Shown piece by piece: positions 1 to 64,000 of a DNA stretch of 64,000 nucleotides. Source of the stretch: a virus; the IMG/VR virus record IMGVR_UViG_3300031963_000080, positions 1-64,000 of that record; one strand, written 5' to 3'. The notes beneath the pieces were generated by a model. That model saw nothing but the letters and a program-made list of their open reading frames with translations. It had not been told where the DNA came from and searched no databases. Every line of letters begins with the position of its first letter. Within the stretch, counting starts at the first letter, position 1. Both the position numbers and the translations under genes were made by a program.

Positions 1-860
1 GCATTATCAACATAACCTTCAGTAGCGTAACCAACTAAAGAACCAGAAGTTATAAATCCAACTACAGCATTATCAACATAACCTTCAGACGCTAGACCAA
101 CTACAGCATTATCAACATAACCTTCAGACGCTAGACCAACTACAGCATTATCAACATAACCTTCAGACGCTAGACCAACTACAGCATTATCAACATAACC
201 TTCAGACGCTAGACCAACTACAGCATTATCAACATAACCTTCAGTAGCGTAACCAACTAAAGAACCAGAAGTTATAAATCCAACTACAGCATTATCAACA
301 TAACCTTCAGTAGCGTAACCAACTAAAGAACCAGAAGTTATAAATCCAACTACAGCATTATCAACATAACCTTCAGTAGCGTAACCAACTAAAGAACCAG
401 AAGTTATAAATCCAACTACAGCATTATCAACATAACCTTCAGACGCTAGACCAACTAAAGAACCAGAAGTTATAAATCCAACTACAGCATTATCAACATA
501 ACCTTCAGACGCTAGACCAACTAAAGAACCAGAAGTTATAAATCCAACTACAGCATTATCAACATAACCTTCAGACGCTAGACCAACTATAGAAGGAATA
601 AGAGGTTTATTTGATAAGTCGTTATAATTTCCAGAGAATGTAGAAATAGCAACTAGATTATCAACATAACCTTCAGTAGCGTAACCAACTAAAGAACCAG
701 AAGTTATAAATCCAACTAGATTATCAACATAACCTTCAGTAGCGTAACCAACTAAAGAACCAGAAGTTATAAATCCAACTACAGCATTATCAACATAACC
801 TTCAGACGCTAGACCAACTACAGCATTATCAACATAACCTTCAGTAGCGTATCCAACTAA
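1..860 (-). repeat. In-frame tandem repeats inside the tail-fibre-like gene
   Basis: About 15 copies of a segment encoding EGYVDN lie in two spacings. The 39-bp unit encodes VGLASEGYVDNAV; the 66-bp unit encodes VGFITSGSLVGYATEGYVDNAV. Both lengths are multiples of three, so copy-number change keeps the frame. Copies are nearly identical in DNA, including synonymous positions. Hybrid units near 424-560 combine the LAS form with the ITSGSLV segment, which points to recent recombination or slippage. A non-repeat insert lies at about 595-658. Confidence 0.95.
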
Positions 861-1832
861 ACTTTGGGGAGTATAAGTAAAAACTCCAGTTGTATTATCA
901 TAAGATAAATCTGAAATTCCAGGAGATGAAACACTAACAGATAAATCCGTTAGATCTATTCCTGTTTGATCTGTTATAGAAACAAATTCAAATTTTTCAA
1001 GTGAATGATTATACTTGAGAAACTTTCCATTATAAGCACTTGCATTTGTAGCAATGCCAACAATATCATCAAGATACTTCAATCTTACTTCACCGCCTCC
1101 CCCCACAGAGGCAAGTTGCTCTTGAAGTCTTCCTACAAGAAGTTGATAATGATTTTTTAATTGTTCAAAAGTTACAGGAGATTGTAGTAAAGGATCATTA
1201 GTATTTTTATCATTCAGATTTTCAGATAAAACTTTGTATTTATAGGCAAGATCTTGTAATTTATTTTCAATTGCAACTAAACCATTTGGTTTCTTCTTAA
1301 TTTCTTTGAATATTTCTTCTCTCAAAGATACAATGTCGTTAGAGTAAGTAGAAACATACTTTTCTACTGCAATCTGTATTTCACTATTATACAGACTCTT
1401 AACAAAAGATCTGGCATTAAAAACTTCTTCAGTTATTACTTCTTTATATAACTCTTCTATTTTTTCTTTAGTATCTTTAACTTGATCCTCAAAATGTTCG
1501 CAAAGTTCCTTTTTTAAATTACTAATCCTAGTTTCAACACGAAGTTCCGAAGTATTTACTTGTTTCTTGTATTTTGGAATTTCATTTTCAATGAGATCAC
1601 CAACAACTTTATAAAGTTCTACTAAATCCTCTTTTACTTCGACGATTTGATTTTTACCAGATGTTAATAATTGCTCTTGAATATTTTTAAATACGCCGTC
1701 AATATTAGAAAAAGACAACGAAATATTCTCCTCAAGATCGCTACAATGATCTTGAGATATTTGTTCTACCTGTTCACTCAAGGTTGAAACTTTTTCTATT
1801 CCAAAAAAATCTGAAGGTTTTTTAAGCGCCAC
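1..1832 (-). CDS. Repeat-rich tail-fibre-like structural protein (5' part, runs off left edge)
   Basis: Open on the minus strand from a GTG at 1832 to the window edge without a stop. Residues 1-260 are mostly helical with coiled-coil character and rich in Glu/Lys. Then comes a short beta-like linker, and from about residue 325 tandem repeats built on EGYVDN, alternating with VGFITSGSLVGYAT. One insert reads GNYNDLSNKPLIP, a motif common in phage tail-fibre and fibrous virion proteins. This suggests an N-terminal attachment region followed by a repetitive shaft, with any receptor-binding tip outside the window. No ATG lies in frame nearby, so GTG is the likely start. Structural role is inferred from composition and the NDLSNKP motif; the exact family is unknown. 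Confidence 0.75.
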   Translation of the reverse strand, partial: MALKKPSDFFGIEKVSTLSEQVEQISQDHCSDLEENISLSFSNIDGVFKNIQEQLLTSGKNQIVEVKEDLVELYKVVGDLIENEIPKYKKQVNTSELRVETRISNLKKELCEHFEDQVKDTKEKIEELYKEVITEEVFNARSFVKSLYNSEIQIAVEKYVSTYSNDIVSLREEIFKEIKKKPNGLVAIENKLQDLAYKYKVLSENLNDKNTNDPLLQSPVTFEQLKNHYQLLVGRLQEQLASVGGGGEVRLKYLDDIVGIATNASAYNGKFLKYNHSLEKFEFVSITDQTGIDLTDLSVSVSSPGISDLSYDNTTGVFTYTPQSLVGYATEGYVDNAVVGLASEGYVDNAVVGFITSGSLVGYATEGYVDNLVGFITSGSLVGYATEGYVDNLVAISTFSGNYNDLSNKPLIPSIVGLASEGYVDNAVVGFITSGSLVGLASEGYVDNAVVGFITSGSLVGLASEGYVDNAVVGFITSGSLVGYATEGYVDNAVVGFITSGSLVGYATEGYVDNAVVGFITSGSLVGYATEGYVDNAVVGLASEGYVDNAVVGLASEGYVDNAVVGLASEGYVDNAVVGLASEGYVDNAVVGFITSGSLVGYATEGYVDN

Positions 1833-1869
1833 TATTATTACAATATACCTATACAGATATTTATTCTAC

Positions 1870-1877
1870 TATAAATA
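1870..1877 (+). promoter_or_regulatory. Late promoter-like box TATAAATA
   Basis: Exact match to the T4 late promoter box on the plus strand, just upstream of the small-gene island. On the minus strand the flank also reads AATAAATA (about 1858-1865), so the gap may hold divergent late promoters for the fibre gene and the island. The box is so close to the ATG at 1885 that the first small gene would be nearly leaderless. Confidence 0.5.
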
Positions 1878-1884
1878 TCTAAAT

Positions 1885-1998
1885 ATGACAACTAAAATGT
1901 CTAAGTCGCCAAACAAGAAATCCAACAAAGGAGCTTCAAAACAAAATCAAGGCAATGCGACTGCTAAAAAAGCAAAAAACGGCGGAAAGAAAAAGTGA
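1885..1998 (+). CDS. Very basic 37-residue protein
   Basis: ATG at 1885 to TGA at 1996-1998. The product is rich in Lys, Asn, Gly and Ser (ends NGGKKK) with almost no acidic residues. No known domain. It could be a small nucleic-acid-binding protein. Start uncertain: a second in-frame ATG is at 1897 and neither has a clear ribosome-binding site. It is followed after 9 bp by the next plus-strand gene. Confidence 0.4.
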   Translation: MTTKMSKSPNKKSNKGASKQNQGNATAKKAKNGGKKK

Positions 1999-2007
1999 GG
2001 TGTCACC

Positions 2008-2199
2008 TTGCCAAGAGAATGGAATACTCCCAAAAGGGAACCTTGGAATGCTCCTATTCATAATATCCTAAAAGCAATAGATAATCATACTCAAGAATAT
2101 TTCAAGAGTGGTGATATTTGGCATCTAGAAAAAGCAGATATGTTGAGACAATACTTAAGAGAACTTAAGAGTTGGATACATAAGCAAGAAGGCAGATAA
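2008..2199 (+). CDS. Small conserved-type hypothetical protein, 63 aa
   Basis: Starts with TTG at 2008, preceded by GAGG at a normal distance. Residues 15-60 are predicted helical and charged, with a WHLEKADMLRQYLRELKSWI segment typical of a small helical bundle. No domain recognised. It sits head to tail with the flanking small genes, so it is probably in one transcript with them. Confidence 0.55.
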   Translation: MPREWNTPKREPWNAPIHNILKAIDNHTQEYFKSGDIWHLEKADMLRQYLRELKSWIHKQEGR

Positions 2200-2201
2200 A
2201 A

Positions 2202-2345
2202 ATGGATGAGGTAGTTTGGAGCATTATTATTATGTTAGGTATTGGATTATCTGGAACTTTATGGATAATTTACTACATACTTAAGATGGCAAACGACGAA
2301 TCAAATGTATCAATACAAAATCAAAAAAATCACAAAGATAGTTGA
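2202..2345 (+). CDS. Small single-pass membrane protein, 47 aa
   Basis: ATG at 2202, two bases after the previous stop codon. Residues 5-27 form one hydrophobic membrane segment (SIIIMLGIGLSGTLWIIYYI) followed by a short polar tail. Its 3' end overlaps the thermonuclease gene by 41 bp in another frame. Function unknown; in this neighbourhood an accessory lysis or membrane role is possible but not shown. Confidence 0.45.
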   Translation: MDEVVWSIIIMLGIGLSGTLWIIYYILKMANDESNVSIQNQKNHKDS

Positions 2346-2649
2346 TGGCGATACTGTTGATTTAGATATTGATTTGGGGTTTTCATTGACAATTTCACAT
2401 AGAGTTCGTCTTAAAGGTGTCAATGCACCAGAAAGCAAAACAACAGACTTAAAAGAAAAAGAAAAAGGACTTACAGCTAAAGCGTGGTTAACAGAACAAC
2501 TATCTAAAAAGGGTGAATGGACTATTACAACACATAAAGAAGATAAATATGGAAGAATACTTGGTATTCTTCATCGTACAGAAGATACATTTACAATAAA
2601 CGAAAAAATGTTGATGGAAGGTATTGCCATACCTTACATGCAAGAATGA
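2305..2649 (+). CDS. Staphylococcal nuclease-like (thermonuclease) protein
   Basis: 114 aa, close to a minimal SNase domain. Visible motifs are VDGDTVDLDID (calcium site and first strand), HRVRLKGVNAPE (the catalytic Arg region and PE motif) and DKYGRILG (second catalytic Arg region). The family cleaves DNA and RNA with calcium at the 5' side of the phosphodiester bond. No signal peptide is visible, so action inside the infected cell is likely, perhaps in host DNA breakdown. The start lies within the preceding small gene. Confidence 0.85.
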   Translation: MYQYKIKKITKIVDGDTVDLDIDLGFSLTISHRVRLKGVNAPESKTTDLKEKEKGLTAKAWLTEQLSKKGEWTITTHKEDKYGRILGILHRTEDTFTINEKMLMEGIAIPYMQE

Positions 2650-2816
2650 AAAGATTATTTCTTATTGGATTGTTGGTTATAAGACTCATCACCAACGAAG
2701 GCGTATTCAATGAAGGAAGAAGACCTCAACCAAAAAGACAATTTCCAGAAATCATTCGATTCATCAGAAGACCCGCCAAGCGTGGTAGGAAAAAAGCACG
2801 GTTCATTATTGAATAA
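2646..2816 (+). CDS. Possible small basic protein, 56 aa, overlapping two genes
   Basis: ATG overlaps the nuclease stop in an ATGA junction, which would allow translational coupling. The N-terminus is hydrophobic (MKRLFLIGLLVIRLI) and the C-terminus strongly basic (RRPAKRGRKKARF). It shares 107 bp with the next gene in another frame. No Shine-Dalgarno is seen apart from the coupling. It may be real or a by-product of the overlapping gene. Confidence 0.3.
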   Translation: MKRLFLIGLLVIRLITNEGVFNEGRRPQPKRQFPEIIRFIRRPAKRGRKKARFIIE

Positions 2817-3036
2817 ACTTATTTTTGTAATCTGCTGTGCTGTAATTGGATTTGTTGGAATCAACTTCATTGCTTGCAATTTTATGGTCCCAGGTACAAT
2901 CAATAGTGCTAATGTAAAAGGAGACCTAAAAAATCCCCCTCCTTTGGACTGCAAAGAATCCGAAAGAAGAGGGTATGAAACACTCTTGACAATTTTAACT
3001 ACAGTGATTGCATTGAGAACTAAAGTCGAAGATTGA
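2710..3036 (+). CDS. Membrane-anchored hypothetical protein, 108 aa
   Basis: ATG at 2710 with AAGG upstream. The N-terminal 33 residues are polar and acidic. Residues 36-56 form a Cys-containing membrane segment (LIFVICCAVIGFVGINFIAC), and a short hydrophobic helix lies near the C-terminus (TLLTILTTVIAL). Ends one base before the next plus-strand gene. No family recognised. Confidence 0.5.
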   Translation: MKEEDLNQKDNFQKSFDSSEDPPSVVGKKHGSLLNKLIFVICCAVIGFVGINFIACNFMVPGTINSANVKGDLKNPPPLDCKESERRGYETLLTILTTVIALRTKVED

Positions 3037-3037
3037 T

Positions 3038-3280
3038 ATGAAAAACATCAGTGCATTCACAATAGTTAGATTAGTAATCTTAGGATGGTCTGCTTCTTTA
3101 CTAACCTTAGGTTACATGGATTATTTAAAAAAAATGGATGCTACTTTCATAGCATCCGTCTTTACTTCTACTTTGGCAACCTTTGGTGTTGATGCTGCTA
3201 ACAGAAAATCAAAGACCAGCCTTAACAAATCTGTAGATTGTGATACCTGCAGATCCAAGAGTAGCGAAGAGAGCACCTAA
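3038..3280 (+). CDS. Small membrane protein, 80 aa
   Basis: ATG one base after the previous stop. Two hydrophobic stretches (about residues 8-26 and 34-52) precede a polar C-terminus with two Cys. The last 72 bp overlap tail to tail with the opposite-strand gene at 3209-3988, and both frames look plausible. Two short membrane helices near the lysis genes are compatible with a holin-like role, but nothing proves it. Confidence 0.5.
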   Translation: MKNISAFTIVRLVILGWSASLLTLGYMDYLKKMDATFIASVFTSTLATFGVDAANRKSKTSLNKSVDCDTCRSKSSEEST

Positions 3281-3988
3281 ACTACTAAAGAAACCTGATA
3301 TCTTTTCTTCTAAAGGTTTTCTTTCTACATGGAATAATTCTCTATTTTCATAGATCCACTTCCACATAGGTATTCTCATATCTTCTGGGACTAAAGGATC
3401 AATCCAAGAACTTACTTCACTTTCCCTATCACCAACAAGAATACCACTCTTATTATAAGTGCGTATTCGTGCGATATTATACTCTCCAGTATAATCTACT
3501 TGTTTGTTAGCAATCTCATCAGCAACCCAGAAATCTATGTCTGCTTGAACTCGTTCATAATGAGTTTTCATGAAAGTTACATCTAACTCAACATCACCAT
3601 TTTCTGGGCGATAAGGATGTGATACGCCATTCACGCAAACTTCAAGTGTTCCTGGATGTAATTTATTTTGTGTTGGAAATACTTGACAGATTAATGGGTT
3701 TGGAATCAACCAAGATGTTTTTGTTAAAGCAAAATATGGAATACCAATAGCAAGTGTGATTGGTATTCCAAAAGCAAGTATTCTTTTTCTGTGACTATTG
3801 ATTAAAGTTGTTGCCGCTTCACCTAAGTCTTTTGTTCTAGCAGCGTGGATTACCAAAAGATTACGAAATGCTTGTAGTCTTTTACGAAATCCTAGGTCAT
3901 ATTTGGACTCTTCGGCAGCAAGTATCATTCTATCCAGCTTCTGTAACAAGACGACATGATCTGTGTCGTTACAGGTTGGTGATGACAT
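3209..3988 (-). CDS. Membrane-associated hypothetical protein, 259 aa
   Basis: ATG at 3988. The N-terminal 60 residues look helical and charged. Residues 70-90 form a membrane segment (RILAFGIPITLAIGIPYFAL), followed by a soluble region with three Cys. The C-terminal 30 residues are hydrophobic and glycine-rich (FFSSLGALFATLGSAGITIY), giving a two-anchor topology. It lies downstream of the lysozyme gene with a late-type promoter between them. No family recognised; a lysis accessory or superinfection protein is possible. Confidence 0.6.
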   Translation of the reverse strand: MSSPTCNDTDHVVLLQKLDRMILAAEESKYDLGFRKRLQAFRNLLVIHAARTKDLGEAATTLINSHRKRILAFGIPITLAIGIPYFALTKTSWLIPNPLICQVFPTQNKLHPGTLEVCVNGVSHPYRPENGDVELDVTFMKTHYERVQADIDFWVADEIANKQVDYTGEYNIARIRTYNKSGILVGDRESEVSSWIDPLVPEDMRIPMWKWIYENRELFHVERKPLEEKISGFFSSLGALFATLGSAGITIYRFVKAGL

Positions 3989-4012
3989 TTATTGGGTATT
4001 GGACGATAATAC

Positions 4013-4020
4013 TATTTATC
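4013..4020 (-). promoter_or_regulatory. Late promoter-like box GATAAATA
   Basis: Reads GATAAATA on the minus strand about 25 bp upstream of the ATG at 3988, one base off the T4 late consensus. A start point near 4006 would give a short leader. Confidence 0.5.
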
Positions 4021-4032
4021 TGATGTAACAAA

Positions 4033-4647
4033 TTATGAAGACCAAAGTTTACCTTCTGCTTTTCTTCTTCTTGCTAATCCTGCCTCTACATTACTTCCAG
4101 GATTTCTATAAAGATACAAGGCATCAGGAACTTTATTCCATTCCTTATTCTTCAAGACTTTTGTAATAGTATTGAAGTTAGTTCCACCATAAAAACCTGC
4201 ACCAAGATTATATGCAAAAGAAAGTAAAGCCCCTCTTTGGTTGTCATTCATCTCACTCCAGTAAGGTATTTTTTGCAGTGCAGGAAGAAACTCTCTACGA
4301 AGTTGAAAATACAAAAGATCATCCGCTTCATCTTGAGTAATTTTATTCCCAATCATAAAACGAGTTCCATCTTTTCTACGAGTACTTCCCCATCCAATAG
4401 TAATTGGAAGTCCGCCAGTAAGAGGATCATAATATGCTTTTAGATGACATCCTTCAAATTCTTTAATTAAATTCACTCCAGGAATTGGAAGACCATCTAG
4501 AGTTGGTTCTATTTTTTGATTACGATATCTTCTGGCAAACTCATCTAAAATTTCTTTATGTACTGATGCCTGAAGAAATGCCCAGGCATCATTTTGATGC
4601 GGCAAACCTTTATGGTTTTCCGCAGCATCGATAAATTTTATAGTCAT
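4033..4647 (-). CDS. Phage lysozyme / endolysin, GH24 family
   Basis: 204 aa from the ATG at 4647, which overlaps the stop of the upstream peptidase gene in an ATGA junction; an ATG six codons earlier is less likely. The catalytic N-terminal motif is LIKEFEG, then AYYDPLTG and ITIGWGS, matching the Glu-Asp-Thr layout of GH24 muramidases. The region LSFAYNLGAG and the C-terminal LARRRKAEGKLW are also typical. It has an extra N-terminal segment of about 50 residues and no signal peptide, so it needs a holin. It cleaves the MurNAc-GlcNAc bond of peptidoglycan at lysis. Confidence 0.92.
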   Translation of the reverse strand: MTIKFIDAAENHKGLPHQNDAWAFLQASVHKEILDEFARRYRNQKIEPTLDGLPIPGVNLIKEFEGCHLKAYYDPLTGGLPITIGWGSTRRKDGTRFMIGNKITQDEADDLLYFQLRREFLPALQKIPYWSEMNDNQRGALLSFAYNLGAGFYGGTNFNTITKVLKNKEWNKVPDALYLYRNPGSNVEAGLARRRKAEGKLWSS

Positions 4648-5336
4648 GAGAATATTCTTCCCCACCCAGATTTAGGACCATCTGGAGTCCATCTTTTTTC
4701 CAAAACAGATCTTTTATAAATTGCACCTTTACCATTATAAACAGATCCAGTATATCCATCATTCAAAGATCCATACGGATCATTTACAACATAATCACCA
4801 GATGGAGTCTTACCAACCACTACAACCATGTGCCCGCCAGTAGGTGCAGATAAAGAGCCCCTATGAAGAATCCCGATAACAACAGGTCTCCCAGCGGCAA
4901 GCTCAAGATCAAGATCATCAAAAGATAAACTGTAACTAAAGTGTGACTTAATACCATAAGACGCCAGAACTTTGGTTTGAACCAAATGATCTGTTGAGTC
5001 ACCAAGTGAAAATACCTTTTGAATATAGGCATCATCGCCTTTTGGTCCCTTGAGTGTGCCAGGTTTGAAATATTCTAATACCATAGCACAAGCAGATGAA
5101 TTACAGGTTCTATTTGCATCTCTGTAATTATCTGTCTGTGGAAAATAAGGAACATCAAGAACTGATGATTTTGGTTTTTCGGGTTGAGTTCTATAGATTC
5201 TAACCCAATTAGCAGAATCTTCCATTTCTTCTGGTGCTTTCTTGTCGAGCACCTTTTCGAACTCCTCTACAGCAGCAACATGTTTGGGATTATTGGAATC
5301 AAAATATTTGAAAAAATTATGGAGATCGATTTTCAT
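4644..5336 (-). CDS. C39-like cysteine peptidase, probable cell-wall hydrolase
   Basis: 230 aa. Residues 60-225 fit the papain-like Peptidase_C39_2 fold: a Cys block (NRTCNSSACAMVLEYF), a catalytic His block (GGHMVVVVGK) and an Asp (VVNDPYG). The N-terminal 55 residues are acidic and charged. It is translationally coupled to the GH24 lysozyme, suggesting a two-enzyme lysis module cutting glycan and peptide bonds. Peptide cross-bridge cleavage is inferred from family and context. Confidence 0.75.
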   Translation of the reverse strand: MKIDLHNFFKYFDSNNPKHVAAVEEFEKVLDKKAPEEMEDSANWVRIYRTQPEKPKSSVLDVPYFPQTDNYRDANRTCNSSACAMVLEYFKPGTLKGPKGDDAYIQKVFSLGDSTDHLVQTKVLASYGIKSHFSYSLSFDDLDLELAAGRPVVIGILHRGSLSAPTGGHMVVVVGKTPSGDYVVNDPYGSLNDGYTGSVYNGKGAIYKRSVLEKRWTPDGPKSGWGRIFS

Positions 5337-5338
5337 AT

Positions 5339-5497
5339 TTAATACCTAAATTCTTCTAATCTATCTAGTAACTCATTTAAGTGCCTATTTGCTAATGCCT
5401 TTGGGTCACTAGTATAATATGATTCAGATATAAGTTTATGTTTTTGCTTCAATATTAAGACTTTAATTTCATCTTTTGTTATTTGATTTCTTGACAT
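5339..5497 (-). CDS. Small helical protein, 52 aa
   Basis: ATG at 5497, TAA at 5339-5341, ending three bases before the peptidase start, so it probably leads the lysis operon. The product is helical and basic (DEIKVLILKQKHKLIS ... LANRHLNELLDRLEEFRY). No family recognised. It begins just after a terminator. Confidence 0.5.
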   Translation of the reverse strand: MSRNQITKDEIKVLILKQKHKLISESYYTSDPKALANRHLNELLDRLEEFRY

Positions 5498-5501
5498 AAA
5501 C

Positions 5502-5537
5502 AAAAAAAACTCTGCCACTTATTTAGAGGCAGAGTTT
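5502..5537 (-). terminator. Rho-independent terminator after the hli/ferredoxin genes
   Basis: AAACTCTGCC pairs with GGCAGAGTTT around an 11-nt loop. On the minus strand it is followed by eight T. It ends the hli-ferredoxin-hli transcript before the lysis genes. Confidence 0.85.
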
Positions 5538-5559
5538 GAAATTTTATGAAGGTTTGTGC

Positions 5560-5679
5560 TCAGAATACACCAGGAATTACTTGACCGGTAGTAAGATATG
5601 TTCCAACTGCAATCACAAATCCAAGCATCGCAAGACGACCATTCCAACGCTCAGCAGTTTCAGTAAAAATTTTAGTCAT
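5560..5679 (-). CDS. hli: High-light-inducible protein, short form (39 aa)
   Basis: Single chlorophyll-binding helix with the Hli signature ERWNGRLAMLGFVIAVGTYL, containing the ExxNGRxAMxGF motif that binds chlorophyll and carotenoid. Such proteins sit in the thylakoid membrane and protect photosystem II assembly intermediates. The protein ends about 8 residues after the helix. It closes the ferredoxin operon, 5 bp after the preceding gene and just before a terminator. Confidence 0.93.
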   Translation of the reverse strand: MTKIFTETAERWNGRLAMLGFVIAVGTYLTTGQVIPGVF

Positions 5680-5684
5680 TGTTT

Positions 5685-5954
5685 TTATCCTTGATAAGGG
5701 TGTTGTTGTTTAAGTACAGAATTTGGTTGTGAAGGAACAACTGGGTTCCTTGATTTATTTTTAATAACGATGAAAGCATCGTTTTGATATGTTACTGTTC
5801 CAAATGGTTTTGCCCATTTTGGATTTGCCTCTGGGCTAGTAGGAGTTCCAGTAACTGCCACTCCACCAATTTCAACTGAGATATTATCATCTTTATCCCA
5901 TCCAAGTGTTTCAAGAGCAATTGCAAATTGCCCTAGCATACCAGCAGTGCTCAC
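5685..5954 (-). CDS. Hypothetical protein coupled to ferredoxin (about 89 aa)
   Basis: Best start is GTG at 5954, overlapping the ferredoxin stop as GTGA, with AGGAAG at ideal distance; an ATG at 5939 is an alternative. The N-terminal third is helical ([19 protein letters not shown]), followed by a beta-rich part. No domain recognised. Position between ferredoxin and hli suggests a role in electron transfer or photosystem maintenance, which is inference only. Confidence 0.6.
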
Positions 5955-6244
5955 AGATTTTCTTCCTGTTCGGTAAGAATCACACAATCGCTGGTGGGAT
6001 ATGCTACACAAGTCAGGATAAACCCATCAGCAATCTGATCATCATCAAGGAATGATTGCTCCTCATTATCTACGGTACCAGAAACTAGTTTACCTGCGCA
6101 AGAACTACAGGCACCAGCTCGACAGGAATAAAGCATCTCCAGACCTGCCTCTTCGGCAGCTTCTAGGATATATTGGTCATCAGCACACTGAATTACATTC
6201 TCAGTGCCGTCAGGGTTTTGAAGAGTAATGTTAAAGGTTGTCAT
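5951..6244 (-). CDS. petF: [2Fe-2S] plant-type ferredoxin
   Basis: 97 aa, full family length. Cluster ligands are visible as [14 protein letters not shown] (C-x4-C-x2-C) with the fourth Cys in LTCVAYP. The acidic surface is typical for partners such as FNR. In cells it accepts electrons from photosystem I. A phage copy could supply host or phage reductases, including the ribonucleotide reductase route. It has its own promoter upstream and couples to the next gene by GTGA overlap. Confidence 0.96.
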
Positions 6245-6307
6245 CAGTAAGTTTCAGATAGTTTGTTTACAGAGTGCGCCAATAGAACGAGAAAGGCGAC
6301 ACTAGTT

Positions 6308-6336
6308 ATTGTAAAGATAATTGGTGCCATTGTCAA
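6308..6336 (-). promoter_or_regulatory. Host-type promoter for ferredoxin with 5'-terminal hairpin
   Basis: TTGACA (6336-6331), 17-bp spacer, TACAAT (6313-6308). The expected start is near 6301. An imperfect stem-loop (GTGtCGCC with GGCGCAC, 6274-6302) would form the very 5' end of the mRNA. The -35 box lies just inside the spacer after the upstream hli gene. Confidence 0.85.
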
Positions 6337-6343
6337 TCAATTG

Positions 6344-6553
6344 TCAGAAGATGCCGAAGAAGAGATTGCCAGTGAGAGCGTAAGAAATAGCACCAGCAAC
6401 AATACCGACCATAGCCCAGCGTCCATTCATTTTCTCCGCCTTCTCGGCATAAGGTTCGATACCATAACGATCAAGATCTTCTTTTGTCATATACATCGAT
6501 GGTTCTTTAGCAAACATATTCATTTGCCCAAACTCATTTTTTGTTACCGTCAT
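6344..6553 (-). CDS. hli: High-light-inducible protein with N-terminal extension (69 aa)
   Basis: The C-terminal 36 residues carry the Hli helix (EKMNGRWAMVGIVAGAISYA) with the ExxNGRxAMxG chlorophyll-binding motif. The N-terminal 35 residues are soluble (MTKEDLDRYGIEPYAEKAEK), as in longer cyanobacterial Hli proteins. It is first in the auxiliary cluster, under its own consensus promoter, 99 bp before ferredoxin. Confidence 0.93.
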   Translation of the reverse strand: MTVTKNEFGQMNMFAKEPSMYMTKEDLDRYGIEPYAEKAEKMNGRWAMVGIVAGAISYALTGNLFFGIF

Positions 6554-6579
6554 TGTGTTTTGTAAAGATTTACAACAAT

Positions 6580-6608
6580 AGTATATAGTAAAGAAGAGAG
6601 CCTGTCAA
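6580..6608 (-). promoter_or_regulatory. Host-type promoter for hli with 5'-terminal palindrome
   Basis: TTGACA (6608-6603), 17-bp spacer, TATACT (6585-6580). A perfect palindrome TTGTAAA-GA-TTTACAA covers 6559-6574, starting at the predicted first nucleotides of the RNA. It could be a stabilising 5' hairpin or an operator. Confidence 0.88.
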
Positions 6609-6639
6609 GACCCTCTTGTTGCAGTTTTCTAACTGTCTA

Positions 6640-8109
6640 TCAGAACTTAAAGGTCGTTTGTAGGACCCCACCCCAGTTAGAGGAGTTGCCAGCAAGGCGC
6701 TGATTGTCGCTACCATAGATGATAGCAGGAGTGACGCTGATGTTATCAGACACTTGGTACTTGTAGAAGATTTCGAGCATCGTTGCCTTCTCAAGGTTCT
6801 CACCAGTAGGTGCCTGACCGATAGCAACACCAGCAGAGTTACCATCAATAAATACATCATCCCAAGTCAGACCAGCAAACCAGGACTGACTGTTGGTAGC
6901 AGCACTTTCAGTACCACTTACAGTATTCCAACCATAACCACCAGAGATAGAGGGAACCCAACCAGATTGAGTAGGTTGCCAATATGCGTTGATGGCATAA
7001 CCATTAGAGGTTTGCCCAGGAACCAGAGAACCAGAAGCACCGTTCAGACCGTTGTAGGTGCGAACGCGAGTGCCTTCAGTACCATAACGATAACCGAATG
7101 CAGCACCCCAGTTATCACCACGGTAACCAACTTGTGCCAAAGTATTAAGAGCACCAGACTTATCAAACTCACCAGTAGAACTATCGGCACCATTCTGTGC
7201 CACATAGTTTACACCAGCAACAAGACCTTTCTTACCATACTGGATACCAAAACCAGAACCAGTTGCCTTGTTATAAACGCCAGGAGCACCTGCTACTTGG
7301 AAGAAGTCAAGAATGTTTGACTTGTAAGCAGTAGGAATCCAAGCAATCTCAGTATTACGAACCAGAGCACCAGCAGTCAGGGTAGTGCTACCGTTAAATA
7401 CAGGGAACTGATAGAACAGACGGTCGATAACTACATTGTTACCAACTTCACTAGTAGTGTTGTCTGCCTTGTCGAGCTTAAAAATTGATGAACTGGAACC
7501 AAAAGGATCACCACTGAAGTTAGAAGAACGCAGACGAGTGCGTAGAAGGTCAGCACCAGTAAACGAAGTATCCAGATTCAAACGCAGATCATAGTTGAAT
7601 GCAGTGCGAGTGATGTCGCCAGTTTTGGTCTGGTAGTCATCAACACCGCCGATCACGAAGTTTGCTTCACCACGCAGTTTGGTTGTGGTGGAGAACTGTT
7701 GCGCTTCAAGAATAGTAACCTGTGCTTCCAGTTTATCTACACGACCACGAAGAACAGCAAGTTCTTGTGCGAATTCTGCTTGAAGGCGCTTCAGTTCATC
7801 AGTAACTTCGGTTACACGATCGAGGCAAGCATTCAGAAGTGCTGCTGCTTCATATCGAGTCATTGCACTACCACCACGGAAGGTGCCGTTAGGATAACCA
7901 GCAACGCAACCATAACGCTCTACTAGTTGCGAAAGTGCCTGATATGCCCAGTCAGTTGGTTGTACATCAGAGAATTGAGTAACACTCGTGACCTGTTCTG
8001 AAGAGTATTGGCTGACTGCTGCCATGTTCAAGTCTTTGGCACCCGCAGCAACAGGAGTAACCATTCCTAGAGCAACAGGTGCAAGAATCAGTCGTTGAAA
8101 AAATTTCAT
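6640..8109 (-). CDS. Cyanobacterial-type outer-membrane porin (SLH + OprB-like barrel)
   Basis: 489 aa from the ATG at 8109, preferred over an ORF start 48 codons upstream because the promoter ends at 8179. Order: signal peptide (residues 1-23, LILAPVALGMVTPVAAGA), S-layer homology domain (about 50-110, DVQPTDWAYQALSQLVERYG), coiled coil (about 115-140), then a beta-barrel of about 330 residues ending in FKF, the C-terminal Phe typical of outer-membrane proteins. The architecture matches cyanobacterial Som/OprB porins and is complete. The phage probably inserts its own channel into the host outer membrane for nutrient uptake or receptor masking (inference). Confidence 0.93.
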   Translation of the reverse strand: MKFFQRLILAPVALGMVTPVAAGAKDLNMAAVSQYSSEQVTSVTQFSDVQPTDWAYQALSQLVERYGCVAGYPNGTFRGGSAMTRYEAAALLNACLDRVTEVTDELKRLQAEFAQELAVLRGRVDKLEAQVTILEAQQFSTTTKLRGEANFVIGGVDDYQTKTGDITRTAFNYDLRLNLDTSFTGADLLRTRLRSSNFSGDPFGSSSSIFKLDKADNTTSEVGNNVVIDRLFYQFPVFNGSTTLTAGALVRNTEIAWIPTAYKSNILDFFQVAGAPGVYNKATGSGFGIQYGKKGLVAGVNYVAQNGADSSTGEFDKSGALNTLAQVGYRGDNWGAAFGYRYGTEGTRVRTYNGLNGASGSLVPGQTSNGYAINAYWQPTQSGWVPSISGGYGWNTVSGTESAATNSQSWFAGLTWDDVFIDGNSAGVAIGQAPTGENLEKATMLEIFYKYQVSDNISVTPAIIYGSDNQRLAGNSSNWGGVLQTTFKF

Positions 8110-8178
8110 AAAATTGTTTTTGTTTGTACTATAGAACAAAGTGTTAAGAATCACAACAGAATTCTTAACTGAGTATTT

Positions 8179-8207
8179 AGTATAGACTACTTTCAAAAAT
8201 TTGTCAA
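8179..8207 (-). promoter_or_regulatory. Consensus promoter of the porin gene with 5'-terminal hairpin
   Basis: TTGACA (8207-8202), 17-bp spacer, TATACT (8184-8179). The predicted start is near 8172. A perfect 9-bp inverted repeat GTTAAGAAT/ATTCTTAAC (8143-8169, 9-nt loop) would sit at the 5' end of the mRNA. The -35 box overlaps the stop region of the upstream glycosyltransferase. Confidence 0.9.
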
Positions 8208-9010
8208 GTAGCTTGATTTGATGGTTCGGTAATCCGACCAAGATATGGATCAAATGATGTAATTTGATCTATGGTAAAATTCGCTCCCATTTGCTGCCAA
8301 AAATTTAATATTCCATTATAACTATTTTTATGAAAAATGTCTATGTGTTCTGGGTGAATCGAGGATCCGAGTTCGATCTTATAAAGAAAAATTGGTGTGG
8401 CATAAGTACACCCAGAATTATAGATCAAATCATCAGCAACAGGACGAGGTTTAACTCCATTGTCTAGCTTATACTTATCCCCACGAATATGGTATTTGAT
8501 AAGTTTTTCTGCATGATGTCTTGTAATCACATAACAAGCAGTAGAAAAGTCATTAACAAATCTAGTGTGAATGGGAACCACAATATCTCCGGTACAAATA
8601 ATAGCAAGTTGAATTACATCCCAACAATAAGGAACACGAGCAATAAAATCTGCCCATGTAAAATTCCAATAATGGGCCGTGCTAATATCGCAATCATCCT
8701 CCATAATAATAGCATATGGACTATCAGAGGTATGATACCAATGATTGATTGCTTTCAAATGGGAAGTCACGCAGCCGATTTCTCCCGATGTCATCATATC
8801 AGGATACTTTCCTTTTATAATATCACTTAGATCGTCATTTCTACCATCATAAGCAGAAATGCGAGTATAATCTTCTATTTCCCAGTACTTAAACTGATCT
8901 TCCATGTACTGCCATCTTTCTGGCTGTCCATCAAGATTAATGCAGTAGACTGGACCAAAGTTTCTTAATTTGTATACTGATTTGTTTCTATCCATCACAT
9001 TCTTGTCCAT
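8204..9010 (-). CDS. Glycosyltransferase family 25-like
   Basis: 268 aa. It starts with a GT25-type entry strand (VYCINLDGQPERW), continues with SGEIGCVTSHLKAI and carries the acidic metal-binding motif IIMEDDCDI near residue 103. The family includes LPS galactosyltransferases and procollagen-type transferases. It is the last gene of the 12.3-8.2 kb glycan operon, overlapping the gene before it by 16 bp. Donor and acceptor sugars unknown. Confidence 0.8.
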   Translation of the reverse strand: MDKNVMDRNKSVYKLRNFGPVYCINLDGQPERWQYMEDQFKYWEIEDYTRISAYDGRNDDLSDIIKGKYPDMMTSGEIGCVTSHLKAINHWYHTSDSPYAIIMEDDCDISTAHYWNFTWADFIARVPYCWDVIQLAIICTGDIVVPIHTRFVNDFSTACYVITRHHAEKLIKYHIRGDKYKLDNGVKPRPVADDLIYNSGCTYATPIFLYKIELGSSIHPEHIDIFHKNSYNGILNFWQQMGANFTIDQITSFDPYLGRITEPSNQAT

Positions 9011-9801
9011 TTTTCTGGAATTAAATCTTTAGTATTTTTATCCGAATTTCCTTCGCCAAACCATGTTTTTGGTGCAACAACTTTATTAGAATTGGCCAAC
9101 CAGGCTCCCCACCAAGAAAAAGAAGAATTCGCAATAATATGATATTTACACAAAGTCATAAGACATAAATCAACATAATGATCTCCAGATTCTGATATCA
9201 TAAATCTATCGGAATTGAATATGGATTGCTCTTTACACCATGCAATATCATCAGAAAAAATAATAACTGGAATACCAGGATCCAAAAGTTCCAGTGCTTC
9301 GATATAATAACCTAAATTCAATGGCGTGTGATTTAGATTGGTTAAGTAATCAGTGCGGCGAATATGAAGGCTAACTGCGTCTCCGACTGATTTTATCATA
9401 TCTTCGCAAGGTTTTAGAATTTCCTTTTTAAATGTAAAATCTTCTCTGATTTCTTTTTCTATATGTTTAAAGTATTTTTCTGATTGGAAAAATCCAGCAA
9501 GAGCAATTTCATCTGGACACATATTAAAAAGAACTTCGTCAAAATGAAAATGTCTTTCTTCTGCTATTGGGGCATATCCTCTGTCAAGCAACTTAATATT
9601 TCTCTGTTGGACATGAAGCATTTCGAATGGATAAAATAATTCTATTTTCATATCAAATCCATAAGGATCTTTAATTATATGACTATGATTTGGAATACAA
9701 AAATCATAGCCACGATTACGAGCAATACCTCTTAATGAAGCATACTGAAACATTTGATTTCCAAGTCTGCCCAACTGCCCCAAATGATTAAACGCTAGCA
9801 T
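8995..9801 (-). CDS. GT11-like fucosyltransferase (alpha-1,2 type) A
   Basis: 268 aa. GT11 landmarks: N-terminal GRLGNQMFQYASLRGIA, central VSLHIRRTDYL (the HxRRxDY donor-binding motif), FSDDIAWC and C-terminal NSSFSWWGAWLA. The family moves L-fucose from GDP-fucose to galactose. It shares its architecture with the gene at 10608-11459 and probably arose by duplication. A GDP-fucose pathway is encoded at 16.6-18.9 kb. Confidence 0.88.
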   Translation of the reverse strand: MLAFNHLGQLGRLGNQMFQYASLRGIARNRGYDFCIPNHSHIIKDPYGFDMKIELFYPFEMLHVQQRNIKLLDRGYAPIAEERHFHFDEVLFNMCPDEIALAGFFQSEKYFKHIEKEIREDFTFKKEILKPCEDMIKSVGDAVSLHIRRTDYLTNLNHTPLNLGYYIEALELLDPGIPVIIFSDDIAWCKEQSIFNSDRFMISESGDHYVDLCLMTLCKYHIIANSSFSWWGAWLANSNKVVAPKTWFGEGNSDKNTKDLIPEKWTRM

Positions 9802-10615
9802 TCAATTGGCTCCTTCTTTCTTTAATATAATTCTGCGACTCATAATATCTTGTTATTGTATCTCTATCCCATGTTCTGATGTTTTGCCAAAGATTGTGAT
9901 TGTCCATAAACTTTGGATTATGGTAATGGGAATTAAAGGTCCTGGAATGTTCCAAGTGATACACAATGTCATTTACTCTACCGACCTTATATCCGAGTAC
10001 CTGAAGTCGATAATAATATTCACAATCTTCTGCTCCCCAAGAAATAAAATTTTCATTCCACATATAAGAATCAATATAAACTTGGCGTCTAATCATCTGG
10101 CCCCATCCCATAACAGATGGCTGGAGCTTTGATGTCGAATTCAATGCTCTCAAATCAAATCCAGATTCAATAAAAGACTCAAATGATGAAATTGGATAAT
10201 CTACTGCATATTGATATACTCCACATCCATATGGATAAACAGCATCAAATGTACCACTAGAAATCATTTCATATGCATTAACATAACTTGCAGTGGGATA
10301 AACAACATCAACATCATAATTATAGACAATCTCAGTATCAGATTCCATTAGAAGATCATTGAGAATCTTAGTCTTGTGAAAAAACTGATCGTCGGATTTC
10401 TCAAATATATGAGTCAAATTATCAAGAGATTTACCAAAAATATTTTTAATTACTGGGATAGCACTGGAAGAAAATACAGATTCTTTGTCTACTTCTTTTA
10501 CAATTATTTTACTTTGAGGAAAGTGGTGCGTAATATAAGAAACTGAAGTAATTATATTTCTTAGTCTATCTTCACTCTCGATTCTACATGGCATTAAAAA
10601 TGTAAGACTATTCAT
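9788..10615 (-). CDS. GT-A fold glycosyltransferase (galactosyltransferase-like)
   Basis: 275 aa. N-terminus TFLMPCRIESEDRLRNI is GT2-like. The metal motif DVDVVYP lies near residue 101, and the C-terminal FISWGAEDCEYYYRLQVLG resembles the WGxED block of galactosyl- and N-acetylgalactosaminyl-type enzymes. Overlaps both neighbours by 8-14 bp, indicating one operon. Specificity cannot be read from sequence. Confidence 0.75.
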   Translation of the reverse strand: MNSLTFLMPCRIESEDRLRNIITSVSYITHHFPQSKIIVKEVDKESVFSSSAIPVIKNIFGKSLDNLTHIFEKSDDQFFHKTKILNDLLMESDTEIVYNYDVDVVYPTASYVNAYEMISSGTFDAVYPYGCGVYQYAVDYPISSFESFIESGFDLRALNSTSKLQPSVMGWGQMIRRQVYIDSYMWNENFISWGAEDCEYYYRLQVLGYKVGRVNDIVYHLEHSRTFNSHYHNPKFMDNHNLWQNIRTWDRDTITRYYESQNYIKERRSQLNASV

Positions 10616-11459
10616 AACTCACCTCAATCCAACTATCCAAAAGAAGATCATTCATATTATAATGACTATACATAGATCCAAACCAAGGTTTAGGAGCAAC
10701 AATAGGTTGTGTTGGATTCCCAATCAACCAAGCACCCCACCAGCTCATTGTGCTGTTGGCAATAATTCCTCCGGTACAAAGAGACATCATACATAAATCA
10801 AAATAAGGAATTAGTGCTTTTTGTCTTCCCTGAAGAGTGTCACAAGTTTGTGGGTACCTTTCTGTATATTCAGAAAGCATAAACCTATCATCCTGGAACA
10901 ATTCTTGTTCTCTGCACCAATCAATATCGTCAGAAAATACAAGCACTAAAGAATTTTCATCAAAATGCTCTAGTGCTTTTTCATAATAAGAGATCGGACA
11001 AGCTGGATGTGCCTCTGGTTTAACCAAATAATCTCCTCGTCGCACATGAAGAAAGATTGGACCAGAAAGATCATCTACTATTTCTCTACAAGGATTTAAA
11101 ATAACATCCTTAAAAGTATAATCTCCACGAATAATATCTTTCACATTTGAAAAATATTTTTCTGAGGTAAAATAATCATGAAGATTAACATTGTCTGGAC
11201 AACTATCAAAAAATTCCTGGACGAAATGGAATTCCCCTGTGGAAATACTTTGTGTATTTAATATTCCAAAGTTACTTTCGACTACAGACTCCATTGTAAA
11301 GCAGTCAAACAATCCGTAGTTTGAGTCTCCGTAGCTATTTGGTGGAGGAATTGTCCAATCAAATCCACGATTTGCTGCAATACCACGAAGTGCAGCATAT
11401 TGAAACATTTGATTTCCCAAACGACCATTTGATCCTAGGTTATTATAACTTATCGTCAT
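10608..11459 (-). CDS. GT11-like fucosyltransferase (alpha-1,2 type) B
   Basis: 283 aa. Same motifs as gene A: GRLGNQMFQYAALRGIA, FLHVRRGDYL, FSDDIDWC, NSTMSWWGAWL. It has about 20 extra residues before the last motif. The start overlaps the previous stop by one base (TAATG). Two divergent copies suggest two acceptors. Confidence 0.88.
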   Translation of the reverse strand: MTISYNNLGSNGRLGNQMFQYAALRGIAANRGFDWTIPPPNSYGDSNYGLFDCFTMESVVESNFGILNTQSISTGEFHFVQEFFDSCPDNVNLHDYFTSEKYFSNVKDIIRGDYTFKDVILNPCREIVDDLSGPIFLHVRRGDYLVKPEAHPACPISYYEKALEHFDENSLVLVFSDDIDWCREQELFQDDRFMLSEYTERYPQTCDTLQGRQKALIPYFDLCMMSLCTGGIIANSTMSWWGAWLIGNPTQPIVAPKPWFGSMYSHYNMNDLLLDSWIEVSYE

Positions 11460-12277
11460 TATTTTTCCAAGTAAGTTTTATAAATGTAATCTTCATTGAT
11501 AAGAAAGTTCTCAACAATTTCTAGATTTTCTTTTACCGCATCAAGTTTATCATAGTACAGTTCCTCTGTCAACTGAGAAAGATCAAAGTCATCAGTGAGT
11601 ATGATGATGCCTTTTGGATTGAAAAACTTTCCAATATCGGGAGAACCATAATAAATTGGAATGGTCCCAGTAGCAAAACAATCTTGAATCTTTTCTGTAA
11701 AATAAGATTCATAAGAAGCATTTTCGATGGCCACAGAAAACATATAATCTACTAGACCCTCTTCCTTAGATTCAATTTCATTGAATCCCCTACCATAAAA
11801 ATCAACTTTACCTTGAAGTTTTTGTGCCCAAGCCAGACGATATTGATGTCCCTCACACATTACCTTGTTAGAGCAAATCATGGAGACTAATTTAGTTTTA
11901 TCATATAGTTTTGGTTCGGCGATCCAACTTCCATACAAAGGAGCAAACTTAAACTTAGAATGTAATTTAAGTAAATCTTTATGATGCGTAAAAATTGCAT
12001 CATAAACTCGAACATAATAGAGGTAATTTCTCTTCACATCTTCAATGACATCTGGACAAATATTTGCAGATTCTAATAACCAGGCATATTTCCTTTTGCT
12101 GTGCGTGTCATCAAAAGCAAGACTAATGTAGCGGTCTATATAAAAAGTTTCTTCTGCTCCAGAATCAACCCACTTTATGAACTTTGATTCTTGTCTATGA
12201 ATAGATGATGCTTTGTTGTTATTGTCGTAGTTGTTAAACCCACCACCAACTAAATTATATTTCTTTTTAATAGTCAT
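11459..12277 (-). CDS. GT10-like fucosyltransferase (alpha-1,3/1,4 type)
   Basis: 272 aa. The C-terminal half carries the GT10 hallmark ENASYESYFTEKI followed by FATGTIPIYYGSPDI, the GDP-fucose binding block of alpha-1,3-fucosyltransferases. N-terminal half is variable, as in the family. First gene of the minus-strand glycan operon 12.3-8.2 kb, diverging from the plus-strand transferase at 12304. Confidence 0.82.
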   Translation of the reverse strand: MTIKKKYNLVGGGFNNYDNNNKASSIHRQESKFIKWVDSGAEETFYIDRYISLAFDDTHSKRKYAWLLESANICPDVIEDVKRNYLYYVRVYDAIFTHHKDLLKLHSKFKFAPLYGSWIAEPKLYDKTKLVSMICSNKVMCEGHQYRLAWAQKLQGKVDFYGRGFNEIESKEEGLVDYMFSVAIENASYESYFTEKIQDCFATGTIPIYYGSPDIGKFFNPKGIIILTDDFDLSQLTEELYYDKLDAVKENLEIVENFLINEDYIYKTYLEK

Positions 12278-12303
12278 ACATAAGATAATAAATTACGAAT
12301 TTT

Positions 12304-12987
12304 ATGAAAGTCATTTCTTTTTCATTATATGGAGATAATCCAAAATACACAATTGGTGCAATAAAAAATTCTAAACTGAGAGAAAAGTTTTATCCAGATT
12401 GGCAAATGAGAGTATATCACAACGACTCTGTGCCCAATTATATATTAGAAGAATTAGGTGCCAATAATGTCGTTTTGATCAATACCAAAATAGATCAAGG
12501 AGTTTGTAATGCAATGTGGCGCTTTGCTCCTGCATCAGAAGAAGGAGTAGAATGTTTTATTTCGAGAGATTGTGATTCTCGTTTATTTGAGAGGGATGTT
12601 GCTGCTGTAGAAGAATGGCTAGAATCAGATAAAAAGTTTCACATCATTCGAGATCATCCTGGTGGACATGCATGGGAAATCAGTGCTGGTATGTGGGGAT
12701 GTAGAAATAAGTTTATAGAAAACATACAAGAGAAAATAGAACAATATATTCAAACAAGTTCTTGGGTTACCGATAGAGCAGTAGACCAAAGATTTCTACA
12801 AGAGATAATTTATCCTCAAGCAATTACAAGTTTATTTCTCCACGACGAATACTTTAATTATGAGGAAATTGGCACTCCAATCAAAAGAGACCGTAAGTTA
12901 GATAACTTTGCCTTTATTGGAGAGCCATTTGACGAAGATGATAATCAATTAGAAAATCATCGTGACATGATTATTCAAAGATATTGA
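12304..12987 (+). CDS. GT-A-like glycosyltransferase on the plus strand
   Basis: 227 aa. N-terminus VISFSLYGDNPKYTIGAIKN followed by a DxD-type metal motif in SRDCDSR near residue 88. The pattern is shared by many phage and bacterial transferases of unassigned family. The only plus-strand gene in the glycan island; its end overlaps the opposing gene by 13 bp. The orientation suggests a separate insertion. Confidence 0.65.
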   Translation: MKVISFSLYGDNPKYTIGAIKNSKLREKFYPDWQMRVYHNDSVPNYILEELGANNVVLINTKIDQGVCNAMWRFAPASEEGVECFISRDCDSRLFERDVAAVEEWLESDKKFHIIRDHPGGHAWEISAGMWGCRNKFIENIQEKIEQYIQTSSWVTDRAVDQRFLQEIIYPQAITSLFLHDEYFNYEEIGTPIKRDRKLDNFAFIGEPFDEDDNQLENHRDMIIQRY

Positions 12988-13682
12988 AGACTTTCTGGGA
13001 GAATCTTTTGCCTATAAAGTGAAAGATTTTTCTCATACAACATTTTATCAGATTGATAAGGAATAGCAACTTTATTTGCTGGCAAAGAACAAACCTTAAT
13101 ATGCCGTAAATCTTTGACCGTATATCCAAAAGAATATGCACGATAGGACATATCACCATCAGCATAATAATATTGGTACTCTGGATTATACATTCCAATT
13201 TCTCTGAATATCTTCTTACGATATAATCCATAATTCATCACAATTTCTCCACCAGAATCAGCAACATTACATAAACACCATCCAGATGTATGATCTACAC
13301 CATCCAACCAATCTGGATTTTTAGTTTCATTAAAAGATCCATACTTCCAATTAAAAAGATAAAAGTCGTGGTTTGATTGTGTTTCAATGACTACTTTTGA
13401 CCAATCATTGCATAAAATCACATCATCGTTCCACTGACATACTATTTCATGAGTTGACGCACGAATGCCAATATTCATAAAATGTGGATAAGAACTTCTA
13501 CCACCAATCTCAATCAATTTGATTTGAGGATGATTGAGTTGTTTAATATAATCTACTGTTCCATCAGTGCTTCCACCATCAACCAATACAAGTTCCAGTC
13601 TTTTATCAGAGAGAACTGTATTTGCAATTAGGTCAGGAAGCATCCTTACACGATTTAATGTGCCAGTTACGATACTAATCAT
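12975..13682 (-). CDS. Glycosyltransferase family 2
   Basis: 235 aa. Canonical GT2 N-terminus: ISIVTGTLNRVRMLPDLI, LVLVDGGSTDGTVDYI, and the acidic QWNDDV motif near residue 86. C-terminal YADGDMSYRAYSFGY fits the acceptor side of GT2. Overlaps its upstream neighbour by 4 bp and ends the biosynthesis operon that starts at 19.7 kb. Confidence 0.88.
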   Translation of the reverse strand: MISIVTGTLNRVRMLPDLIANTVLSDKRLELVLVDGGSTDGTVDYIKQLNHPQIKLIEIGGRSSYPHFMNIGIRASTHEIVCQWNDDVILCNDWSKVVIETQSNHDFYLFNWKYGSFNETKNPDWLDGVDHTSGWCLCNVADSGGEIVMNYGLYRKKIFREIGMYNPEYQYYYADGDMSYRAYSFGYTVKDLRHIKVCSLPANKVAIPYQSDKMLYEKNLSLYRQKILPESLQYL

Positions 13683-14452
13683 CTGTTTAAGTAATCTATG
13701 AATTCAAAATCATTTATTCCAATTATCAATGCAAGCAAACTAACATTTGAAAAACTGTACAAAAAGTGACTACACTTTGAAAGCAAGTAAACGCTAGATA
13801 ATACTTCCTCATTTACTTGAGAGCGATTTAAGCAATTGTGATGGATTGATTGAGACCCACTACTAATTTGAAGCGTGCTATCATAAATGATTCTACTACC
13901 ATATCTATCCAACAAATAATCCAAGTAATATTTGTCGTCTGTTGCAACAAATATTTTTTCTCTGTCATTGGAATCAATTAGTTCAAAGACCGTTTCAATT
14001 TCTATCTCAGGAAGTTCTTCTTTTTTGTCAGTGCCTCTTATTTGAACCCCAAGTGTATCTCCATCAATCCCCAATTTAACTCTCTTATTTTCAAATTTCT
14101 CTACATACTCATCTTTAATCCTAAGAATATTATTATAAACTTTATTCTTAACTTTTAAATTGTCTATATTTGCCGGAGTATGGGCATTATATTGTCCTTG
14201 ATAGATTTGATTCGAAAAATATCTTTCCAACCACCATGACCCGACATTATAAGATTGATTCGATTTCGGAGAAATGTTATCGAATAAATTCAATGTCTGA
14301 CTTTCCACTACTTCGATATTAAAATTATCATTCACAATATAATGCTCCAAAGCCATATCAACAATTCCACAAACAATAGAACAAAATCCCTTGTATGGGT
14401 AGTTAAATCTAGGATCAGAATATGATATGTAACCAGTTTCAGTCAATTCCAA
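13679..14452 (-). CDS. Fucosyltransferase-like protein (GT23/NodZ-type motif)
   Basis: 257 aa. The motif LGVQIRGTDKKEELP near residue 127 matches the (H/Q)xRxTDK peptide of alpha-1,6-fucosyltransferases, and KIFVATDDKYY and SNVSLLALIIG fit the following GT-B strands. No ATG is suitably placed: TTG at 14452 or TTG at 14446 (GAGG about 8 bp upstream) are candidates. It would use GDP-fucose or GDP-colitose. Confidence 0.65.
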   Translation of the reverse strand: MELTETGYISYSDPRFNYPYKGFCSIVCGIVDMALEHYIVNDNFNIEVVESQTLNLFDNISPKSNQSYNVGSWWLERYFSNQIYQGQYNAHTPANIDNLKVKNKVYNNILRIKDEYVEKFENKRVKLGIDGDTLGVQIRGTDKKEELPEIEIETVFELIDSNDREKIFVATDDKYYLDYLLDRYGSRIIYDSTLQISSGSQSIHHNCLNRSQVNEEVLSSVYLLSKCSHFLYSFSNVSLLALIIGINDFEFIDYLNR

Positions 14453-15140
14453 TTACCTCATTAAGACCTTTGGAATGAATTGATTCTGGATAATTTCTAA
14501 CATAATTATGCCTATAGATTTTTGGTTTTTCCATCTTATAAGAATTGACCATATCCAAAAACCCAGTTTGCATCATGTGGATTTCTTCGGCATTTTCAAG
14601 TAGTTTAATATAATCAAACATCTTAAATTGGTAATCATTACGAATGATCTTATGTTCATCAGTAACTTTATCCATATCGATATTATATCCCCTCTTTAAA
14701 TCATCCAAAACAAAGATATAATTTTCACCATTAGGATTTAAAGTCCTACAAACTTCATCTTCCTTTTCTAAATCTCTTTCAAAATAAAACTCATCAAATC
14801 TAATTTGAAAATCGAGACCAACAAGATAATAAAATGCCTCATCAAAAGTCATTTTTCCCAAACAGCCATCAAGATTTTCAAATCCAGGTTTGATGAGATT
14901 ATTTTTGACCGTACTATTGTTTTCGACAAACCTTATAGCATCCTCCTCAACATCAAAATTAAAAATTTCTAGATTACTTAGGTCACGATACATATAACTC
15001 ACATTATCGTAATAATGAGTATAACAAAAAAGTACTACATTATCATATTTTTTGCAAAAATGGCGAACCATACCATTACAAATGATATGGTCACCAAGAC
15101 CCAAGTGATGATGAATATACTTGAGCGACATATCACTCAA
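14439..15140 (-). CDS. GT-B-like protein of the glycan operon
   Basis: 233 aa. The start SLKYIHHHLGLGDHIICNGMVR resembles the glycine-rich entry loop of GT-B (GT9/heptosyltransferase-like) enzymes, followed by alternating strands and helices (NVVLFCYTHYYDNV). Lacks other clear motifs and is shorter than a full GT9, so it may be a single-domain relative. Overlaps both neighbours by 8-14 bp. Confidence 0.5.
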   Translation of the reverse strand: MSDMSLKYIHHHLGLGDHIICNGMVRHFCKKYDNVVLFCYTHYYDNVSYMYRDLSNLEIFNFDVEEDAIRFVENNSTVKNNLIKPGFENLDGCLGKMTFDEAFYYLVGLDFQIRFDEFYFERDLEKEDEVCRTLNPNGENYIFVLDDLKRGYNIDMDKVTDEHKIIRNDYQFKMFDYIKLLENAEEIHMMQTGFLDMVNSYKMEKPKIYRHNYVRNYPESIHSKGLNEVIGID

Positions 15141-15477
15141 CTCCCTTATATAGTTTTACAGAGTCCTCACGGAGAGTTCTTCCCGTTGCGATAGCATTAT
15201 CCACAAGAAGATTAACTGCTTGCACAAGACGAGGACGCTTTACTTTAAAGCAAATATCAATCTTACGCTTCAATTCGGCAATTTCCGTGTCAGTTTTTGC
15301 CTCTTGAATTGCATCTTCCAGCATCCACATACGAGTGTGAAGAATTGAAAGTTTTTCAATCACTTCTCCAAGATTGTCAGTTTCAATATATTCCACATCT
15401 GGAAGTTCTTTATGCGAAAGTACTCCATCAATAGTTTCTTTAATACATTCATCGATTAAGTCGCCCAACTTGCTCAT
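15133..15477 (-). CDS. Small helical protein within the sugar operon (DUF4254-like?)
   Basis: 114 aa, fully helical and charged. The pattern ELPDVEYI ... LSILHTRMWMLEDAI ... IAELKRKIDICFKVKRPRLVQAVNLLVD is reminiscent of DUF4254, which also occurs in carbohydrate clusters. Starts 3 bp inside the end of the aminotransferase-like gene. Catalysis not indicated; perhaps an accessory subunit. Confidence 0.5.
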   Translation of the reverse strand: MSKLGDLIDECIKETIDGVLSHKELPDVEYIETDNLGEVIEKLSILHTRMWMLEDAIQEAKTDTEIAELKRKIDICFKVKRPRLVQAVNLLVDNAIATGRTLREDSVKLYKGVE

Positions 15478-16646
15478 AATTCTCCCAAAATAATTTCCAG
15501 TAAATCCATGTCTCTATTAGAGACAAATTGATTATTTCCGATGTAGATCCCATTTTCATGGATGATATCTACATTTAAATTTTCAGTCTTTCCACTGATG
15601 GAATAATTTTTAAGATAAGGTTGTCTCAAAAGATTTCCACCAACCACAGGTCTATATTCAATTTTATACTTATCCAACAATGAAATAAGTTTAGATTTAA
15701 TTTCTTTTGTTCTACAAATAAAAGGAAAGCAGAAACAACTGTTTCCTTCATTATACACCACTGGGTAAAAATTGTCTTTATTTTTTGGAGCAGACATAAT
15801 TTCTACAAACCTAGTATATGTCTTGTCTCTATTTTCGATGAACTTATCCAATCTTTTGAGTTGAGATAATCCTAACACTGCACCAAACTCAGTGTTCCTA
15901 AAGTTATATCCATCACTTACAAATAGAAAAGATTTTTCTATTTCTAGATTTTGATTCTGATAGTACTTAAACTGGTCGGATACTCTAGCAAGTCCATGAG
16001 ACCTTTTCATTTTCATCAAGTCATATAATTCCCAACTATCTGTAGAAATCATACCACCCTCTACGGTTGACATATGATGCCCAAAGTAAAAACTAAAGGT
16101 GGCACCAAGACTATTTTTACCTATCTTATTTTCACTCTTATCAAGACATCCATGAGATTCGCAAACATCATCAATAAACAAAGCATTAGGGAATATTTTA
16201 CGATACTCTTCAATTTCAGCAGGAATTCCCAATAGATGAGTCACAAATACCATTTTAATGTCTTGATGCAACTCAGAAATAATTTTTAAGTTGTCCAAAT
16301 CAAAACTATAATTTTCAAGATTTACATCACAAAAAATTGGAGTAAGTCCCAATTGAATGATTGGATTAATATTTGTAACCCAAGTGCAAGATGGGACTAA
16401 TACTTTATCACCTTTTTCTAATCCATACTTTTCTATGATAGAAGAAACTAACAAAAAGTTTGCCGTGCTTCCAGAAGTTACAAATAAAGAATACTTACAT
16501 CCTAACCATTTTGACCACTCTTTCTCAAACCTCTCAACATTTTCTCCCTGAGTAAACTTATCGGAAGTTAAAACGAACTTAGCAAGTTGAACTCTATCCC
16601 ATAAAGAGATGGAGTTTTTCATAAGAGGCCACTTATAGTCTGACAT
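15474..16646 (-). CDS. ColD-like PLP enzyme: GDP-4-keto-6-deoxymannose 3-dehydratase
   Basis: 390 aa, full length for the DegT/DnrJ/EryC1 aspartate-aminotransferase fold. FVTSGSTANFLLVSS binds PLP phosphate and LFIDDVCESHGC carries the PLP-stacking region. At the usual Schiff-base Lys the sequence is SFYFGHHMSTVEGG, so a His stands in the Lys position. That replacement is the known hallmark of ColD, which removes the 3-hydroxyl of GDP-4-keto-6-deoxymannose on the way to GDP-colitose. The substrate would come from the Gmd encoded next door. A transaminase role is unlikely without Lys. Confidence 0.83.
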   Translation of the reverse strand: MSDYKWPLMKNSISLWDRVQLAKFVLTSDKFTQGENVERFEKEWSKWLGCKYSLFVTSGSTANFLLVSSIIEKYGLEKGDKVLVPSCTWVTNINPIIQLGLTPIFCDVNLENYSFDLDNLKIISELHQDIKMVFVTHLLGIPAEIEEYRKIFPNALFIDDVCESHGCLDKSENKIGKNSLGATFSFYFGHHMSTVEGGMISTDSWELYDLMKMKRSHGLARVSDQFKYYQNQNLEIEKSFLFVSDGYNFRNTEFGAVLGLSQLKRLDKFIENRDKTYTRFVEIMSAPKNKDNFYPVVYNEGNSCFCFPFICRTKEIKSKLISLLDKYKIEYRPVVGGNLLRQPYLKNYSISGKTENLNVDIIHENGIYIGNNQFVSNRDMDLLEIILGEL

Positions 16647-17577
16647 AGTTACTCCTATTTTTTAGGAACCAATCAATAGTAATTTTCAGACCATCTTCAA
16701 GAGAAGTTTTTGCTTTCCATCCCAAAGAACTCATCTTTGAAGTATCAAGTGCTCTGCGTGGAGTGCCATTTGGTTTACTAGTATCCCAAATTAACTTACC
16801 ATCATATCCAACAAGATTAGAAACAACCTCAGAAAGTTCTTTGATGCTTACTTCTCTTTCAGGACCAATATTAATAATTTCTGGATCTTCGTAGTTATTC
16901 ATCAGAAAAACAAGGCCATCTGCAAGATCATCAGAGAAAAGAAATTCTCTAGTTGGGCTACCATCACCAAAACAAACTACACTTTCAACTCCAGAATCTT
17001 TTGCGGAAACAAACTTATTAATAAAACTTGGGATTACATGACACTGCTCAAGGATAAAATTATCATTAATCCCATAAAGATTATTAGGCATTACTGATAC
17101 AGTCGGAAATCCATACTGCTCAGTGTATTTTTTACACATCATGTATCCAGCAATTTTTGCCAGAGAATAAGAAATATTTGTTTCTTCAAGTGGTCCAGTC
17201 ATCAAATACTCTTCTTTGATTGGCACTGGAGCATGTTTTGGATAGATACAAGCAGATCCTAAGAAGAGCAACTTCTTACATCCATTACGATACGCTGCAT
17301 CAATTACATTTGTTTGAATCTGCAAATTTTCACGAATAAAATCAGCGGGAATTGCTTTATTGTATCCAATGCCCCCTACTTTTGCTGCGCCAAGAAAAAC
17401 ATACTCAGGTCTTTCCTCAGCAAAAAATTCATTAACATCTTTCTGAATTCTTAGATCTAATTGTGCTCTGGAGCGAGACAAAAGATTAGTATATCCATTA
17501 GATGTCAGATGTCTAGAAATTGCAGAACCAACAAGTCCCCTATGCCCTGCAATAAAAATCTTAGATTCAAAGTTCAT
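16633..17577 (-). CDS. fcl: GDP-L-fucose synthase / ColC-like epimerase-reductase
   Basis: 314 aa from the ATG at 17577, overlapping the end of gmd by 11 bp; an ATG 6 codons upstream lies deeper in gmd. Short-chain dehydrogenase of the extended type: [13 protein letters not shown] (NADPH loop), [15 protein letters not shown], catalytic [11 protein letters not shown] (YxxxK), VMPNNLYG. It converts GDP-4-keto-6-deoxymannose to GDP-fucose; homologous ColC acts on the 3-deoxy analogue. With a ColD neighbour either product is possible. Confidence 0.92.
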
Positions 17578-18568
17578 TTTTACACATGTCCTCAACTAGT
17601 TCATCAAAAGAAATTTTTGGTTCCCAACCAAGTTTTTGTTTAGCTTTTGTGGCATCACCCAAAAGAGTTTCCACTTCTGCAGGTCGAAAATATTTAGGAT
17701 TGACTGCAATGACTTGGTTACCACTAATTGTATCATATCCAACTTCTTCTAGACCTTCTCCCATCCATGCAATTTTCATCCCAAAATAAGGTGCTGATTT
17801 TTCTACAAATTCCCTAACAGAATATTGTTCGCCGGTTGCAATCACATAATCATCAGGTTCGTTTTGTTGTAACATCATCCACATTGCTCTCACAAAGTCA
17901 GCGGCATGTCCCCAATCTCGTTTTGAGTTTAAATTCCCGAGATATAGTATATCTTGTTTTCCAGTTGAAATGCGTGATAATCCGCGAGTGATTTTTCTTG
18001 TGACAAAAGTTTCTCCTCTTCTAGGGGATTCGTGATTGAAAAGAATTCCAGAACTTGCATGTAGTCCATATGATTCTCTGTAATTTTTGACGATCCAATA
18101 TCCATAAAGTTTTGCTACTCCATAAGGCGAACGAGGATAAAAAGGTGTAGTTTCTCTCTGTGGTATCTCTTGTACCAAACCATAAAGTTCGGATGTAGAT
18201 GCCTGATAAATTTTAGTTTTCTTCTCCATGCCCAAAAGACGCACTGCTTCTAGAATGCGGAGTGTTCCCAAGGCATCGACTTGTCCAGTGTATTCTGGCG
18301 TCTCAAAAGAAACTTTTACATGGCTTTGAGCACCAAGATTATAAATTTCATCTGGTTGAACTTTTTGTATAATACTAATAAGATTAGTAGAATCAGTTAA
18401 ATCTCCATAATGAAGATTAATAGAATCATAGATGTGATCGATGCGAGCAGTATTAATAAGAGATGATCGTCGAATTATACCATGTACTTCATAACCTTTT
18501 TCTAATAATAGTTCGGCAAGATATGATCCATCTTGGCCCGACGCTCCAGAAATTAAAGCTTTTTTCAC
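17567..18568 (-). CDS. gmd: GDP-mannose 4,6-dehydratase
   Basis: 333 aa, full length. Rossmann loop [29 protein letters not shown], catalytic QASTSELYG and [11 protein letters not shown] (Thr/Ser-Tyr-Lys), and [17 protein letters not shown], all characteristic of Gmd. Product GDP-4-keto-6-deoxymannose is the branch point for Fcl and ColD. Starts 3 bp after the isomerase gene. Confidence 0.97.
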
Positions 18569-18571
18569 AGA

Positions 18572-18913
18572 TCAAATCCTCCCATAAGAATCTTCAATTC
18601 TAACAATGTCTTCTTCAATGCATTTTTCTCCAAGTTGAACTTCTATAATTATTATACCATTATTCCCTCCAGTAATACGATGTTTGGATAAAATTGGAAC
18701 AAAAATATAATCTCCAACTTTTACATTTGTAGTTTCTTCATTTAATTCCAATTTGCCACTACCGCATACCACAACCCAATGTTCATCTCTTTGTTTATGA
18801 TATTGTAAGGATATTTTTTGAGTCGGCTGAATATATAGCCTCTTAACTTTATATCCATCGTCATCTTTTAGATTTTCATGCCAACCCCAAGGTTTATGTA
18901 TTCTTTCTATCAT
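18572..18913 (-). CDS. Stand-alone mannose-6-phosphate isomerase type II cupin domain
   Basis: 113 aa from the ATG at 18913, ATGA-coupled to the preceding gene. Matches the C-terminal cupin of AlgA/ManC-type bifunctional enzymes: KPWGWHENL, YKVKRLYIQPTQKISLQYH, EHWVVVCGSGKL, EVQLGEKCIEEDIVRIEDSYGR. It would supply mannose 6-phosphate from fructose 6-phosphate. Phosphomannomutase and guanylyltransferase are not in the window and presumably come from the host. Confidence 0.9.
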   Translation of the reverse strand: MIERIHKPWGWHENLKDDDGYKVKRLYIQPTQKISLQYHKQRDEHWVVVCGSGKLELNEETTNVKVGDYIFVPILSKHRITGGNNGIIIIEVQLGEKCIEEDIVRIEDSYGRI

Positions 18914-19734
18914 ACTGCACAATTTGTAAAATCGACTTGTCCATTTCGAGTTGCCCAGATTGGATACTCTTTTCCATAATTATTCCAAATCCTAGCTTGT
19001 TCTGGTCCAACTGGAACTCCACTCATCCCAGCAGCATTCCAAATAGTTTCATAAGTATCATCCTCATGGAAAGTAAAATCATGTTCTTCAGACTTAATTT
19101 TCAATAAAAGGGAGAGGATCGATTGATCGTGTCTATGTTCTCTGAAAATCTCATTATTTGTCAATTTCGATGGACTATCATCTAGATATCTCCCATCATC
19201 TTTGACACAAATCGACATCCATTTTTCAACTAAATCTCGAACCATTTGAGTATTTTTCAAAAAGAAAATCCCAGAAATTATTTGTTTTGTCATAAAATGT
19301 CCATCGTCATCTCCCATAATATGACAATAAGTATCCATTTTTGTCCATTGAATTTCGGGTAAATCCAAAGTAAAAAACACTCCTTCAGTATCAATGCATT
19401 CATCATAATACTGATTCAATTTCACCAATCCATTTTTATTCAATTCACAACCAGAATCAACATACAATAGAATATCATTTTCTGGGATACTTTTTAGAGC
19501 CTCCAAAACAAAATAGGGTTTACATGCATAATAGCCATAGTATCTCTGGTTCAATCCAGAACGAAGAGACATCATTGGTTTTATATGGTTGTCCCAAAAA
19601 GAGTTGTTCTCTAAGTCATCCTCCCCATATTCAAGTATTGACTTAAATATTCCAAAATTTTTTGCTTGGTTTTCAATTCTCTTCTTTCCTATAGAAAAAT
19701 TATTATCCCCAAAATAAGTTAAGTGCAAATTCAT
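18910..19734 (-). CDS. GT-A-like glycosyltransferase heading the biosynthesis operon
   Basis: 274 aa. Contains LLYVDSGCEL (a DxG/DxD-like acidic motif near residue 93) and HRHDQSILSLLLK near residue 200, as in galactosyltransferase-like GT-A proteins. First gene behind the promoter at 19761-19790. Family assignment tentative, specificity unknown. Confidence 0.65.
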   Translation of the reverse strand: MNLHLTYFGDNNFSIGKKRIENQAKNFGIFKSILEYGEDDLENNSFWDNHIKPMMSLRSGLNQRYYGYYACKPYFVLEALKSIPENDILLYVDSGCELNKNGLVKLNQYYDECIDTEGVFFTLDLPEIQWTKMDTYCHIMGDDDGHFMTKQIISGIFFLKNTQMVRDLVEKWMSICVKDDGRYLDDSPSKLTNNEIFREHRHDQSILSLLLKIKSEEHDFTFHEDDTYETIWNAAGMSGVPVGPEQARIWNNYGKEYPIWATRNGQVDFTNCAV

Positions 19735-19760
19735 ATGGCAGTAATCACCGATTCATACGC

Positions 19761-19790
19761 ATTATACCAAAAAAGAGGAGTTGTTGTCAA
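19761..19790 (-). promoter_or_regulatory. Promoter of the sugar operon, fused to a terminator
   Basis: TTGACA (19790-19785), 18-bp spacer, TATAAT (19766-19761). The -35 box spans the loop and 5' arm of the terminator hairpin and the terminator T-tract is its spacer. Drives genes from 19734 down to 12975. Confidence 0.88.
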
Positions 19791-19796
19791 CTCCTC
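19769..19796 (-). terminator. Terminator of the 20.4-19.8 kb small operon
   Basis: GAGGAGTTG pairs with CAACTCCTC (loop of 4) followed by six T on the minus strand, directly after the stop codon of the 45-residue gene. Confidence 0.9.
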
Positions 19797-19798
19797 CA

Positions 19799-19936
19799 TC
19801 AGGTCTGCCATGCACGCCACCAATTCTTTAACTGGAAATTGGAAACCAGGCGGGAGTAACCTCCACATCCGCACCAGTCGTCATATTTAATGTCCATACG
19901 ACGAGGACAATTTTGGGTCACAATTGGCTCCACCAC
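19799..19936 (-). CDS. Small Cys/Trp-rich protein, 45 aa
   Basis: Starts with GTG right after the previous TAA (TAAGTG), so it is probably coupled; GTG codons at 19933 and 19921 and an ATG at 19897 are alternatives. The product has NCPRRMDIKYDDWCGCGG, three Cys in a pattern that could bind zinc, then NFQLKNWWRAWQT. No family recognised. Ends at a terminator. Confidence 0.5.
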   Translation of the reverse strand: MVEPIVTQNCPRRMDIKYDDWCGCGGYSRLVSNFQLKNWWRAWQT

Positions 19937-20170
19937 TTAGTTTTGAGAAACTAAGAAAAGTTGTGCTAATTTACTCAATTCGATCATACTAAAGAAAACG
20001 CATAATAACAACATATCCCATAATCTAAATTTAATCACAAAAGGAACAATAAGTAGTCCCCCAATAAACTTCAATAATAGACCACTTTTGAAATCCCCCC
20101 ATAACATAATTTGATAACCAATAATGAGAAAAAGATTTCCAAGGTACCTAAGAACACTAGTTTTAGACAT
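19937..20170 (-). CDS. Small integral membrane protein, 77 aa
   Basis: Three hydrophobic stretches (about residues 8-24, 29-46 and 50-73) with few charges. A GGAG lies upstream of the ATG. Unknown family; probably in the inner or thylakoid membrane. Confidence 0.55.
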   Translation of the reverse strand: MSKTSVLRYLGNLFLIIGYQIMLWGDFKSGLLLKFIGGLLIVPFVIKFRLWDMLLLCVFFSMIELSKLAQLFLVSQN

Positions 20171-20221
20171 AAGGGAAGCACTCCGACCAGGGCAAGTTTT
20201 AAGTCATTCCGAGACTATTTA

Positions 20222-20446
20222 CTATGCAGGAACATCGACTTGAAGATCTTCACAAAGAAGGCTCAAAATTAACTCATAATCAGCTTCCGATTCCTGATAA
20301 AACTGAATTCCTTGCTCTTCATAAAATTTTTTAACCTTTTTGAAGAGTTTTGGTTGATCATATTCTAGATCAATTTCTCGGTTTGCGGCACGAGTAAGAG
20401 TATAAATTGATTTGCGAAACTTTGAATTGAAAGGATGATTAGACAT
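20222..20446 (-). CDS. Small hypothetical protein, 74 aa
   Basis: Start placed at the ATG at 20446 because a consensus promoter covers 20469-20497, inside the longer reading frame. Helical and charged with alternating basic N-terminus and acidic C-terminus (EADYELILSLLCEDLQ). No domain recognised. Confidence 0.6.
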   Translation of the reverse strand: MSNHPFNSKFRKSIYTLTRAANREIDLEYDQPKLFKKVKKFYEEQGIQFYQESEADYELILSLLCEDLQVDVPA

Positions 20447-20468
20447 TGGTTGAATTTGATTCGTTCCT

Positions 20469-20497
20469 ATTATAAGAGAGAATTGGTGAGATGTCAA
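20469..20497 (-). promoter_or_regulatory. Consensus promoter
   Basis: TTGACA (20497-20492), 17-bp spacer, TATAAT (20474-20469), about 15 bp before the predicted RNA reaches the ATG at 20446. Both boxes are perfect matches. Confidence 0.92.
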
Positions 20498-20520
20498 GGG
20501 GCACCAAGAATAAAATTTTC

Positions 20521-21099
20521 TTATCTAAGTTTTGGGCCACGCATCCAAGTAACTAACGATAATCTAGTCCCACTTAATACCTTTGAAACTCTATGTGGAA
20601 GCCTAGAATCGAAAATCGTTATAGATCCTTTAGTTCTAGAAATTGAAGTAATGTTTGCATGATAATCAATTAATTGCAATTCTCCGCCATCATATTCGGA
20701 TTCATCTGAAATGAGTAGAGAAGCAGACAATTTTCTAGTATATGCTGAGTCATCTAGACCATAATCACAATGCCAATTATAGTGCCCATTTTGATCATAT
20801 TTACTAACTTGTATTGACTCTATTCCCGCCAAATCATATTCCCAACATTCTCTATTAGCTTTTTCGAAATAATGACGGAACATGGAGCATATCCAATGAT
20901 CGTCCTGTAGCCAGTATATAGTGGAATCTCTGATATTTTTCAAATTGGGGGAATCTTCTTCTTCGTTTGCTGTGGTGCCAACCAAAAAAGAATCTGGGTC
21001 AATGATTTTTATTTCTTTTATCATCATGTCAATCAATTCCGATGGTATTACCTCCGAATAATAAACATAAGATGATGCTTCTTTGTCGTAATATGTCAT
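20521..21099 (-). CDS. 2-oxoglutarate/Fe(II)-dependent oxygenase
   Basis: 192 aa, one complete P4H-type jelly-roll domain. Iron ligands: HCD in NWHCDYG (about residue 110) and the distal His in LPHRVSKV. The 2OG-binding Arg follows in GTRLSLVTW. Substrate unknown: protein prolyl groups, nucleobases or sugars are possible. Such genes are frequent in cyanophages. Confidence 0.88.
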   Translation of the reverse strand: MTYYDKEASSYVYYSEVIPSELIDMMIKEIKIIDPDSFLVGTTANEEEDSPNLKNIRDSTIYWLQDDHWICSMFRHYFEKANRECWEYDLAGIESIQVSKYDQNGHYNWHCDYGLDDSAYTRKLSASLLISDESEYDGGELQLIDYHANITSISRTKGSITIFDSRLPHRVSKVLSGTRLSLVTWMRGPKLR

Positions 21100-21115
21100 A
21101 AAAATATATTAAATA

Positions 21116-21328
21116 TCAGCTTCCTTCTTCATGATCGGTATGAATTCTGATAAGATCGTCATCAGAACAAGTTCCACCAAATACTTCTACCATTTCATTA
21201 TATGGAACCATAATTGCATTTCCATGCTCACTTGTTATAATTAATGATTCACCATTTTCTACTCTTTCCATCAAATAGTCAAAATCAGATTGAAATTCTT
21301 CTACTGTAAATGATTGAAGTTCTGCCAT
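21116..21328 (-). CDS. Stand-alone Phd/YefM-family antitoxin-like protein
   Basis: 70 aa from the ATG at 21328. FTVEEFQSDFDYLMERVENGESLIITSEHGNAIMVPYNEM is the compact YefM/Phd fold: a helix pair then a beta strand pair that dimerises and binds operator DNA. No RelE/YoeB-type toxin gene lies beside it, so it is not a complete toxin-antitoxin pair. A plausible role is to neutralise a host toxin during infection. Lies just downstream of tRNA-Pro. Confidence 0.78.
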   Translation of the reverse strand: MAELQSFTVEEFQSDFDYLMERVENGESLIITSEHGNAIMVPYNEMVEVFGGTCSDDDLIRIHTDHEEGS

Positions 21329-21372
21329 TTTTATGAAATTAAATTTACACAGATTAGGTAACAAATTCCTAA

Positions 21373-21448
21373 TCCGGATACTCAGATTTGAACTGAGATT
21401 ATTCCTGCTCCCAAAGCAGGTGCCATGACCAAGTTAGGCGATATCCGG
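21373..21448 (-). tRNA. tRNA-Pro (anticodon TGG)
   Basis: Cloverleaf: acceptor CCGGATA/TATCCGG, anticodon arm CCTGC-TTTGGGA-GCAGG with TGG at 34-36, T-arm CTCAG-TTCAAAT-CTGAG, discriminator A. 76 nt, CCA not encoded. Reads CCA/CCN codons. Confidence 0.93.
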
Positions 21449-21482
21449 GAATTTAAGCTATTTATTATTTGAGTGTATGACC

Positions 21483-21511
21483 ATAATACCAAAGATAGGA
21501 ACCATTGTCAA
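21483..21511 (-). promoter_or_regulatory. Consensus promoter for tRNA-Pro
   Basis: TTGACA (21511-21506), 17-bp spacer, TATTAT (21488-21483). The RNA would start about 28 bp before the tRNA and could run on into the antitoxin gene. Confidence 0.87.
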
Positions 21512-21561
21512 GAGAAAACAGAGAGTCCCTAAAAATAGACTATTGTTTAATAGTGTTCCAA

Positions 21562-21684
21562 TCAGATGTCCCATTCTTCTTTTTCGTCTTCATAAGTACA
21601 TGGTTCTTCAAAGAGTTCAATCATTTTTTGCTGTAGAACTCTCTGTTGCAATTTTTCTATATCTTCTTCTGTTAATTCAATCAC
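21562..21684 (-). CDS. Small acidic protein, 40 aa
   Basis: GTG at 21684 overlaps the stop of the upstream gene (GTGA). Product is acidic and helical (IELTEEDIEKLQQRVLQQKM ... YEDEKEEWDI). Followed by a weak hairpin (ACTATT/AATAGT). Function unknown. Confidence 0.5.
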   Translation of the reverse strand: MIELTEEDIEKLQQRVLQQKMIELFEEPCTYEDEKEEWDI

Positions 21685-21839
21685 TTATATTTGCCTTCTC
21701 CTCCAAGAAATTTTTCTAGTGGATCTTTTCTTGTTTTTGATATTTCCACGGCTCTTTTATAAAACATATTATCCGTATTACCAGAAGCTTCGAATGTGGC
21801 TTTTATTTTTAACCAATTTTCGTATGTCCGTTGGTCCAT
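21681..21839 (-). CDS. Small hypothetical protein, 52 aa
   Basis: ATG at 21839, TGA at 21681-21683. Contains a short helical domain (YENWLKIKATFEASG ... FYKRAVEISKTRKDPLEKFL) and has GGAGG near its end, which serves the coupled gene downstream. Promoter at 21863-21890. Confidence 0.55.
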   Translation of the reverse strand: MDQRTYENWLKIKATFEASGNTDNMFYKRAVEISKTRKDPLEKFLGGEGKYK

Positions 21840-21862
21840 TAGAATATATCATATTATCACTA

Positions 21863-21890
21863 ATTATAATTGGTAAATTCTCAGTGTCAA
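21863..21890 (-). promoter_or_regulatory. Promoter TTGACA-16-TATAAT
   Basis: TTGACA (21890-21885) and TATAAT (21868-21863) with a 16-bp spacer, upstream of the two coupled small genes. Confidence 0.82.
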
Positions 21891-21907
21891 TCATATGTCA
21901 CGAAATC

Positions 21908-22279
21908 TTAATAACCGTGATTGATAATAGTTTTCGTGTACTTCCTTAAAATCTCTCCGGCTCTAGAATTTGCTTCATTTTCGCATTCACTTCCAGTTTC
22001 TCCGCTCATTTCTTTTCCACTTTGTTTTTGATGATAATGTACAAGTTCATGCGCAAGAGTTCTATAAACATCTAATGGATGTCTTTGTGCAGTCTGAATT
22101 TTAATCTCGTCCGTGCCAAGATTAAAACAACCAAAAGTTTTATTGTCAATTGAGAACTTGGGATCATCTATTACAATAACTTTTGGTAAAGTAGATAACC
22201 CAAGTTCATCCTTGACAAAATTCATAAAATCTTTAACTTGAACCTTTTTTGATTCAGTAAGAAACTCTTTGAATCTCAT
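21908..22279 (-). CDS. Zinc metallopeptidase-like protein with capsid-targeting-like N-terminus
   Basis: 123 aa. Zinc motif HELVHYHQ (HExxH) at about residue 77, followed by SECENEANSRAGEIL, where a downstream Glu could be the third ligand, as in SprT/gluzincin-like peptidases. The N-terminus MRFKEFLTES resembles the T4 internal-protein capsid-targeting peptide, with a gp21-type cleavage site LTE. A late-type promoter lies upstream. Predicted to be packaged in the head and injected (inference). Confidence 0.72.
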   Translation of the reverse strand: MRFKEFLTESKKVQVKDFMNFVKDELGLSTLPKVIVIDDPKFSIDNKTFGCFNLGTDEIKIQTAQRHPLDVYRTLAHELVHYHQKQSGKEMSGETGSECENEANSRAGEILRKYTKTIINHGY

Positions 22280-22291
22280 GAGTTTTTTATG

Positions 22292-22299
22292 TATTTATC
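22292..22299 (-). promoter_or_regulatory. Late promoter-like box GATAAATA
   Basis: One base off the TATAAATA consensus, about 13 bp before the metallopeptidase ATG, within the 3' end of the upstream gene. Confidence 0.5.
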
Positions 22300-22546
22300 T
22301 GACTTCAAAATCTAATCTACGAACCTTTCTTTGTCTTCTGGCCTCCTGCCACATAATGTCTTCATTTGTTAATACTTTTGTTGATTCTTTTTGTGCGGGA
22401 GAATTCAACATGACAATTTTCGATAAATCTACTGCAGATATTTTATCTTCTTTTATTGTTGCCATATTGGGACAACCACAAGACTTCGACTGGCCAGGTC
22501 TTGCCGTCACTTCAGTATTGCACTGTTTGCATCTTATCTTTAACAT
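22295..22546 (-). CDS. Zinc-ribbon protein, 83 aa
   Basis: N-terminal CKQCNTEVTARPGQSKSCGC forms a compact four-Cys zinc ribbon. The rest is helical with a basic C-terminus (QEARRQRKVRRLDFEVR). Probably nucleic-acid or protein binding. Preceded by an exact late promoter. Confidence 0.65.
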   Translation of the reverse strand: MLKIRCKQCNTEVTARPGQSKSCGCPNMATIKEDKISAVDLSKIVMLNSPAQKESTKVLTNEDIMWQEARRQRKVRRLDFEVR

Positions 22547-22576
22547 TTCTATTCATTATGAATATTTGCGTTTGAT

Positions 22577-22584
22577 TATTTATA
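22577..22584 (-). promoter_or_regulatory. Late promoter TATAAATA
   Basis: Exact late-box match about 30 bp upstream of the zinc-ribbon ATG, directly after the tRNA-cluster terminator. Confidence 0.75.
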
Positions 22585-22586
22585 AT

Positions 22587-22612
22587 AAAAAAGCCCACGC
22601 AATGTGAGCTTT
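22587..22612 (-). terminator. Terminator of the tRNA-Gly/Asn transcript
   Basis: AAAGCTCAC pairs with GTGGGCTTT (one G-T wobble, 5-nt loop) followed by T-rich sequence on the minus strand. Confidence 0.8.
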
Positions 22613-22645
22613 TAAAGAATAGATATAAGATTTAACATATTTTAA

Positions 22646-22718
22646 CTCCCCCAGTCCGACTCGAACGAACAACCCCAGAGTTAACAGCTCCGTGCTCTGC
22701 CAATTGAGCTATAGGGGA
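22646..22718 (-). tRNA. tRNA-Asn (anticodon GTT)
   Basis: Acceptor TCCCCTA/TGGGGGA, D-arm GCTC/GAGC, anticodon arm CGGAG-CTGTTAA-CTCTG, T-arm GTTCG-TTCGAGT-CGGAC, discriminator G. 73 nt. No promoter directly upstream; co-transcribed with tRNA-Gly. Confidence 0.95.
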
Positions 22719-22722
22719 ATGT

Positions 22723-22793
22723 AGGAAGTTACTGGACTTACACCAGTTCGAAGGGCATTGTCTGCTTGTCTCGATTCTTTGACTTAACTTCCT
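22723..22793 (-). ncRNA. tRNA-like structured RNA between tRNA-Gly and tRNA-Asn
   Basis: On the minus strand, 8 bp AGGAAGTT/AACTTCCT close the element. The 3' part is a perfect 5-bp stem with a 7-nt loop (ACTGG-TGTAAGT-CCAGT), placed like a T-arm next to the acceptor. A GTC/GAC D-like stem is also possible. The T-loop lacks TTCRA and there is no good anticodon arm, so it is not a working tRNA. A further hairpin GTTAGG/CCTAAC lies just upstream (22804-22822). Could be a decayed tRNA or a stable small RNA such as T4's RNA C/D. Confidence 0.45.
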
Positions 22794-22832
22794 TTGGTCT
22801 TCAGTTAGGATACATACCTAACAAACACCAAA

Positions 22833-22903
22833 AGCGAAATACGGGATTCGAACCCGTGACACCAACTTGGAAGGATGGGATGTTACCACTACACCAATTT
22901 CGC
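22833..22903 (-). tRNA. tRNA-Gly (anticodon TCC)
   Basis: Acceptor GCGAAAT/ATTTCGC, anticodon loop CTTCCAA with TCC, T-arm ACGGG-TTCGAAT-CCCGT. 71 nt. Confidence 0.95.
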
Positions 22904-22912
22904 AATAAAACA

Positions 22913-22941
22913 ATCATACCATATTTATGAATGACTGCCAA
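22913..22941 (-). promoter_or_regulatory. Promoter for tRNA-Gly/Asn
   Basis: TTGGCA (22941-22936), 17-bp spacer, TATGAT (22918-22913), 10 bp before the tRNA. The spacer also contains CATAAATA, a late-like box. Confidence 0.72.
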
Positions 22942-22946
22942 ACTTA

Positions 22947-23135
22947 TCAAGAGTTTTTTTGTATTACTTCAAGATCAGTTCCAATAGCACGAAGCCATGT
23001 ATTTAAATTCTCCATAACAAATTCATCATCTGGATTTTCAAAATTGATACGAATATCACGGATTGTATCGTGGTTTTCATTCCTGGCGGAATAACCAAGA
23101 TCATAGTTTGTGTTCACAACTTGTTTTTTGGGCAT
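22947..23135 (-). CDS. Small hypothetical protein, 62 aa
   Basis: ATG at 23135. Basic N-terminus (MPKKQVVN) and acidic remainder (INFENPDDEFVMENLNTWLRAIGTDLEVIQ). Lies between tRNA genes. No family recognised. Confidence 0.5.
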   Translation of the reverse strand: MPKKQVVNTNYDLGYSARNENHDTIRDIRINFENPDDEFVMENLNTWLRAIGTDLEVIQKNS

Positions 23136-23176
23136 AATCAATTAAGAATGTAATACGGAGATATTTCAGTATCTCA

Positions 23177-23256
23177 TGCTCGAAACAGGAGTCGAACCTG
23201 CAAGCCGAAGCGGTTGATTTTGAGTCAACTGTGTATACCAATTCCACCATTCGAGC
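23177..23256 (-). tRNA. tRNA-Leu (anticodon CAA)
   Basis: Acceptor GCTCGAA/TTCGAGC, anticodon arm GTTGA-CTCAAAA-TCAAC, variable arm present, T-arm GCAGG-TTCGACT-CCTGT, discriminator A. 80 nt. Its 5' end abuts the encoded CCA of the split tRNA. Confidence 0.94.
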
Positions 23257-23296
23257 TGGCGTCTCAGGTTGGATTCGAACCAACGACCAACTGCTT
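23257..23296 (-). pseudogene. 3' half of an interrupted tRNA
   Basis: Reads AAGCAGTTGGTC, a perfect T-arm GTTGG-TTCGAAT-CCAAC, acceptor strand CTGAGAC, discriminator G and an encoded CCA. Its acceptor strand is the exact complement of GTCTCAG at 23901-23895. The segment codes the last residues of the nuclease gene (VVGSNPT), which stops inside it. Confidence 0.85.
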
Positions 23297-23710
23297 ATCA
23301 GGAATACTAAGATAATCTTCAGCCAAGTTTATACCAATTTTTTGATTATTCTTGGGAGGAACTAATCTTAGGACAAATGTGTTACTACAATCATTTGGAT
23401 TTATGTAGTAACACATATCTGTGTCTGGACAGTAGACGCACATTACATCAATTTCATTTTTATCATAATTTTGAGTATGTGTTCCATTTTTATCTGTCCA
23501 GCAAGTCCTGAATGGAACTTCTATTTTACCATCTTTTGATGCTCTATACTTGACTTGAACTCTTAAAAAGTTTCCATCTTTGTAGGCAACAAGATCAAAG
23601 GCAGAATGTTCTGTATGAGGAGTAAGAATTAAGTATCCTTTCTCATATAGATCAAGTTGTGCTTTTAGGACTCCAAGATCTCCTTTGTTTTTAGTATGAT
23701 GTTCCCTCAT
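23264..23710 (-). CDS. PD-(D/E)XK homing-type endonuclease inserted in a tRNA
   Basis: 148 aa. Start region HTKNKGDLGVLKAQLDLYEKG and the core SAFDLVAYKDGNFLRVQVKYR give the Asp and QxK of the PD-(D/E)XK fold in the arrangement of the I-Ssp6803I type, which is encoded in a tRNA-fMet group I intron of Synechocystis. Four Cys follow. The last codons lie within a tRNA 3' half. An exact late box TATAAATA is 22 bp upstream, recalling late expression of I-TevI in T4. It probably cuts tRNA genes lacking the insertion (inference). Confidence 0.78.
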   Translation of the reverse strand: MREHHTKNKGDLGVLKAQLDLYEKGYLILTPHTEHSAFDLVAYKDGNFLRVQVKYRASKDGKIEVPFRTCWTDKNGTHTQNYDKNEIDVMCVYCPDTDMCYYINPNDCSNTFVLRLVPPKNNQKIGINLAEDYLSIPDKQLVVGSNPT

Positions 23711-23731
23711 ACAAGTAACGATATCTCTTAT

Positions 23732-23739
23732 TATTTATA
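23732..23739 (-). promoter_or_regulatory. Late promoter TATAAATA for the endonuclease
   Basis: Exact late-box match, start expected about 15 bp before the ATG at 23710. It lies inside a small inverted repeat (CTCTTATAAATAATAAGAG). Confidence 0.72.
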
Positions 23740-23764
23740 AGAGTAGCAACTTACCAGTATGTTA

Positions 23765-23866
23765 CTCAGAACAACCAACAGGCTCACCTGGAATCGAACC
23801 AGGGACATTCGCTTAGAAGGCGAAGGTTATATCCGCTTAACTATGAGCCCAAGCGGTTGTTCTAAG
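23765..23866. repeat. 12-bp inverted repeat bracketing tRNA-Arg
   Basis: Arms at 23765-23776 and 23855-23866 are complementary over 12 bp with one G-T wobble (minus strand CTTAGAACAACC and GGTTGTTCTGAG). They enclose the complete tRNA-Arg, and the outer arm overlaps the last two anticodon bases of the interrupted tRNA. Could be the edge of an inserted cassette or an RNA stem. Confidence 0.85.
23779..23850 (-). tRNA. tRNA-Arg (anticodon TCT), intact copy inside the insertion
   Basis: Acceptor GGGCTCA/TGAGCCT, D-arm GTTA/TAAC, anticodon arm TTCGC-CTTCTAA-GCGAA, T-arm CCTGG-TTCGATT-CCAGG, discriminator G. 72 nt. It has the same anticodon as the interrupted tRNA around it but an unrelated body. 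Confidence 0.93.
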
Positions 23867-23901
23867 AAATCAGATACTCTATCCAAGTGAGCTACTGAGA
23901 C
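23865..23901 (-). pseudogene. 5' half of the interrupted tRNA, anticodon TCT
   Basis: Acceptor GTCTCAG, TA, D-arm GCTC-ACTTGGATA-GAGT, then TCTGA and T-T-TCT, giving anticodon TCT (Arg) at positions 34-36. Continuation after the anticodon is not a tRNA. Joined to 23257-23296 it would give a nearly complete cloverleaf with CTG/CAG in the anticodon stem. Confidence 0.82.
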
Positions 23902-23909
23902 ATAAGACA

Positions 23910-23938
23910 ATCATAAGACATTTATCTTAGATTGTCAA
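23910..23938 (-). promoter_or_regulatory. Promoter for the split tRNA/tRNA-Arg unit
   Basis: TTGACA (23938-23933), 17-bp spacer, TATGAT (23915-23910), then the leader TGTCTTAT directly joined to the tRNA 5' half. Confidence 0.88.
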
Positions 23939-23939
23939 G

Positions 23940-24013
23940 TGGAAACACTGGGGATTGAACCCAGAACCTCACGCTTATAAGGCGTGTGCTCTAACCAGTT
24001 GAGCTATGTTTCC
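23940..24013 (-). tRNA. tRNA-Ile (anticodon TAT)
   Basis: 74-nt canonical cloverleaf: acceptor GGAAACA/TGTTTCC, D-arm GCTC/GAGC, anticodon arm CACGC-CTTATAA-GCGTG, T-arm CTGGG-TTCAATC-CCCAG, discriminator A. Reads the rare codon ATA. Confidence 0.95.
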
Positions 24014-24022
24014 GATAAGACA

Positions 24023-24051
24023 ATTATAAGGCAGAACCTTGGAATTGTCAA
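24023..24051 (-). promoter_or_regulatory. Perfect consensus promoter for tRNA-Ile
   Basis: TTGACA (24051-24046), 17-bp spacer, TATAAT (24028-24023) followed by TGTCTTATC and the tRNA 5' end. Confidence 0.95.
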
Positions 24052-24052
24052 G

Positions 24053-24136
24053 TGCGAGTAGGGAGACTCGAACTCCCACGGGATTAACTCCCAACGGATT
24101 TTAAGTCCGGTGCGGCTACCATTACGCCATACTCGC
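24053..24136 (-). tRNA. tRNA-Leu (anticodon TAA)
   Basis: Acceptor GCGAGTA/TACTCGC, anticodon arm CCGGA-CTTAAAA-TCCGT, long variable arm TGGGAGTTAATCCC, T-arm GGGAG-TTCGAGT-CTCCC, discriminator A. 84 nt. Confidence 0.95.
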
Positions 24137-24146
24137 GGATAAGACA

Positions 24147-24175
24147 ATTATAGATCATAAGATCGAAATTGTCAA
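24147..24175 (-). promoter_or_regulatory. Perfect consensus promoter for tRNA-Leu(TAA)
   Basis: TTGACA (24175-24170), 17-bp spacer, TATAAT (24152-24147) followed by TGTCTTATC and the tRNA 5' end. Confidence 0.95.
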
Positions 24176-24217
24176 GTGTTAGAATCGGATCTCTCTCGAA
24201 CCAACACATACATCATA

Positions 24218-24619
24218 TCACTCTTTGGGGCAGCTGTCAACCCATGGGGCACACAACCTGATTTCTCCTCCAAGTGACCGACACTCATCAGTATAGCACA
24301 CAGAGGTGTCTACTGGTTTCTCTGAGAGTCGTGGTGGTGGAATTTTAACATGCCCACCATCTCCTGTCAAGCGTTCATAATCACTGATTGCTTTATCCAC
24401 GGTTCGCTCGACATCTCTTTCCAATATACCAGGATCTTTTTGAAGTTCTGGAATTAATGGAGAATCTGGTTGATATGTTTGGAGATATTCATAAACAATA
24501 TCCCAAATATGTTTTTGTTCTATCTTTAAGCAAGAGGAGAGTGATGCTATTATTAAAGATAGGACTACAATAGTTTTAATATGTGCTTTCTTTTTTCCTA
24601 CCTGAAAATTAAATTTCAT
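24218..24619 (-). CDS. Putative lipoprotein, 133 aa
   Basis: The N-terminus has a basic stretch, a hydrophobic core (TIVVLSLIIASL) and a lipobox LSSC at about residues 27-30. The mature part is helical, then proline-rich (HVKIPPPRLSEKP), with four Cys at the C-terminus. Could be an outer spanin or a superinfection-exclusion lipoprotein; no direct proof. Overlaps the upstream gene by 11 bp. Confidence 0.6.
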   Translation of the reverse strand: MKFNFQVGKKKAHIKTIVVLSLIIASLSSCLKIEQKHIWDIVYEYLQTYQPDSPLIPELQKDPGILERDVERTVDKAISDYERLTGDGGHVKIPPPRLSEKPVDTSVCYTDECRSLGGEIRLCAPWVDSCPKE

Positions 24620-25376
24620 TTAAAAAAATTTTATTGTATACTTCACTATATGCATAATTATTACTAAATTTTCTAATCGGCATATTTAAATAATCGAATT
24701 TTTTATTGGTGATTTCTTCTGCAGCGATCAAAAATAAAGAAAAATAGTGCCAATGACAGGGAGGAATATACTGAGGAGATAAACACACAAAAATATAATC
24801 AAAATTATAATTATCGAAAATATATTGATCTCTAGTAAAATATTGAAATTTTGGTATGTGAGATTTTATAAAAGATTTTTTTGAATGAGAAAAATCAATA
24901 CTTTTTTCATTCCCAATAAAACTATAAGAATTAAGTTTATTCTGAATGTTCAATAATGATATCCAGTTACCTTCATGTACTATACTATTATATTTTATTT
25001 CATCGTAGCTACAAAACAAAGAATTCATCTCCGACTCATCTAAATCTTGGCTGTTTTCTGGTAAATCGGAAGGATATATTACATCATCATGATGATCTAT
25101 ATTAATCAATTCGATATCATCGTAGCGAATTAAATCATCTAGTATAGAATCATGATTATATGAAAACGAAATATTATGGCAAGTGCGAATTGCTCTTAAA
25201 AAAATGGAAAAGCAGTATTGTAAATTTTTTTCGTTAATTGGAAAATCATTTATATTTTTATTTTCGTGAAAATAATTTTTCCATCTTTTTGATGGATTAT
25301 CGTCATACCCAATTTCATGGTATGTCTCAATAGATGGTTCCATAATATAATCTAGATCTATACTAAGAGCTCTCAT
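24609..25376 (-). CDS. UPF0489-like (arginase-like fold) protein
   Basis: 255 aa. Begins ALSIDLDYIMEP and has INIDHHDDVIYP near residue 93, the D-x-DY and NxDHHDD motifs of the UPF0489 family, whose fold is arginase-like and could bind metal. FVCLSPQYIPPCHWHYF near the C-terminus also fits. Function in phages unknown; a peptide- or guanidine-hydrolase role is conceivable. Confidence 0.55.
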   Translation of the reverse strand: MRALSIDLDYIMEPSIETYHEIGYDDNPSKRWKNYFHENKNINDFPINEKNLQYCFSIFLRAIRTCHNISFSYNHDSILDDLIRYDDIELINIDHHDDVIYPSDLPENSQDLDESEMNSLFCSYDEIKYNSIVHEGNWISLLNIQNKLNSYSFIGNEKSIDFSHSKKSFIKSHIPKFQYFTRDQYIFDNYNFDYIFVCLSPQYIPPCHWHYFSLFLIAAEEITNKKFDYLNMPIRKFSNNYAYSEVYNKIFLNEI

Positions 25377-25427
25377 AATACAAAAAAATAGAGGAAAGAG
25401 TTTTGCTTCCCTCTATTTATTGTCGAA

Positions 25428-26096
25428 TTAAACTTCTACCATGATTAGTCGGTTAGCATACTCATGTGCATAAGATGTGCGAGCACCATGATGCCCCCAA
25501 CCAATCCAACTATACGCATAGTCCATGTAACGATTGATAGACTTACCAGGAGTTTTCATCCTGTCCTCAATTCGTTGCCATTGAACTTCAGTCGTTAGAT
25601 AACGAAGTTGCGTGTGAAGTGATGATGGAGAACCACCATGCCTCTTGGCAAAATCGCCCAATCCATAATAACGATCAGCAGATGTCCATTGAATCAATCC
25701 GTAACCACGACCGCAGTTACCCCAACTAGTTCTGCTACCACCTTCACAGATATTAGGCACGAAAGTGGATTCTTGTCTAATATTACCCATGATGGTAGCG
25801 AGGGCGTTTCTGTCTTTAACACCACGATCCTGGAAAAATGCCAGGGTAGCATTCTCATGTTCATTACACCCTTTACAAATTAGCCTTGTCTGTTTTGGCT
25901 TTGGTGATGCAACCTCTCGGATTGCTGTCTTCCTTTCATCTACAAGATCAAACTCTTTGATAATAACAAATGGTTTGGTTGTTGGGTCAACTGGGGGAGG
26001 AGGTCCCTGCATCTTGTAGTTGACGAATGGCAGTGATGCCGTACTGGTTGTAACCGCTGCCAAGATAGGCATGGCTACTGTAAAGAAATTTTGCAT
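25428..26096 (-). CDS. Secreted or virion lysozyme-like protein (phage tail lysozyme domain)
   Basis: 222 aa from the ATG at 26096; an earlier ATG adds 18 residues. Residues 1-22 resemble a signal or membrane anchor (FFTVAMPILAAVTTSTASL), followed by a proline-rich linker. Residues 85-200 match the Phage_lysozyme2 domain: ATIMGNIRQESTF carries the catalytic Glu, then CGRGYGLIQWTSADRY and LHTQLRYL. Glycan cleavage at entry or exit is likely. Confidence 0.75.
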   Translation of the reverse strand: MQNFFTVAMPILAAVTTSTASLPFVNYKMQGPPPPVDPTTKPFVIIKEFDLVDERKTAIREVASPKPKQTRLICKGCNEHENATLAFFQDRGVKDRNALATIMGNIRQESTFVPNICEGGSRTSWGNCGRGYGLIQWTSADRYYGLGDFAKRHGGSPSSLHTQLRYLTTEVQWQRIEDRMKTPGKSINRYMDYAYSWIGWGHHGARTSYAHEYANRLIMVEV

Positions 26097-26196
26097 TAAA
26101 ATTAATAGAACTCTACATCCGTATAGAAAGGGGGTACACCCTTTTCTCAAAGGGCACTTTCCACGGCTCTAATTGTCACGATCAAAATCTCATAAT

Positions 26197-26219
26197 AAAA
26201 AACCCTGCTCATAACAGGG
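26197..26219 (-). terminator. Terminator CCCTG/CAGGG with T-tract
   Basis: CCCTG-7-CAGGG hairpin followed by six T on the minus strand, ending the 26252-26434 gene. Confidence 0.8.
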
Positions 26220-26251
26220 ATTTTACATTATAAGTGAATATTTATGATTTG

Positions 26252-26434
26252 TCAATCAAGAGTCATGATTTCGATATCATCATCTAAATCAGAAGTAAGC
26301 CACTCAGAAAATTCTTCTTCTAGTGCAATGGCATTTTCAATTTGGTTTTTCTTCGTCAATTTAGAAAACCTATTAATACTCCAATCACGAATGTCTAGAA
26401 TTAGATTTTCCATTGAGGTTTGGTCGTCAGTCAT
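26252..26434 (-). CDS. Small acidic protein, 60 aa
   Basis: ATG at 26434, chosen because the promoter at 26457-26485 covers the upstream part of the longer frame. Helical with a very acidic C-terminus (SDLDDDIEIMTLD). No family recognised. Confidence 0.55.
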   Translation of the reverse strand: MTDDQTSMENLILDIRDWSINRFSKLTKKNQIENAIALEEEFSEWLTSDLDDDIEIMTLD

Positions 26435-26456
26435 AAATACTTGTTGATTCCAAATC

Positions 26457-26485
26457 ATAGTAAACCATAGTGGTAGGTCTGTCAA
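26457..26485 (-). promoter_or_regulatory. Promoter TTGACA-17-TACTAT
   Basis: TTGACA (26485-26480), 17-bp spacer, TACTAT (26462-26457), driving the small acidic gene and lying against the 5' end of the divergent GIY-YIG gene. Confidence 0.82.
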
Positions 26486-26902
26486 GTGTGGAACATAAAA
26501 GGAAAAGTTATTGATGAGGTGCCAGATGGCATGGAAGGATTTGTATATCTTATAACAAATCTGGAAAACGGGAAAAAATATATCGGAAAAAAGACTTTTT
26601 GGGAAAGAAGAAAGGACAGAAAAACCGGAAGAAGAAAAAAGAAAGAAGGCAATTGGAAAAATTACTTTGGATCTTGTGATGAATTGATTGCTGATGTGAA
26701 ATTATTGGGGGAAGACAAATTTCTCCGCGAGATATTATATCTCTGTCCACATAAAAAATCCATGAGTTTCTATGAAACCATGGAGCAATTTAAAAGAGAT
26801 GTAATTTTAAGAGAAGATTATTACAATACGAATGTAGAAGGTAAATTCTTTAGTTCAGAAAAAGACAAAATCTATGACATTGTAATTAAATCCGAAGACT
26901 AA
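26486..26902 (+). CDS. GIY-YIG family endonuclease
   Basis: 138 aa if the GTG at 26486 is used; the ATG at 26531 gives 123 aa. FVYLITNLENGKKYIGKKTF is the GIY-YIG core, followed by a highly basic loop (ERRKDRKTGRRKKKEG) and the metal-binding Glu in YETMEQFKRDVI. It resembles free-standing phage nucleases such as the T4 Seg proteins. It is inserted on the opposite strand between two minus-strand genes, as expected for a mobile nuclease. Confidence 0.8.
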   Translation: MWNIKGKVIDEVPDGMEGFVYLITNLENGKKYIGKKTFWERRKDRKTGRRKKKEGNWKNYFGSCDELIADVKLLGEDKFLREILYLCPHKKSMSFYETMEQFKRDVILREDYYNTNVEGKFFSSEKDKIYDIVIKSED

Positions 26903-26927
26903 AAAAGGGAGCTTTTGGCTCCCTTTT
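26903..26927. terminator. Bidirectional terminator
   Basis: AAAAGGGAGC/GCTCCCTTTT with 5-nt loop between the convergent GIY-YIG and structural genes. T-tracts on both strands. Confidence 0.9.
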
Positions 26928-26936
26928 AGTTTATGA

Positions 26937-28280
26937 TCAGCCTTCTAGATACATTTCAGTGAGTTCTAGAATTGACTCTTCTGAGAGATTTTCTAGAATT
27001 TCAAATGCATCCTCATAATTATCAGCATAACCTTCATTGATGAAATCTTCCATGATATATTGTGCTAGGAGTTCGAATTCTTCTCTTTGTGTGCGTGCTA
27101 AACGAATTTGTTTTCCTCTCTCGGCTTTAACTGTAGTAGGAGCAGTGGATGCTTTTCCACTCTTGTCTGGTCCCTTATTCCAAGGAGTCAAAGGAGTCGA
27201 AGGAGGAAGATTTCCACCTGTTCTTCTTCTTTCGCTACGATTTGCTGCAGCTGGATTGTAAACTGGTTTTTTGCCAGAAGCTTCTAGTGTTCTTAAACCT
27301 AGTCCCGCTGGCTTTGGTTTTGGAGTGGAACCACCGGAAGTAGCTCTACGAGGTCCCTGTGCTGCTGGAGCCTTAGGACCTTGTGGCCTAGTTGTACTTT
27401 GTTGGTGTGGTCCATGTGGACGACCAGAAGATGTAGCACTAAATGGTTCACCTACTGCGGATCTTGCAGCTGCTGATCTACCAGCTTTTCTTTCTTCATA
27501 ATCGGATCTACTCATGCCTGTAGATTTGGACTGTAGTCCTCTAGCTAATTTTTTGCCCGCTCTCGCCAATAAACTACCAATTGCTCTACGCTTGGCACCA
27601 CCAGATTTCTCAACTGTAGTTTGAGTTGATGGTGCAGCATCACGACCACCACCAGAAGTAGTTGTAGTAGTTACTCTAGTTCTTTCTGCTTCTCTGCCGG
27701 CTCTTTCTGTGCTTCTACCTGCTTTATATGCAGATGCGACACCTTTACGAACTCCTTTACGAACAACCCCTCTAAGGGCAGCCATGGCCTCTCCTGCTTT
27801 GCCCTTAGCACGATCATAAGCACCAGCAGCAGCTTGTTTGCCAGCTCTCATGGCACCCATAGCAGCAGATCCAACACCAGTTGCCGCACCCTGCACTGCC
27901 TTACCTGCCGATCTGAGAGCACCAGTTACAGCAGCTTTTCTTGCTTCTTTTCTTGCTTGTGCCTTTTCTCCAGAAACTTGCTGTAGAGTTGCTTGTCTTT
28001 CTGCTTGTCTTTGTGCCATCCTTTGAGGAGACATTCTAACGGCTTCAAATAGAGCCTCTTCTAGAATCACATCATCAGAAAATACACTCTCAATTAAATT
28101 ATAAGACTCATCAAGAGTATTACCATAATCCATAAACTCCCAAAGAAGAGATTCCATGACCTCTTCAATTTCCTCTTGCATGAGATAGTCTACGAATCTA
28201 AGATTCTCATAGAATGTCTCATCCGCTTTTCTTGGGTTGTATAGGTTACCGTAGGCTTCGGTTAAATAGTATTTCGACAT
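26937..28280 (-). CDS. Basic Ala/Lys/Arg-rich virion protein with acidic helical ends
   Basis: 447 aa. N-terminal 90 residues form acidic helices (QEEIEEVMESLLWEFMDY). Residues 90-400 are low complexity with AK, GK, RA and proline-rich segments (KAQARKEARKAAVTGALRSA), resembling histone H1-like tails. The C-terminus is again acidic (AQYIMEDFINEGYADNYEDA). The end modules resemble those at 35521-36858 and 38149-38778. A DNA-binding internal head or core protein is plausible. An exact late promoter lies upstream. Confidence 0.7.
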   Translation of the reverse strand: MSKYYLTEAYGNLYNPRKADETFYENLRFVDYLMQEEIEEVMESLLWEFMDYGNTLDESYNLIESVFSDDVILEEALFEAVRMSPQRMAQRQAERQATLQQVSGEKAQARKEARKAAVTGALRSAGKAVQGAATGVGSAAMGAMRAGKQAAAGAYDRAKGKAGEAMAALRGVVRKGVRKGVASAYKAGRSTERAGREAERTRVTTTTTSGGGRDAAPSTQTTVEKSGGAKRRAIGSLLARAGKKLARGLQSKSTGMSRSDYEERKAGRSAAARSAVGEPFSATSSGRPHGPHQQSTTRPQGPKAPAAQGPRRATSGGSTPKPKPAGLGLRTLEASGKKPVYNPAAANRSERRRTGGNLPPSTPLTPWNKGPDKSGKASTAPTTVKAERGKQIRLARTQREEFELLAQYIMEDFINEGYADNYEDAFEILENLSEESILELTEMYLEG

Positions 28281-28312
28281 TTGTATAAAAAAAATTCTTA
28301 TTTGTCTTTATG

Positions 28313-28320
28313 TATTTATA
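28313..28320 (-). promoter_or_regulatory. Late promoter TATAAATA
   Basis: Exact late-box match about 33 bp upstream of the ATG at 28280. Confidence 0.8.
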
Positions 28321-28344
28321 AAAAAAGGGAGCTTATGCTCCCTT
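28321..28344 (-). terminator. Terminator after nrdB
   Basis: AAGGGAGC-TTAT-GCTCCCTT followed by a T-tract on the minus strand, adjoining the late box of the next gene. Confidence 0.87.
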
Positions 28345-28348
28345 AAAA

Positions 28349-29530
28349 TTAAAGTTTAAATCCGCTAAAAGTATCAGTTTTCATATCTTGTTTGATGCCA
28401 CCAATTAAGTATTGCTCTGCTTCCACTTCTTGTGGGGCCACTTGAAGACCTTTAGACTCAATCCAATGGGAAGTCCAAGGAAGTGGATTATTATTTGCAG
28501 CAATATTGTATTGTGGTTTTAATCCTATTGATTTCAATCTACGATTCGCAATCCATTCAACATATTGCTGAAGAAGTTTATCATTAAGTCCGATCATGCT
28601 ACCATCTTTGAACAGATAATCTGCCCATTTCTTTTCTTCATTTACAGCACGATCAAACATTTTATAGACCCATGCCTCTTCTTCTTTAGCAATTTGCTTC
28701 ATTTCCGGATCATCGCCATCACGCCATTTGTTCAATATATTTTGAGTAATAACTAGATGTTGATTTTCGTCTCTGGCAATTAAAGAGATGATCTTTGCTG
28801 ATCCTTCCATGAGCTTAAGTTCGCCGAATGCGAAACTACAAGCAAAACTAACGTAGAACCTAATACCTTCAAGAATGTTAACATTTGCGATTGCTCTATA
28901 GAGTTTTCTCTTAACATCGTTGAGTGTTTCCTTTGCGTATGTGACTCCCTCAAGATTATGCATCCAAGTATCAGATACACCATATTGTTGTGCGGATTGA
29001 ATAAAGTCATCATAAGATTCTGTAACGCTCTTAGCACGCTCTAGAATGCGATCATCAGTAATAATAGTATCAAACACCTCAGATGGATCCGAATAAACAT
29101 TTTTGATGATGTAAGTATATGAGCGACTATGAATCATTTCCATGAACCCCCACACTTCCATACATGCTTCCAGTTCAGGAAGTGAGCAATATGGAATAAA
29201 TGCCATACCAGGGCCTCGACCTTGGATGGAATCAAGCATAATTTGATATTTCAAATTAGAAGTAAAAATATGCTTTTGTTCTGGTCTTAGAGTTTGATAA
29301 TCCCCACGATCTTTTTGTAGTGAAACTTCTTCTGGTCTCCAGAAATAACTCAACTGCTGTTGAGTCAGTTTATCGAAAATTGGATACTTATATGAATCAT
29401 ACCTTTGAACCCCCAGCGGCTTACCAAAAAACATAGGTTGTTTCTTGGTATTAACTTGTTCGGTGTTAAAGACTGTCATTCCTTTAATTTTCGTTTGAGT
29501 ATCTTCAGTAGAAGAAATTTTAAATTGCAT
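28349..29530 (-). CDS. nrdB: Ribonucleotide reductase class I, small subunit
   Basis: 393 aa from the ATG at 29530 (MQFKISSTED). Iron-ligand regions are visible: MEMIHSRSYTYIIKNVY, DENQH and the preceding Glu-containing helices. The protein carries the tyrosyl radical that starts reduction of ribonucleotides and supplies dNTPs for phage replication. Last gene of the primase-nrdA-nrdB operon, closed by a terminator. Confidence 0.96.
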   Translation of the reverse strand: MQFKISSTEDTQTKIKGMTVFNTEQVNTKKQPMFFGKPLGVQRYDSYKYPIFDKLTQQQLSYFWRPEEVSLQKDRGDYQTLRPEQKHIFTSNLKYQIMLDSIQGRGPGMAFIPYCSLPELEACMEVWGFMEMIHSRSYTYIIKNVYSDPSEVFDTIITDDRILERAKSVTESYDDFIQSAQQYGVSDTWMHNLEGVTYAKETLNDVKRKLYRAIANVNILEGIRFYVSFACSFAFGELKLMEGSAKIISLIARDENQHLVITQNILNKWRDGDDPEMKQIAKEEEAWVYKMFDRAVNEEKKWADYLFKDGSMIGLNDKLLQQYVEWIANRRLKSIGLKPQYNIAANNNPLPWTSHWIESKGLQVAPQEVEAEQYLIGGIKQDMKTDTFSGFKL

Positions 29531-29564
29531 GTTAGTCCCCATTCACATTGAATATTTAAGCAAA

Positions 29565-31868
29565 TCAAATAGTACAACTTTCACAATCACTTTCTTGCGA
29601 TTCCAAGATGTCATCCAATAATGATTGTAATTCTTGTTTTGGTTCTTCTGCTACCTCATCAGTTTTAATGTCATAAGTGTTTTGGTAGTATGCCGTCTTA
29701 TGTCCGTACTTATATGTGGTAAGAAAATCATTTGCCATCACTGAAACTGGCACCTCATTATCTGGATAGTTTTCTGGATTATAAGACCAATTCCCAGAGA
29801 TTGCCTGATCGAAGAACTTTTGCATCACAGCAACAATATTAATATAACCACGATTGGACCCCATATCCCAAAGAAGCGTATAATTGTTCTTAAGAGTGTG
29901 ATATTGAGGAACAATCTGTTTGAGTGGGCCTTTCTTGGATTTTTTAATGGACAAGTACCCTCTAGGAGGTTCAATTCCGTTGGTTGCATTTGACACAACG
30001 GAACTGCTCTCCGATGGCATTTGTGCGGACAATGTTGAGTGCCGAAGTCCATACTCCAAGATAGATGCTCTAAGAGTTTCCCAATCATGTTCCAAACCAA
30101 TAGAAGAAATTTCGTCTACATCTTTTTTGTAAGTATCAACTGGAAGAATTCCATCAGCATACTTGGTACGACCAAAGTATTCACAATATCCTTTTTCTTT
30201 GGCAAGTTGATTTGATGCCTTTAGAAGGTAATATTGGAATGACTCAGAAAGACCATGGACCGCATCCCATGCTTCCTGAGAATCATAATTGAATCCAAGT
30301 TTTGCCAAATAATGAGCGAGACCAATATACCCAATTCCCAATGATCTACGACGCTTTGTGAAGTTTTCTGCCGCTTTTACTGGATATTCCTGATAATCTA
30401 TCAATTCATCCAAAGAACGAACGGTAAGATCACAGAGTTCTTCTAGTTCTTCATCAGATTTCACTTTACCAACATTGATAGCAGATAGAATGCAGGTAGC
30501 AATTTCAGCATAATTATCATCGTCGATGTGCTGAATAGGTGTTGTCGGCTCAGTGATTTCTTGGCACAAATTACTCATGGTAATTTGATCTTTATAAGAA
30601 CTATGAGAATTACAATGATCTATATTCATTATGTAAATTCGACCAGTTTCTGCTCGTTCTTTTAAGACATTCAATATTAATTCTTGTGCCTTAACTTTTT
30701 TCTTTGGGATCGAAGGATTGTTTTCATAAGATACATAGAGATCATCGAATGTGGGTAGTCCAAAGTTATCATAAAGTCCAGGCACATCGTTTGGAGAGAA
30801 GAGCGTGATTTCTTCATTTTTGATGAACCTTTCATAAAATATCTTACTAAATTGAATGGAATAATCTAGTTTACGAACACGATTATCTTCTGTTCCTTTA
30901 TTGTTTTTAAGAACAATAATATCTTCTATTTCTTGGTGCCAGATTGGGAAGTGGACTGTCGCGGATCCACCTCGTATGCCATTTTGCGTGCAACATCTGA
31001 CAGTTGCTTCAAACTTCTTGAGAAATGGTACAACACCAGTATGTTGAACTTCTCCCCCTCTGATTTTGCCGTTGATGCCACGGATCCGACCAGCGTTGAT
31101 GCCGATTCCCGCCCTCTGTGCAACATATCTACCAATAGCCATATCACTGCTAAAGATAGAATCGAGGGTGTCATCAACATCAACAAGAACACAACTAGCA
31201 AATTGTCTAAGTGGCGTTCTAACTCCTGCCATGATGGGAGTTGGGATGTTGATTTTGTGCTTTGAGATTGCGTCATAATACCTCTTTATATAAGAAAGAC
31301 GAGTTTCTTTTGGGTACCTAGAAAACATCGTAAGAGCAATCATAATGTACATAAATTGTGGGGTTTCGTACAATTTGCCAGTACTACGATCTTGTACCAA
31401 ATACTTATCTACGACTTGCCGTAATCCAGCATATGTAAACAAAAAGTCTCTGTCATGATCAATGTAAGAATTTACTTTATCAATATCTTCTTTTGAGTAA
31501 TAGTCATAAATCTGATGATCATATATCTTCAAAGAAACGCAATTATTAATATGATCTTCCAAATGAGGAATATCTATTGTCCCACCAAAGATTTTTTTAC
31601 GAATAGAAAATAAAAGAAGTCGTGCCGCAACATACTGATAATTGGGAGCTTCTAGAGAAATCAAATCGGAAGCAGATCTGATGAGTATTTCTTGGATTTC
31701 ATCCGTGGTAATTCCATCATAAAATTGAATACCAGATGTCATTTCTACTTGAGATGCAGAAACGCCGGAGAGCCCCCTACAAGCCTCACCAACCATCAGG
31801 TGCATCTTATCCAGAGCCAAACCCTCGATCCTTCCATTTCTTTTTTGGACTTTAATTCCGTTGGTCAT
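29565..31868 (-). CDS. nrdA: Ribonucleotide reductase class I, large subunit
   Basis: 767 aa from the ATG at 31868, overlapping the primase stop as ATGA. N-terminal ATP-cone-like region is short. Active-site Cys in FASCVLVDVDD and NLCQEITEPT, loop QMPSESSSVVSNATNG, and a C-terminal redox pair SDCESCTI that reacts with thioredoxin or glutaredoxin. Reduces NDPs to dNDPs with NrdB. Confidence 0.97.
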   Translation of the reverse strand: MTNGIKVQKRNGRIEGLALDKMHLMVGEACRGLSGVSASQVEMTSGIQFYDGITTDEIQEILIRSASDLISLEAPNYQYVAARLLLFSIRKKIFGGTIDIPHLEDHINNCVSLKIYDHQIYDYYSKEDIDKVNSYIDHDRDFLFTYAGLRQVVDKYLVQDRSTGKLYETPQFMYIMIALTMFSRYPKETRLSYIKRYYDAISKHKINIPTPIMAGVRTPLRQFASCVLVDVDDTLDSIFSSDMAIGRYVAQRAGIGINAGRIRGINGKIRGGEVQHTGVVPFLKKFEATVRCCTQNGIRGGSATVHFPIWHQEIEDIIVLKNNKGTEDNRVRKLDYSIQFSKIFYERFIKNEEITLFSPNDVPGLYDNFGLPTFDDLYVSYENNPSIPKKKVKAQELILNVLKERAETGRIYIMNIDHCNSHSSYKDQITMSNLCQEITEPTTPIQHIDDDNYAEIATCILSAINVGKVKSDEELEELCDLTVRSLDELIDYQEYPVKAAENFTKRRRSLGIGYIGLAHYLAKLGFNYDSQEAWDAVHGLSESFQYYLLKASNQLAKEKGYCEYFGRTKYADGILPVDTYKKDVDEISSIGLEHDWETLRASILEYGLRHSTLSAQMPSESSSVVSNATNGIEPPRGYLSIKKSKKGPLKQIVPQYHTLKNNYTLLWDMGSNRGYINIVAVMQKFFDQAISGNWSYNPENYPDNEVPVSVMANDFLTTYKYGHKTAYYQNTYDIKTDEVAEEPKQELQSLLDDILESQESDCESCTI

Positions 31869-32839
31869 ACTTTTTTCCATTCGTTAAACTTAAGTTTTGC
31901 TTCTAAGCCAGAGTAAGTATTTAATTCTATCATGGATTGGACATTATGTCCAGACAGAAACATTTCATTTACATCTTTTTCTTTAATCGTAATTGGCCAT
32001 ATTACAATTGAATCGCCAGACTGAATTTTAGAATCCATTCTTTTATGAATTTCTATATTCCTCGGCTCATTATCATAAACATAAACTGGACGAGAAATAT
32101 TTAGATCTACTAAGTTCAAATCGGATCCACACATTGCAATTGAATTTTTAATAAATGTAGAATCGAATGGACCTTCTAGTACATAAACGAATTGGTCCAA
32201 ATCCACATCATCATAACCATAAAGTTTTGGAGAGTCTTTATCTAACATTATGGTAATATATTTTATTGGACTTGGGTCCAACGATCTTCCCTGGAATCCA
32301 ACTAATTCTTTTTTATAATACAATGGAATTATTATTCTAGGTTCTTCATATTTTAAACTTTTTTCATCAAATGTATGGATTAAAGAATTAGTCCATTCTT
32401 TAAATTTTTCTGCGTAATAAAATTTAGATGCGTCCAATTTTCTATATTCTAGATACCTCTTTGACCTTTCGTTTTCTGAAGCTTTAGGTAAATTTAATCT
32501 AGTTTTAAATTTAGGTTTTTGAAACTTAAATTTTGGAGCCTCTGCTGTGAAGTTCTTTCCAGTAAATCCGGAGGAATATTTTTCCAAACAATATTCTTGA
32601 TGCAGAACTGGATCAAATGTTTTTAAGAAATTATTGAGTGACACATTAATTCCACAATTATGGCACTTATAATTTGTATTATTTTTCACAGAGTAAAAAT
32701 ATCCCCTTGCTCTGGATTTGTTCTTCCTAGAATCTCCACAAATTGGACACCTGCAGTTGTATAGATTCTGGTTCTTTTTCGCAAATTTATCTACTCTTGA
32801 AGATATAAGATTGATGTACTTATCATCAATTAGATCCAT
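31865..32839 (-). CDS. DNA primase, T4 gp61-like
   Basis: 324 aa. N-terminal zinc finger CRCPICGD ... YKCHNCG, a TOPRIM-like core with YVLEGPFDSTFIKNS and VYVYDNEPRN. Makes RNA primers with the gp41 helicase encoded at 39.4 kb. Heads the nrdA-nrdB operon under the promoter at 32866-32894. Confidence 0.93.
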   Translation of the reverse strand: MDLIDDKYINLISSRVDKFAKKNQNLYNCRCPICGDSRKNKSRARGYFYSVKNNTNYKCHNCGINVSLNNFLKTFDPVLHQEYCLEKYSSGFTGKNFTAEAPKFKFQKPKFKTRLNLPKASENERSKRYLEYRKLDASKFYYAEKFKEWTNSLIHTFDEKSLKYEEPRIIIPLYYKKELVGFQGRSLDPSPIKYITIMLDKDSPKLYGYDDVDLDQFVYVLEGPFDSTFIKNSIAMCGSDLNLVDLNISRPVYVYDNEPRNIEIHKRMDSKIQSGDSIVIWPITIKEKDVNEMFLSGHNVQSMIELNTYSGLEAKLKFNEWKKV

Positions 32840-32865
32840 AATCTAAAATTAACCTTTGGTTCTTT

Positions 32866-32894
32866 AGTATACCACCAATAGCCCAGAGCGTCAA
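32866..32894 (-). promoter_or_regulatory. Promoter of the primase-nrdAB operon
   Basis: TTGACG (32894-32889), 17-bp spacer, TATACT (32871-32866). One mismatch from consensus in each box. Confidence 0.83.
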
Positions 32895-32898
32895 GCCC

Positions 32899-33312
32899 TC
32901 ACTTGAATGGTCTGTTTAATTGGTGGTGCTGTTGCATCTCTGATGGAGTCCACCAACCGGATGCCAAAGAAGACAATGCTCCAGTCAGTACTACAAGAAG
33001 AACACCACAACCAACAGTCATCCATTTAATTTTATTAATTTCTTGTACTTTTTCTTCTATTGATTCTATTCTTCTTATGACTTGGGTATGATCTTTGTGG
33101 TTATCTGATTTAACATCATCTATCATCTTCACAATGATATTATCAGATTTATTACATTGTTCTATTCTTTCATCGTGCACAGCTAACATTTTCATTATAT
33201 TAGAATTGACTTCACTTAATTTTTCAATGGCGTCATCTAACTTATGTACTATATTAGAAAAGTCTAATAACTTTTGCTCTAGAACTGCTAACTTTACTGC
33301 TTCTTCTGACAT
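32899..33312 (-). CDS. Coiled-coil membrane protein (XhlA-like)
   Basis: 137 aa. Residues 1-95 are a long coiled coil with heptads (KLLDFSNIVHKLDDAIEKL), residues 97-117 a membrane helix (WMTVGCGVLLVVLTGALSSL), then a short His/Gln tail. The layout matches XhlA-type hemolysin or holin-partner proteins. Role in lysis or virion assembly is open. Confidence 0.6.
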   Translation of the reverse strand: MSEEAVKLAVLEQKLLDFSNIVHKLDDAIEKLSEVNSNIMKMLAVHDERIEQCNKSDNIIVKMIDDVKSDNHKDHTQVIRRIESIEEKVQEINKIKWMTVGCGVLLVVLTGALSSLASGWWTPSEMQQHHQLNRPFK

Positions 33313-33369
33313 GTTAGTGAATTTTAATTTTTCTCTGTCTTTAATCCACCAACAAATGAATTATACTAA

Positions 33370-33377
33370 TATTTATA
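33370..33377 (-). promoter_or_regulatory. Late promoter TATAAATA
   Basis: Exact late-box match 58 bp upstream of the coiled-coil gene at 33312, overlapping the end of the preceding structural gene. Confidence 0.65.
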
Positions 33378-33379
33378 TT

Positions 33380-33613
33380 TTACAAGAGTCCCATTGACTT
33401 TAACCACTTTTCGTATTTCTGGTGATATTGTTTTGTTCTCTTATCAACTAAACCACCTATAGTTCTGCGAAACATTCCCAATTCTGCTTTTGGGTCGAAC
33501 CCGGCTGTTGGTCCTTCATTTGGTGAACTTCCGCTAAATGCTCCTCCCTGTCCTGGAGCATTTGCTACCATGTTTTCTCTTACAATTTGGATTACTCTGT
33601 CTAACTTACTCAT
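33380..33613 (-). CDS. Small virion-type protein, 77 aa
   Basis: Helical start (LDRVIQIVRENMV), a Gly/Ser/Pro-rich middle (NAPGQGGAFSGSSPNEGP) and a basic C-terminus. Overlaps its neighbour by 8 bp. A typical small cyanophage structural-region protein of unknown role. Confidence 0.6.
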   Translation of the reverse strand: MSKLDRVIQIVRENMVANAPGQGGAFSGSSPNEGPTAGFDPKAELGMFRRTIGGLVDKRTKQYHQKYEKWLKSMGLL

Positions 33614-33986
33614 TTGTAATTTTTTCCAATTCTTGTGCGCAAAAAATATCTATTGGAATGTCATGTATATACCCTCTTGGATACTCAGGCAATTTATTCA
33701 AAAAGACCACAAAAGTTTTCATGTAAGGCCATAAATCATTATCAATTTTAAAAAACAACATTGGAGTAGTTGCTTCCCCAAATATATTATAAAGAATCAC
33801 AAAATGGTTAATTAACAGGTGCGTTTTTAACACACCTGTATTTTTATACCTTCTGAATAATCTTTTTATATATTTAAAATGATTTAAATCTCTATCAAAA
33901 TCTTCTTTGGTCACTGCCTGAGGATTTTCATAATTTTTAATCGCAAATAAGAGAAAATTTTCCTCATTCAGTTCAGTAAACAGCAT
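33606..33986 (-). CDS. Hypothetical structural-region protein, 126 aa
   Basis: Helical, no signal or membrane segment (FKYIKRLFRRYKNTG ... LLINHFVILYNIFGEATTP). Position between structural genes suggests a late virion or assembly function. No known domain. Confidence 0.6.
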   Translation of the reverse strand: MLFTELNEENFLLFAIKNYENPQAVTKEDFDRDLNHFKYIKRLFRRYKNTGVLKTHLLINHFVILYNIFGEATTPMLFFKIDNDLWPYMKTFVVFLNKLPEYPRGYIHDIPIDIFCAQELEKITNE

Positions 33987-33992
33987 GTAATA

Positions 33993-34754
33993 TCAAGCTA
34001 ATGGATTTGAATCGTATAATGGGGTATTTCCAGTTTGAATTCCAGACATTGCCACTAGGGTCTCAGTTTTAACTCTAAGACTACCAGATGCGTCAATATA
34101 TGTAGTCATCCCAACCCAACCAGCATGTGTTAGTGCATATGAAGTTGTTTGCGCAGAATCTAGTCCTGCACCAGCAACACCATAGACTGAAGAATTCTGC
34201 TCTCCTGTCAATCTTGTAACAGTCACTTGAGCGCCAGATGCAATTGCAACATTAATTGTAGATGCAAGAGAAACAATAGAGCCAGTAACTGAAGCTACTG
34301 ATCTTGATACGGTACCACTAGCTAATGTATCTCCAGTCTGTATACCAGAAACTGAAACTAGAGTTACTTTATCTGAGCCAATACCAGAAGTAGCTGCAGC
34401 TGATGTTCTAACAACTAGTGTCGTTTCTGCTGCTGATTGTGTTTTTTGAGTATATACACTGTCCCAAGTAGTATATTTTGGCAATTCACTTATATCAAAT
34501 TGAACTCCAGAAATACTTGCACCACTAAGAGCAGAAGTAGAAGCAATGGAAAGTTGAGTAGTACTAGCAATCCCAACAATAATCGCATCACCAAAATAAC
34601 TGTTAGGTCTTGTACCAAAACGAATTATATCTCCAATTGCAGCAGCACCAACTTGACCAAAAGTAGTTCCGCTACCGGTTACAACAAGAGTAGCGTAATC
34701 TAAAGATACTGTACCACCAGATCCTTTAGCATCATTATTTCCCCAGAGTGCCAT
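33993..34754 (-). CDS. Beta-rich structural protein
   Basis: 253 aa, rich in Gly, Ser, Thr, Ala and Val with no Cys. Starts MALWGNNDAKGSGGTVSLDY, a form seen in cyanophage virion proteins. Contains a repeated SGIQTGxT motif in three places. Probably a fibre, decoration or neck component. Exact late promoter upstream. Confidence 0.65.
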   Translation of the reverse strand: MALWGNNDAKGSGGTVSLDYATLVVTGSGTTFGQVGAAAIGDIIRFGTRPNSYFGDAIIVGIASTTQLSIASTSALSGASISGVQFDISELPKYTTWDSVYTQKTQSAAETTLVVRTSAAATSGIGSDKVTLVSVSGIQTGDTLASGTVSRSVASVTGSIVSLASTINVAIASGAQVTVTRLTGEQNSSVYGVAGAGLDSAQTTSYALTHAGWVGMTTYIDASGSLRVKTETLVAMSGIQTGNTPLYDSNPLA

Positions 34755-34786
34755 GTCTTTTTTCCGTAAAGATTATTTTATATGAA

Positions 34787-34794
34787 TATTTATA
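34787..34794 (-). promoter_or_regulatory. Late promoter TATAAATA
   Basis: Exact late-box match about 33 bp upstream of the ATG at 34754, next to a terminator. Confidence 0.8.
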
Positions 34795-34797
34795 AAA

Positions 34798-34824
34798 AAA
34801 GAGACCTACTAACAAGGTCTCTTT
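34798..34824. terminator. Terminator between late units
   Basis: AAAGAGACC-9-GGTCTCTTT hairpin with T or A tracts on both sides, ending the 38.1-34.8 kb late unit. Confidence 0.88.
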
Positions 34825-34845
34825 TTAATTTATGTTAGCAAAAAA

Positions 34846-35016
34846 TCAGCAATTTTTTAGGAGTGCAGTTCTTACTGTTCCGGCAATTACATCATCAATA
34901 TCGTTATCTGTAGTCTTAACATAACGATCAAGTAACTCAACTACAAGACGCTTTGTGTGACAAGAATTTAATGCAGCAAAAATGAGTGGCTTTACAACTT
35001 CTACTAGTACTCCCAT
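34846..35016 (-). CDS. Small helical protein, 56 aa
   Basis: ATG at 35016 behind a strong AGGAGGA ribosome-binding site. Helical with a hydrophobic face (VLVEVVKPLIFAALNSCHTK ... VVELLDRYVKTTDNDIDDVI). No family recognised. The strong site suggests high late expression. Confidence 0.65.
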   Translation of the reverse strand: MGVLVEVVKPLIFAALNSCHTKRLVVELLDRYVKTTDNDIDDVIAGTVRTALLKNC

Positions 35017-35062
35017 AATGTCCTCCTTTTTAATTTTTTTGGATAATATCCGGAACTATTTA

Positions 35063-35518
35063 TCAATCGATGATGCTTTGTCGGTAAAGATTTATAAACT
35101 CTTTTAGTTTTAGTGTAAGTTGTCTAGTTCTTGGCTTTGGTGTTTTTGGTCTTTTTTCTGGTTTTTTCAACTTTGGCTTCTTATATGGTTTTACCTTTAG
35201 ATCTTTATGTGCCGGAATGCCAGGAATCCATGGTTCGAGGACACGCTGTGGTTTTGGAGTTTCTTTTTTTTGTGGAGGTTCTGGTTTTTCTATTTCTGGA
35301 GCAACCGTCATATAAGAAACTCCACCACCAGGTTTTTGTGGCTTTGGTTCTTTTTTGGTTGGTTCTGATGCTCTCCAATCTAAAGTTGGACCAGTTCTCC
35401 CTCTGGTTCTGCTTCTTGGTGAAAGTTGTCCAGTTGGTTTATCTCTTCTTGGAGAAGACCCCCAAGTAGGAAATGCCTCATCAATCCTAGAAAGAAATTG
35501 ATTGAATGTAATGGACAT
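35063..35518 (-). CDS. Proline/lysine-rich basic protein with CTS-like start
   Basis: 151 aa. N-terminus MSITFNQFLSRIDEA resembles a capsid-targeting peptide. The rest is unstructured and highly basic (VKPYKKPKLKKPEKRPKTPK). Follows the 35521-36858 gene by 2 bp. A DNA-binding internal head protein is plausible. Confidence 0.6.
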   Translation of the reverse strand: MSITFNQFLSRIDEAFPTWGSSPRRDKPTGQLSPRSRTRGRTGPTLDWRASEPTKKEPKPQKPGGGVSYMTVAPEIEKPEPPQKKETPKPQRVLEPWIPGIPAHKDLKVKPYKKPKLKKPEKRPKTPKPRTRQLTLKLKEFINLYRQSIID

Positions 35519-35520
35519 AA

Positions 35521-36858
35521 TCAGCCCTCTTTCTTTCTGGGAAGTCCTTCGTGCTTAGTTTTTGCAAACTTACGAATTTTGGCTTCGGACATACCATCGA
35601 CAATTTCTAGAACTTGCTTACTTACTTCAGACCTTGGAGTTTCGCCTCTTTTAACTGAAAGTGCTAAACCAAAAATCTTCTGCTGTTGCTCACTTTCTGC
35701 TTTTTCTAAAAGAAATGATTCAATTTCCTCTCTGACTCCAACTCTTCTTTTTGCGGTTTCTTTTGCAGCCGCAGTTACAGCAGCTTTAGTAACTCGTTTT
35801 GCACCTTTAATTAAAGCAGCCTGGACATTCCTACCCGCTTTAGTTTCCATTGGTGCTCTCATACCAGATCCAATTTCAGATGCTGCTTTTGTTGCAGTTG
35901 AAGCCGCTTTTCTGACAGTTTGTGCTGTTTGACGAGCACCAGAAACGGCTTGACGGTGCCTTTGCATTCCTTGCTGATATTGAGTGGAAACAGTTTTTGC
36001 TGCTCCCATTATTCCCCTAGCAAGTGCATCTAAGGCTGGTCTAGCTTTTGGTTGAGTTGCTACTGCTTTTTTTACTAACTCATTACCTCTAGAGACTGTA
36101 ACTTTTCGTGCTACAGTTCGCATCTTTTTGGCTGCTTCTCTATCATCAATTCCTGCTTTTATTTTTGCTATTTTTCGAGCTTTCTCTTCTGGAGTTGTTG
36201 GTACTCGTTTTGCTTTCCTTGCTTCAGTTAATATAAGATCTTCAGAAATACAGAAGACATACTCAAGGAACTTATCGACTCCAAGGTCTTCAATAACCAT
36301 TTCGAGTCCTTCTTCATTCAAACCCTGCTCATAAAAATACTCGGCAGCAATGTCGATAATTTGATCAATATATTCTTCAGTCAACTCTACACTTTCGCCT
36401 ATATTAACATTAGGGTTAATATCTACTTTATTGACAATACCAGAACGCTCTTTGATTTGTCTCTGTTTTGCATCTTCGATATCTGCTTCGACATCTCCTA
36501 CTTTTTCATATAAATCATACCTCCAATCAGAATAAGATTCATCCATTTTTTTCTTTTTTCTTTTTGGTGGATCTCCGTCTGGGGTACGTCCCATAGCTCT
36601 TTGTATTGCATTATGCCTTGATCCAAGAAATTCGTCTTCTCCACTTTCTACTTTGCCATCTTCATCATAATCAGCGTCTGCTTCATCGCCATCGTCATCA
36701 TCATTATCTTTCTCATCTTCATCGTCATTCTTCATCTTCTTATTCTTTTCTTCAATATACTGAAGATATTCATCTCTTTCTGAGATTACCATACCAGAAA
36801 CAGATTCCAAATAAATCTGTTTCATTTCATTTAGACTTTCTACGATACGATCAGACAT
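35521..36858 (-). CDS. Ala/Lys-rich virion protein with acidic helical modules
   Basis: 445 aa. Acidic stretch near residues 40-75 (KNDDEDEKDNDDDDGDEADA), helical modules at about 150-200 (YIDQIIDIAAEYFYEQGL), then a basic Ala-rich half (KAASTATKAASEI). Shares layout with 26937-28280 and 38149-38778. Likely an internal head or scaffold-associated protein. Preceded by a late-like AATAAATA. Confidence 0.65.
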   Translation of the reverse strand: MSDRIVESLNEMKQIYLESVSGMVISERDEYLQYIEEKNKKMKNDDEDEKDNDDDDGDEADADYDEDGKVESGEDEFLGSRHNAIQRAMGRTPDGDPPKRKKKKMDESYSDWRYDLYEKVGDVEADIEDAKQRQIKERSGIVNKVDINPNVNIGESVELTEEYIDQIIDIAAEYFYEQGLNEEGLEMVIEDLGVDKFLEYVFCISEDLILTEARKAKRVPTTPEEKARKIAKIKAGIDDREAAKKMRTVARKVTVSRGNELVKKAVATQPKARPALDALARGIMGAAKTVSTQYQQGMQRHRQAVSGARQTAQTVRKAASTATKAASEIGSGMRAPMETKAGRNVQAALIKGAKRVTKAAVTAAAKETAKRRVGVREEIESFLLEKAESEQQQKIFGLALSVKRGETPRSEVSKQVLEIVDGMSEAKIRKFAKTKHEGLPRKKEG

Positions 36859-36885
36859 CTGTATAAATTCTTAAAACCTATACAT

Positions 36886-38109
36886 TTATTTATTGTTTAA
36901 ACTCTTTCTATATTTCTTAATAAAATTTTTAATTTTTTTAGTATCACTCATACGCATTGCATATTCTCTATATGGATCGGTTCCTACTAGTCTTTGATCT
37001 GCAGGAACTCCGGAGATATTAGTCCATTCTGCCAAATCTTTTATCCAAGACTTAAACATAATCCCATCTTCAGTCACACAAATCAAATAGTTAGGACCAC
37101 GACGAGTGACTTTACCAACTAAACCGGTGTTTAGATTTTCTACTACATCATCAACTTTAAATATCTTTTCTTGGTAATATTGTTCTCTCAGTCCCAATAA
37201 ATCTAATTTTGGCGCATATTCCCAGACTTCTTGTACTTCTTTTGGTGCTTTCTTTCCAAGCATAGTTCGCTGGACCGCAAAGAACATTGCCTGAGAATCT
37301 TTATCTTTCATTCTTTTTGGCACTCCAGTTCTAAATAGCTGGAAATTGTCATCAACTGCAGCTTTTCTAAGTTTAGATGCCGACATACCAGAAACTCCAT
37401 CGGCATCTGGATCTCTCGGACCAGCAGGAACTACATTAATCTCATCAAAAGAATATATCTGCCCATTATATTGGCCTGCCAATCTTTCAAATTCTGGTAA
37501 TCTTTCTGATCCAACAACAATATTGACTTTTTTATATCCATCTTCATTTGCGGCAACTAAGACATCAAATATTGTTTTCATTTTGTCATCGTTAACGATG
37601 TTTTCCTTGAAGTCCGGAAACATCTTTTTCATATATTTTACTTTGGATGCCGGATCCAATGGATTCTTTTTTGTGTCTTGTGTTCTTGAAGGATAGATCT
37701 TAAAATCGCCGCCGGTAGCAATTTCTTTTGCTTTTTTGATAAGCTTTTCGTGACCAATTGTTGGTGGATTGAATCTACCAAAAACTACAGTTAAAGGAAC
37801 TTCTTTATCTATTTCAGGTGGTGCTGGTTCTTGTTTTGGTGGTTTTATTCCTAGTCTTTCTTTTGGTGAAGGGGGTGGTTCTATGGCTCTTTCTGCAGTT
37901 CTTGGGCCTTTTGGTTCTGGCTCTGGTTTTTCTGGAGATGGACTCTTTTTACGAAGCATCTCCAAATCGCCACCAACTGTTTGTGCTATTACCTTTCCAC
38001 TTCTGTCCACCCAGTTCCCATGTCCATCAGAAGTCAAGCCAAGGCGATATGCCTTTTCTGATGCTCTGGATCCTCGAAATTCTAATATAAATTGCGAAAA
38101 CTTTTTCAT
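36886..38109 (-). CDS. HIGH-type nucleotidyltransferase with CTS-like start and SH3-like tail
   Basis: 407 aa. Residues 1-10 MKKFSQFILE look like a capsid-targeting peptide. A Pro-rich linker follows. Residues 105-300 form a cytidylyl/NMN-adenylyltransferase-type domain: TVVFGRFNPPTIGHEKLI holds a GH active-site motif and GVSGMSASKLRKAA the second nucleotide site. Residues 320-370 (FKVDDVVENLNTGLVGKVTR) look like a small KOW/SH3 barrel. Substrate unknown. Packaging in the head is predicted from the N-terminus. Confidence 0.75.
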   Translation of the reverse strand: MKKFSQFILEFRGSRASEKAYRLGLTSDGHGNWVDRSGKVIAQTVGGDLEMLRKKSPSPEKPEPEPKGPRTAERAIEPPPSPKERLGIKPPKQEPAPPEIDKEVPLTVVFGRFNPPTIGHEKLIKKAKEIATGGDFKIYPSRTQDTKKNPLDPASKVKYMKKMFPDFKENIVNDDKMKTIFDVLVAANEDGYKKVNIVVGSERLPEFERLAGQYNGQIYSFDEINVVPAGPRDPDADGVSGMSASKLRKAAVDDNFQLFRTGVPKRMKDKDSQAMFFAVQRTMLGKKAPKEVQEVWEYAPKLDLLGLREQYYQEKIFKVDDVVENLNTGLVGKVTRRGPNYLICVTEDGIMFKSWIKDLAEWTNISGVPADQRLVGTDPYREYAMRMSDTKKIKNFIKKYRKSLNNK

Positions 38110-38148
38110 TCTTGTGTGGAATTCCTTATTTATTTATTTTGTTTACAA

Positions 38149-38778
38149 TCAACCTCTTGGTGGATTACTATCATCACTATATCTTGTAGATCTTCTTCTT
38201 GTGGATCTAGTTCCGGGAGCAACTGCCCTATTTCGGTCATCTGTAGTTTGAATTACAGATTTTCCTGGTTTTATTTGATCACCTTTTCTAAGAATATCAT
38301 AAGTTAATGGTTTTCCTTGTGAAGCTAATGGCTGTCTTCCACCTGGACCAACAAATGTTGGAGAGGCAGTTGGTCTTTTTGCTTCTGATTCTCTACCTGC
38401 TCCCGTTGATCTATTCCTTCTCAAAATAGCATCTGCTTGTTGTCCAGTTCTTTGTTGTGCTGTAGTTTCCCTTCCTTGTCCTGGAGTAGATAAATTCATA
38501 GTTCTAGATTGTACTCTACCCCCAGAAGACGATGCTCCTCTACTTCTTATTCCAGCTCTGATTTCAGCAGATGTATCTACATTATTTTGTGGTATTCCCA
38601 ACATTCTTCTTCTTTCTTGTGATGCTGCTCTTTTTGCGGCTTTCTCTTCTGGAGTTAATACTTCGTTTATAAGTTCATTATACCAATCATCACTAACTAC
38701 CTTTAATATTTTTAATGCCGATACTATATCATCAGCAAATCTATTTTCTACTAGGTATTCAGCGATGTATAATTCCAT
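38149..38778 (-). CDS. Basic virion-type protein, 209 aa
   Basis: N-terminal acidic helices (MELYIAEYLVENRFADDIVS ... WYNELINEVLTPEEKAAKR), then Arg/Ser/Gly-rich disordered sequence. Looks like a short version of the proteins at 35521 and 26937. Exact late promoter upstream. Confidence 0.6.
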   Translation of the reverse strand: MELYIAEYLVENRFADDIVSALKILKVVSDDWYNELINEVLTPEEKAAKRAASQERRRMLGIPQNNVDTSAEIRAGIRSRGASSSGGRVQSRTMNLSTPGQGRETTAQQRTGQQADAILRRNRSTGAGRESEAKRPTASPTFVGPGGRQPLASQGKPLTYDILRKGDQIKPGKSVIQTTDDRNRAVAPGTRSTRRRSTRYSDDSNPPRG

Positions 38779-38803
38779 TATTTTAATATTAGAACTTTTT
38801 TAC

Positions 38804-38811
38804 TATTTATA
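38804..38811 (-). promoter_or_regulatory. Late promoter TATAAATA
   Basis: Exact late-box match about 26 bp upstream of the ATG at 38778. Confidence 0.8.
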
Positions 38812-38834
38812 AAAAAAACCTCCCGAAGGAGGTT
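38811..38834 (-). terminator. UUCG-tetraloop terminator
   Basis: Minus-strand AACCTCC-TTCG-GGAGGTT followed by T8. The C(UUCG)G loop is exceptionally stable. Ends the gp43-to-39 kb early unit before the late box. Confidence 0.9.
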
Positions 38835-38838
38835 CAAA

Positions 38839-39015
38839 TCAAACAATAATTTTTTCCAATTCTTGATCTAATTGTACTAAGAGAGATCGAAGTCTTTCAA
38901 TTCGTTCTGGAACGAATTCTTTACTATATCCCGCAGTTGATGCATCTAGGACTTGTAGGAGTTCTAGTCCGGTTTTTGCGTCAATTTTTAATGTTAGTTG
39001 TTTTTGTTTTGCCAT
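38839..39015 (-). CDS. Small helical protein, 58 aa
   Basis: ATG at 39015 immediately follows the mazG stop (TGAATG). Helical, charged (DAKTGLELLQVLDAST ... ERIERLRSLLVQLDQELEKI). No family recognised. Last gene before the terminator. Confidence 0.6.
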   Translation of the reverse strand: MAKQKQLTLKIDAKTGLELLQVLDASTAGYSKEFVPERIERLRSLLVQLDQELEKIIV

Positions 39016-39432
39016 TCAAACATCTCCTTCTTTGCGATTTTCAGAACGATATACATCAAATGTTCCTTCCGGATAACGAGCACTCAACTTTTCGTAATTC
39101 ATTTGAAGAATCTCATCAAATGTAGTATCAAGTGCCATACATGCTTGAGCAAGATACCAACAAAGGTCTCCTAATTCTCGTTTCATATGAAAAACATTTT
39201 CTTCGTTATATGGTTTTCCTTGTAGAAAAATTTTCTTTACCACTTCAGTAAATTCACCTGCTTCGGCACTCAGTCCATAAGCAGCGGTCATAAGACGAGG
39301 GATATCGGCATCTTGTGCTTCCAACTCTGATAACCTAGAAAGAAGAGCAGAAAAGTCAGAACTAGCAGAACTTGTAGTTTGGCGAACAAAATCAATGTAC
39401 TTGTCATTATCAATTTTTTGATCATTTTTCAT
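39016..39432 (-). CDS. mazG: MazG-type nucleotide pyrophosphohydrolase
   Basis: 138 aa. All-alpha MazG motif: LSAEAGEFTEVVKKIFLQGK (ExxE) and RELGDLCWYLAQACMAL (ExxD). A typical cyanophage form, which hydrolyses (d)NTPs with preference for dGTP/dCTP in characterised relatives. Overlaps the helicase gene by one base. Confidence 0.93.
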   Translation of the reverse strand: MKNDQKIDNDKYIDFVRQTTSSASSDFSALLSRLSELEAQDADIPRLMTAAYGLSAEAGEFTEVVKKIFLQGKPYNEENVFHMKRELGDLCWYLAQACMALDTTFDEILQMNYEKLSARYPEGTFDVYRSENRKEGDV

Positions 39433-40814
39433 CAGAAAGTAAAGCTCCTAAATTTTTGTTTGAAATCAGATTGGTGTTCCTCGTCATTATACTCTTCTTC
39501 CTGTCCGGAGTCAAGTATGTCCTTTTGTGCTGATTGATCAACATCATAAAGACGCATCTTTGACCTATCGATACCAATGACAAATTTTTTATAGGTTGAT
39601 TTGTCACTATATCTATTTTTTAGTTGCTTGACCAAAATTTGATTTAATTGCTCTAATTCATCAGTTGATATCAAAGCAAAAAGAAAATCGGCAGTCGCTG
39701 GGAGACCAAAAGACTCAGAGGTATCGGTCAATTCTGGATCAGAGGAAGCAAATCCAGATCTAGTAGTTTGTGTGGCACTCATAATTGGAACATTAAATTC
39801 TACCGCAAGACCCCTAAGTTCTTCTGCAATAGATTTTACATATGAGTATGAGTTCACAGAAATATTCCCTTTGTACCTACTAGATGAGCATATGTTCAAA
39901 TAATCAATAAAAATCACATCAGGTTTAAATGATTTTTTAAGTGCTAGCTCATTTAATAGTGCTTTAAAGTGCCCAGCATGGGCAGATGCAGTCGGATATT
40001 CTTTAATAATCAAAGATCCCTGAGTCTTCTTTGAAATGTTATTAATTTTACTTTCAAATGTAGATTTAGTTAGATCTTTAATATCTTTAATGTTTACATT
40101 CATTTGATTTGCATCAATTCGCTCAGCAATTTTTTCCTCTGCCATTTCAAGCGTAATGTATAGTACATTCCGTCCTTGGAGCAAGTAGGAGCCAGCCACA
40201 TGGCACATGAATAAAGATTTGCCGACATTTGTACCAGCAAGTGCGATGTTAAGAGTTTTAGGAGAGAGCCCACCATTCGTAATTTTGTTAAAGTAATCCA
40301 GATCAAATTCAAGTTTATTCTCCTTTCTATTATAATACTCATAGCGTTGATCATAATCTTGAAGGTAATCATGACCAACATGATTATCAAAACTTACCGA
40401 TAATGCATCTGATAAAATTGATGGTATGGAATCTCTGTTTTTATCTTCATTTTTACCGTCAGCAATTTGAATAGACTCCATAAGTGCAAGATAAATTGCC
40501 CTATCTCTACACCATTTTTCAGTAGTGTCAATCAACCACTGAAGTTCTGCTGGAGAATTGTCAAAAGAATCTATAATTGATACTATCTCTTTATAAAAAG
40601 TTTCATTTAGATCTGTTCTTTTGTCTACCTCAATTAATAATGCTTCCTTAGTGGCTGGTTTATTATATTCATTAATGAAAGAGTATATCTCATCAAAAAT
40701 AATTTTTAGGTTATAATCTTGAAAATAATCCTTCCGTAAAAAAGGAAGTACTTTCCTAATGTAGTCTTCATTGTAAATTAGATTCCTTAAAATTAAAAGC
40801 TCAATTTTTTCCAT
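39432..40814 (-). CDS. Replicative DNA helicase, T4 gp41 / DnaB-like
   Basis: 460 aa. RecA-fold with Walker A AGTNVGKSLF, ITLEMAEEKIAERI, Walker B VIFIDYLNI and MSATQTTRSG. N-terminal helical domain about 160 residues. Loaded on the lagging strand with the primase. Overlaps mazG and uvsX by one base each. Confidence 0.95.
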   Translation of the reverse strand: MEKIELLILRNLIYNEDYIRKVLPFLRKDYFQDYNLKIIFDEIYSFINEYNKPATKEALLIEVDKRTDLNETFYKEIVSIIDSFDNSPAELQWLIDTTEKWCRDRAIYLALMESIQIADGKNEDKNRDSIPSILSDALSVSFDNHVGHDYLQDYDQRYEYYNRKENKLEFDLDYFNKITNGGLSPKTLNIALAGTNVGKSLFMCHVAGSYLLQGRNVLYITLEMAEEKIAERIDANQMNVNIKDIKDLTKSTFESKINNISKKTQGSLIIKEYPTASAHAGHFKALLNELALKKSFKPDVIFIDYLNICSSSRYKGNISVNSYSYVKSIAEELRGLAVEFNVPIMSATQTTRSGFASSDPELTDTSESFGLPATADFLFALISTDELEQLNQILVKQLKNRYSDKSTYKKFVIGIDRSKMRLYDVDQSAQKDILDSGQEEEYNDEEHQSDFKQKFRSFTF

Positions 40815-41818
40815 TAATTACCATAACTAAATTGTGACTTTGCAATTTCATCAAGCTTTTGCATTATTTCATCAGTGAAATATTCTTCTGGATTTGCTAA
40901 TATTTGCTTACCATATATCTTCTTTCCATTGATTTCATAACGACCTGCTTTGTTTTCCCAAAGTCCACCAAGTTCTCCAAGTTCGAGAAGCCCATAATAT
41001 CTGTCCAAACCACGCTCATCATAAAACAAACGAACCTCCACATCTTTGTTTTCTTTACTCAAACGAGACTTGGCAGTTTTTGCTTTAATAATGTTTCCGA
41101 CAATTTCTGTCCCATCTTTTTCTTTTTTCTTGCTGAGATATACGATAGTGGAAGCGGCATACTTAAGACCACTACCACCACCCATCTCTTTAGTAGGAAC
41201 ATAAGCACCAATGACATCATAAGTATGATTAGTAACAATCATTGGAATTTTTGCTTGTCCAAGTTTCAATGTAAGCATACGAAATGCTCCTTTAATCAAT
41301 TGAGATTTGGTCATGTCCCGAACTTCCTTATCATTCAGTGCATCATTAATCTCCTTACTTGTGGAAAGCATTCCCAAAGAGTCTAACACAAACATACAAG
41401 GATTGCGTTCCCCTTCAGGTTTTTTCATATACATATCTACTGCCTTGAGTGCCGTTCCACGAAACTCTTCAACAGTAACAACATTGACAACCACAAGACG
41501 AGAAGTATCAATTCCACGAGATTCTAGGAGAGATTTGGTAATAGCAGCTTCAGTATCAAAGTAGAGGCAATAACCATTGGGATTATTATCGAGGAAATTC
41601 TTAACAACGGCGAGACTGAAGAAAGTTTTTCCAGTACTAGACTCTCCAGCAATAGCAGTAATCTTATTCCCAGATACGCCGCCAAATATACTACCTGAAA
41701 CCAGTGCATTAAAAATATATGAACCCGTGTCAACATAAGTCTCAGTCTCATCAATTTCGGAAGCAAGTTGCGTATACTCGCCACCGATTTCTTTTACAAT
41801 GTCCTTTAAAAAATCCAT
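40814..41818 (-). CDS. uvsX: UvsX recombinase (RecA-like)
   Basis: 334 aa. Walker A AGESSTGKTFF at about residue 57, Walker B CMFVLDSLGML, and IVTNHTYDVIG. Forms presynaptic filaments with UvsY (57.7 kb) for recombination-dependent replication. An AAGGAG ribosome site and a promoter in the end of gene 43 lie upstream. Confidence 0.96.
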   Translation of the reverse strand: MDFLKDIVKEIGGEYTQLASEIDETETYVDTGSYIFNALVSGSIFGGVSGNKITAIAGESSTGKTFFSLAVVKNFLDNNPNGYCLYFDTEAAITKSLLESRGIDTSRLVVVNVVTVEEFRGTALKAVDMYMKKPEGERNPCMFVLDSLGMLSTSKEINDALNDKEVRDMTKSQLIKGAFRMLTLKLGQAKIPMIVTNHTYDVIGAYVPTKEMGGGSGLKYAASTIVYLSKKKEKDGTEIVGNIIKAKTAKSRLSKENKDVEVRLFYDERGLDRYYGLLELGELGGLWENKAGRYEINGKKIYGKQILANPEEYFTDEIMQKLDEIAKSQFSYGN

Positions 41819-41839
41819 AAGTTTCTCCTTAGTAATTCC

Positions 41840-41868
41840 AATATACCACTAAACAAAAAAAGAATCAA
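41840..41868 (-). promoter_or_regulatory. Promoter of uvsX-gp41-mazG
   Basis: TTGATT (41868-41863), 17-bp T-rich spacer, TATATT (41845-41840), overlapping the stop of the DNA polymerase gene. Confidence 0.65.
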
Positions 41869-44353
41869 GTGTTGTTTTTTTCTCAATATTCCAACCAATA
41901 ATATCTAGAATCGCTCTCAATGGTTTGAGGAAGGTCTTTTCAAACTGCATTTCATAATCTACATATTTTTTTAGTTCAAACTCTGGAGGCAAAGTTTGAA
42001 TAAAAGCAATTACATTTTCGTGAATTGGATTTGGTAATTTGAGATAACAAAACTTAATTTTTTCTCCATTTTTAATCATTGAATATTTTTTCTGTAGCTT
42101 ATATTCTTTGATGTAATGATTATAGAGAATTGATCCTCTAACATGAATTGGCGTAGACTTGACATACATAGTCAAATTAGATTTAAATTTTGTCAATTCA
42201 TTTACTGACTTGGGAAAAGAAACTTCTTCCGGAGTCAATTCGAAAAAATCTCTTCTTGCAGTCGAAATGAAATCAATCAATTCATCTTCAGTCGATGTCA
42301 TAATAAGCTTAATTGCTTTTTTAATCCTATCTCGACAGAAAGCAGGAGTAGAAGATCTAATAGCTTCGATTCCAGTCATAGCCAGCTCTGGCTCTGAATA
42401 TCTTACTCCCTCATTGTCCCAAACATTAGCAATGTATCTTTTTTTAGAAATAAAAACTGCTCGATCAGTTATCTTTTCTCGTTTCATATGCAATTTGTGT
42501 GCATATGCATTCAGATATTCTGCTAGTTCTTTATAAGAACAATCAACATATTCTTGAATTTTTGTAGAGAAAATTTGATCCAGAAAATCAATAATTTCCA
42601 ATTTGGATGGATTTTTGTTTTTATAAATCATGTCCACTAATGGCTTCATGTTCAAAAATGCAGAATCAGTGTCACAATACACAACATAATCAGTATCTTC
42701 AGTTTTCAAAATTTTATTGAGATACTGATTGAATTTCATTTCAATCCAACGAATTGCTAGCTGTCCAGTGTAAGTTACTGCCTCTGCGTTTCTCAGATCA
42801 TAAAACCTAAAATATGGATTCCCAGTTGCACCATAGCAAGAATTCAAACAAACTTTAATTGATTGCTCCTTAACACTATACATCGAAATTTGCTTCTTGA
42901 GTTTAACTTCATGAGTTTTTTCATACTCCTTTTTCAACTCTTTCATCTTATCTTTGTATAGTTTCCTTTTCTGGAACATCTTATCAAGAAGTTCAGGAAG
43001 AAATCCCATTTTATCTTTTTTATACATTGATCCATTTGGACAAACAGAATATTGACAATCTGTTGGTATCCGTGTGGTTTTATCCAAGATAGAATCAATT
43101 GATATATTAGAAAATCGTTTCTCAACTAATGTGTCTGGACTTATATTCAATCCCATCATAATATGAGGATAAAGAGAAGTTAAGTCCATGCTTACAACAT
43201 AATCATAAGAACCAGGAATCGGCTCTTTTACAAATGCACCCACAAATTTGTCTGACTTCTCTTTCCCCTCGCCTTTCAATGGGATCACAATATTTTTACG
43301 ACGAAGGTAGTTGTAAATGATAGTATCCCACATTCTAACCTGATAGAAAACATCTTCAAAATTAGTTTTAGAATCATATGCGAGCATGATTGCCAATTCA
43401 ACCATGTGAAGCTTATCTTCTAGTTTGTTGACGAGTTCAGTGTCAATGACATTATATTCTACGAATGTGTCCCAATCACTATCATAAAAATCCTTAAAAG
43501 TTTCATATTGACTATGATCCAATTTATTTTGACCTAGCTCATTAAATGCAATCGTATCTAGTCTAAAGTTTTCAGGTTTTTTGAATGAATATTTTTTATA
43601 TAGATCGAAATAATCTATAATAGATACTCCAAAAATATCATAGATTGTTTGTTTTTCGCCTATTCTAACTTCAACTTGCTTATCGGAAATCCAGTTATAA
43701 GGAGACAACTTTCTCGTTTCTTTTTCTCCTATTAATCTGTACATCCTACCAATGATGTAAGCAAAGTCATAGTATAGACAATTCCAACCAGTAACGATCT
43801 CTGGTGTATTGTTTTGCCAAAAATCAAGAAAAGAATAAATTAGAGCAGTTTCATCTACACAATAAAAATACTTATGATTTTCTAGTTTTTTTCCGAATTT
43901 CCTGGTTCCCCAAGTATAGATTTTTTTCGATACATAATCTTGGATTGTAATCAGTAAAATTTCTTCATCACAAGTTTTTGGGTCAGGGAATCCATTTTCA
44001 GAAGAAACCTCAATATCTATTGCCCAAATAGAAATTCTAGAAATGTCATAATCAATTTGTTCTTCCGAATAATTGTCTGAAATATACTGATAGATTGGAG
44101 TTTCATTTCCATAAATTTTAAATCCCTCTACATCTTTATACTTATCAACATATTCTCTAGATTCTTTGATCGTTCCTGGTTGAATTGGTTTTACACATTT
44201 TCCATCTAATGTCTTATATTCTGTTTTTACATTAGATGAAACATAAAAGGTAGGATGATAATCTACCGTTTGAGTGAATTTTTCTCCATTTTCATACCCT
44301 CGAACATAGATCTTATTCCCGAGTTGTTTGACATTTGTGTACCAACGCATCAC
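41849..44353 (-). CDS. DNA polymerase, T4 gp43 family B
   Basis: 834 aa, uninterrupted. Exonuclease site IWAIDIEVSSENG, then Exo II in WNCLYYDFAYI, polymerase motif A SMDLTSLYPHIM, motif B KVCLNSCYGATGN and motif C YVVYCDTDSAFL. Begins 4 bp inside the small Sm-like gene. No intron or intein seen. Confidence 0.97.
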   Translation of the reverse strand: MMRWYTNVKQLGNKIYVRGYENGEKFTQTVDYHPTFYVSSNVKTEYKTLDGKCVKPIQPGTIKESREYVDKYKDVEGFKIYGNETPIYQYISDNYSEEQIDYDISRISIWAIDIEVSSENGFPDPKTCDEEILLITIQDYVSKKIYTWGTRKFGKKLENHKYFYCVDETALIYSFLDFWQNNTPEIVTGWNCLYYDFAYIIGRMYRLIGEKETRKLSPYNWISDKQVEVRIGEKQTIYDIFGVSIIDYFDLYKKYSFKKPENFRLDTIAFNELGQNKLDHSQYETFKDFYDSDWDTFVEYNVIDTELVNKLEDKLHMVELAIMLAYDSKTNFEDVFYQVRMWDTIIYNYLRRKNIVIPLKGEGKEKSDKFVGAFVKEPIPGSYDYVVSMDLTSLYPHIMMGLNISPDTLVEKRFSNISIDSILDKTTRIPTDCQYSVCPNGSMYKKDKMGFLPELLDKMFQKRKLYKDKMKELKKEYEKTHEVKLKKQISMYSVKEQSIKVCLNSCYGATGNPYFRFYDLRNAEAVTYTGQLAIRWIEMKFNQYLNKILKTEDTDYVVYCDTDSAFLNMKPLVDMIYKNKNPSKLEIIDFLDQIFSTKIQEYVDCSYKELAEYLNAYAHKLHMKREKITDRAVFISKKRYIANVWDNEGVRYSEPELAMTGIEAIRSSTPAFCRDRIKKAIKLIMTSTEDELIDFISTARRDFFELTPEEVSFPKSVNELTKFKSNLTMYVKSTPIHVRGSILYNHYIKEYKLQKKYSMIKNGEKIKFCYLKLPNPIHENVIAFIQTLPPEFELKKYVDYEMQFEKTFLKPLRAILDIIGWNIEKKTTLDSFFV

Positions 44354-44646
44354 TTTCTAATTAGAATTTTGTATTTATCGAGAATTGAAGTTTTTGGGTC
44401 AATGATTGTAAGTATTTTATCTGAGCTCATTAAAAATACTTTTTGTTCTGTTACTTCCATTAGCCATGGTCTTAGCGTAATTGTTTCCAAAAGTTTATCA
44501 GTAACAATTAGATATGGGTCAGAAAGTTTACAATTTGGTTCTCCTATATCTGCTACCACTTCTTCAATTTTAGCTATTAGTCTTTGCCCATTTTCTAAGA
44601 CTAACAATTTTACAAATTCATTAGACTCAATGGCTGCCTCTTCCAT
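44350..44646 (-). CDS. Sm-like small protein before gp43
   Basis: 98 aa, beta-rich: KLLVLENGQRLIAKIEEV, DPYLIVTDKLLETITLRPWL, KVFLMSSDKILTIIDPK. This order resembles an Sm/LSm fold, and the gene at 55786-56187 encodes a longer relative. It is ATGA-coupled to the polymerase gene, so it may bind RNA or regulate replication genes (inference). Confidence 0.6.
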   Translation of the reverse strand: MEEAAIESNEFVKLLVLENGQRLIAKIEEVVADIGEPNCKLSDPYLIVTDKLLETITLRPWLMEVTEQKVFLMSSDKILTIIDPKTSILDKYKILIRK

Positions 44647-44667
44647 GGTAATGCCTCAACAGCCCCC

Positions 44668-44696
44668 ATTATAGCACAAAAAAATGGGGGAGTCAA
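44668..44696 (-). promoter_or_regulatory. Promoter of the gp43 operon, fused to a terminator
   Basis: TTGACT (44696-44691), 17-bp spacer containing T7, TATAAT (44673-44668). The -35 box lies in the 3' arm of the upstream terminator. The -10 region is bracketed by CCCCCATT/AATGGGGG. Confidence 0.85.
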
Positions 44697-44718
44697 CTGG
44701 ATTTTGCCAGTTCTCCCC
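44678..44718 (-). terminator. Terminator of the hsp20 transcript
   Basis: Minus-strand GGGGAG-AACTGG-CAAAAT-CCAGTT-GA-CTCCCC, a two-part stem, followed by CATTTTTTT. Confidence 0.82.
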
Positions 44719-44745
44719 TTTGCGCCGACGATATTCAATTACTAT

Positions 44746-45177
44746 TTAGAACCAAATTTTTTTCTTTTGGTGCTCTGGTACTATCTTTACTAATTTAACA
44801 GAAAGAAGTCCATCATCAAATGTCACTTCTTTAACTTCAACATCATCAGATATAGTCCAAGATCTGGTGAATGCTCTTTGTGCCAAGCCATGATGGACAT
44901 ATTCTTTTCCGGAATCTAATTCCTTTTCACCTTCAATGAATAATTTATTGTTCTCTGTGTATACCGTAATTTGATTTTTCTTGAATCCGGCAAGAGCAAG
45001 TTCTAACCTAAATTCTGTGTTGCTTTCTTTAATGACATTGTATGGAGGGTAGTTTGATTCTGTCTGATGTAATGCACCAAACCTGTGGAACCATTCGTCC
45101 ATTCCAATAGAATATTTTTCAACATCATTTAAAAATTTTTCAATATTTCCAGTATTATATTGAACTAATGCGTTCAT
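44746..45177 (-). CDS. Small heat-shock protein Hsp20
   Basis: 143 aa. Alpha-crystallin domain at about residues 45-130: YNVIKESNTEFRLELALAGF, ENNKLFIEGEKEL, the GLAQRAFTRSW block and a final strand LLSVKLVKIVPE. Binds unfolded proteins in oligomers. Ribosome-binding site AAAGGAG and a leader hairpin precede it. Confidence 0.94.
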   Translation of the reverse strand: MNALVQYNTGNIEKFLNDVEKYSIGMDEWFHRFGALHQTESNYPPYNVIKESNTEFRLELALAGFKKNQITVYTENNKLFIEGEKELDSGKEYVHHGLAQRAFTRSWTISDDVEVKEVTFDDGLLSVKLVKIVPEHQKKKIWF

Positions 45178-45205
45178 TTGTTGTCTCCTTTAAAAGCGAG
45201 TGTAG

Positions 45206-45230
45206 ATGTCAAACCCGAAGCATTTGACAT
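45206..45230 (-). promoter_or_regulatory. Stem-loop in the hsp20 leader
   Basis: Perfect 8-bp inverted repeat ATGTCAAA/TTTGACAT with 9-nt loop, 29 bp before the start codon. A TATAAAATA late-like box lies about 10 bp upstream. Could stabilise the mRNA or respond to temperature. Confidence 0.6.
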
Positions 45231-45251
45231 TACTATTTTATAAGAGGACAT

Positions 45252-45277
45252 AAAAAAAGGGAAGTTCGGAACTCCCC
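45252..45277 (-). terminator. Terminator after regA
   Basis: GGGGAGTTC/GAACTTCCC hairpin with a tight loop, followed by seven T on the minus strand. Confidence 0.82.
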
Positions 45278-45283
45278 ACAATT

Positions 45284-45721
45284 TTATTCGGTTTCCATTA
45301 CTTTTTTCTTAGATCCTATCGAGTATTTCGCCTCAAGAATCCAATCGTCCTTTTCTTTATATGGAAGAACTTTAATTTGATTTAATGGTGCAATATCAGA
45401 AACTTTATCTGGGTTTACTACCGTGACTAATCCCCAGTCAGATAGAAGTTTAATGATGCGATTGCGACGCTGAACATCATTAACTGTCAGATTAGCGTGT
45501 TTGCCGTCAAGGGCAAAAAGCTCTTTAAAACTCACCAAATAATATTTCCCTTGTTTATGTAAAATATGCACAGATTGGTATAGCTTTTTTTCTTTTCTGG
45601 AAGCAACACCAATTCTAGTTAGAGTTTCTCTTACTTTGAGAAAGTCATCAGGTTCAGATAAAATTATCTCAACCATCATGTCAGGTGTCCATTTTACCTG
45701 AGGTTCATTAATACTAGTCAT
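45284..45721 (-). CDS. regA: RegA translational repressor
   Basis: 145 aa. Strong match to the T4 RegA pattern: EPDDFLKVRETLTRIGVAS, LYQSVHILHKQGKYYLVSFK, LLSDWGLVTVV and a C-terminal SIGSKK. It binds start regions of early mRNAs and lowers their translation. Lies after gp62 as in T4. Confidence 0.95.
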   Translation of the reverse strand: MTSINEPQVKWTPDMMVEIILSEPDDFLKVRETLTRIGVASRKEKKLYQSVHILHKQGKYYLVSFKELFALDGKHANLTVNDVQRRNRIIKLLSDWGLVTVVNPDKVSDIAPLNQIKVLPYKEKDDWILEAKYSIGSKKKVMETE

Positions 45722-46110
45722 CTCGTTCCACCAATATCAAGTTTAGATTTAATAAAGTTAATTTGATCTTCAGACAGAATTTTCAAAATTTGAGAGGCTT
45801 TCTCGTCATTATATCCATAATATTGTTTTATGTATTCTAAATTCTGTATTTTATCTTTTGTGATCCAAGAAGAAAATCTCTTCTTTTTTCTTATACTATT
45901 TAGATAAAACAAATATTGCATATCTTTATTAAGACTGCAATTAATATTCATTTCATTTGCAAACAAGATAGTATCAATGTGTGCAGAAAGACATCTATTG
46001 ATAATATATGGTGGATACGATTTGATGTTATCCGAATCACTAAGTATTAGATTTTCTTTTGTCGAATTTATAGAATTCAACCAATCTTTTAATTCATATT
46101 TTATTTCCAT
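45718..46110 (-). CDS. Clamp-loader small subunit, T4 gp62-like
   Basis: 130 aa. YPPYIINRCLSAHIDTILFA and DMQYLFYLNSIRKKKRFSSW match gp62. Forms the clamp loader with gp44. Shorter than T4 gp62, as in cyanophages. Overlaps both neighbours. Confidence 0.92.
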   Translation of the reverse strand: MEIKYELKDWLNSINSTKENLILSDSDNIKSYPPYIINRCLSAHIDTILFANEMNINCSLNKDMQYLFYLNSIRKKKRFSSWITKDKIQNLEYIKQYYGYNDEKASQILKILSEDQINFIKSKLDIGGTR

Positions 46111-47039
46111 TCTACTTCACACATAATTTCAGTAAGACACGCAAGAAGATTTATTTCGTTATCTGCAACAAAAGCACTCCTATACTGATACTTAGAAATG
46201 ACCAGAATTGCTGCTGGTATAGTTGATTCTACAGCAGAATCATATAAACAATCATATACTTTTCTAAGAACAATATTTGGATCATTATCCATATTTTGGA
46301 TGACCCATTTGCGGACTTCTGTAAAATTCCTATCTTTTAAGAATTTTACCAATCCCGAAATCTTTACCTCATATACATTTGCTAGTATGCCAGAATCGAC
46401 TTTTCCTCCAGAAGAATATCTCTGTATCTCGTTAAGAGTTCGCCTAAAATCGGGAAAATATTTATTAATCAACCCAACAATAGCTGCAGTCTCGTATTCA
46501 ATTTTTTCTTTGCTGAGAATATCAACAATCCTCTTCATAAAATCTGCTGCTAGTTTTGGCTTTTCTTTTGGTGGAATGGAAAAGTCAATAACTGCAGCAC
46601 GAGAATGTAGTGGTGGAATTAATTTATTTTTATAATTACATGTGAAAATAAAAGTACAATTTGTCTGTAGTTCTTCTATCGAAGCCCTCAATGCAAGCTG
46701 TGCATCATTTGTTAAATTATCTGCCTCATCAATTAGTAGTATCTTTTTTCCAGTATTAGAAAGAGATAAAGTAGAAGCATAATTTTTAACTTTATTTCGA
46801 ATGACATCAATGGATCTCTCATCAGAGCCATTGATAACCATAAAATCCCTATCTAATTCATTGGCCAAAGCTTTAATAGTAGAAGTTTTCCCAATCCCAG
46901 GCGGACCAGAAAGAATCATGTTTGGAACTTTACCAGAATCTCTAGTCTCAGTAAAAAATTTTTTTATTGATTCTGGTAAAATGCACTGCTCCACTGCTTG
47001 TGGGGCATATTTTTCTACAAAAATAAAATCACGGTTCAT
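46101..47039 (-). CDS. Clamp-loader large subunit, T4 gp44 (AAA+)
   Basis: 312 aa. Walker A SGPPGIGKTSTI, Walker B ILLIDEADNL, arginine-finger region LHSRAAVIDF. Opens the gp45 clamp with ATP. Confidence 0.96.
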   Translation of the reverse strand: MNRDFIFVEKYAPQAVEQCILPESIKKFFTETRDSGKVPNMILSGPPGIGKTSTIKALANELDRDFMVINGSDERSIDVIRNKVKNYASTLSLSNTGKKILLIDEADNLTNDAQLALRASIEELQTNCTFIFTCNYKNKLIPPLHSRAAVIDFSIPPKEKPKLAADFMKRIVDILSKEKIEYETAAIVGLINKYFPDFRRTLNEIQRYSSGGKVDSGILANVYEVKISGLVKFLKDRNFTEVRKWVIQNMDNDPNIVLRKVYDCLYDSAVESTIPAAILVISKYQYRSAFVADNEINLLACLTEIMCEVEWK

Positions 47040-47061
47040 AATTAATCAATTCAAATTTTAT

Positions 47062-47574
47062 TTAAATCCAATCGGGTTTTCGCTCTGGCATACGAAGATA
47101 ATTGTCCTTCGCCCAAGGTTTAGATGCAATGTACATCTTGTAAGCAGTAAAAGTGTCAATGCTTGTGTCGAGTTTATACTCATCTGGCATCGCTCTAGTA
47201 AATGATTTTACTTCAGTGATCTTTCCTTTAGGAAAAAGGTAATAAGCATCAACCAATGTCTTATAACAAGAGTGAATTTTATTATACCTCAAAGTATATT
47301 CATCACATAAGTTAAGTCCATGCTTAATCAACCAATAAGCATTATTGGCGTTTTCCATTGCCCACTTGGTGCAGGGATGGTTGCGGAAAGCTCCTTTGTC
47401 TGTTTTGTAAGGAGTCTCATCCGCTTTAAAAAGATGACCATATCCATGTCCCCATTTGTCAGAAGCAACAATAGAGAGCATTTGGCAGCACTCCAAAGGC
47501 ATCTTGACAATGTGTTTATCTGGGAGGCAAATAGCACTCTCAGCTGGCCATGGAGATGTCACAAAGATGTTCAT
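47062..47574 (-). CDS. Hypothetical replication-region protein, 170 aa
   Basis: Begins MNIFVTSPWPAESAICLPDK with HIVKMPLECCQMLSIVA, then NHPCTKWAMENANNAYWLIK. This pattern recurs in cyanophage proteins next to the clamp genes. Conserved His, Lys and Trp residues suggest an enzyme. No secure family; a DNA-repair link is only a guess. Confidence 0.6.
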   Translation of the reverse strand: MNIFVTSPWPAESAICLPDKHIVKMPLECCQMLSIVASDKWGHGYGHLFKADETPYKTDKGAFRNHPCTKWAMENANNAYWLIKHGLNLCDEYTLRYNKIHSCYKTLVDAYYLFPKGKITEVKSFTRAMPDEYKLDTSIDTFTAYKMYIASKPWAKDNYLRMPERKPDWI

Positions 47575-47594
47575 AATAAAAAAAAAGAAATCAA

Positions 47595-48263
47595 TTAATC
47601 ATTAAAAACAGAATCAGGCTCAAGTGCAATATGATACTTAAGTTTCCTTGATTTACTATCAAACCTAGCTAGAAGTCGCTTAGAAATTGTAACATCATAA
47701 GATCCTGGAACAATTTTAATGTTTTCTACTTTGAAATTCATAGTGAACTCATTTTCAGTTTCACCAACAATAATAGAAAATTCATTTGATGTGTCATTCT
47801 TTTTATCCCTGACCACCATACTAATAACACCGTTTTCGCCAACAGCTGCCAAATCCGGAAGCTGATAGATATTTGATGCTTTAAGTAGTTTTTCTAGCTG
47901 AGAGTGATCCAATTGAAACTGGATATCATCACTTGGAACTACAATTTCCTTTTCTGGTGGAGAAACAATCACAGAAGGATCAGCAAAAAAGTATTTTACT
48001 TTACGCTTACCTTCACGGATCGTAAGATATGAATCATTAGAAAAATCTAATTCTGGATTGTCATGTAATCCAATACCATTCAGAAATTGATTCAGATCGT
48101 AAATAGCGAAGTTTTTTGGGAATTCTTCTTGTACTGTTGCCTCGGCAAGAACATTCTTCATCACCGACATTGTTTTCAGTACATTTCCTTCTTTAACAAA
48201 AATAGATTGATTAATAGAAGCGAAATTTTTAAGAATAATCAGGGTATCACTGGAAAGATTCAT
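47595..48263 (-). CDS. Sliding clamp, T4 gp45
   Basis: 222 aa with the two-domain clamp pattern: LIILKNFASINQSIFVKEGN, FAIYDLNQFLNGI, ISMVVRDKKND, and the C-terminal YHIALEPDSVFN. Ring-forming processivity factor, also needed with gp55 for late transcription. Overlaps the next gene by 4 bp. Confidence 0.95.
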   Translation of the reverse strand: MNLSSDTLIILKNFASINQSIFVKEGNVLKTMSVMKNVLAEATVQEEFPKNFAIYDLNQFLNGIGLHDNPELDFSNDSYLTIREGKRKVKYFFADPSVIVSPPEKEIVVPSDDIQFQLDHSQLEKLLKASNIYQLPDLAAVGENGVISMVVRDKKNDTSNEFSIIVGETENEFTMNFKVENIKIVPGSYDVTISKRLLARFDSKSRKLKYHIALEPDSVFND

Positions 48264-48655
48264 TTGTTTTCAATAAGATTCAGGTGGTTAATTAGGAGAA
48301 TAGTATAGTGCAAGACTTTAAACAGATCTGCGCGAGGGGTTCCCTTTGTGTCGTACCGATCAATATATTTTGTTACATTACCTGCACAAAATCCTTCACG
48401 ACGATTGTGCTTGATTTTGTCTAGAGTTTGTTCCGTCCCACCACCAGTTCGGTCAACATAATGTTGACTATATGTGCTAGAAATATATTGCTCTAATTGC
48501 TTTAGGATCTTGTCTTCATTGTATTTCCAAAATCCATTGGAATTAGTTTGATCATTCATGAGTAAAATGGTCTTTTCAAGGTTAATTGTGTCATCAGCAT
48601 TTACCGAAAATTTATACTGATGTTGTAAATTTCTTTCGTCTTCCGGCCCAAACAT
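48260..48655 (-). CDS. DUF3310-like protein
   Basis: 131 aa. C-terminal half DKIKHNRREGFCAGNVTKYI then YDTKGTPRADLFKVLHYTIL is the DUF3310 signature found in many phages. N-terminal half is unique. Ends in the start of gp45. Function unknown; linked to nucleotide metabolism in other phages by position only. Confidence 0.75.
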   Translation of the reverse strand: MFGPEDERNLQHQYKFSVNADDTINLEKTILLMNDQTNSNGFWKYNEDKILKQLEQYISSTYSQHYVDRTGGGTEQTLDKIKHNRREGFCAGNVTKYIDRYDTKGTPRADLFKVLHYTILLINHLNLIENK

Positions 48656-48680
48656 AATAATATATCAAATTACAATAATA

Positions 48681-49781
48681 TCATGCTTCTTCTGATTTGT
48701 CAATCTGCTGATCTTCATCTTTATTAAATTCTTCATCAATTTTATCATATAGTTCAATGAAAGAAGACTTTGTGTCATCATCAAATCGTGCAATTGATAG
48801 TTTAATAGCTTTTGCTTTGTTTTTGAAAATTGCATATGCCTTTAGTAGATGAATCAAACGACGAGTAGAAATCAATTCATCAATGCCGCCATCATAAAAT
48901 GTCTTGCGAATTGTATCACTCCAATTTACCAGTTTTTTAATAAACTCGTCTTCTCCCTCAAGTCCGATAGATTTTGCTAGTTTAGTCAGAATTTTAATTT
49001 CAATGGAATTTGCAGGATAATTTTGCTCAAATGTGACACTGAACCTTTCTAAGAATGCTTCATTAAGTACATTAGTGCCAATAAATCGTCCATCATCAGA
49101 TCCTTTTCCTTTTGTATTGGCAGTTGCAATGATATTAAATCCTGGTTTCGGGTAGATGACTTTACCAATTTTTTTAAGAAATAGTGGTTTCCCTTCTAGA
49201 ACAGATTGTAAGACCATGATCTTATTCGATGCCAAATCGCATTCATCAAGAAGAAGAATGGCACCTCGCTCCATCGCCTCTACTACTGGGCCATTATGCC
49301 AAACTGTGTCACCATTCTGTAGTCGAAACCCACCAATAAGATCATCGGAGTCAGTTTCGACAGTAACATTAAAACGAATCAACTCACGCTTCAATTGTGC
49401 ACAAGCTTGCTCCACACACATTGTTTTTCCATTACCAGAAAGACCAGTAATAAAAACTGGATAAAAAATTCCAGAAGAGATAATTTTTTTAACATCAGAA
49501 AAACAACCAAAAGAAACAAATCCAGAATCTTTTTCTGGAACTAGATCTTTTTCCGTGTCTGGAATCACAGAAGGAGCATTATATGAATTTTCAATTGCAG
49601 CGACTGCTTCTGTTGTCACTTCAAGATTCCACTTACCATGGCCAGTTTTATATCCATCTAAACGACGAGTTACAGTCGGATAAGAAACATTTTTCATAGC
49701 ACAATAAGCACGAACATCAGCAGAAGTGATATTGGCACCAAACATGTCCATTAGATCGGAGATGATGTTTTGTTCTGTCAT
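48681..49781 (-). CDS. CobS-like MoxR AAA+ ATPase
   Basis: 366 aa from the ATG at 49781; an ATG 4 codons earlier is also possible. N-terminal 95 residues look like a helix-turn-helix or binding region (ADVRAYCAMKNVSYPTVTRR). Walker A TGLSGNGKTMC, Walker B ILLLDECDLA, sensor IATANTKGKG. Cyanophage versions are named after cobaltochelatase CobS but act with the vWA protein encoded next. MoxR-vWA pairs usually remodel protein complexes. Confidence 0.9.
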   Translation of the reverse strand: MTEQNIISDLMDMFGANITSADVRAYCAMKNVSYPTVTRRLDGYKTGHGKWNLEVTTEAVAAIENSYNAPSVIPDTEKDLVPEKDSGFVSFGCFSDVKKIISSGIFYPVFITGLSGNGKTMCVEQACAQLKRELIRFNVTVETDSDDLIGGFRLQNGDTVWHNGPVVEAMERGAILLLDECDLASNKIMVLQSVLEGKPLFLKKIGKVIYPKPGFNIIATANTKGKGSDDGRFIGTNVLNEAFLERFSVTFEQNYPANSIEIKILTKLAKSIGLEGEDEFIKKLVNWSDTIRKTFYDGGIDELISTRRLIHLLKAYAIFKNKAKAIKLSIARFDDDTKSSFIELYDKIDEEFNKDEDQQIDKSEEA

Positions 49782-49871
49782 TTTTTTGTACATGGTCTGA
49801 GGGATGAACAGATATATTATACCAGGCCCAAAGACACTATGTGCTCATGATGGGCCAGTTTAAAAATTGGT

Positions 49872-51983
49872 CTACGCAATAAGATCTATAAATTGCGATA
49901 GAATCTTCTTATTCATTTTTTTAGACTGTAATGATTTTTTAAATGCATTTCTAATATCAGTAACAGATGATGATTCCTCAACATTAAAATCGCTAGAACT
50001 ATTCAGGGCACCAGAATATATCCCAAAATACGAATCATATCCAGTACATTTAAGCATACATGATTTGTTCTTTTTCCATTCCTCCATAATTTTATTATAA
50101 GAATCAGAATAATTATTATTCTCTAAATGACCACGAACAAAGCCTGTTATTTCTCCACCACTAAGAAGTCGAATTCCAATAAAATTGACATGAGGATATA
50201 CATCTTTAAGATGTCGTAAAAGCACATCACTGAATCTATGCGTTGCATAATAAGAATATTTTGGAAACCTATATGTTGTTTTTAGTTTATCGTCCTTCAA
50301 GAAACAATTGTCTCCGATTGGCAACACACCAGAACTAGTACATCTAGGCAATGCACTTGCTTCGCCATCTGTTAAGATGACACATTGAATTTTTTGTACT
50401 TTAGTTTTCTTTTGAAATTCTGGGATGATGTGATGTAAAGTTACTAATGATTCATTCAATGGGGTACCAGAAAGATTCAATTGATTTGGACAAGAGTAAG
50501 AACAAATTCTACTTTTGTTATAGTATGCTAAACGATACAAGTTTTTCATGTGAATGTCCAAGGTAGAAGAATTTACCTTACTCGAAATCACATTGAGCAA
50601 ATTGAAACCACCATCAATAGAAATCGAATTATTGTCTGATTGACTATTTTTCCCATAAGAATATGACCAATTATTAGTAAATGCATAGACTTCAAATGGA
50701 ATAGAAACTTTTTTACAGAACCAAACCAGATTGAATAGTTGGCGACATGTATCTAGAATTACTGTATCCATTGAGCCGGACCAATCTAAAATAAAAATCA
50801 GCCCATGATTTTTTCCATCAGCAACTGTAATAATTTTTTTAAAAATATCATCGTTAAATTTATAAGAGGGTAGAGAACTACAATCTAAAATACCAGTTTT
50901 AGACTCTGAAGAACGAGCATATGACTCTGCTGCTTTTTTGCATTCAAATTCTTTGACCAAATAATTTACTTCTTTTTTAGCGGACGATTTAAATGACGAA
51001 TAATCAGAATCAACTAAAAAGAAATCTTCTTGGCTATTATGCGTATTCCAATAGCGTTTACATAGAGAATGTATAGATTTAGTATCAACAATAATTTTGT
51101 CCAAATCTAATTTTGGAATACGGACATAATTAATTTGTTCCGTTTTTGACGCTGACAATTTGTTAATTGCCTTTTCAAATGAGGAAAATGTTTTTACATA
51201 ATCTGAATTAGATGCCGGATCGTAGTCATCTGCATTTTTCTTTTGTTCATCTAATTTTTGTCCATTATCAGTAGAATTTTGTGAATTATTGCCTTCTACA
51301 TTTTGTTCTTTATCTGATTGTCCATTATTGTTTTTATTGTAATTTTCTTCTGGTTGCTGATTGGTGGCAATTTGTTGTTCAGAACTAATTCCAGAACCAG
51401 ATTCAAATGAAATAGAATCAATAGTCTTCTGCTGTTCTACATCTTTACAATATTCATATAATTTTTCTGCGCAGCGAACTGCATCTATAAATGTTTCTGC
51501 TGCTCCAATCTCATCGAGAATAACTTTTTCCTCATCATCAAAATCAATACCAATGAAGTTACCGATTTTAAAATAGAGATTAATCCTATCCGCTAAATTA
51601 TACTTGCTAATATCTTCCCCACTAATGGCAAAAAAATCTTCTTCATGCAATTCTTTATATCCACCAAAAAATGTCTTTTTAAGTCCAGGGTAACGACGCT
51701 TCATCAATTTCTCGATTCTAACATCTTCTGTCACATTTAGAAACTGCATAGGAACACTAGTGAGTTCCGTCCAATCTTGATTTGGAGTGTAAATTGCATG
51801 TGCTGATTCGTGACTCAAAAGTAACTGATATACGATATCAGATGCCTTCTCCCAAATAGGAAGAGTAAGAGTCCTAGTTTCTACATTAAAGCAGGCAGTA
51901 TCAACATTTGAATGTTCAATATTAAGATTTTCAGTTGAAAGAAGGCGAGCCAGATTTCCGTGAATTTCGTGGTTGTGCCGCAT
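49872..51983 (-). CDS. CobT-like vWA protein with HESAH motif
   Basis: 703 aa. N-terminal third has LLSHESAHAIYT, an HExxH-type zinc site. Middle (about 210-270) is Asn/Gln/Asp-rich. C-terminal half is a vWA domain with MIDAS FILDWSGSMDTVI, SGTPLN and CVILTDGEAS. Partner of the AAA+ ATPase downstream. May be an active peptidase or chaperone; target unknown. Confidence 0.85.
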   Translation of the reverse strand: MRHNHEIHGNLARLLSTENLNIEHSNVDTACFNVETRTLTLPIWEKASDIVYQLLLSHESAHAIYTPNQDWTELTSVPMQFLNVTEDVRIEKLMKRRYPGLKKTFFGGYKELHEEDFFAISGEDISKYNLADRINLYFKIGNFIGIDFDDEEKVILDEIGAAETFIDAVRCAEKLYEYCKDVEQQKTIDSISFESGSGISSEQQIATNQQPEENYNKNNNGQSDKEQNVEGNNSQNSTDNGQKLDEQKKNADDYDPASNSDYVKTFSSFEKAINKLSASKTEQINYVRIPKLDLDKIIVDTKSIHSLCKRYWNTHNSQEDFFLVDSDYSSFKSSAKKEVNYLVKEFECKKAAESYARSSESKTGILDCSSLPSYKFNDDIFKKIITVADGKNHGLIFILDWSGSMDTVILDTCRQLFNLVWFCKKVSIPFEVYAFTNNWSYSYGKNSQSDNNSISIDGGFNLLNVISSKVNSSTLDIHMKNLYRLAYYNKSRICSYSCPNQLNLSGTPLNESLVTLHHIIPEFQKKTKVQKIQCVILTDGEASALPRCTSSGVLPIGDNCFLKDDKLKTTYRFPKYSYYATHRFSDVLLRHLKDVYPHVNFIGIRLLSGGEITGFVRGHLENNNYSDSYNKIMEEWKKNKSCMLKCTGYDSYFGIYSGALNSSSDFNVEESSSVTDIRNAFKKSLQSKKMNKKILSQFIDLIA

Positions 51984-52006
51984 GAGGAGAAATTTGAACT
52001 TCTATA

Positions 52007-52036
52007 ATTATACACAAAAAAACCACCTAATGGTGG
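52007..52036 (-). terminator. Terminator after gp46 leading into a -10 box
   Basis: CCACC-ATTA-GGTGG followed by seven T, then GTG and TATAAT (52012-52007) before the vWA gene. The T-tract again takes the place of a promoter spacer, though no good -35 is seen. Confidence 0.75.
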
Positions 52037-52059
52037 CCAAGTAGACAGTATTCTATCTG

Positions 52060-53775
52060 TCACACTGTTTGCAGAATAGAAAAATTTCCTCTCTTTTCAA
52101 ATTCTATAATACTGTCAAATTTATCTTGGACCCCATCTTTATGAGAGATCACAAATATATTAAAATCCTTCACTACATATCTAATAATTTTTAGAAAGTC
52201 ATCAATACCAGAAGAATCCAAAGAAGAGTCGAATATCTCATCTAAAATTAATAAATTAACATTTGTCGAATTCTTTATTTTGGCTAATTCTCTCCAAGAA
52301 AAAAGAAGAGCTAAATTGATTCTTTGTTTTTGTCCCTCCGAGAAACTACCATAACTAAAATCTTCGTATATTGGTGTTTTTATGTGTTCATTAAATTCTT
52401 CATCCAAATTGAAGTTGATATAAAAATCCATCATTTGAAGATACTTATTCACATTTTGATTAATTAATGGAAGATATTTTTTAATTATTTTTGACTTAAC
52501 TCCATTATCTTTTAGTAAAGAGTGGATACATTCATAGTATTGAATTTTTTCTTTTTTATCTACAAATTGATTTTTTATATCCAGAAGGCTTACTTCGAGA
52601 ATTTTTAGTTTATCGTGTTCTATATTTTTATTTTTTATCTTTTCTTGAATTTTTTGTATCTCCAATTCAAGTTCTTTGATTTGATTTTTGGATTGCTGAA
52701 CTTTAAGATTATTATTCGATATTTTATGGTTAGTATCTAGTAATTCCTTTGATATACTTGCGAATTGAGTTTCTCGCTCCTCCTCTTCCCTGATCGTATC
52801 TTTCAATTTTTCATACGCATCTTCCAATTCTTTTATAGAGGACTCATACTCAGAACATTTTTTAAGTTTCAACTCGGAATCTATGTGTTGTGTGCATGTA
52901 GGACAGATTGAATTATCAAGAAAGAAATCACGATCATCAACAACTGTGGATAACTTTTGAGATAACTTCCCCTTCAAAGTTCCCAACTTTTTCAGCTTAT
53001 TTGGACTTTCATTAAGAGAAGTCAAACTAGAATTCAATTCTTCCGTCTTCTTCAATAAAATTCTATTCTCTTCATCCGTATCTCTAAAAAATACATTTAA
53101 TTTTTGTATTTTTTGTCTTCTCTGTTCAATTTGGAAATTACTTTCTTTTTCTATTTCTTCTATGAAGTTAGATTGCATCTTCACTTTGTCAGACAAAGAG
53201 TCCTTCTTTATCTCCAATAATTTAACTTCGTCTTTTATAGTTTTTATTTTATCCTTTACGACAATATTCATTGAAGAAAATATTTTAATGTCCAATAAGT
53301 CTTCAATGACCTCTCGTCTACTCGCTGCAGTAAGTTGCATAAACGGAACAAAGTTACTATTTCCCAATATAACAATTTGAGTAAAAGACTTATAATTCAT
53401 CTTTAAGACTGTCTGCTCAAACCATTTTTGCTGATCAATAGCAGAAGAACTCTGGTCTAATAAACTGTCATTTTTATAGATTTCAAATATAGTAGGTTTT
53501 TGTCCCCTTCTTACTTTCCAATCAATATTACCAATTGAGAATTCTATTTCTACCAAGCAATCTTTTTCATTTACTGAATTAATTAATTGCGGCTTATTAA
53601 TAGGACGATATGACTTATTAAACAAAGCATATGTAATTGCGTCCATGAAGGAACTTTTTCCACTTCCATTTTTTCCAATAATACAAGTATTGTGATGTGT
53701 ATCTAAACTTATTTCAGTGAATTTATTTCCAAAAGAAAGAAAGTTCTTAAATCTTACTTTTTTAAAAGTTATCAT
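52060..53775 (-). CDS. Recombination endonuclease subunit gp46 (SbcC/Rad50-like)
   Basis: 571 aa. Walker A IIGKNGSGKSSF, central coiled coil with zinc hook ICPTC, signature YGSFSEGQKQRINLALLF and Walker B LLILDEIFDSSLD. With gp47 it resects DNA ends and degrades host DNA. Confidence 0.95.
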   Translation of the reverse strand: MITFKKVRFKNFLSFGNKFTEISLDTHHNTCIIGKNGSGKSSFMDAITYALFNKSYRPINKPQLINSVNEKDCLVEIEFSIGNIDWKVRRGQKPTIFEIYKNDSLLDQSSSAIDQQKWFEQTVLKMNYKSFTQIVILGNSNFVPFMQLTAASRREVIEDLLDIKIFSSMNIVVKDKIKTIKDEVKLLEIKKDSLSDKVKMQSNFIEEIEKESNFQIEQRRQKIQKLNVFFRDTDEENRILLKKTEELNSSLTSLNESPNKLKKLGTLKGKLSQKLSTVVDDRDFFLDNSICPTCTQHIDSELKLKKCSEYESSIKELEDAYEKLKDTIREEEERETQFASISKELLDTNHKISNNNLKVQQSKNQIKELELEIQKIQEKIKNKNIEHDKLKILEVSLLDIKNQFVDKKEKIQYYECIHSLLKDNGVKSKIIKKYLPLINQNVNKYLQMMDFYINFNLDEEFNEHIKTPIYEDFSYGSFSEGQKQRINLALLFSWRELAKIKNSTNVNLLILDEIFDSSLDSSGIDDFLKIIRYVVKDFNIFVISHKDGVQDKFDSIIEFEKRGNFSILQTV

Positions 53776-54034
53776 AATGTATTTTTGGTGGAACTACGAT
53801 ATCATTAGGGGTTATAACAGCATATAAATTACCAGTAACTTCACATGTTTTTATGAGTATATCATCATCATATTCAATTACATGAGTTTCTGGCATACCC
53901 TGCTCTTCTAGCATTATTGCATATCTGACGGCATCATCTTCCTCCTGAAAAAAGAAAATTACTTTTTTTCCATCTTGATTTAGTACTGAATATGCACCTT
54001 CATCTTCTTTTCCATCAAGAGTTATCAAAAACAT
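53762..54034 (-). CDS. DUF3110-like protein
   Basis: 90 aa. EDEGAYSVLNQDGKKVIFFF, EEDDAVRYAIMLEEQGMPE, and ending VVPPKIHYDNF match DUF3110, a family typical of cyanobacteria. Lies between gp46 and gp47 with overlapping ends, so it may be co-expressed for recombination. Likely acquired from a host. Confidence 0.8.
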   Translation of the reverse strand: MFLITLDGKEDEGAYSVLNQDGKKVIFFFQEEDDAVRYAIMLEEQGMPETHVIEYDDDILIKTCEVTGNLYAVITPNDIVVPPKIHYDNF

Positions 54035-55071
54035 TATACTAACTCACATGCCTCCGAATATGTCTCTTTTAAAATATTTTTTAACATATTTTTATTCAAT
54101 GTGGAATCACTTTCTTCTACAAATTTTTGAAGTAGAGAAAAAGTATCTTCATTCTCTAACGAAATGTCCAAATCTTGATCATCAAAAAACGAATAATTTT
54201 CTATAATTTTTAATTCTGCAATATTAGCGTTATATAACTTATCAACGAAATCTTCAAATAATTTAACTTTGGTTTTTTTTCTAACTACAAGTTTTACTAT
54301 TTTATTTTCTAATTCGGTCACATTTAATAATTGATTTGGTGTATCATCGTAATAAAGATTGTAGTGCATTTTATATGGATTATCGACATAAAAATGCTCT
54401 AAACTTTCAGTGTCAAATATTACAAATCCTCTAGTTTCATCTATATCATTAAAGTATATTTCATATGGATTTCCCATATAGAATATCGTTCCATTGTCAG
54501 ATCTATTATGGAAATGGCCAGAAAATACTTTTTTAAAATTATTGAATATTTTAGGATCTCTACCATCCTCCATAGTATGTCCTTTATGTGCTTCAAATCC
54601 GTTTAATTCTAAATGTCCCATTACAACATTAGAACTTGTTCTTTTCAATAATTTGTAAGTATCATGTTCATTTTCTTGATTAATCCAAGGAACAAAAACC
54701 AAATCAAGACCACCAATATTTACTTCCGTTGGTTCTGAATATACTTGTATATTTGGATATTCTTGGAGCAACAGATCTGGTGAATTTATTCTATTAGTGG
54801 ATTTAAAATATACATCGTGATTTCCACTTATCAAATGTACTTTATATTTTGAGAGTGGATCTAATACTACTCGTTTTGTCCATTCTAAACCAAAAAAATC
54901 TATAGACTTTCTATTGTCAAATGCATCTCCCAAATGAATGACAGTATCAATTTTTAGTTCTTCTAATTTAGGAAAGAAAATATTTTTATAAAAAAGTTCA
55001 AAATAATCTTGAAAGAGTTTTGATGACTTTCTTGCGGACCAATGGGTGTCTGTAAGCAATGCAACGAGCAT
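54034..55071 (-). CDS. Recombination endonuclease subunit gp47 (Mre11/SbcD-like)
   Basis: 345 aa. Metallophosphoesterase motifs: LLTDTHWSARKSS, IHLGDAFDNRK, LISGNHDVYF, VMGHLELNG, SGHFHNR. The nuclease subunit of the gp46/47 complex. Confidence 0.95.
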   Translation of the reverse strand: MLVALLTDTHWSARKSSKLFQDYFELFYKNIFFPKLEELKIDTVIHLGDAFDNRKSIDFFGLEWTKRVVLDPLSKYKVHLISGNHDVYFKSTNRINSPDLLLQEYPNIQVYSEPTEVNIGGLDLVFVPWINQENEHDTYKLLKRTSSNVVMGHLELNGFEAHKGHTMEDGRDPKIFNNFKKVFSGHFHNRSDNGTIFYMGNPYEIYFNDIDETRGFVIFDTESLEHFYVDNPYKMHYNLYYDDTPNQLLNVTELENKIVKLVVRKKTKVKLFEDFVDKLYNANIAELKIIENYSFFDDQDLDISLENEDTFSLLQKFVEESDSTLNKNMLKNILKETYSEACELV

Positions 55072-55075
55072 TATG

Positions 55076-55573
55076 TCAATTCCTTAATTTACTGTGAACT
55101 GCATCTTTAATACTATTATAGTCGGAATAGTTTCCTCCGTCAAGTGTGTTGTCATCAACAAACACTTCATCAAACCCAGATCTTTCCAGTATTTTTCCCT
55201 TAATTTCTAATTGCCTTTTTTCTTTGGTTATTCTTCGTATAAAAGCATAGTGAATTACCTGAGTAAAATAAGCAAAAGGATTTGTTGATTTTTGGGGATC
55301 AAAATTTAAAATATATTGAACGCAATTTTCAATTCCGTCAGAAATCATATCTTCTTTGAACATATAATTGACAAAATTTGGTTTAAATGACAAATGCGTC
55401 GCTATCTTTAAAAAACATTCTCCTATGTAATTTGGAATTACTGGCTGCGGTAAATCTTTATCTTTTGCAATTTTAACCAAATGCCGATAATCGATCAGGG
55501 CAGCCAAGAACTCTTTATTATTAACATAGTGAACACTACGCTTTCTTTTAGTCATGACGGCTGTTGTAATCAT
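55076..55573 (-). CDS. Late-transcription sigma factor gp55
   Basis: 165 aa. NNKEFLAALIDY, MISDGIENCVQYILNFDPQK and NPFAYFTQVIHYAFIRRITK match T4 gp55. With host RNA polymerase and the gp45 clamp it recognises TATAAATA boxes, many of which are visible here. AAGG upstream supports the ATG at 55573; a second ATG is at 55555. Confidence 0.94.
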   Translation of the reverse strand: MITTAVMTKRKRSVHYVNNKEFLAALIDYRHLVKIAKDKDLPQPVIPNYIGECFLKIATHLSFKPNFVNYMFKEDMISDGIENCVQYILNFDPQKSTNPFAYFTQVIHYAFIRRITKEKRQLEIKGKILERSGFDEVFVDDNTLDGGNYSDYNSIKDAVHSKLRN

Positions 55574-55600
55574 AATACCTTACAAATAATATATATTGAT

Positions 55601-55629
55601 ATTATAACACAAAGAAATTGATTTGACAA
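55601..55629 (-). promoter_or_regulatory. Promoter of gp55-gp47-gp46
   Basis: TTGTCA (55629-55624), 17-bp spacer, TATAAT (55606-55601). Divergent from the plus-strand promoter at 55634. Confidence 0.75.
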
Positions 55630-55633
55630 GGGG

Positions 55634-55662
55634 TTGACACGCCCATCAAAAGTGAGTATAAT
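55634..55662 (+). promoter_or_regulatory. Perfect plus-strand promoter without an obvious gene
   Basis: TTGACA (55634-55639), 17-bp spacer, TATAAT (55657-55662). Faces into a 120-bp stretch with only a 16-residue micro-ORF (ATG at 55677) and two hairpins, so it may make a small RNA or an antisense RNA to the gene at 55786. Confidence 0.75.
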
Positions 55663-55744
55663 CAGCTTTGTCAGCGATGAAACTCATTTTATTACTTAAT
55701 AATACTAGATACATTAATAAACAATAAAGATAAACATATAGGTA

Positions 55745-55774
55745 ATTTCCGAAGGAAATGTTCCCGAAGGGAAC
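55745..55774 (-). terminator. Two abutting UUCG hairpins after the Sm-like gene
   Basis: On the minus strand GTTCCCTTCGGGAAC and ATTTCCTTCGGAAAT, each a C(UUCG)G tetraloop hairpin, directly adjacent. No T-tract follows, so they may be mRNA 3' stabilisers or attenuators as in T4 mRNAs. Confidence 0.75.
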
Positions 55775-55785
55775 TAATAAAGTAC

Positions 55786-56187
55786 TTAATAATCCTTAAA
55801 TAACTTTTCTAATGATTTTTTTGCTTCTTCTATATTTGAAATATATCCCATTTCTTTAGTAAGTTCAAAATGGTTCATTCCAAAATTTGAATTGTTCTTT
55901 TCTTTTTGTTTGACAAATTTATCATATACTGATATGATTTCTAAATCACTTGTTTCCGTCATCGTCATGATATTTTTCATATCAATAATAAAAATATCAT
56001 CTTTTGTTGTTTTCATCCATGGCTCTACTTTATAAGCAAATCCATATCTAGTTTTTACTTCAGTGATAATTATTGGATCGCAAACCAATAATACCAAATT
56101 TCCATGTTCCTCAGAAGAAATAACCTTTGCAAATATCTCTTCTCCACTTATCAATTTTAAACTTGCATAAAAATCTTCTTCCATCAT
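55786..56187 (-). CDS. Sm-like small protein, paralogue of 44350-44646
   Basis: 133 aa. LISGEEIFAKVISSEEHGNL, CDPIIITEVKTRYG, VEPWMKTTKDDIFIIDMKNIMTMTET: same order of strands as the protein before gp43, with a C-terminal helical tail. Overlaps uvsW by 4 bp. RNA-binding is suspected, not shown. Confidence 0.65.
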   Translation of the reverse strand: MMEEDFYASLKLISGEEIFAKVISSEEHGNLVLLVCDPIIITEVKTRYGFAYKVEPWMKTTKDDIFIIDMKNIMTMTETSDLEIISVYDKFVKQKEKNNSNFGMNHFELTKEMGYISNIEEAKKSLEKLFKDY

Positions 56188-57659
56188 TTGTTTAAATTTA
56201 CTGGTATAATTTCGTAATTGAATTCCTCTTCATTATATAATTTTATTCTTTCTATAAAGTGATTTAAGGTGTAATTTTTTTTATTTTTATAAGTACAGTC
56301 ATCAGAAATATCGTACAATATTGCTTTATCTTTGTTTTTTCCCTTTCTCAGTACTCTTCCTATGCTCTGTAAATTTCTGATTTTCGATTTACTTGGAGAA
56401 GCAAATATAACATTATGTAAATTTCTGATAGATATTCCAGTACTAAAAACTCCATAACTTGCAACTATAATTGCATTTGACTCTCTTTCAGTTATTTCTC
56501 GTACTTCTTCCCTTTGGTTAACATCTACTCCTCCATGAACAAAAAATATTTTTCTGTTCTTTTCGCTGTTACTATTTATTAATTCGTATAATGGCTTACC
56601 ATGTGTATCTACTCTAGAAAATAACACTAAGGTATTTCCTTTTAAATCTAGAGCAAGGTTTTTTATGAAGTTGTTTCTTTTTTCGTTTGATATTAAAAAT
56701 TGAATTTCATCTTCGTATTTATCGAATTGTTGTGATGTATGTTTCAATATCAAACAATGAATATCTAATTGGGATGCTCTTCCCTTTTCAATCATTTCTT
56801 TTGTGTTGATTGTTTTGTATGTTGGACCAAAAAGCCCTGATATTACCCATTCGTGTGTCTGTGAGTCTTTTCCTCCATTTGAAAGAGTACCAGTAAAACC
56901 AAATCTATACTTTGCATGATGGCATTTTTTCATAATATCAATTAAAGATTTTGATTTTGCTTGATGGCTTTCGTCAACTATCACGCAATCAAATTCTTCA
57001 AAAAACGATTTCTCCATTTTAAAAATAGATTGCCAAGTCGAAAGAGTGACTGGAAGATCTGTATTTTTTTCTCTTCCTGAATATATCATGTGGCAATTAT
57101 TCTCTGGACTCCACCCATACTCAGAAAAATCTTTATGCATTTGATGAATCAAAGAAGTAGTAGGAAAAATAATCAGGGTTTTCAGACCCTTATTTGTGTA
57201 ATATCTTGCTAGTGCATAAATGATTAAAGATTTTCCAGAAGCAGTTGGAGAAATGATAGTTTTCCTATTGTATCTAAGGCACTCATAAACTGCATTTATT
57301 TGATAGTCGTATGGCTCATATGAACATATTGCATTCATATAGCCTTTTACCCCATCCAGTGAAATCTCTTCGTTTATCTCAAAAGGAAGTCCATAATATT
57401 TGTTTTCTTTAAATTCGTATGTATAATTATGTGACTTTATTTTTGCTATTACTTTATCTAGAAGTCCAGCATATATTTCTCCAGTAGAAACCGACAATAG
57501 ATGAATCGTTCCATCCCACCCAGTTTTTCTAAACTGAGGCATAAATTTTGCGCTATCTACTTCAAATGTAAAATGTGGTTGAAGTTCATATAAAATATGG
57601 GGTTCGCATTGTAATTTAATAAAAACTTCATTTTTCTTTATAATTGTTATGTCAGCCAT
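56184..57659 (-). CDS. uvsW: UvsW helicase
   Basis: 491 aa, SF2. N-terminal DNA-binding part, then motif I ISPTASGKSLI, motif II VIVDESHQA, motif III GFTGTLS, motif VI QSIGRVLRKG. It processes recombination and replication forks and represses R-loop origins in T4. Confidence 0.94.
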   Translation of the reverse strand: MADITIIKKNEVFIKLQCEPHILYELQPHFTFEVDSAKFMPQFRKTGWDGTIHLLSVSTGEIYAGLLDKVIAKIKSHNYTYEFKENKYYGLPFEINEEISLDGVKGYMNAICSYEPYDYQINAVYECLRYNRKTIISPTASGKSLIIYALARYYTNKGLKTLIIFPTTSLIHQMHKDFSEYGWSPENNCHMIYSGREKNTDLPVTLSTWQSIFKMEKSFFEEFDCVIVDESHQAKSKSLIDIMKKCHHAKYRFGFTGTLSNGGKDSQTHEWVISGLFGPTYKTINTKEMIEKGRASQLDIHCLILKHTSQQFDKYEDEIQFLISNEKRNNFIKNLALDLKGNTLVLFSRVDTHGKPLYELINSNSEKNRKIFFVHGGVDVNQREEVREITERESNAIIVASYGVFSTGISIRNLHNVIFASPSKSKIRNLQSIGRVLRKGKNKDKAILYDISDDCTYKNKKNYTLNHFIERIKLYNEEEFNYEIIPVNLNK

Positions 57660-58080
57660 ATCCAGAAATATATTTTTGGTACTCGATACTATTTTTTACT
57701 TGATAAGTTCTACTATGTATCATTTTGAGGATATCGCTCAAATAATTTAACATAGCATCGTAATATTCAATTTTTAATGATGCATTTGATATGTCTTCAT
57801 CTGCATTCATGCAATTCTGTAAGTGCTCTTTATCTCTTATTTTTTTCTGATATATTTCTTTGTATTCCTCTGGATCTGCTTTTCCAGTATAATATTCGTA
57901 TTTTTTGAGTCTTATTTTGTTCTTATCTTCTAATGCTTTTTTCTTTAATAATAAAATATTATTAAATATCTCATAATATTTTGAGTGTAATTGAGGTATC
58001 TTTAGAGATTCTAGATGTAAATTATCTGGATCTATGAAAGAATCTTCTTTCCACATTGATTGTATTTCATTGATATTCAT
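57652..58080 (-). CDS. uvsY: UvsY recombination mediator
   Basis: 142 aa, helical. NINEIQSMWKEDSFIDPDNL and the later YYTGKADPEEYKEIYQKKI match UvsY. Loads UvsX on single-stranded DNA. Overlaps neighbours on both sides. Confidence 0.92.
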   Translation of the reverse strand: MNINEIQSMWKEDSFIDPDNLHLESLKIPQLHSKYYEIFNNILLLKKKALEDKNKIRLKKYEYYTGKADPEEYKEIYQKKIRDKEHLQNCMNADEDISNASLKIEYYDAMLNYLSDILKMIHSRTYQVKNSIEYQKYISGYG

Positions 58081-58639
58081 ATAGTAAATTTCCCTTATTG
58101 TCAGTTATTTCATAGTAAGTATATTTAAACTTTACTTCGGCAGTAAAGTATTCGGCATCATTATCAGTAGCATCAAATAATAGTGTAGTTAAATCATATG
58201 GAAACAAATCGTAAAACTTTACTTGAAAATTTGGTCTTTGACTACTGGTTAAAACTTGTAGAGTCCCATCTGAATATAAATTTAATGTGGAGTTTATTTT
58301 TGTATCTATTTTTTGATTTTGTCTCTGTAATGTGTATATTTGGTCCAATGATTCTGGATAGCCAAGACCTCTGATCCAATTTTGAATTTCCATGTAATTT
58401 TCTAATCCTTCATCTACTAAAAAGCGTAGATTAAAATCTTCAAATTTTATCTTATCTCCTGGTTGAGCAATATCTTTTAGATATGTAGGTTGATTTGCTA
58501 TTCCCAAACTCAAAGAAGGTATATTAGCAGTATTCGAAAAAAATGCTACTTTTGGCGATCTCGTGATAGTGAATCTAAATTGTGTTGGAGATAGAAAATT
58601 TCTATTCTGTATTTGATTACTAAATGCGTTTCCAGCCAT
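58067..58639 (-). CDS. Tail-tube-family structural protein (gp3/gp19-like)
   Basis: 190 aa. QFRFTITRSPKVAFFSNTAN, IPSLSLGIANQPTYLKDI, PGDKIKFEDFNLRFLVDE and NWIRGLGYP are the gp19/gp54/gp3 tail-tube fold. In cyanophages the gene after gp23 is usually called gp3 (tail completion). Exact late promoter upstream. Confidence 0.8.
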   Translation of the reverse strand: MAGNAFSNQIQNRNFLSPTQFRFTITRSPKVAFFSNTANIPSLSLGIANQPTYLKDIAQPGDKIKFEDFNLRFLVDEGLENYMEIQNWIRGLGYPESLDQIYTLQRQNQKIDTKINSTLNLYSDGTLQVLTSSQRPNFQVKFYDLFPYDLTTLLFDATDNDAEYFTAEVKFKYTYYEITDNKGNLLYEYQ

Positions 58640-58648
58640 TTTTTCTAC

Positions 58649-58656
58649 TATTTATA
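58649..58656 (-). promoter_or_regulatory. Late promoter TATAAATA
   Basis: Exact late-box match 10 bp before the ATG at 58639 with the gp23 terminator just upstream. The leader would be very short. Confidence 0.75.
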
Positions 58657-58665
58657 CTTGGTAAT

Positions 58666-58691
58666 AAAAAAGGGACCCGAAGGTCCCTTTT
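58666..58691 (-). terminator. UUCG terminator after gp23
   Basis: AAAAGGGACC-TTCG-GGTCCCTTTTTT on the minus strand, 20 bp after the gp23 stop. Confidence 0.92.
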
Positions 58692-58710
58692 GGAATTTAT
58701 ACAAGAAGAA

Positions 58711-60144
58711 TCACATTAGGTTCTTAACTTGTACTCTACGATAGTAGCGGTTTGAATTGATTTGTAGACGACCCAAACCTTGTGCAGTTGCATCACCTTC
58801 AGCAAATGGATTCGCTACCATTCCGTAGCGAGTCTTGAATCCAATTTTTGGCTGGAAGGTGTTCTCGCCAACGGCACGAACCATCTGGAGAGGAACATAA
58901 GGGCAGTAGAATAGACCAGCATCATAAGGGGAAGTACCCTTATAGCCGACAACATAATACTGACCACCATCAGCGCCAGGATTGGTACCACCAGAATAAG
59001 GATCGATATAAACACGATACTTACCCATTAGAACACCAGCAAAAGTATTACCAGTGTCATCTACATTTAGGTTAGCATTTAGTGCAGGGGTGTAGTCGAG
59101 TACGCCTGCCATGGTTAGAGCAGAAGCAACATCAGAGGAGCACATGATCACATTACCCTTTCCTCTACGAGTTCTGATTGCAATTGCGTTTGCATCACGC
59201 TCGATTTGGAAAAGTAGACCCTTGAACTTCTCAACAGACCAACGACCATTGGAGTCGATATCTAGGTCAAATACACCTGCGGTAGCAACATTAGTTGCAG
59301 CGCCTTGCTCAGCTACCTTGTAGATAGTTCTGATTACTTCGCGGTTGATTTCAGCAAGAATCTCGGTGGAGAGAATATTTGCGAGTTCTGCTTCTGCGTT
59401 TAGACCATGGATAGCCTTTAGATCTTGTGCAAGCTCTAAGCTATACTCGGCCTTTAGTGCTCTAGACTTTGCTTCAACTAGGATTTTCTCGATAGAGAAA
59501 GCCATTTCGTTGAACTGGCCACCATTAGAAGCGCCGAGAGCCTCAGCATCACCAGTCTTCATTGCCTGGCCAACATTATAGCCAAGTGAAGATGCGGTAC
59601 CAACTGGGTTTAGAATTCCAGGATTGCTTCCAGTTTGGGTTCCACCTGTAGTACCTAGACCAGCAATAGCATCAGTTGCATTGGTTGCACTGTTGTTTGC
59701 ATTGGTACCAGAGAATGCAGTATTTACTTCATTATAGAAGGCTTCGGTTCCGCTCTGGTCGTTGTAGCGTGAACGCATTGCGAAAATGAGTCCAGTAGGA
59801 CCAGTCATTGGTTGTACGCCAGCTAGGTCATATGCGACCAAGTTAGGCATGGAACGACGAATTAGGCTGATTAGTACAGGGTCAAAACCAGCTACAGGAC
59901 CACCAGCAGCGGCACCACTACCTACACTGCTATATGCACCATAACCACCAGGAGCATTACCTGAGTTGGTTGGTGATTCCATTAATACACCATTAGAGAA
60001 TGCTTGTTCTTCTCTTAGGAATTTTTCTTGGTTTTCGAGCAAGACAGCGGTTACTGCTTTACGATGAGAATCTCTGATTGGATCAAGACCATCATAGTTG
60101 AGAAGCGGTGCCCACTTTTCTTGCAGATGCTCGGATTGGAACAT
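58711..60144 (-). CDS. Major capsid protein gp23
   Basis: 477 aa. N-terminal pro-region ends in a gp21-type site at GVLMESPTN (about residue 50), followed by a flexible Gly-rich stretch. Core SLIRRSMPNLVAYDLAGVQP, GLIFAMRSRY and C-terminal KIGFKTRYGMVANPFAEG match gp23. AAGAGGTAA upstream gives strong translation. Confidence 0.97.
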   Translation of the reverse strand: MFQSEHLQEKWAPLLNYDGLDPIRDSHRKAVTAVLLENQEKFLREEQAFSNGVLMESPTNSGNAPGGYGAYSSVGSGAAAGGPVAGFDPVLISLIRRSMPNLVAYDLAGVQPMTGPTGLIFAMRSRYNDQSGTEAFYNEVNTAFSGTNANNSATNATDAIAGLGTTGGTQTGSNPGILNPVGTASSLGYNVGQAMKTGDAEALGASNGGQFNEMAFSIEKILVEAKSRALKAEYSLELAQDLKAIHGLNAEAELANILSTEILAEINREVIRTIYKVAEQGAATNVATAGVFDLDIDSNGRWSVEKFKGLLFQIERDANAIAIRTRRGKGNVIMCSSDVASALTMAGVLDYTPALNANLNVDDTGNTFAGVLMGKYRVYIDPYSGGTNPGADGGQYYVVGYKGTSPYDAGLFYCPYVPLQMVRAVGENTFQPKIGFKTRYGMVANPFAEGDATAQGLGRLQINSNRYYRRVQVKNLM

Positions 60145-60197
60145 TTGCTTTTACCTCTTAAAAAATGTGTTTGTTTTTGTTTGATTTAATGTTAAAA

Positions 60198-61370
60198 TCA
60201 GTTGTTAGCCAACATAGAAAGGGCTTTCATATATGTATTCATCGATGGGGAATAATCCTCAACAGATGAAATTACACCTTCTGAAAGGGTTTCAGGTTGA
60301 GCAGTTGGAGATGTAGTTCTGGATGGAAAATATGATTCCTTCAAGGTCTCCAATTTTTCACGATATTCTTCTTCACTTTCAAACTCAACACTTTCGGCAA
60401 GTGAAGCGAGCTTTTCTTTCTGAGTGATGGCTAGACCATCAGATACTACATCAAAAATTCTATCAGCAACCGACTCTGAGAGTCTTCTGTTGAGTTGAAT
60501 GTTTCTCTCAATTTGCTCGTTGAGTTTTGTCTCCATTTCATCAAGTTTTTCTACCATATTCTCAAGTACATCATATTTTTCTTCAGGGAGTTGTACATAA
60601 TGATCTTCAAAAAGATTCTTGAGATTGCTCAAGAATGATTCACTTAGTTGCTCTTTAATTCCATATTCAATAGCAAGATTGTTTTCTTGCATCCACTCAT
60701 CAGCAACATATTCTAGATAAGAATCTACGCGCTCTTGTAGTTCTTCTTTCATAGAACCTACTTCTTCGTATAATCTTTCTTCATATGCTTGCTGATATTG
60801 CTCGTCAAGCACTTCACGAATTTCATTTACTTTACTGCGAAGAGCAGCTTCAAAAATTACTTTAGCTTTATCTTTGAACTCTTCAGAAAGATCTTCTCCT
60901 TCGACGAGAGCTTGTACATCTTCTTCGATGTCAAACTCTTCTTCTAATTCTTCATCTTCTTCATCTTCTTCATCTTCGTCATCATCTTCGTCGTCACTAT
61001 AATCTTCTAGATCTTCGTCGTCTTCTTGCTCTTCACTGAGTTCATCTTCATCAATTTCTTCTTCTTCCTCGGCCTCTTCTTTTACTGCCATTGTCTGCAT
61101 GGCTTCTGCAGCTTTTGCTTTAGAGTTTACTACATCATTTACACTCTTAAGTGTTGCAGCAGGATCTTTTATTTTTGCTGATTCGTCGTCAGACTTGTAA
61201 TTTTCTGGAGTTGGACCACCAAGATCTTCCCAACCAGTGGCACTCTGGCCATCAGGAATACCAGTTGTTAGATGTGGCATTGGCTCTGCTGGTTTTGCGG
61301 TTGCATTTACAGCAGATTTGGATTGCTTTGTGCCTACTTCCATTTCTTGTAAGTTTTTTCCACGAGACAT
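60198..61370 (-). CDS. Prohead core scaffold gp22
   Basis: 390 aa, acidic with a long helical middle. Residues about 100-150 are almost all Asp and Glu (EEEIDEDELSEEQEDDEDLE). Sites of the form LxE or IxE are frequent, fitting gp21 digestion. Between gp21 and gp23 as in all T4-like phages. The acidic tract is longer than in T4 gp22. Confidence 0.9.
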   Translation of the reverse strand: MSRGKNLQEMEVGTKQSKSAVNATAKPAEPMPHLTTGIPDGQSATGWEDLGGPTPENYKSDDESAKIKDPAATLKSVNDVVNSKAKAAEAMQTMAVKEEAEEEEEIDEDELSEEQEDDEDLEDYSDDEDDDEDEEDEEDEELEEEFDIEEDVQALVEGEDLSEEFKDKAKVIFEAALRSKVNEIREVLDEQYQQAYEERLYEEVGSMKEELQERVDSYLEYVADEWMQENNLAIEYGIKEQLSESFLSNLKNLFEDHYVQLPEEKYDVLENMVEKLDEMETKLNEQIERNIQLNRRLSESVADRIFDVVSDGLAITQKEKLASLAESVEFESEEEYREKLETLKESYFPSRTTSPTAQPETLSEGVISSVEDYSPSMNTYMKALSMLANN

Positions 61371-61408
61371 TTGAACTCTCCGATTTAGCTATGTATTAAA
61401 TCTATATT

Positions 61409-61416
61409 TATTTATA
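61409..61416 (-). promoter_or_regulatory. Late promoter TATAAATA of gp22-gp23
   Basis: Exact late-box match 39 bp before the gp22 ATG. Confidence 0.8.
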
Positions 61417-61426
61417 ATTTATGAAA

Positions 61427-62071
61427 TTACAAAGAATTTAAAAATTCATTGAATAATTCAATTTTCCTTTCTTCTAGTTGTTTTGTGTCAACTAGATGAT
61501 TTATTTTTTTCTTAGCATTTTCTAGTAACCAAGAATTTCTTGATACATCATATATCCACTCAACTCCTTCCATGATCCCATTTACAAATGCATCAGGAGC
61601 GGAAGGATCTGCAACTATGTCAGCAGCAGTAGCCAACATAAAATCATTAGAGACATAACGAACACCATTTCTTTCTACTAGTGAACCAATTCCACGAGAA
61701 GAAACTCCCAGTTTCACTCCTTCCGAAATCAAAGAAGAAGCTATTTTACCCATTGGAGTATCTAGAATTTTTGCTTTACCGACAAAGTTATTTCCATCTT
61801 CTCTCAAAGATGTGATCATATGAGAAACTCTATCTAGATTTACTGTTGGCCCATCTGGGTGGCCCAACTCACCTAAAGCTCTTCCTTTTGAAATATAATT
61901 ATCAGTATATCTAGTTACTTCTCTGGCAAGAGTTTCCATCGGATAACATCTACCATTACGATTTTTTATATCAGCCTGAAGGAAAATTCCCTCTATATAA
62001 AGAGATTTTTTTCCGTTTTTTTCTTCGGTGATGAATTTTACCTTAGAAATTTCTTCTGTGATTAGTTTCAT
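61427..62071 (-). CDS. Prohead protease gp21
   Basis: 214 aa. Catalytic His in ALGELGHPDGPTVNLDRVSH and Ser in LGVSSRGIGSL, the serine protease layout of gp21. Cuts scaffold, capsid and internal proteins after I/L-x-E. Confidence 0.95.
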   Translation of the reverse strand: MKLITEEISKVKFITEEKNGKKSLYIEGIFLQADIKNRNGRCYPMETLAREVTRYTDNYISKGRALGELGHPDGPTVNLDRVSHMITSLREDGNNFVGKAKILDTPMGKIASSLISEGVKLGVSSRGIGSLVERNGVRYVSNDFMLATAADIVADPSAPDAFVNGIMEGVEWIYDVSRNSWLLENAKKKINHLVDTKQLEERKIELFNEFLNSL

Positions 62072-62075
62072 TTTA

Positions 62076-62342
62076 CTAGTTGGTAAATCCTACTTTTGTC
62101 GCTTTAATTGCTGAAGAGGTCCAAATTACATCTGTTGGAAGTTTTTCTAAAAATTCAACTGAATTTCCCGGCATTGAGAAATAATTAGTTGTTGCTGCTC
62201 CAACAATAGTCGAAACACCAACTGTAACTATTCCAGAAGTTATATTATGGAGACGAACACAAGTTGCATTCGAAATGCTAGATGCTGCTCCAGCAGCTGT
62301 TGCTGTGGAAATTTCAGTTTCAACTATTTTGGTTCTTTGCAT
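62076..62342 (-). CDS. Small Thr/Ala-rich virion protein, 88 aa
   Basis: Beta-rich, with VRLHNITSGIVTVGVSTIVG and NYFSMPGNSVEFLEKLPTDV, resembling small phage decoration or head-tail proteins. Between gp21 and a larger structural gene, 4 bp before gp21. Confidence 0.6.
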   Translation of the reverse strand: MQRTKIVETEISTATAAGAASSISNATCVRLHNITSGIVTVGVSTIVGAATTNYFSMPGNSVEFLEKLPTDVIWTSSAIKATKVGFTN

Positions 62343-62386
62343 TTTTTATAATAAAGATCTTATTAGTTATTTATTATTTAATAAAA

Positions 62387-63661
62387 TTACCTCTGTTCCA
62401 ACCAGTTTAAAACTGCAAGTGCTGCCTTGTTAGCATTGGGTGAAGCACATACAAGAGTATAAATGTCACTAATTGTTCCAATACCACTTCTACCAATTTG
62501 TAGTTGTGCTTTATCATCAATAATTACTGATTGTCCTCCACCACCAACAACAAATCCACTCAAAAGAACCTTACCACCAGTAAAAGAAGTTGCAGTGGTA
62601 TCATATTGAGTAATTGCATCTGAGTTTGCATGGTTAGTAAATACTGCACCAGTTAAGGTTGGGTTCTCAATCAACCTCCAAAAAATGTTAGTGTTATCAT
62701 TCGTGGATACTTGAAGTGATCTTGGAATAACCACTCCAGATAATGAATTTGATTTGAGACGAAGACTTAGAATTGGATAATAAGTATTTGCAGATGCCAT
62801 CGTGGTTCCAGTGATAGCATTACCTTGACTGACGAGAGTTCCAAGTTTCTCTGGTTCACCTTCTTGAATAAGAGAATTCGAACCCTGATACATGTAATGA
62901 GTTCCTGCAACACCCGTTACATTTTCTATCTCAAGTCTAATTGGTAAGAATGGAGTAGAACACCAAACATATGGATTAGTATTTGAGTTATCAAAAGTGT
63001 GACTATGAATTGTTTCATTCTTCATCAACCAATTGAACTGGACGATACCTGCACCATACCATTCATAATTGATAGAAATCATTTGTTGTTTGGTTGCATC
63101 TGCAGTTACTCCAGTCCAACCATTCCCATCAAACTTCTCACCATTCCAATTTTCTCTGGTTACTCTAGTTTCTGTAACAATTCCTGATGTGCTACTACGG
63201 ATTACATACGAATAAACACCACCATTATCTTCAAAATAAGCACCATTATTATCATCAAACAATCCAAATCTTCTGCGAATACCTACCTGCGGTATATCAA
63301 GACGAATTGCAAATGCAAGAGTTGCACCCCTACCAGGGATGTATCTCATTACCGCTCTAGTTTGACGAGTGACTTTACTTCCCGCAGTAGAACCAACTTG
63401 CATCACAACATTACTGGATGATGCATTAAATGTTGCAGTTCCAACTCCAACTACTCTTTCGTCCCATACATCAGTTTCCTTTCCATACTGGAAAGTATTA
63501 AAGAAAACTGTTTGGTAAGGAGAAACCTTAAATCTGTTGTTGTTAGTGAATTGAGGTCTCCAGTCCGTCTGGTTTCCCCAATGATCTGCAATATTATAAA
63601 CCTCAAAGAGACTTCTCTCTTGATTGAGATAATCTTGTCTATTTTTATTCCACTGAGCCAT
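62387..63661 (-). CDS. Large beta-rich structural protein, 424 aa
   Basis: Starts MAQWNKNRQDYLNQERSLFE. The middle part binds like a jelly-roll or concanavalin-type domain (LAFAIRLDIPQVGIRRRFGL ... GAYFEDNGGVYSYVI). The C-terminus is Gly-rich (GFVVGGGGQSVIIDDKAQLQ). A structural gene of this type is usual near gp20-gp21 in cyanophages; position on the virion unknown. Confidence 0.75.
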   Translation of the reverse strand: MAQWNKNRQDYLNQERSLFEVYNIADHWGNQTDWRPQFTNNNRFKVSPYQTVFFNTFQYGKETDVWDERVVGVGTATFNASSSNVVMQVGSTAGSKVTRQTRAVMRYIPGRGATLAFAIRLDIPQVGIRRRFGLFDDNNGAYFEDNGGVYSYVIRSSTSGIVTETRVTRENWNGEKFDGNGWTGVTADATKQQMISINYEWYGAGIVQFNWLMKNETIHSHTFDNSNTNPYVWCSTPFLPIRLEIENVTGVAGTHYMYQGSNSLIQEGEPEKLGTLVSQGNAITGTTMASANTYYPILSLRLKSNSLSGVVIPRSLQVSTNDNTNIFWRLIENPTLTGAVFTNHANSDAITQYDTTATSFTGGKVLLSGFVVGGGGQSVIIDDKAQLQIGRSGIGTISDIYTLVCASPNANKAALAVLNWLEQR

Positions 63662-63664
63662 AAA

Positions 63665-63985
63665 TTAATCAATCCACTCTAACTTTGATGGGTGATATCT
63701 TTGTATATTTTTAATATTAAAATTATTTTCCTGTGCTGGATATATGTTATGGACTATTGCTCCAGGATATTTGTCCTGGAGTTGTTCGCCAAGATCTTGC
63801 CTAGATGGGACTCCAGTTTTGGTTACCAATTCCAACCTATAAATATTACCTTGCCACATTACATCAGCAACATAACTTTCACCAACCTGTTGTTGTGATT
63901 CTGGTTGAGAATTTATATAAAGATTTCCAGTAAAATCACCAGCAATATTAACTGATTCAGATATAAATTGCCTGAATGATTTCAT
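63665..63985 (-). CDS. Small protein with capsid-targeting-like N-terminus, 106 aa
   Basis: Begins MKSFRQFISESVNIAGDF, the clearest T4-like capsid-targeting match in the window, with ISE before Ser as a gp21 site. The remaining 85 residues form a small beta-rich domain (YVADVMWQGNIYRLELVTK). Next to the head genes. Probably an internal head protein. Confidence 0.65.
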   Translation of the reverse strand: MKSFRQFISESVNIAGDFTGNLYINSQPESQQQVGESYVADVMWQGNIYRLELVTKTGVPSRQDLGEQLQDKYPGAIVHNIYPAQENNFNIKNIQRYHPSKLEWID

Positions 63986-64000
63986 TTGTTCATTCCTCTT

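Follow-up and report, generated by a model that had tools for sequence, protein, structure and literature searches.

Hairpin-forming start signals at many tRNA genes of ocean and lake cyanobacterial viruses

tRNA genes and promoters of the window

The window analysed here is a stretch of 64,000 nucleotides, positions 1 to 64,000 of the IMG/VR virus record IMGVR_UViG_3300031963_000080. It has eight tRNA starts, comprising seven genes called by ARAGORN and one split gene; the features discussed below all lie on the minus strand (Table 1). A sequence-only reading of this DNA had listed four promoters of the TTGACA-17-TATAAT type and a weaker one before tRNA-Gly(UCC), and all five are present. Three of the four front tRNA units as had been claimed, but behind the remaining one lies an interrupted tRNA-Arg(UCU), of which only the 5′ half adjoins the promoter. 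For tRNA-Asn and tRNA-Leu(CAA) of the window, no promoter of this type was found.

Four of the eight tRNA starts have a box matching at least 11 of 12 positions, with a 17-bp spacer, within 40 nt (binomial tail 9e-7, computed from the minus strand's own site rate). The minus strand of the window carries 17 sites of this strength and spacing, 13 of them away from tRNA starts. Such equally strong promoters elsewhere argue against a programme restricted to tRNAs.

In the tRNA-Leu(UAA), tRNA-Ile(UAU) and split tRNA-Arg units, the −10 box is directly followed by TGTCTTAT. The motif is indeed shared by these three units, as had been noticed, but only the split unit has it directly against the tRNA, the others leaving a gap of one base (tRNA-Ile) or two bases (tRNA-Leu). 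It is for the most part one arm of a stem-loop rather than a transcribed leader: the likely start is its A, which would leave most of it untranscribed, and its TGTC forms the 3′ side of a hairpin stem.

Table 1. Positions of tRNA genes, promoters, stem-loops and the tRNA-Arg insert in the window
Feature	Position	Strand	Remarks
tRNA-Leu(UAA) sigma-70-type promoter	24147..24175	-	TTGACA-17-TATAAT, 12/12; -10 end 10 nt from tRNA
tRNA-Leu(UAA) stem-loop	24143..24173	-	GACAATT..GATC/GATC..AATTGTC; -10.2 kcal/mol, z -4.9, 0/200 shuffles as stable
TGTCTTAT of tRNA-Leu(UAA)	24139..24146	-	3′ arm (TGTC) and probable start-site region
tRNA-Leu(UAA)	24052..24136	-	
tRNA-Ile(UAU) promoter	24023..24051	-	TTGACA-17-TATAAT, 12/12; abuts tRNA-Leu(UAA) 3′ end
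tRNA-Ile(UAU) stem-loop	24019..24049	-	GACAATT..AAGG/CCTT..AATTGTC; -11.2 kcal/mol, z -3.9, 0/200 shuffles as stable
tRNA-Ile(UAU)	23939..24013	-	
Split tRNA-Arg promoter	23910..23938	-	TTGACA-17-TATGAT, 11/12
Split tRNA-Arg stem-loop	23906..23936	-	GACAATCTAAGA..TCTTA-T-GATTGTC; -13.4 kcal/mol, z -4.9, 0/200 shuffles as stable
tRNA-Arg(UCU) 5′ half	23865..23901	-	stops after anticodon (..GATTTCT)
568-nt insert in split tRNA-Arg	23297..23864	-	carries tRNA-Arg and PD-(D/E)XK endonuclease ORF
Intact tRNA-Arg(UCU) nested in insert	23778..23851	-	inverted repeat CTTAGAACAACC/GGTTGTTCTGAG on its flanks
PD-(D/E)XK endonuclease ORF	23264..23710	-	148 aa; PF11645 E 4.6e-38; 2ost_A E 7.8e-6
Split tRNA-Arg 3′ half	23260..23296	-	AAGCAGTTGG..CTGAGACG; 21 bits, below gathering score
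tRNA-Leu(CAA)	23177..23256	-	without own promoter
tRNA-Gly(UCC) degenerate module	22913..22941	-	TTGGCA-17-TATGAT, TGTTTTAT
tRNA-Gly stem-loop	22909..22939	-	GGCAGTC..GATTGTT; sense -9.6 kcal/mol (z -3.05), antisense -2.4
tRNA-Gly(UCC)	22833..22903	-	
tRNA-Pro(UGG) promoter	21483..21511	-	TTGACA-17-TATTAT, 11/12; 34 nt upstream of tRNA
tRNA-Pro weak stem-loop	21478..21510	-	-8.0 kcal/mol, z -1.34, 21/200 shuffles as stable: not significant
tRNA-Pro(UGG)	21373..21448	-	

A stem-loop superimposed on the promoter

The main feature, which goes beyond the earlier reading, is that promoter and stem-loop occupy the same DNA. The inverted repeat has the form GACAATY..RATTGTC, with TGTC in the 3′ arm and the −10 box between the arms. 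The tRNA-Leu(UAA), tRNA-Ile and split tRNA-Arg units fold about equally on either strand, and the outer stem of tRNA-Gly is maintained by three G.U pairs. Two 12/12 promoters that lie away from tRNAs gave no significant fold (z 1.68 and −0.05).

Of 53 tRNA promoters left after redundancy was removed, 23 have palindromic arms around the −10 box (p≤0.05) and 30 show none that is significant. These 53 (from 147), along with 120 of 238 control promoters, were kept after dropping those at least 75% identical. Outside the GACAAT family, such arms occurred in 14 of 43 tRNA promoters; for non-tRNA promoters taken from these loci the count was 7 of 114 (Fisher 5.9e-5; the site counts include related phages, and the p-values overstate independence).

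When the window was scanned for terminators, defined by a GC-containing stem and at least 5 T among the next 8 bases, none of the tRNA-promoter hairpins was flagged; plain intrinsic terminators of that definition they are not. Several other tRNA-promoter palindromes, such as those of the S-CAM7 tRNA-Arg and of tRNA-Pro in loci L117 and L107, also have no U run. These two results speak against termination as the general function.

The tRNA-Ile(UAU) family has different arms around the −10 box, which covary through compensatory changes. A complete scan with a pattern that did not fix the arms found 63 unique sites, and the 58 having a tRNA were kept for covariation. Watson–Crick pairs filled 379 of 406 cells in these 58 sites, compared with a mean of 333 and a maximum of 351 in 2000 partner shuffles. 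At pairs 4–5, the two most variable, G.U exceeded A.C by 13 to 1 (p 0.002), which points to a hairpin of the sense strand; over all seven pairs the counts were 15 to 7, with four of the A.C at the pair adjoining the −10 box. A second helix, crossing the first, was paired in 190 of 200 cells, against at most 111 of 200 when it was slid. The hairpin of this family is possibly an H-type pseudoknot, with helices of 4 bp and 7 bp that covary independently. Past the stem the tail is U-rich, T occupying +2 to +4 in 81, 79 and 72% of the 58 sites. Covariation over promoter DNA that lies outside the promoter's own transcript suggests selection on read-through RNA, or some other single-stranded role.

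Spread of the module and its possible role

The proposal of a repeated expression module of promoter and tRNA holds good, as the module recurs in many cyanophages; among its relatives are the isolates S-SKS1, S-CAM7 and S-SCSM2R. The sample was 80 of the 119 listed module loci in one analysis and all 119 in another. IMG/VR was also scanned with patterns in which TT, TAT and the gap were left open, and 80 listed loci were taken from each of two scans. Among the matches listed, the 39 sites followed by a tRNA all had TT before GACAAT and all had TAT, and the gap was 17 in 38 of them and 16 in one; sites not followed by a tRNA showed scattered gaps. The seventh position after the −10 box was A in 99% of 78 sites of the TGTC family; of 60 other tRNA promoters, 87% have a purine there. 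An exact-module scan of genome contigs gave listed matches mostly from Firmicutes and MAGs.

The spacer between neighbouring tRNAs had a mean identity of 0.635 when the downstream tRNA was the same and the upstream one different (356 pairs), 0.489 in the converse case (19 pairs) and 0.439 when neither neighbour was common (1194 pairs). The spacer thus tracks the downstream tRNA more than the upstream one, which fits units that move with their own promoters. The idea that units were gained with their promoters is supported to this extent, although shared descent contributes to the signal.

The sequence-only reading had called the promoters near-perfect host promoters, a label that the hosts do not bear out. 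Four cyanobacterial genomes, chosen by CsoS2 and reached via locus L194, were compared. Their tRNA genes lack TTGACA-17-TATAAT: boxes of at least 10/12 were found at 0 of 39 tRNAs in G147, 1 of 30 in G154 and 0 of 30 loci from G175, G188 and G147. Palindromes (p≤0.05) were seen at 5 of 35 candidate boxes in the first host set (1 of 4 among boxes of at least 9/12), and at 0 of 30 and 3 of 29 in a second sampling. tRNA genes are mostly dispersed in these cyanobacterial genomes, a setting like that of the cyanophage module, but the sampled ones, unlike the cyanophage units, have almost no boxes of at least 10/12. Acquisition of a host tRNA promoter along with the tRNA was rejected, as the tRNAs of these four genomes do not carry the same boxes and spacing.

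On balance we favour a composite element, part promoter and part stem-loop insulator, that is kept and moved with the tRNA downstream. Each unit, of about 37 nt, would consist of a near-consensus sigma-70-type promoter and a sense-strand stem-loop with the −10 box between its arms. RNA polymerase would begin at the A of TGTCTTAT, some 7 nt past the −10 box, and the pre-tRNA would carry a 5′ leader of 2 to 4 nt. On read-through from a preceding tRNA or gene, the element would itself be copied into RNA and form a hairpin immediately 3′ of the upstream tRNA. We infer that this hairpin most likely serves as an insulator, which terminates or pauses transcription or marks the 3′ trailer for processing, so that neighbouring tRNAs would be produced as separate units. 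More tentatively, one strand of the promoter may be a conserved RNA hairpin with the −10 box in its loop, at which the upstream transcript is ended or marked and, at the same spot, a near-leaderless tRNA is begun anew.

It is rather unlikely that the promoters are real while the palindrome acts as DNA, either as a protein operator or as a cruciform that exposes the −10 box under supercoiling. The arms are symmetric about that box in DNA, and the near-equal folding of the three window units on both strands agrees with such a role. However, the arms vary between tRNA families while retaining complementarity, which is unlike the site of one protein and disfavours a single-protein operator. A duplex cruciform would not prefer one strand, and the G.U excess at the two most variable pairs, like the stable folding of tRNA-Gly on the sense strand only, speaks against it. 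Template correction at quasi-palindromes is known in phage replication and would likewise yield matched double changes, so that a functionless palindrome, its arms rematched by template switching in recombining phage DNA, might show the same covariation. We regard this as improbable, since palindromes are seldom seen at the non-tRNA promoters of these loci, perfect arms rather than a G.U excess would be predicted, and template switching would leave the crossing helix and the U-rich tail to be explained in other ways.

The case that the sequence-only reading had set against itself is a single long tRNA precursor, in which the hairpins are processing spacers and the boxes start nothing. Many cyanophage tRNAs, including much of the S-SKS1 cluster, are indeed separated by 2–5 nt, too little for boxes to fit, and the hairpins stand between adjacent tRNAs and resemble sense-strand RNA. 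Yet TTG and TAT are preserved, although dispensable for the stem, along with the 17-bp spacing and a purine at the expected start, and tRNAs that come first in an array, e.g., the S-CAM7 tRNA-Arg, have the element too. A long precursor is therefore very improbable as the explanation.

The promoter-early stem-loops (PeSLs) of T4-type phages, reportedly described by Arbiol et al. in 2010 and by Comeau et al., are said to occur as near-identical copies within a genome. Near-identical copies were not found in the window, where the units share arms and differ in their spacers. The other traits compare as follows. The cyanophage units have a sigma-70-type promoter (boxes 11–12 of 12, with the spacing given above; predicted to be early-type) joined to a stem-loop. 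With regard to modular shuffling between phages, the spacer follows the downstream tRNA across different upstream neighbours. A terminator-like U-rich tail is present in the tRNA-Ile family; other families are without U runs. As far as the accessible parts of the sources describe PeSLs, both kinds of element belong to T4-like phages, combine an early-type promoter with a stem-loop, are repeated in plastic regions and would travel with small gene units; the cyanophage stem-loop differs in lying over the promoter, its arms on either side of the −10 box, in arms that covary and in being associated most strongly with tRNA genes. By analogy, the cyanophage units may best be read as akin to T4-type PeSLs. 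The accessible part of one source places the ORFanage of S-PM2 below other T4-like phages in PeSL density (PMC4503421). Early promoters 5′ to tRNA genes have already been reported for T4-like phages, the T4 early −35 being GTTTAC-like; in the accessible part of that report they are described without a stem-loop, a per-tRNA module or a 17-bp TTGACA consensus, unlike the present units (PMC1524935). Our literature search found no description of hairpins over cyanophage tRNA promoters.

If the element does both end or mark one transcript and restart the next, tRNA units could shuffle freely without polycistronic coupling. A compact and recognisable element with covarying arms offers a direct way into two questions about large phages: what their tRNA arrays are for, and how the single tRNAs in them are regulated. 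For cultured phages, the composite element predicts start sites to the nucleotide, pre-tRNAs with hardly any leader and tRNA units that can be separated, and it would mark the probable junctions of tRNA-unit exchange.

An interrupted tRNA-Arg gene

A cassette of mobile appearance interrupts the split tRNA-Arg(UCU) at its anticodon, between tRNA positions 36 and 37 in the usual numbering. The intact tRNA-Arg inside the insert begins 58 nt further on from the promoter of the split gene, and the C-terminus of the endonuclease ORF runs into the 3′ half. The structure 2ost we take to be I-Ssp6803I. According to the accessible part of one source, I-Ssp6803I is a homing endonuclease of the PD-(D/E)XK type and belongs to the group I intron in the tRNA-fMet gene of Synechocystis 6803 (PMC1995217). 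The window insert is similar in encoding a PF11645 protein that matches 2ost_A and in sitting in the anticodon loop, but unlike that intron it has no detectable group I intron and holds an intact tRNA-Arg(UCU). The group I core (RF00028) gave no match at E≤10 in window positions 23250–23945, and group I splicing of the split gene is thus unsupported; locus L028 has an RF00028 match at gathering score. Intact homologues of the split tRNA-Arg were found in 17 loci. A 92% match to the 568-nt insert occurs in Sf-FR1, and the insert junctions are identical in loci L628 and L629, there within a different tRNA-Arg.

Promoters and superimposed stem-loops ahead of the tRNA genes

The window derives from a virus record of 79,031 bases whose relatives are T4-like cyanophages, and its minus strand carries seven tRNA genes. 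Four promoters of the TTGACA-17 bp-TATAAT type were located on this strand, along with a weaker one of the same type. When sites matching the two boxes at 11/12 positions or better with N17 were counted, 4/8 tRNA starts (the seven genes and one split gene) had one no more than 40 nt away. At the minus strand's own rate, the binomial tail for this count is 9e-7. The promoter type is not exclusive to tRNAs, since 13 of the 17 such minus-strand sites were located away from them. In two units the -35 box directly adjoined the preceding tRNA at its 3' end, so that a unit is just 112-123 bp long.

An inverted repeat, GACAATY..RATTGTC, which reaches from the -35 box to a little beyond the -10 box, was common to the three units that share TGTCTTAT (tRNA-Leu(UAA), tRNA-Ile, and split tRNA-Arg). 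RNA folding gave -10.2, -11.2, and -13.4 kcal/mol, respectively, with 0/200 shuffles as stable for each. In the tRNA-Gly unit, which is degenerate in sequence, three G.U pairs preserved the stem (-9.6 kcal/mol, 2/200 shuffles as stable; opposite strand, -2.4). The tRNA-Pro fold was weak (-8.0 kcal/mol, 21/200 shuffles as stable), and two 12/12 promoters away from tRNAs, at 20497 and 26255, did not fold (198/200 and 81/200 shuffles as stable). A non-tRNA promoter with arms around its -10 box was also observed. Between the tRNA-Pro promoter and its gene lies a sequence that resembles the T4-type late promoter motif; tRNA-Pro may have one early and one late start.

Coordinates of features in the window and in relative loci (L numbers)
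Feature	Location	Strand	Remark
TTGACA-17 bp-TATAAT-type promoters	-10 ends 21483, 23910, 24023, 24147	-	
Weaker promoter of this type	-10 end 22913		
Late-promoter-like sequence	21449-21475	-	AATAAATA
tRNA-Arg(UCU) gene interrupted at anticodon	23260-23901	-	
tRNA-Arg 5' half	23865-23901		GTCTCAG..GATTTCT; preceded by 23910 promoter
tRNA-Arg 3' half	23260-23296		AAGCAG..CTGAGACG
Conserved non-tRNA sequence	22720-22832	-	between tRNA-Gly and tRNA-Asn
wcaG RNA (RF01761)	19806-19910	-	68.4 bits
Non-tRNA promoter TTGACT-17-TATAAT	44668-44696	-	arms CCCCCATT/AATGGGGG
98-aa ORF downstream of it	44350-44646		
abiF RNA (RF03085)	L076 2634-2670; L048 471-507; L028 11857-11893		
Group I intron (RF00028)	L028 11626-11827	-	
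tRNA-like gene with short insert	L022 3740-3858	+	

Distribution, specificity, and covariation

The exact module pattern (promoter and stem-loop) occurred in at least 119 IMG/VR stretches. Among the matches listed (85 module sites, 80 loci), 53/85 sites lay 7-12 nt and 6/85 lay 41-163 nt upstream of a tRNA, and 26/85 were without a tRNA within 300 nt. Because this pattern had its spacing built in, the palindrome was rescanned with the gap free at 5-35. Among the matches listed, the gap was 17 in 38 of the 39 tRNA-followed sites, TT and TAT being present in all 39, and in 17/94 sites without a following tRNA. Some sites without a close tRNA stood ahead of abiF RNA (L076, L048, and L028), and on our reading of the sequence others would lie upstream of ORFs. 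The abiF RNA, with the same promoter module, was seen just before a tRNA; abiF has already been published in cyanophages, for S-CREM1. Cultured carriers of the module are the cyanophages S-SKS1 (Asn to Pro), S-SCSM2R (Leu to Gly), and S-CAM7 (Met to Ala).

Arms flanking the -10 box at p≤0.05 were found for 23/53 tRNA promoters, compared with 8/120 non-tRNA promoters of the same loci (Fisher 3.4e-8). Outside the GACAAT family the counts were 14/43 and, for non-tRNA promoters without TGTC (the 3' arm), 7/114 (Fisher 5.9e-5). In cyanobacterial genomes carrying CsoS2, which may not be hosts of this phage, boxes of at least 10/12 preceded 0/39 tRNA genes (G147), 1/30 (G154, about 31% GC), and 0/30 (G175, G188, and G147), and palindromes reached p≤0.05 in 5/35, 0/30, and 3/29, respectively.

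That tRNA units travel with their promoters, as the sequence-only reading proposed, is supported by the likeness of spacers ahead of the same downstream tRNA, a contrast inflated by shared ancestry. Mean spacer identity was 0.635 when the downstream tRNA was the same and the upstream one different (356 pairs), 0.741 when both were the same (384 pairs), 0.489 when only the upstream tRNA was the same (19 pairs), and 0.439 when neither was (1194 pairs); 0/500 label shuffles reached the observed downstream value.

Ahead of tRNA-Ile(UAU), the -10 box was flanked by arms differing from those of the GACAAT family. A complete scan with all fourteen arm bases unconstrained returned 109 stretches. These held 63 unique sites, of which 58 lie 12-16 nt ahead of tRNA-Ile(UAU). 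In these 58 sites, 379/406 cells were Watson-Crick (shuffled partners: mean 333, maximum 351). Arm pair 4 varied between A-T (17), G-C (36), and G-T (5), and arm pair 5 between A-T (35), G-C (14), G-T (8), and A-C (1); over the seven pairs, G.U numbered 15 versus 7 for A.C. A further helix, lying between the -35 and -10 boxes, crosses that of the arms. When the positions of this second helix were left free, 190/200 cells were paired (50 sites), including one double change; slid by one or two, 3-111 of 200 were paired. The two crossing helices could form an H-type pseudoknot. For the GACAAT family, the inner stem beat shuffles (p≤0.05) in 8/18 non-redundant modules, with a mean z of -1.78.

Proposed action of the stem-loop

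Position 7 after the -10 box was A in 99% of 78 TGTC-family sites; in 60 other tRNA promoters it was A or G in 87%. This conserved purine fits predicted initiation there, by which the pre-tRNA would gain 2-4 extra nucleotides. The hairpin would then be absent from the tRNA's own transcript and would exist only in single-stranded DNA or in RNA read through from upstream. Given the excess of G.U, the sense strand is the likelier one to form the hairpin. A short U-rich tail follows the tRNA-Ile(UAU) stem, with T at positions +2 to +4 in 81, 79, and 72% of sites, and TTAT follows the GACAAT-family stem, which suggests termination; however, a terminator scan flagged none of these hairpins, and a U run was absent in other palindrome families. 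We therefore favour, with moderate confidence, a composite promoter/stem-loop insulator, which would act via termination or processing.

The nearest known kind is probably the promoter-early stem-loop (PeSL) of T4-type phages, and early promoters 5' of T4-type tRNA genes have already been published (PMC1524935). In the open-licence literature searched, no report of a superimposed, covarying hairpin over tRNA promoters was found.

The split tRNA-Arg gene and neighbouring RNAs

The 568 nt between the tRNA-Arg halves contain an intact tRNA-Arg(UCU) and an ORF for a PF11645 (I-Ssp6803I-like) endonuclease. Two relatives (L121, L622) match the window here, and two others (L628, L629) carry the same insert, with the same junctions and anticodon position, inside a different tRNA-Arg. 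The 5' junction is preserved in Sf-FR1. The homologous tRNA-Arg is intact in 17 loci; in seven relatives (L630-L635, L637) tRNA-Arg and the ORF occur and the junction is absent as far as the upstream sequence reaches. L636 is incomplete in sequence and L638 is distant. No group I intron was detected in the insert region at E≤10. We infer that an endonuclease element broke the tRNA-Arg gene and supplied a replacement; it looks like a homing element with a replacement tRNA, not a splicing intron.

In L028, a group I intron lies close behind a module-preceded tRNA-Arg-like 5' half and seems to disrupt a tRNA gene of the kind broken by the element in the window. The short anticodon-region insert of the L022 gene contains a T-arm-like hairpin and may be left over from an insertion of this sort.

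For the conserved sequence between tRNA-Gly and tRNA-Asn, an exact 22-mer occurred in 39 IMG/VR stretches (20 unique contexts), mostly at the same place. It had no Rfam match at E≤1. RNAalifold on 11 sequences gave a covarying hairpin and a cloverleaf-like core; the core has a closing stem of 8 bp and a hairpin (5 bp, 7 nt) that resembles a T-arm. The window also carries a wcaG RNA, a candidate riboswitch known from cyanophages.

Follow-up and report, generated by a model that had tools for sequence, protein, structure and literature searches.

The tRNA array of a T4-like cyanophage raises the question of why a tRNA gene should be split at its anticodon by an insert that itself holds a complete tRNA gene for the same anticodon. 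Homing endonucleases residing in needed genes are usually tolerated by way of a self-splicing intron or intein that hides the damage. The element described here, found within the 64,000 nucleotides of IMG/VR record IMGVR_UViG_3300031963_000080 that were analyzed (the window), would represent a second solution in a virus, in which a spare copy of the gene is brought along. We regard it as very probable that it is a natural home-and-rescue element, consisting of a homing endonuclease together with a substitute tRNA, and not a self-splicing intron.

The array lies on the minus strand in the order tRNA-Leu(UAA), tRNA-Ile(UAU), split tRNA-Arg(UCU) and tRNA-Leu(CAA) (Table 1). An initial annotation of the window had recognized a GTCTCAG 5′ half and a complementary CTGAGAC 3′ half of a single tRNA-Arg(UCU), and both were located as claimed, the first reading GTCTCAG...TTTCT and the second AAGCAG...CTGAGAC (23296-23261) followed by GCCA (23260-23257). 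Joining the two halves in silico, one of the checks that it had proposed, yielded a tRNA-Arg(tct) of 77 nt with CCA as called by ARAGORN. Its placing of the split at the anticodon was confirmed and could be refined to the 3′ edge, the insertion point being observed between positions 36 and 37, or 35 and 36, as one T is ambiguous.

Table 1. Positions of the features of the interrupted tRNA-Arg(UCU) locus in the window, and of nuclease-only inserts at other loci.
Feature	Position	Strand	Basis
Outer tRNA-Arg(UCU) 5′ half, positions 1-36	23865..23901	-	sequence; intact counterpart in S-WAM2
Outer tRNA-Arg(UCU) 3′ half, positions 37-73, with CCA	23257..23296	-	sequence; ARAGORN on joined halves
Sigma-70-like promoter of outer tRNA (TTGACA, 17 nt, TATGAT)	23910..23938	-	sequence
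Mobile cassette, 568 nt (566 nt common to all copies + AT)	23297..23864	-	same ends and length in window, L001, L008, L009, L036, L038
Inner (substitute) tRNA-Arg(UCU), intact	23779..23850	-	62.5 bits to RF00005; no lesion
Bracketing-stem left arm CTTAGAACAACC	23855..23866	-	sequence
Bracketing-stem right arm GGTTGTTCTGAG	23765..23776	-	sequence
T4-type late promoter word TATAAATA, ahead of nuclease gene	23732..23739	-	sequence; comparison
PD-(D/E)XK (PDDEXK_5) homing endonuclease gene, 148 aa	23264..23710	-	profile, sequence and fold matches
Nuclease-only loci	L004 1429-1964 (Enterococcus phage EFP01), L051-L054, L057, L060, L065, L067, L076, L077, L084, L104, L163		

The cassette comprises, in order, one arm of a stem, an intact tRNA-Arg(UCU), the other stem arm, the late promoter word and an ORF of 148 aa. 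The complete tRNA-Arg(TCT) and the late promoter previously noted inside the insert were both verified, the latter as a T4-type word present in intact cassettes and also in the tRNA and nuclease units of other phages. The 12-bp inverted repeat that had been reported around the inner tRNA is present, but in the window it pairs at 11 of 12 positions as DNA, reaching 12 of 12 only as RNA with one G.U, while in two relatives it is perfect. The 12-bp stem, which closes on the inner tRNA and is predicted to fold stably, may insulate that tRNA or aid its processing. Since only 14 nt of the cassette precede the inner tRNA, with no promoter among them, the inner tRNA is presumably transcribed from the promoter of the broken gene, which is now the only apparent promoter ahead of it.

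Other repeated elements were seen in this part of the window. Near-copies of a module, TTGACAAT...TATAATTGTCTTAT, lie ahead of the Leu, Ile and outer Arg tRNAs (24173-24137, 24052-24014 and 23940-23902), looking as if each of these three successive tRNAs had its own promoter. Short spacers ahead of phage tRNAs (L010-L012, between the nuclease and the next tRNA; window 22790-22720) share TAAGTC...ACTTAC/ACTTCC words that look like a recurring structured leader. A wcaG RNA is also found in the window at 19910-19806 on the minus strand (68.4 bits against a gathering score of 42).

On the evidence of its sequence and a structural model, the predicted protein is a PD-(D/E)XK homing endonuclease of the I-Ssp6803I type, with cleavage itself being inferred. 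The ORF matches PF11645 PDDEXK_5 (4.6e-38, 130.8 bits against a cut-off of 26.1) and, in sequence, I-Ssp6803I (2ost; E=7.8e-6), with 2ost also being the best fold match of the AlphaFold2 model (pLDDT 84; Foldseek E=6.7e-10). As such the I-Ssp6803I-like nuclease that had been proposed is borne out by profile, sequence and fold, with no match to an unrelated family. Residues D39, Q52 and K54 (D...QxK) are invariant or nearly so in family alignments, their catalytic role being known from I-Ssp6803I. The C-terminal ~11 aa of the protein are encoded by the 3′ half of the outer tRNA, again as the initial annotation had stated, and are predicted with very low confidence; in Synechococcus phage Sf-FR1 the nuclease tail is read from a different tRNA and the tail is therefore incidental. 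The gene sits at its presumed target, the anticodon region of a tRNA, as membership of this group would require.

Besides the window, the cassette was found in the isolate Sf-FR1 (L001), the only isolate genome to carry it, and in several IMG/VR metagenome contigs. The 566-nt core has equal length and ends in six copies (Table 1), and its recurrence with unchanged ends in different contexts excludes chance. The surrounding tRNAs are of the types GTCTCAG (window), GCCCCTG (L008, L009), GCCCCGT (L036-L038) and GCTTCAG (L222), with the cassette found in at least three further tRNA-Arg genes of related viruses. In all four outer types insertion is observed at the same nucleotide and always in tRNA-Arg(UCU). 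Not every copy is independent, L008 being grouped with L009 and L036-L038 among themselves. Acceptor arms are still matched in the GTCTCAG, GCCCCTG and GCTTCAG types, which would therefore have been separate functional alleles before insertion, as expected if homing keeps the flanks of the recipient. Downstream of the cassette in L036 (2412-2600) lie scrambled tRNA pieces. One is a 3′ half whose acceptor arm is foreign; another, a Val-like tRNA, ends in the acceptor ACGGGGC, which would match the outer 5′ half.

The search for phages with a matching uninterrupted tRNA-Arg, likewise proposed at the outset, identified intact counterparts in S-WAM2 (L030), S-CAM4 (L031) and Sf-CH11 (L029). The tRNA-Arg(TCT) of S-WAM2 is 88% identical to the joined outer tRNA of the window, with similar uninterrupted genes being present in S-CAM4, S-RSM4 and Sf-CH11. 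Sf-CH11 and Sf-FR1, both from one sponge species, have a common gene order around the locus. In Sf-CH11 the tRNA-Arg is followed directly by tRNA-Val, while at this position Sf-FR1 has a 12-nt tRNA remnant, CAACTGCCTTCT, then the cassette and tRNA-Val, with no outer halves besides this remnant. No empty site for the GCCCCTG-type tRNA was found by exact-pattern matching in viral contigs, and phage records gave only ~80% relatives. The stretch CCTTCTTAG in Herod (L003) was considered as the same left end of the element and rejected as coincidence; it is common to AM24 and Bestia, in which no tRNA-Arg or PD-(D/E)XK gene is annotated at that stretch. Solo relatives of the inner tRNA without the nuclease occur in S-8S53 and in Synechococcus virus S-PRM1, where the inner-type tRNA-Arg(UCU) (L453 903-974) is unannotated in the record.

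The outer and inner tRNAs differ in their state of preservation. Using a lesion score that counts stem mismatches and invariant loop positions, 133 of 144 distinct uninterrupted viral tRNA-Arg(UCU) genes were free of lesions (7.6% having at least one), whereas at least one lesion was observed in all six split outer tRNAs and none in the inner tRNA. In the window, the two mismatches are in the anticodon stem, with T27 and A31 unpaired with T43 and G39; U55 is lost in L008 and L009, the latter having an additional D-stem mismatch; L222 has one D-stem mismatch; and in L036 and L038 the acceptor arm does not pair. The difference between split outer and uninterrupted genes (Mann-Whitney, p ~6e-13) is inflated by kinship (L008/L009, L036/L038), while counting only the four contexts at 7.6% each still gives ~3e-5. 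Some outer tRNAs, those of L008 and L222, are damaged only lightly. The inner tRNA is identical in L001, L008 and L222 and shows 0-1 changes over 74 sites between the window and the other cassettes, compared to 37-38 differences over 412 sites for the nuclease (dN/dS ~0.15). In L222 the nuclease has been deleted, with the inner tRNA unchanged, both stem arms intact and the outer halves persisting. From the outer lesions, the invariant inner tRNA and the arrangement in L222 it is therefore inferred that the inner tRNA is under selection and the outer tRNA is not needed.

In keeping with this, seven tRNAs were detected in the complete genome of Sf-FR1, of which the sole Arg(UCU) is that of the cassette, while Sf-CH11 has one detected tRNA-Arg(UCU), uninterrupted. 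The expectation that a supplied substitute leaves the native copy redundant and decaying is met by the outer lesions, by the sole copy in Sf-FR1 and by the retention in L222. A need of the phage for this tRNA is plausible because AGA and AGG account for 63% of the Arg codons in long ORFs of the window. The suggestion of a self-rescuing cassette, with which the initial annotation had ended, is supported by these data and by the fixed-end recurrence.

The nuclease is linked to tRNA-Arg(UCU) across its family. Nearly every relative above ~145 bits is seen to adjoin or split this gene, the exception in that range being EFP01. In phage tRNA and nuclease units the tRNA-Arg(UCU) lies 22-77 nt upstream of the nuclease, and in about 30 Nostocales genomes (L131-L159) a PDDEXK_5-like gene, more distantly related and mostly with a C-terminal extension, lies ~72 nt downstream of an intact tRNA-Arg(UCU). 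In the tree, the cassette nucleases (100/96) are placed beside the phage tRNA and nuclease units (99/97) with the intron-borne set next, so that the pairing of tRNA and nuclease probably preceded insertion into a tRNA. Because the closest nucleases adjoin or sit inside tRNA-Arg(UCU) genes, it is almost certain that the anticodon arm of this gene is the target, with cleavage remaining an inference. At least 120 viral-contig stretches contain an exact copy of the 28-nt sequence GAGCAACTGCCTTCTAAGCAGTCGGTCG, which lies over the target arm, and these would provide an ample supply of targets.

The resistance of the inner gene is likewise inferred. The inner and target sites have a common 11-bp core, GCCTTCTAAGC, and since the sequence flanking this core differs, resistance of the inner gene is plausible. 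The anticodon arm of the inner tRNA, TTCGC/GCGAA, is a common one in viral tRNAs, and the inner-arm sequence was rejected as proof of resistance, the arm TTCGCCTTCTAAGCGAA being found in at least 119 viral-contig stretches. In L012 the linked tRNA carries ATTGC/GCAAT, the arm that is interrupted in L008. As the inner arm is common and the linked tRNA of L012 is target-like, the arm sequence alone cannot prove resistance.

Taken together, a cycle can be proposed in which a phage with the cassette meets one with an uninterrupted tRNA-Arg(UCU), and the enzyme would cut that gene beside the anticodon. The break would be repaired from the cassette-bearing genome via the conserved tRNA sequence on both sides, with the 568-nt cassette being pasted in. 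The outer tRNA would be destroyed and its promoter would now transcribe the inner tRNA-Arg(UCU), which, having the same anticodon on a different body, would keep the decoding of AGA and AGG and whose gene the enzyme would probably be unable to cut. With its own tRNA supplied by the element, the outer halves would be free to decay, and the nuclease could later be lost with the inner tRNA staying. Homing by break repair and expression of the inner tRNA are both inferred.

It might instead be argued that joining of the outer halves still takes place, through splicing of an unknown kind or through cutting and ligation, giving nested genes and two arginine tRNAs per locus. This can draw on the outer stems, which are largely kept in L008 and L222, on the introns that Lak megaphage tRNAs are reported to have, including one that may encode a tRNA (PMC6784885), and on the nuclease-only inserts that split other phage tRNAs with ends forming a covarying pairing. 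Against it, every split copy carries lesions, the outer tRNA appears dispensable given the mismatched acceptor arms of L036-L038 and the absence of outer halves in Sf-FR1, and the ends of the cassette do not extend the anticodon stem as those of the nuclease-only inserts do. We consider the joining of the outer halves improbable, and a little more improbable the proposal that both nested tRNAs are made, the outer one through a joining that is not of the group I type, which would make the cassette a new kind of intron coding for both protein and tRNA.

The nuclease-only inserts deserve description in their own right. At least 13 other loci (Table 1) were found in which a PD-(D/E)XK ORF alone, in 462-484 nt, splits tRNAs such as Asn(GTT) after the anticodon. 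These inserts have no tRNA inside and no room for an intron core. Pairing between the two ends of each insert lengthens the anticodon stem considerably, in a helix whose sequence covaries between phages. Matching 5′ and 3′ insert ends pair at a mean of -16.0 kcal/mol compared to -7.9 for mismatched ends, and in 9 of the 13 loci they beat every mismatched partner. That matching ends pair far better points to a conserved RNA structure, and the inserts are possibly a class of tRNA intron other than group I. A second tRNA-Asn(GTT) was not detected in EFP01.

A further possibility is that a free-standing nuclease and a neighboring tRNA were rearranged into a tRNA gene once, by undirected shuffling of the array, and then spread by recombination in the flanks. 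Phage tRNA arrays are highly rearranged, chimeric tRNAs are present in L036, and units of tRNA-Arg and nuclease without outer halves are common in related phages, all of which would be in keeping with shuffling. What such an origin does not account for is that the ends are identical and the insertion is at the same nucleotide in four outer types, always in tRNA-Arg(UCU), the very gene that the relatives of the nuclease adjoin or occupy, and undirected shuffling is for this element an unlikely explanation.

There is next to no likelihood that the insert is an intact or degraded group I intron enclosing the tRNA and nuclease, with the outer tRNA restored by self-splicing, a reading already contradicted by the anatomy of the cassette. 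Bacterial relatives of the nuclease do occupy inserts of roughly 620-700 nt, one or two nucleotides away, in tRNA-Arg(UCU) genes of Gammaproteobacterial, Acidobacteriota and Chloroflexota records (the chromosomal loci L112-L116, L118-L123, L125, L127 and L128). These have a P3 helix spanning the ORF by RNAalifold, P8 and GACTA/TAGTC motifs, and would be group-I-like, an identity that rests on reading the motifs without a call by Rfam RF00028. The RF00028 search suggested by the initial annotation gave no Intron_gpI match in the window at the gathering threshold or in the insert at E<=10, a negative result that is weak alone since the model also missed the bacterial inserts. In addition, there is no room for a P3-P8 catalytic core, which was not found in the insert at E<=10 in Rfam. 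The bacterial inserts carry ~200-290 nt outside the nuclease, on both sides, whereas the cassette has 154 nt on one side, before the nuclease, 72 of them being the inner tRNA, and none after it. The insert also terminates in ...CC[CT]GAT before AAGC, ending in T and not G. With no core match, no room and this terminus, the cassette was rejected as a group I intron.

The reading of the cassette as a homing endonuclease with a substitute tRNA would explain two nested phage tRNA genes for one anticodon, give a reason other than codon demand for the turnover of phage tRNAs, and suggest that the nuclease acts on competing phages by cutting their tRNA-Arg(UCU) gene. The open-licence literature searched gave no description of a homing endonuclease that brings a complete substitute tRNA with it. 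According to a 2014 review, every group I intron known at the time in phages was located in a protein gene, although phages have many tRNA genes (PMC3984707). Lak megaphage tRNAs have introns, one of which possibly encodes a tRNA, with the mechanism left open (PMC6784885). This resembles the cassette in the possible nesting of a tRNA in an interrupted phage tRNA gene, but there the host gene is tRNA-Thr(TGT) and no homing endonuclease is mentioned in the text of the paper (PMC6784885).

Free-standing homing endonucleases of phage tRNA regions include SegB of T4 (PMC13096335; Brok-Volchanskaya 2008). SegB is encoded beside tRNA genes, cutting tRNA genes and biasing the inheritance of the tRNA region in mixed infection, much as is inferred for the cassette nuclease, and the linkage expected of such an enzyme, to a tRNA of its presumed target kind, is met by the 22-77 nt spacing in the phage relatives. 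However, SegB is a GIY-YIG enzyme that lies beside its tRNAs, while the cassette nuclease is inside its target and carries the replacement. The nearest precedent is provided by the mobile ORFs of fungal mitochondria, which replace the 3′ end of the gene that they enter, as in atp6 of Allomyces and atp6, atp9, cox2 and nad3 of Glomus (PMC3630166). There too an element with an endonuclease supplies replacement sequence and makes the native part redundant, but the fungal ORFs bring part of a protein gene, in frame, whereas the cassette brings a whole tRNA gene with a different body, in a phage and with a PD-(D/E)XK enzyme.

The related enzyme I-Ssp6803I (2ost) is encoded in the group I intron of the Synechocystis tRNA-fMet and travels within that self-splicing intron, whereas the cassette nuclease lacks an intron and is accompanied by a complete substitute tRNA, the gene entered being tRNA-Arg(UCU). 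With the group-I-like inserts of bacteria, this one target would be occupied in both ways, with an intron and with a spare tRNA. In synthetic home-and-rescue or cleave-and-rescue gene drives, the nuclease that disrupts a needed gene also brings in a recoded copy of it (PMC7968924; PMC7951863). These were engineered for use in insects, and the cassette would be their natural counterpart, following the same logic in a virus.
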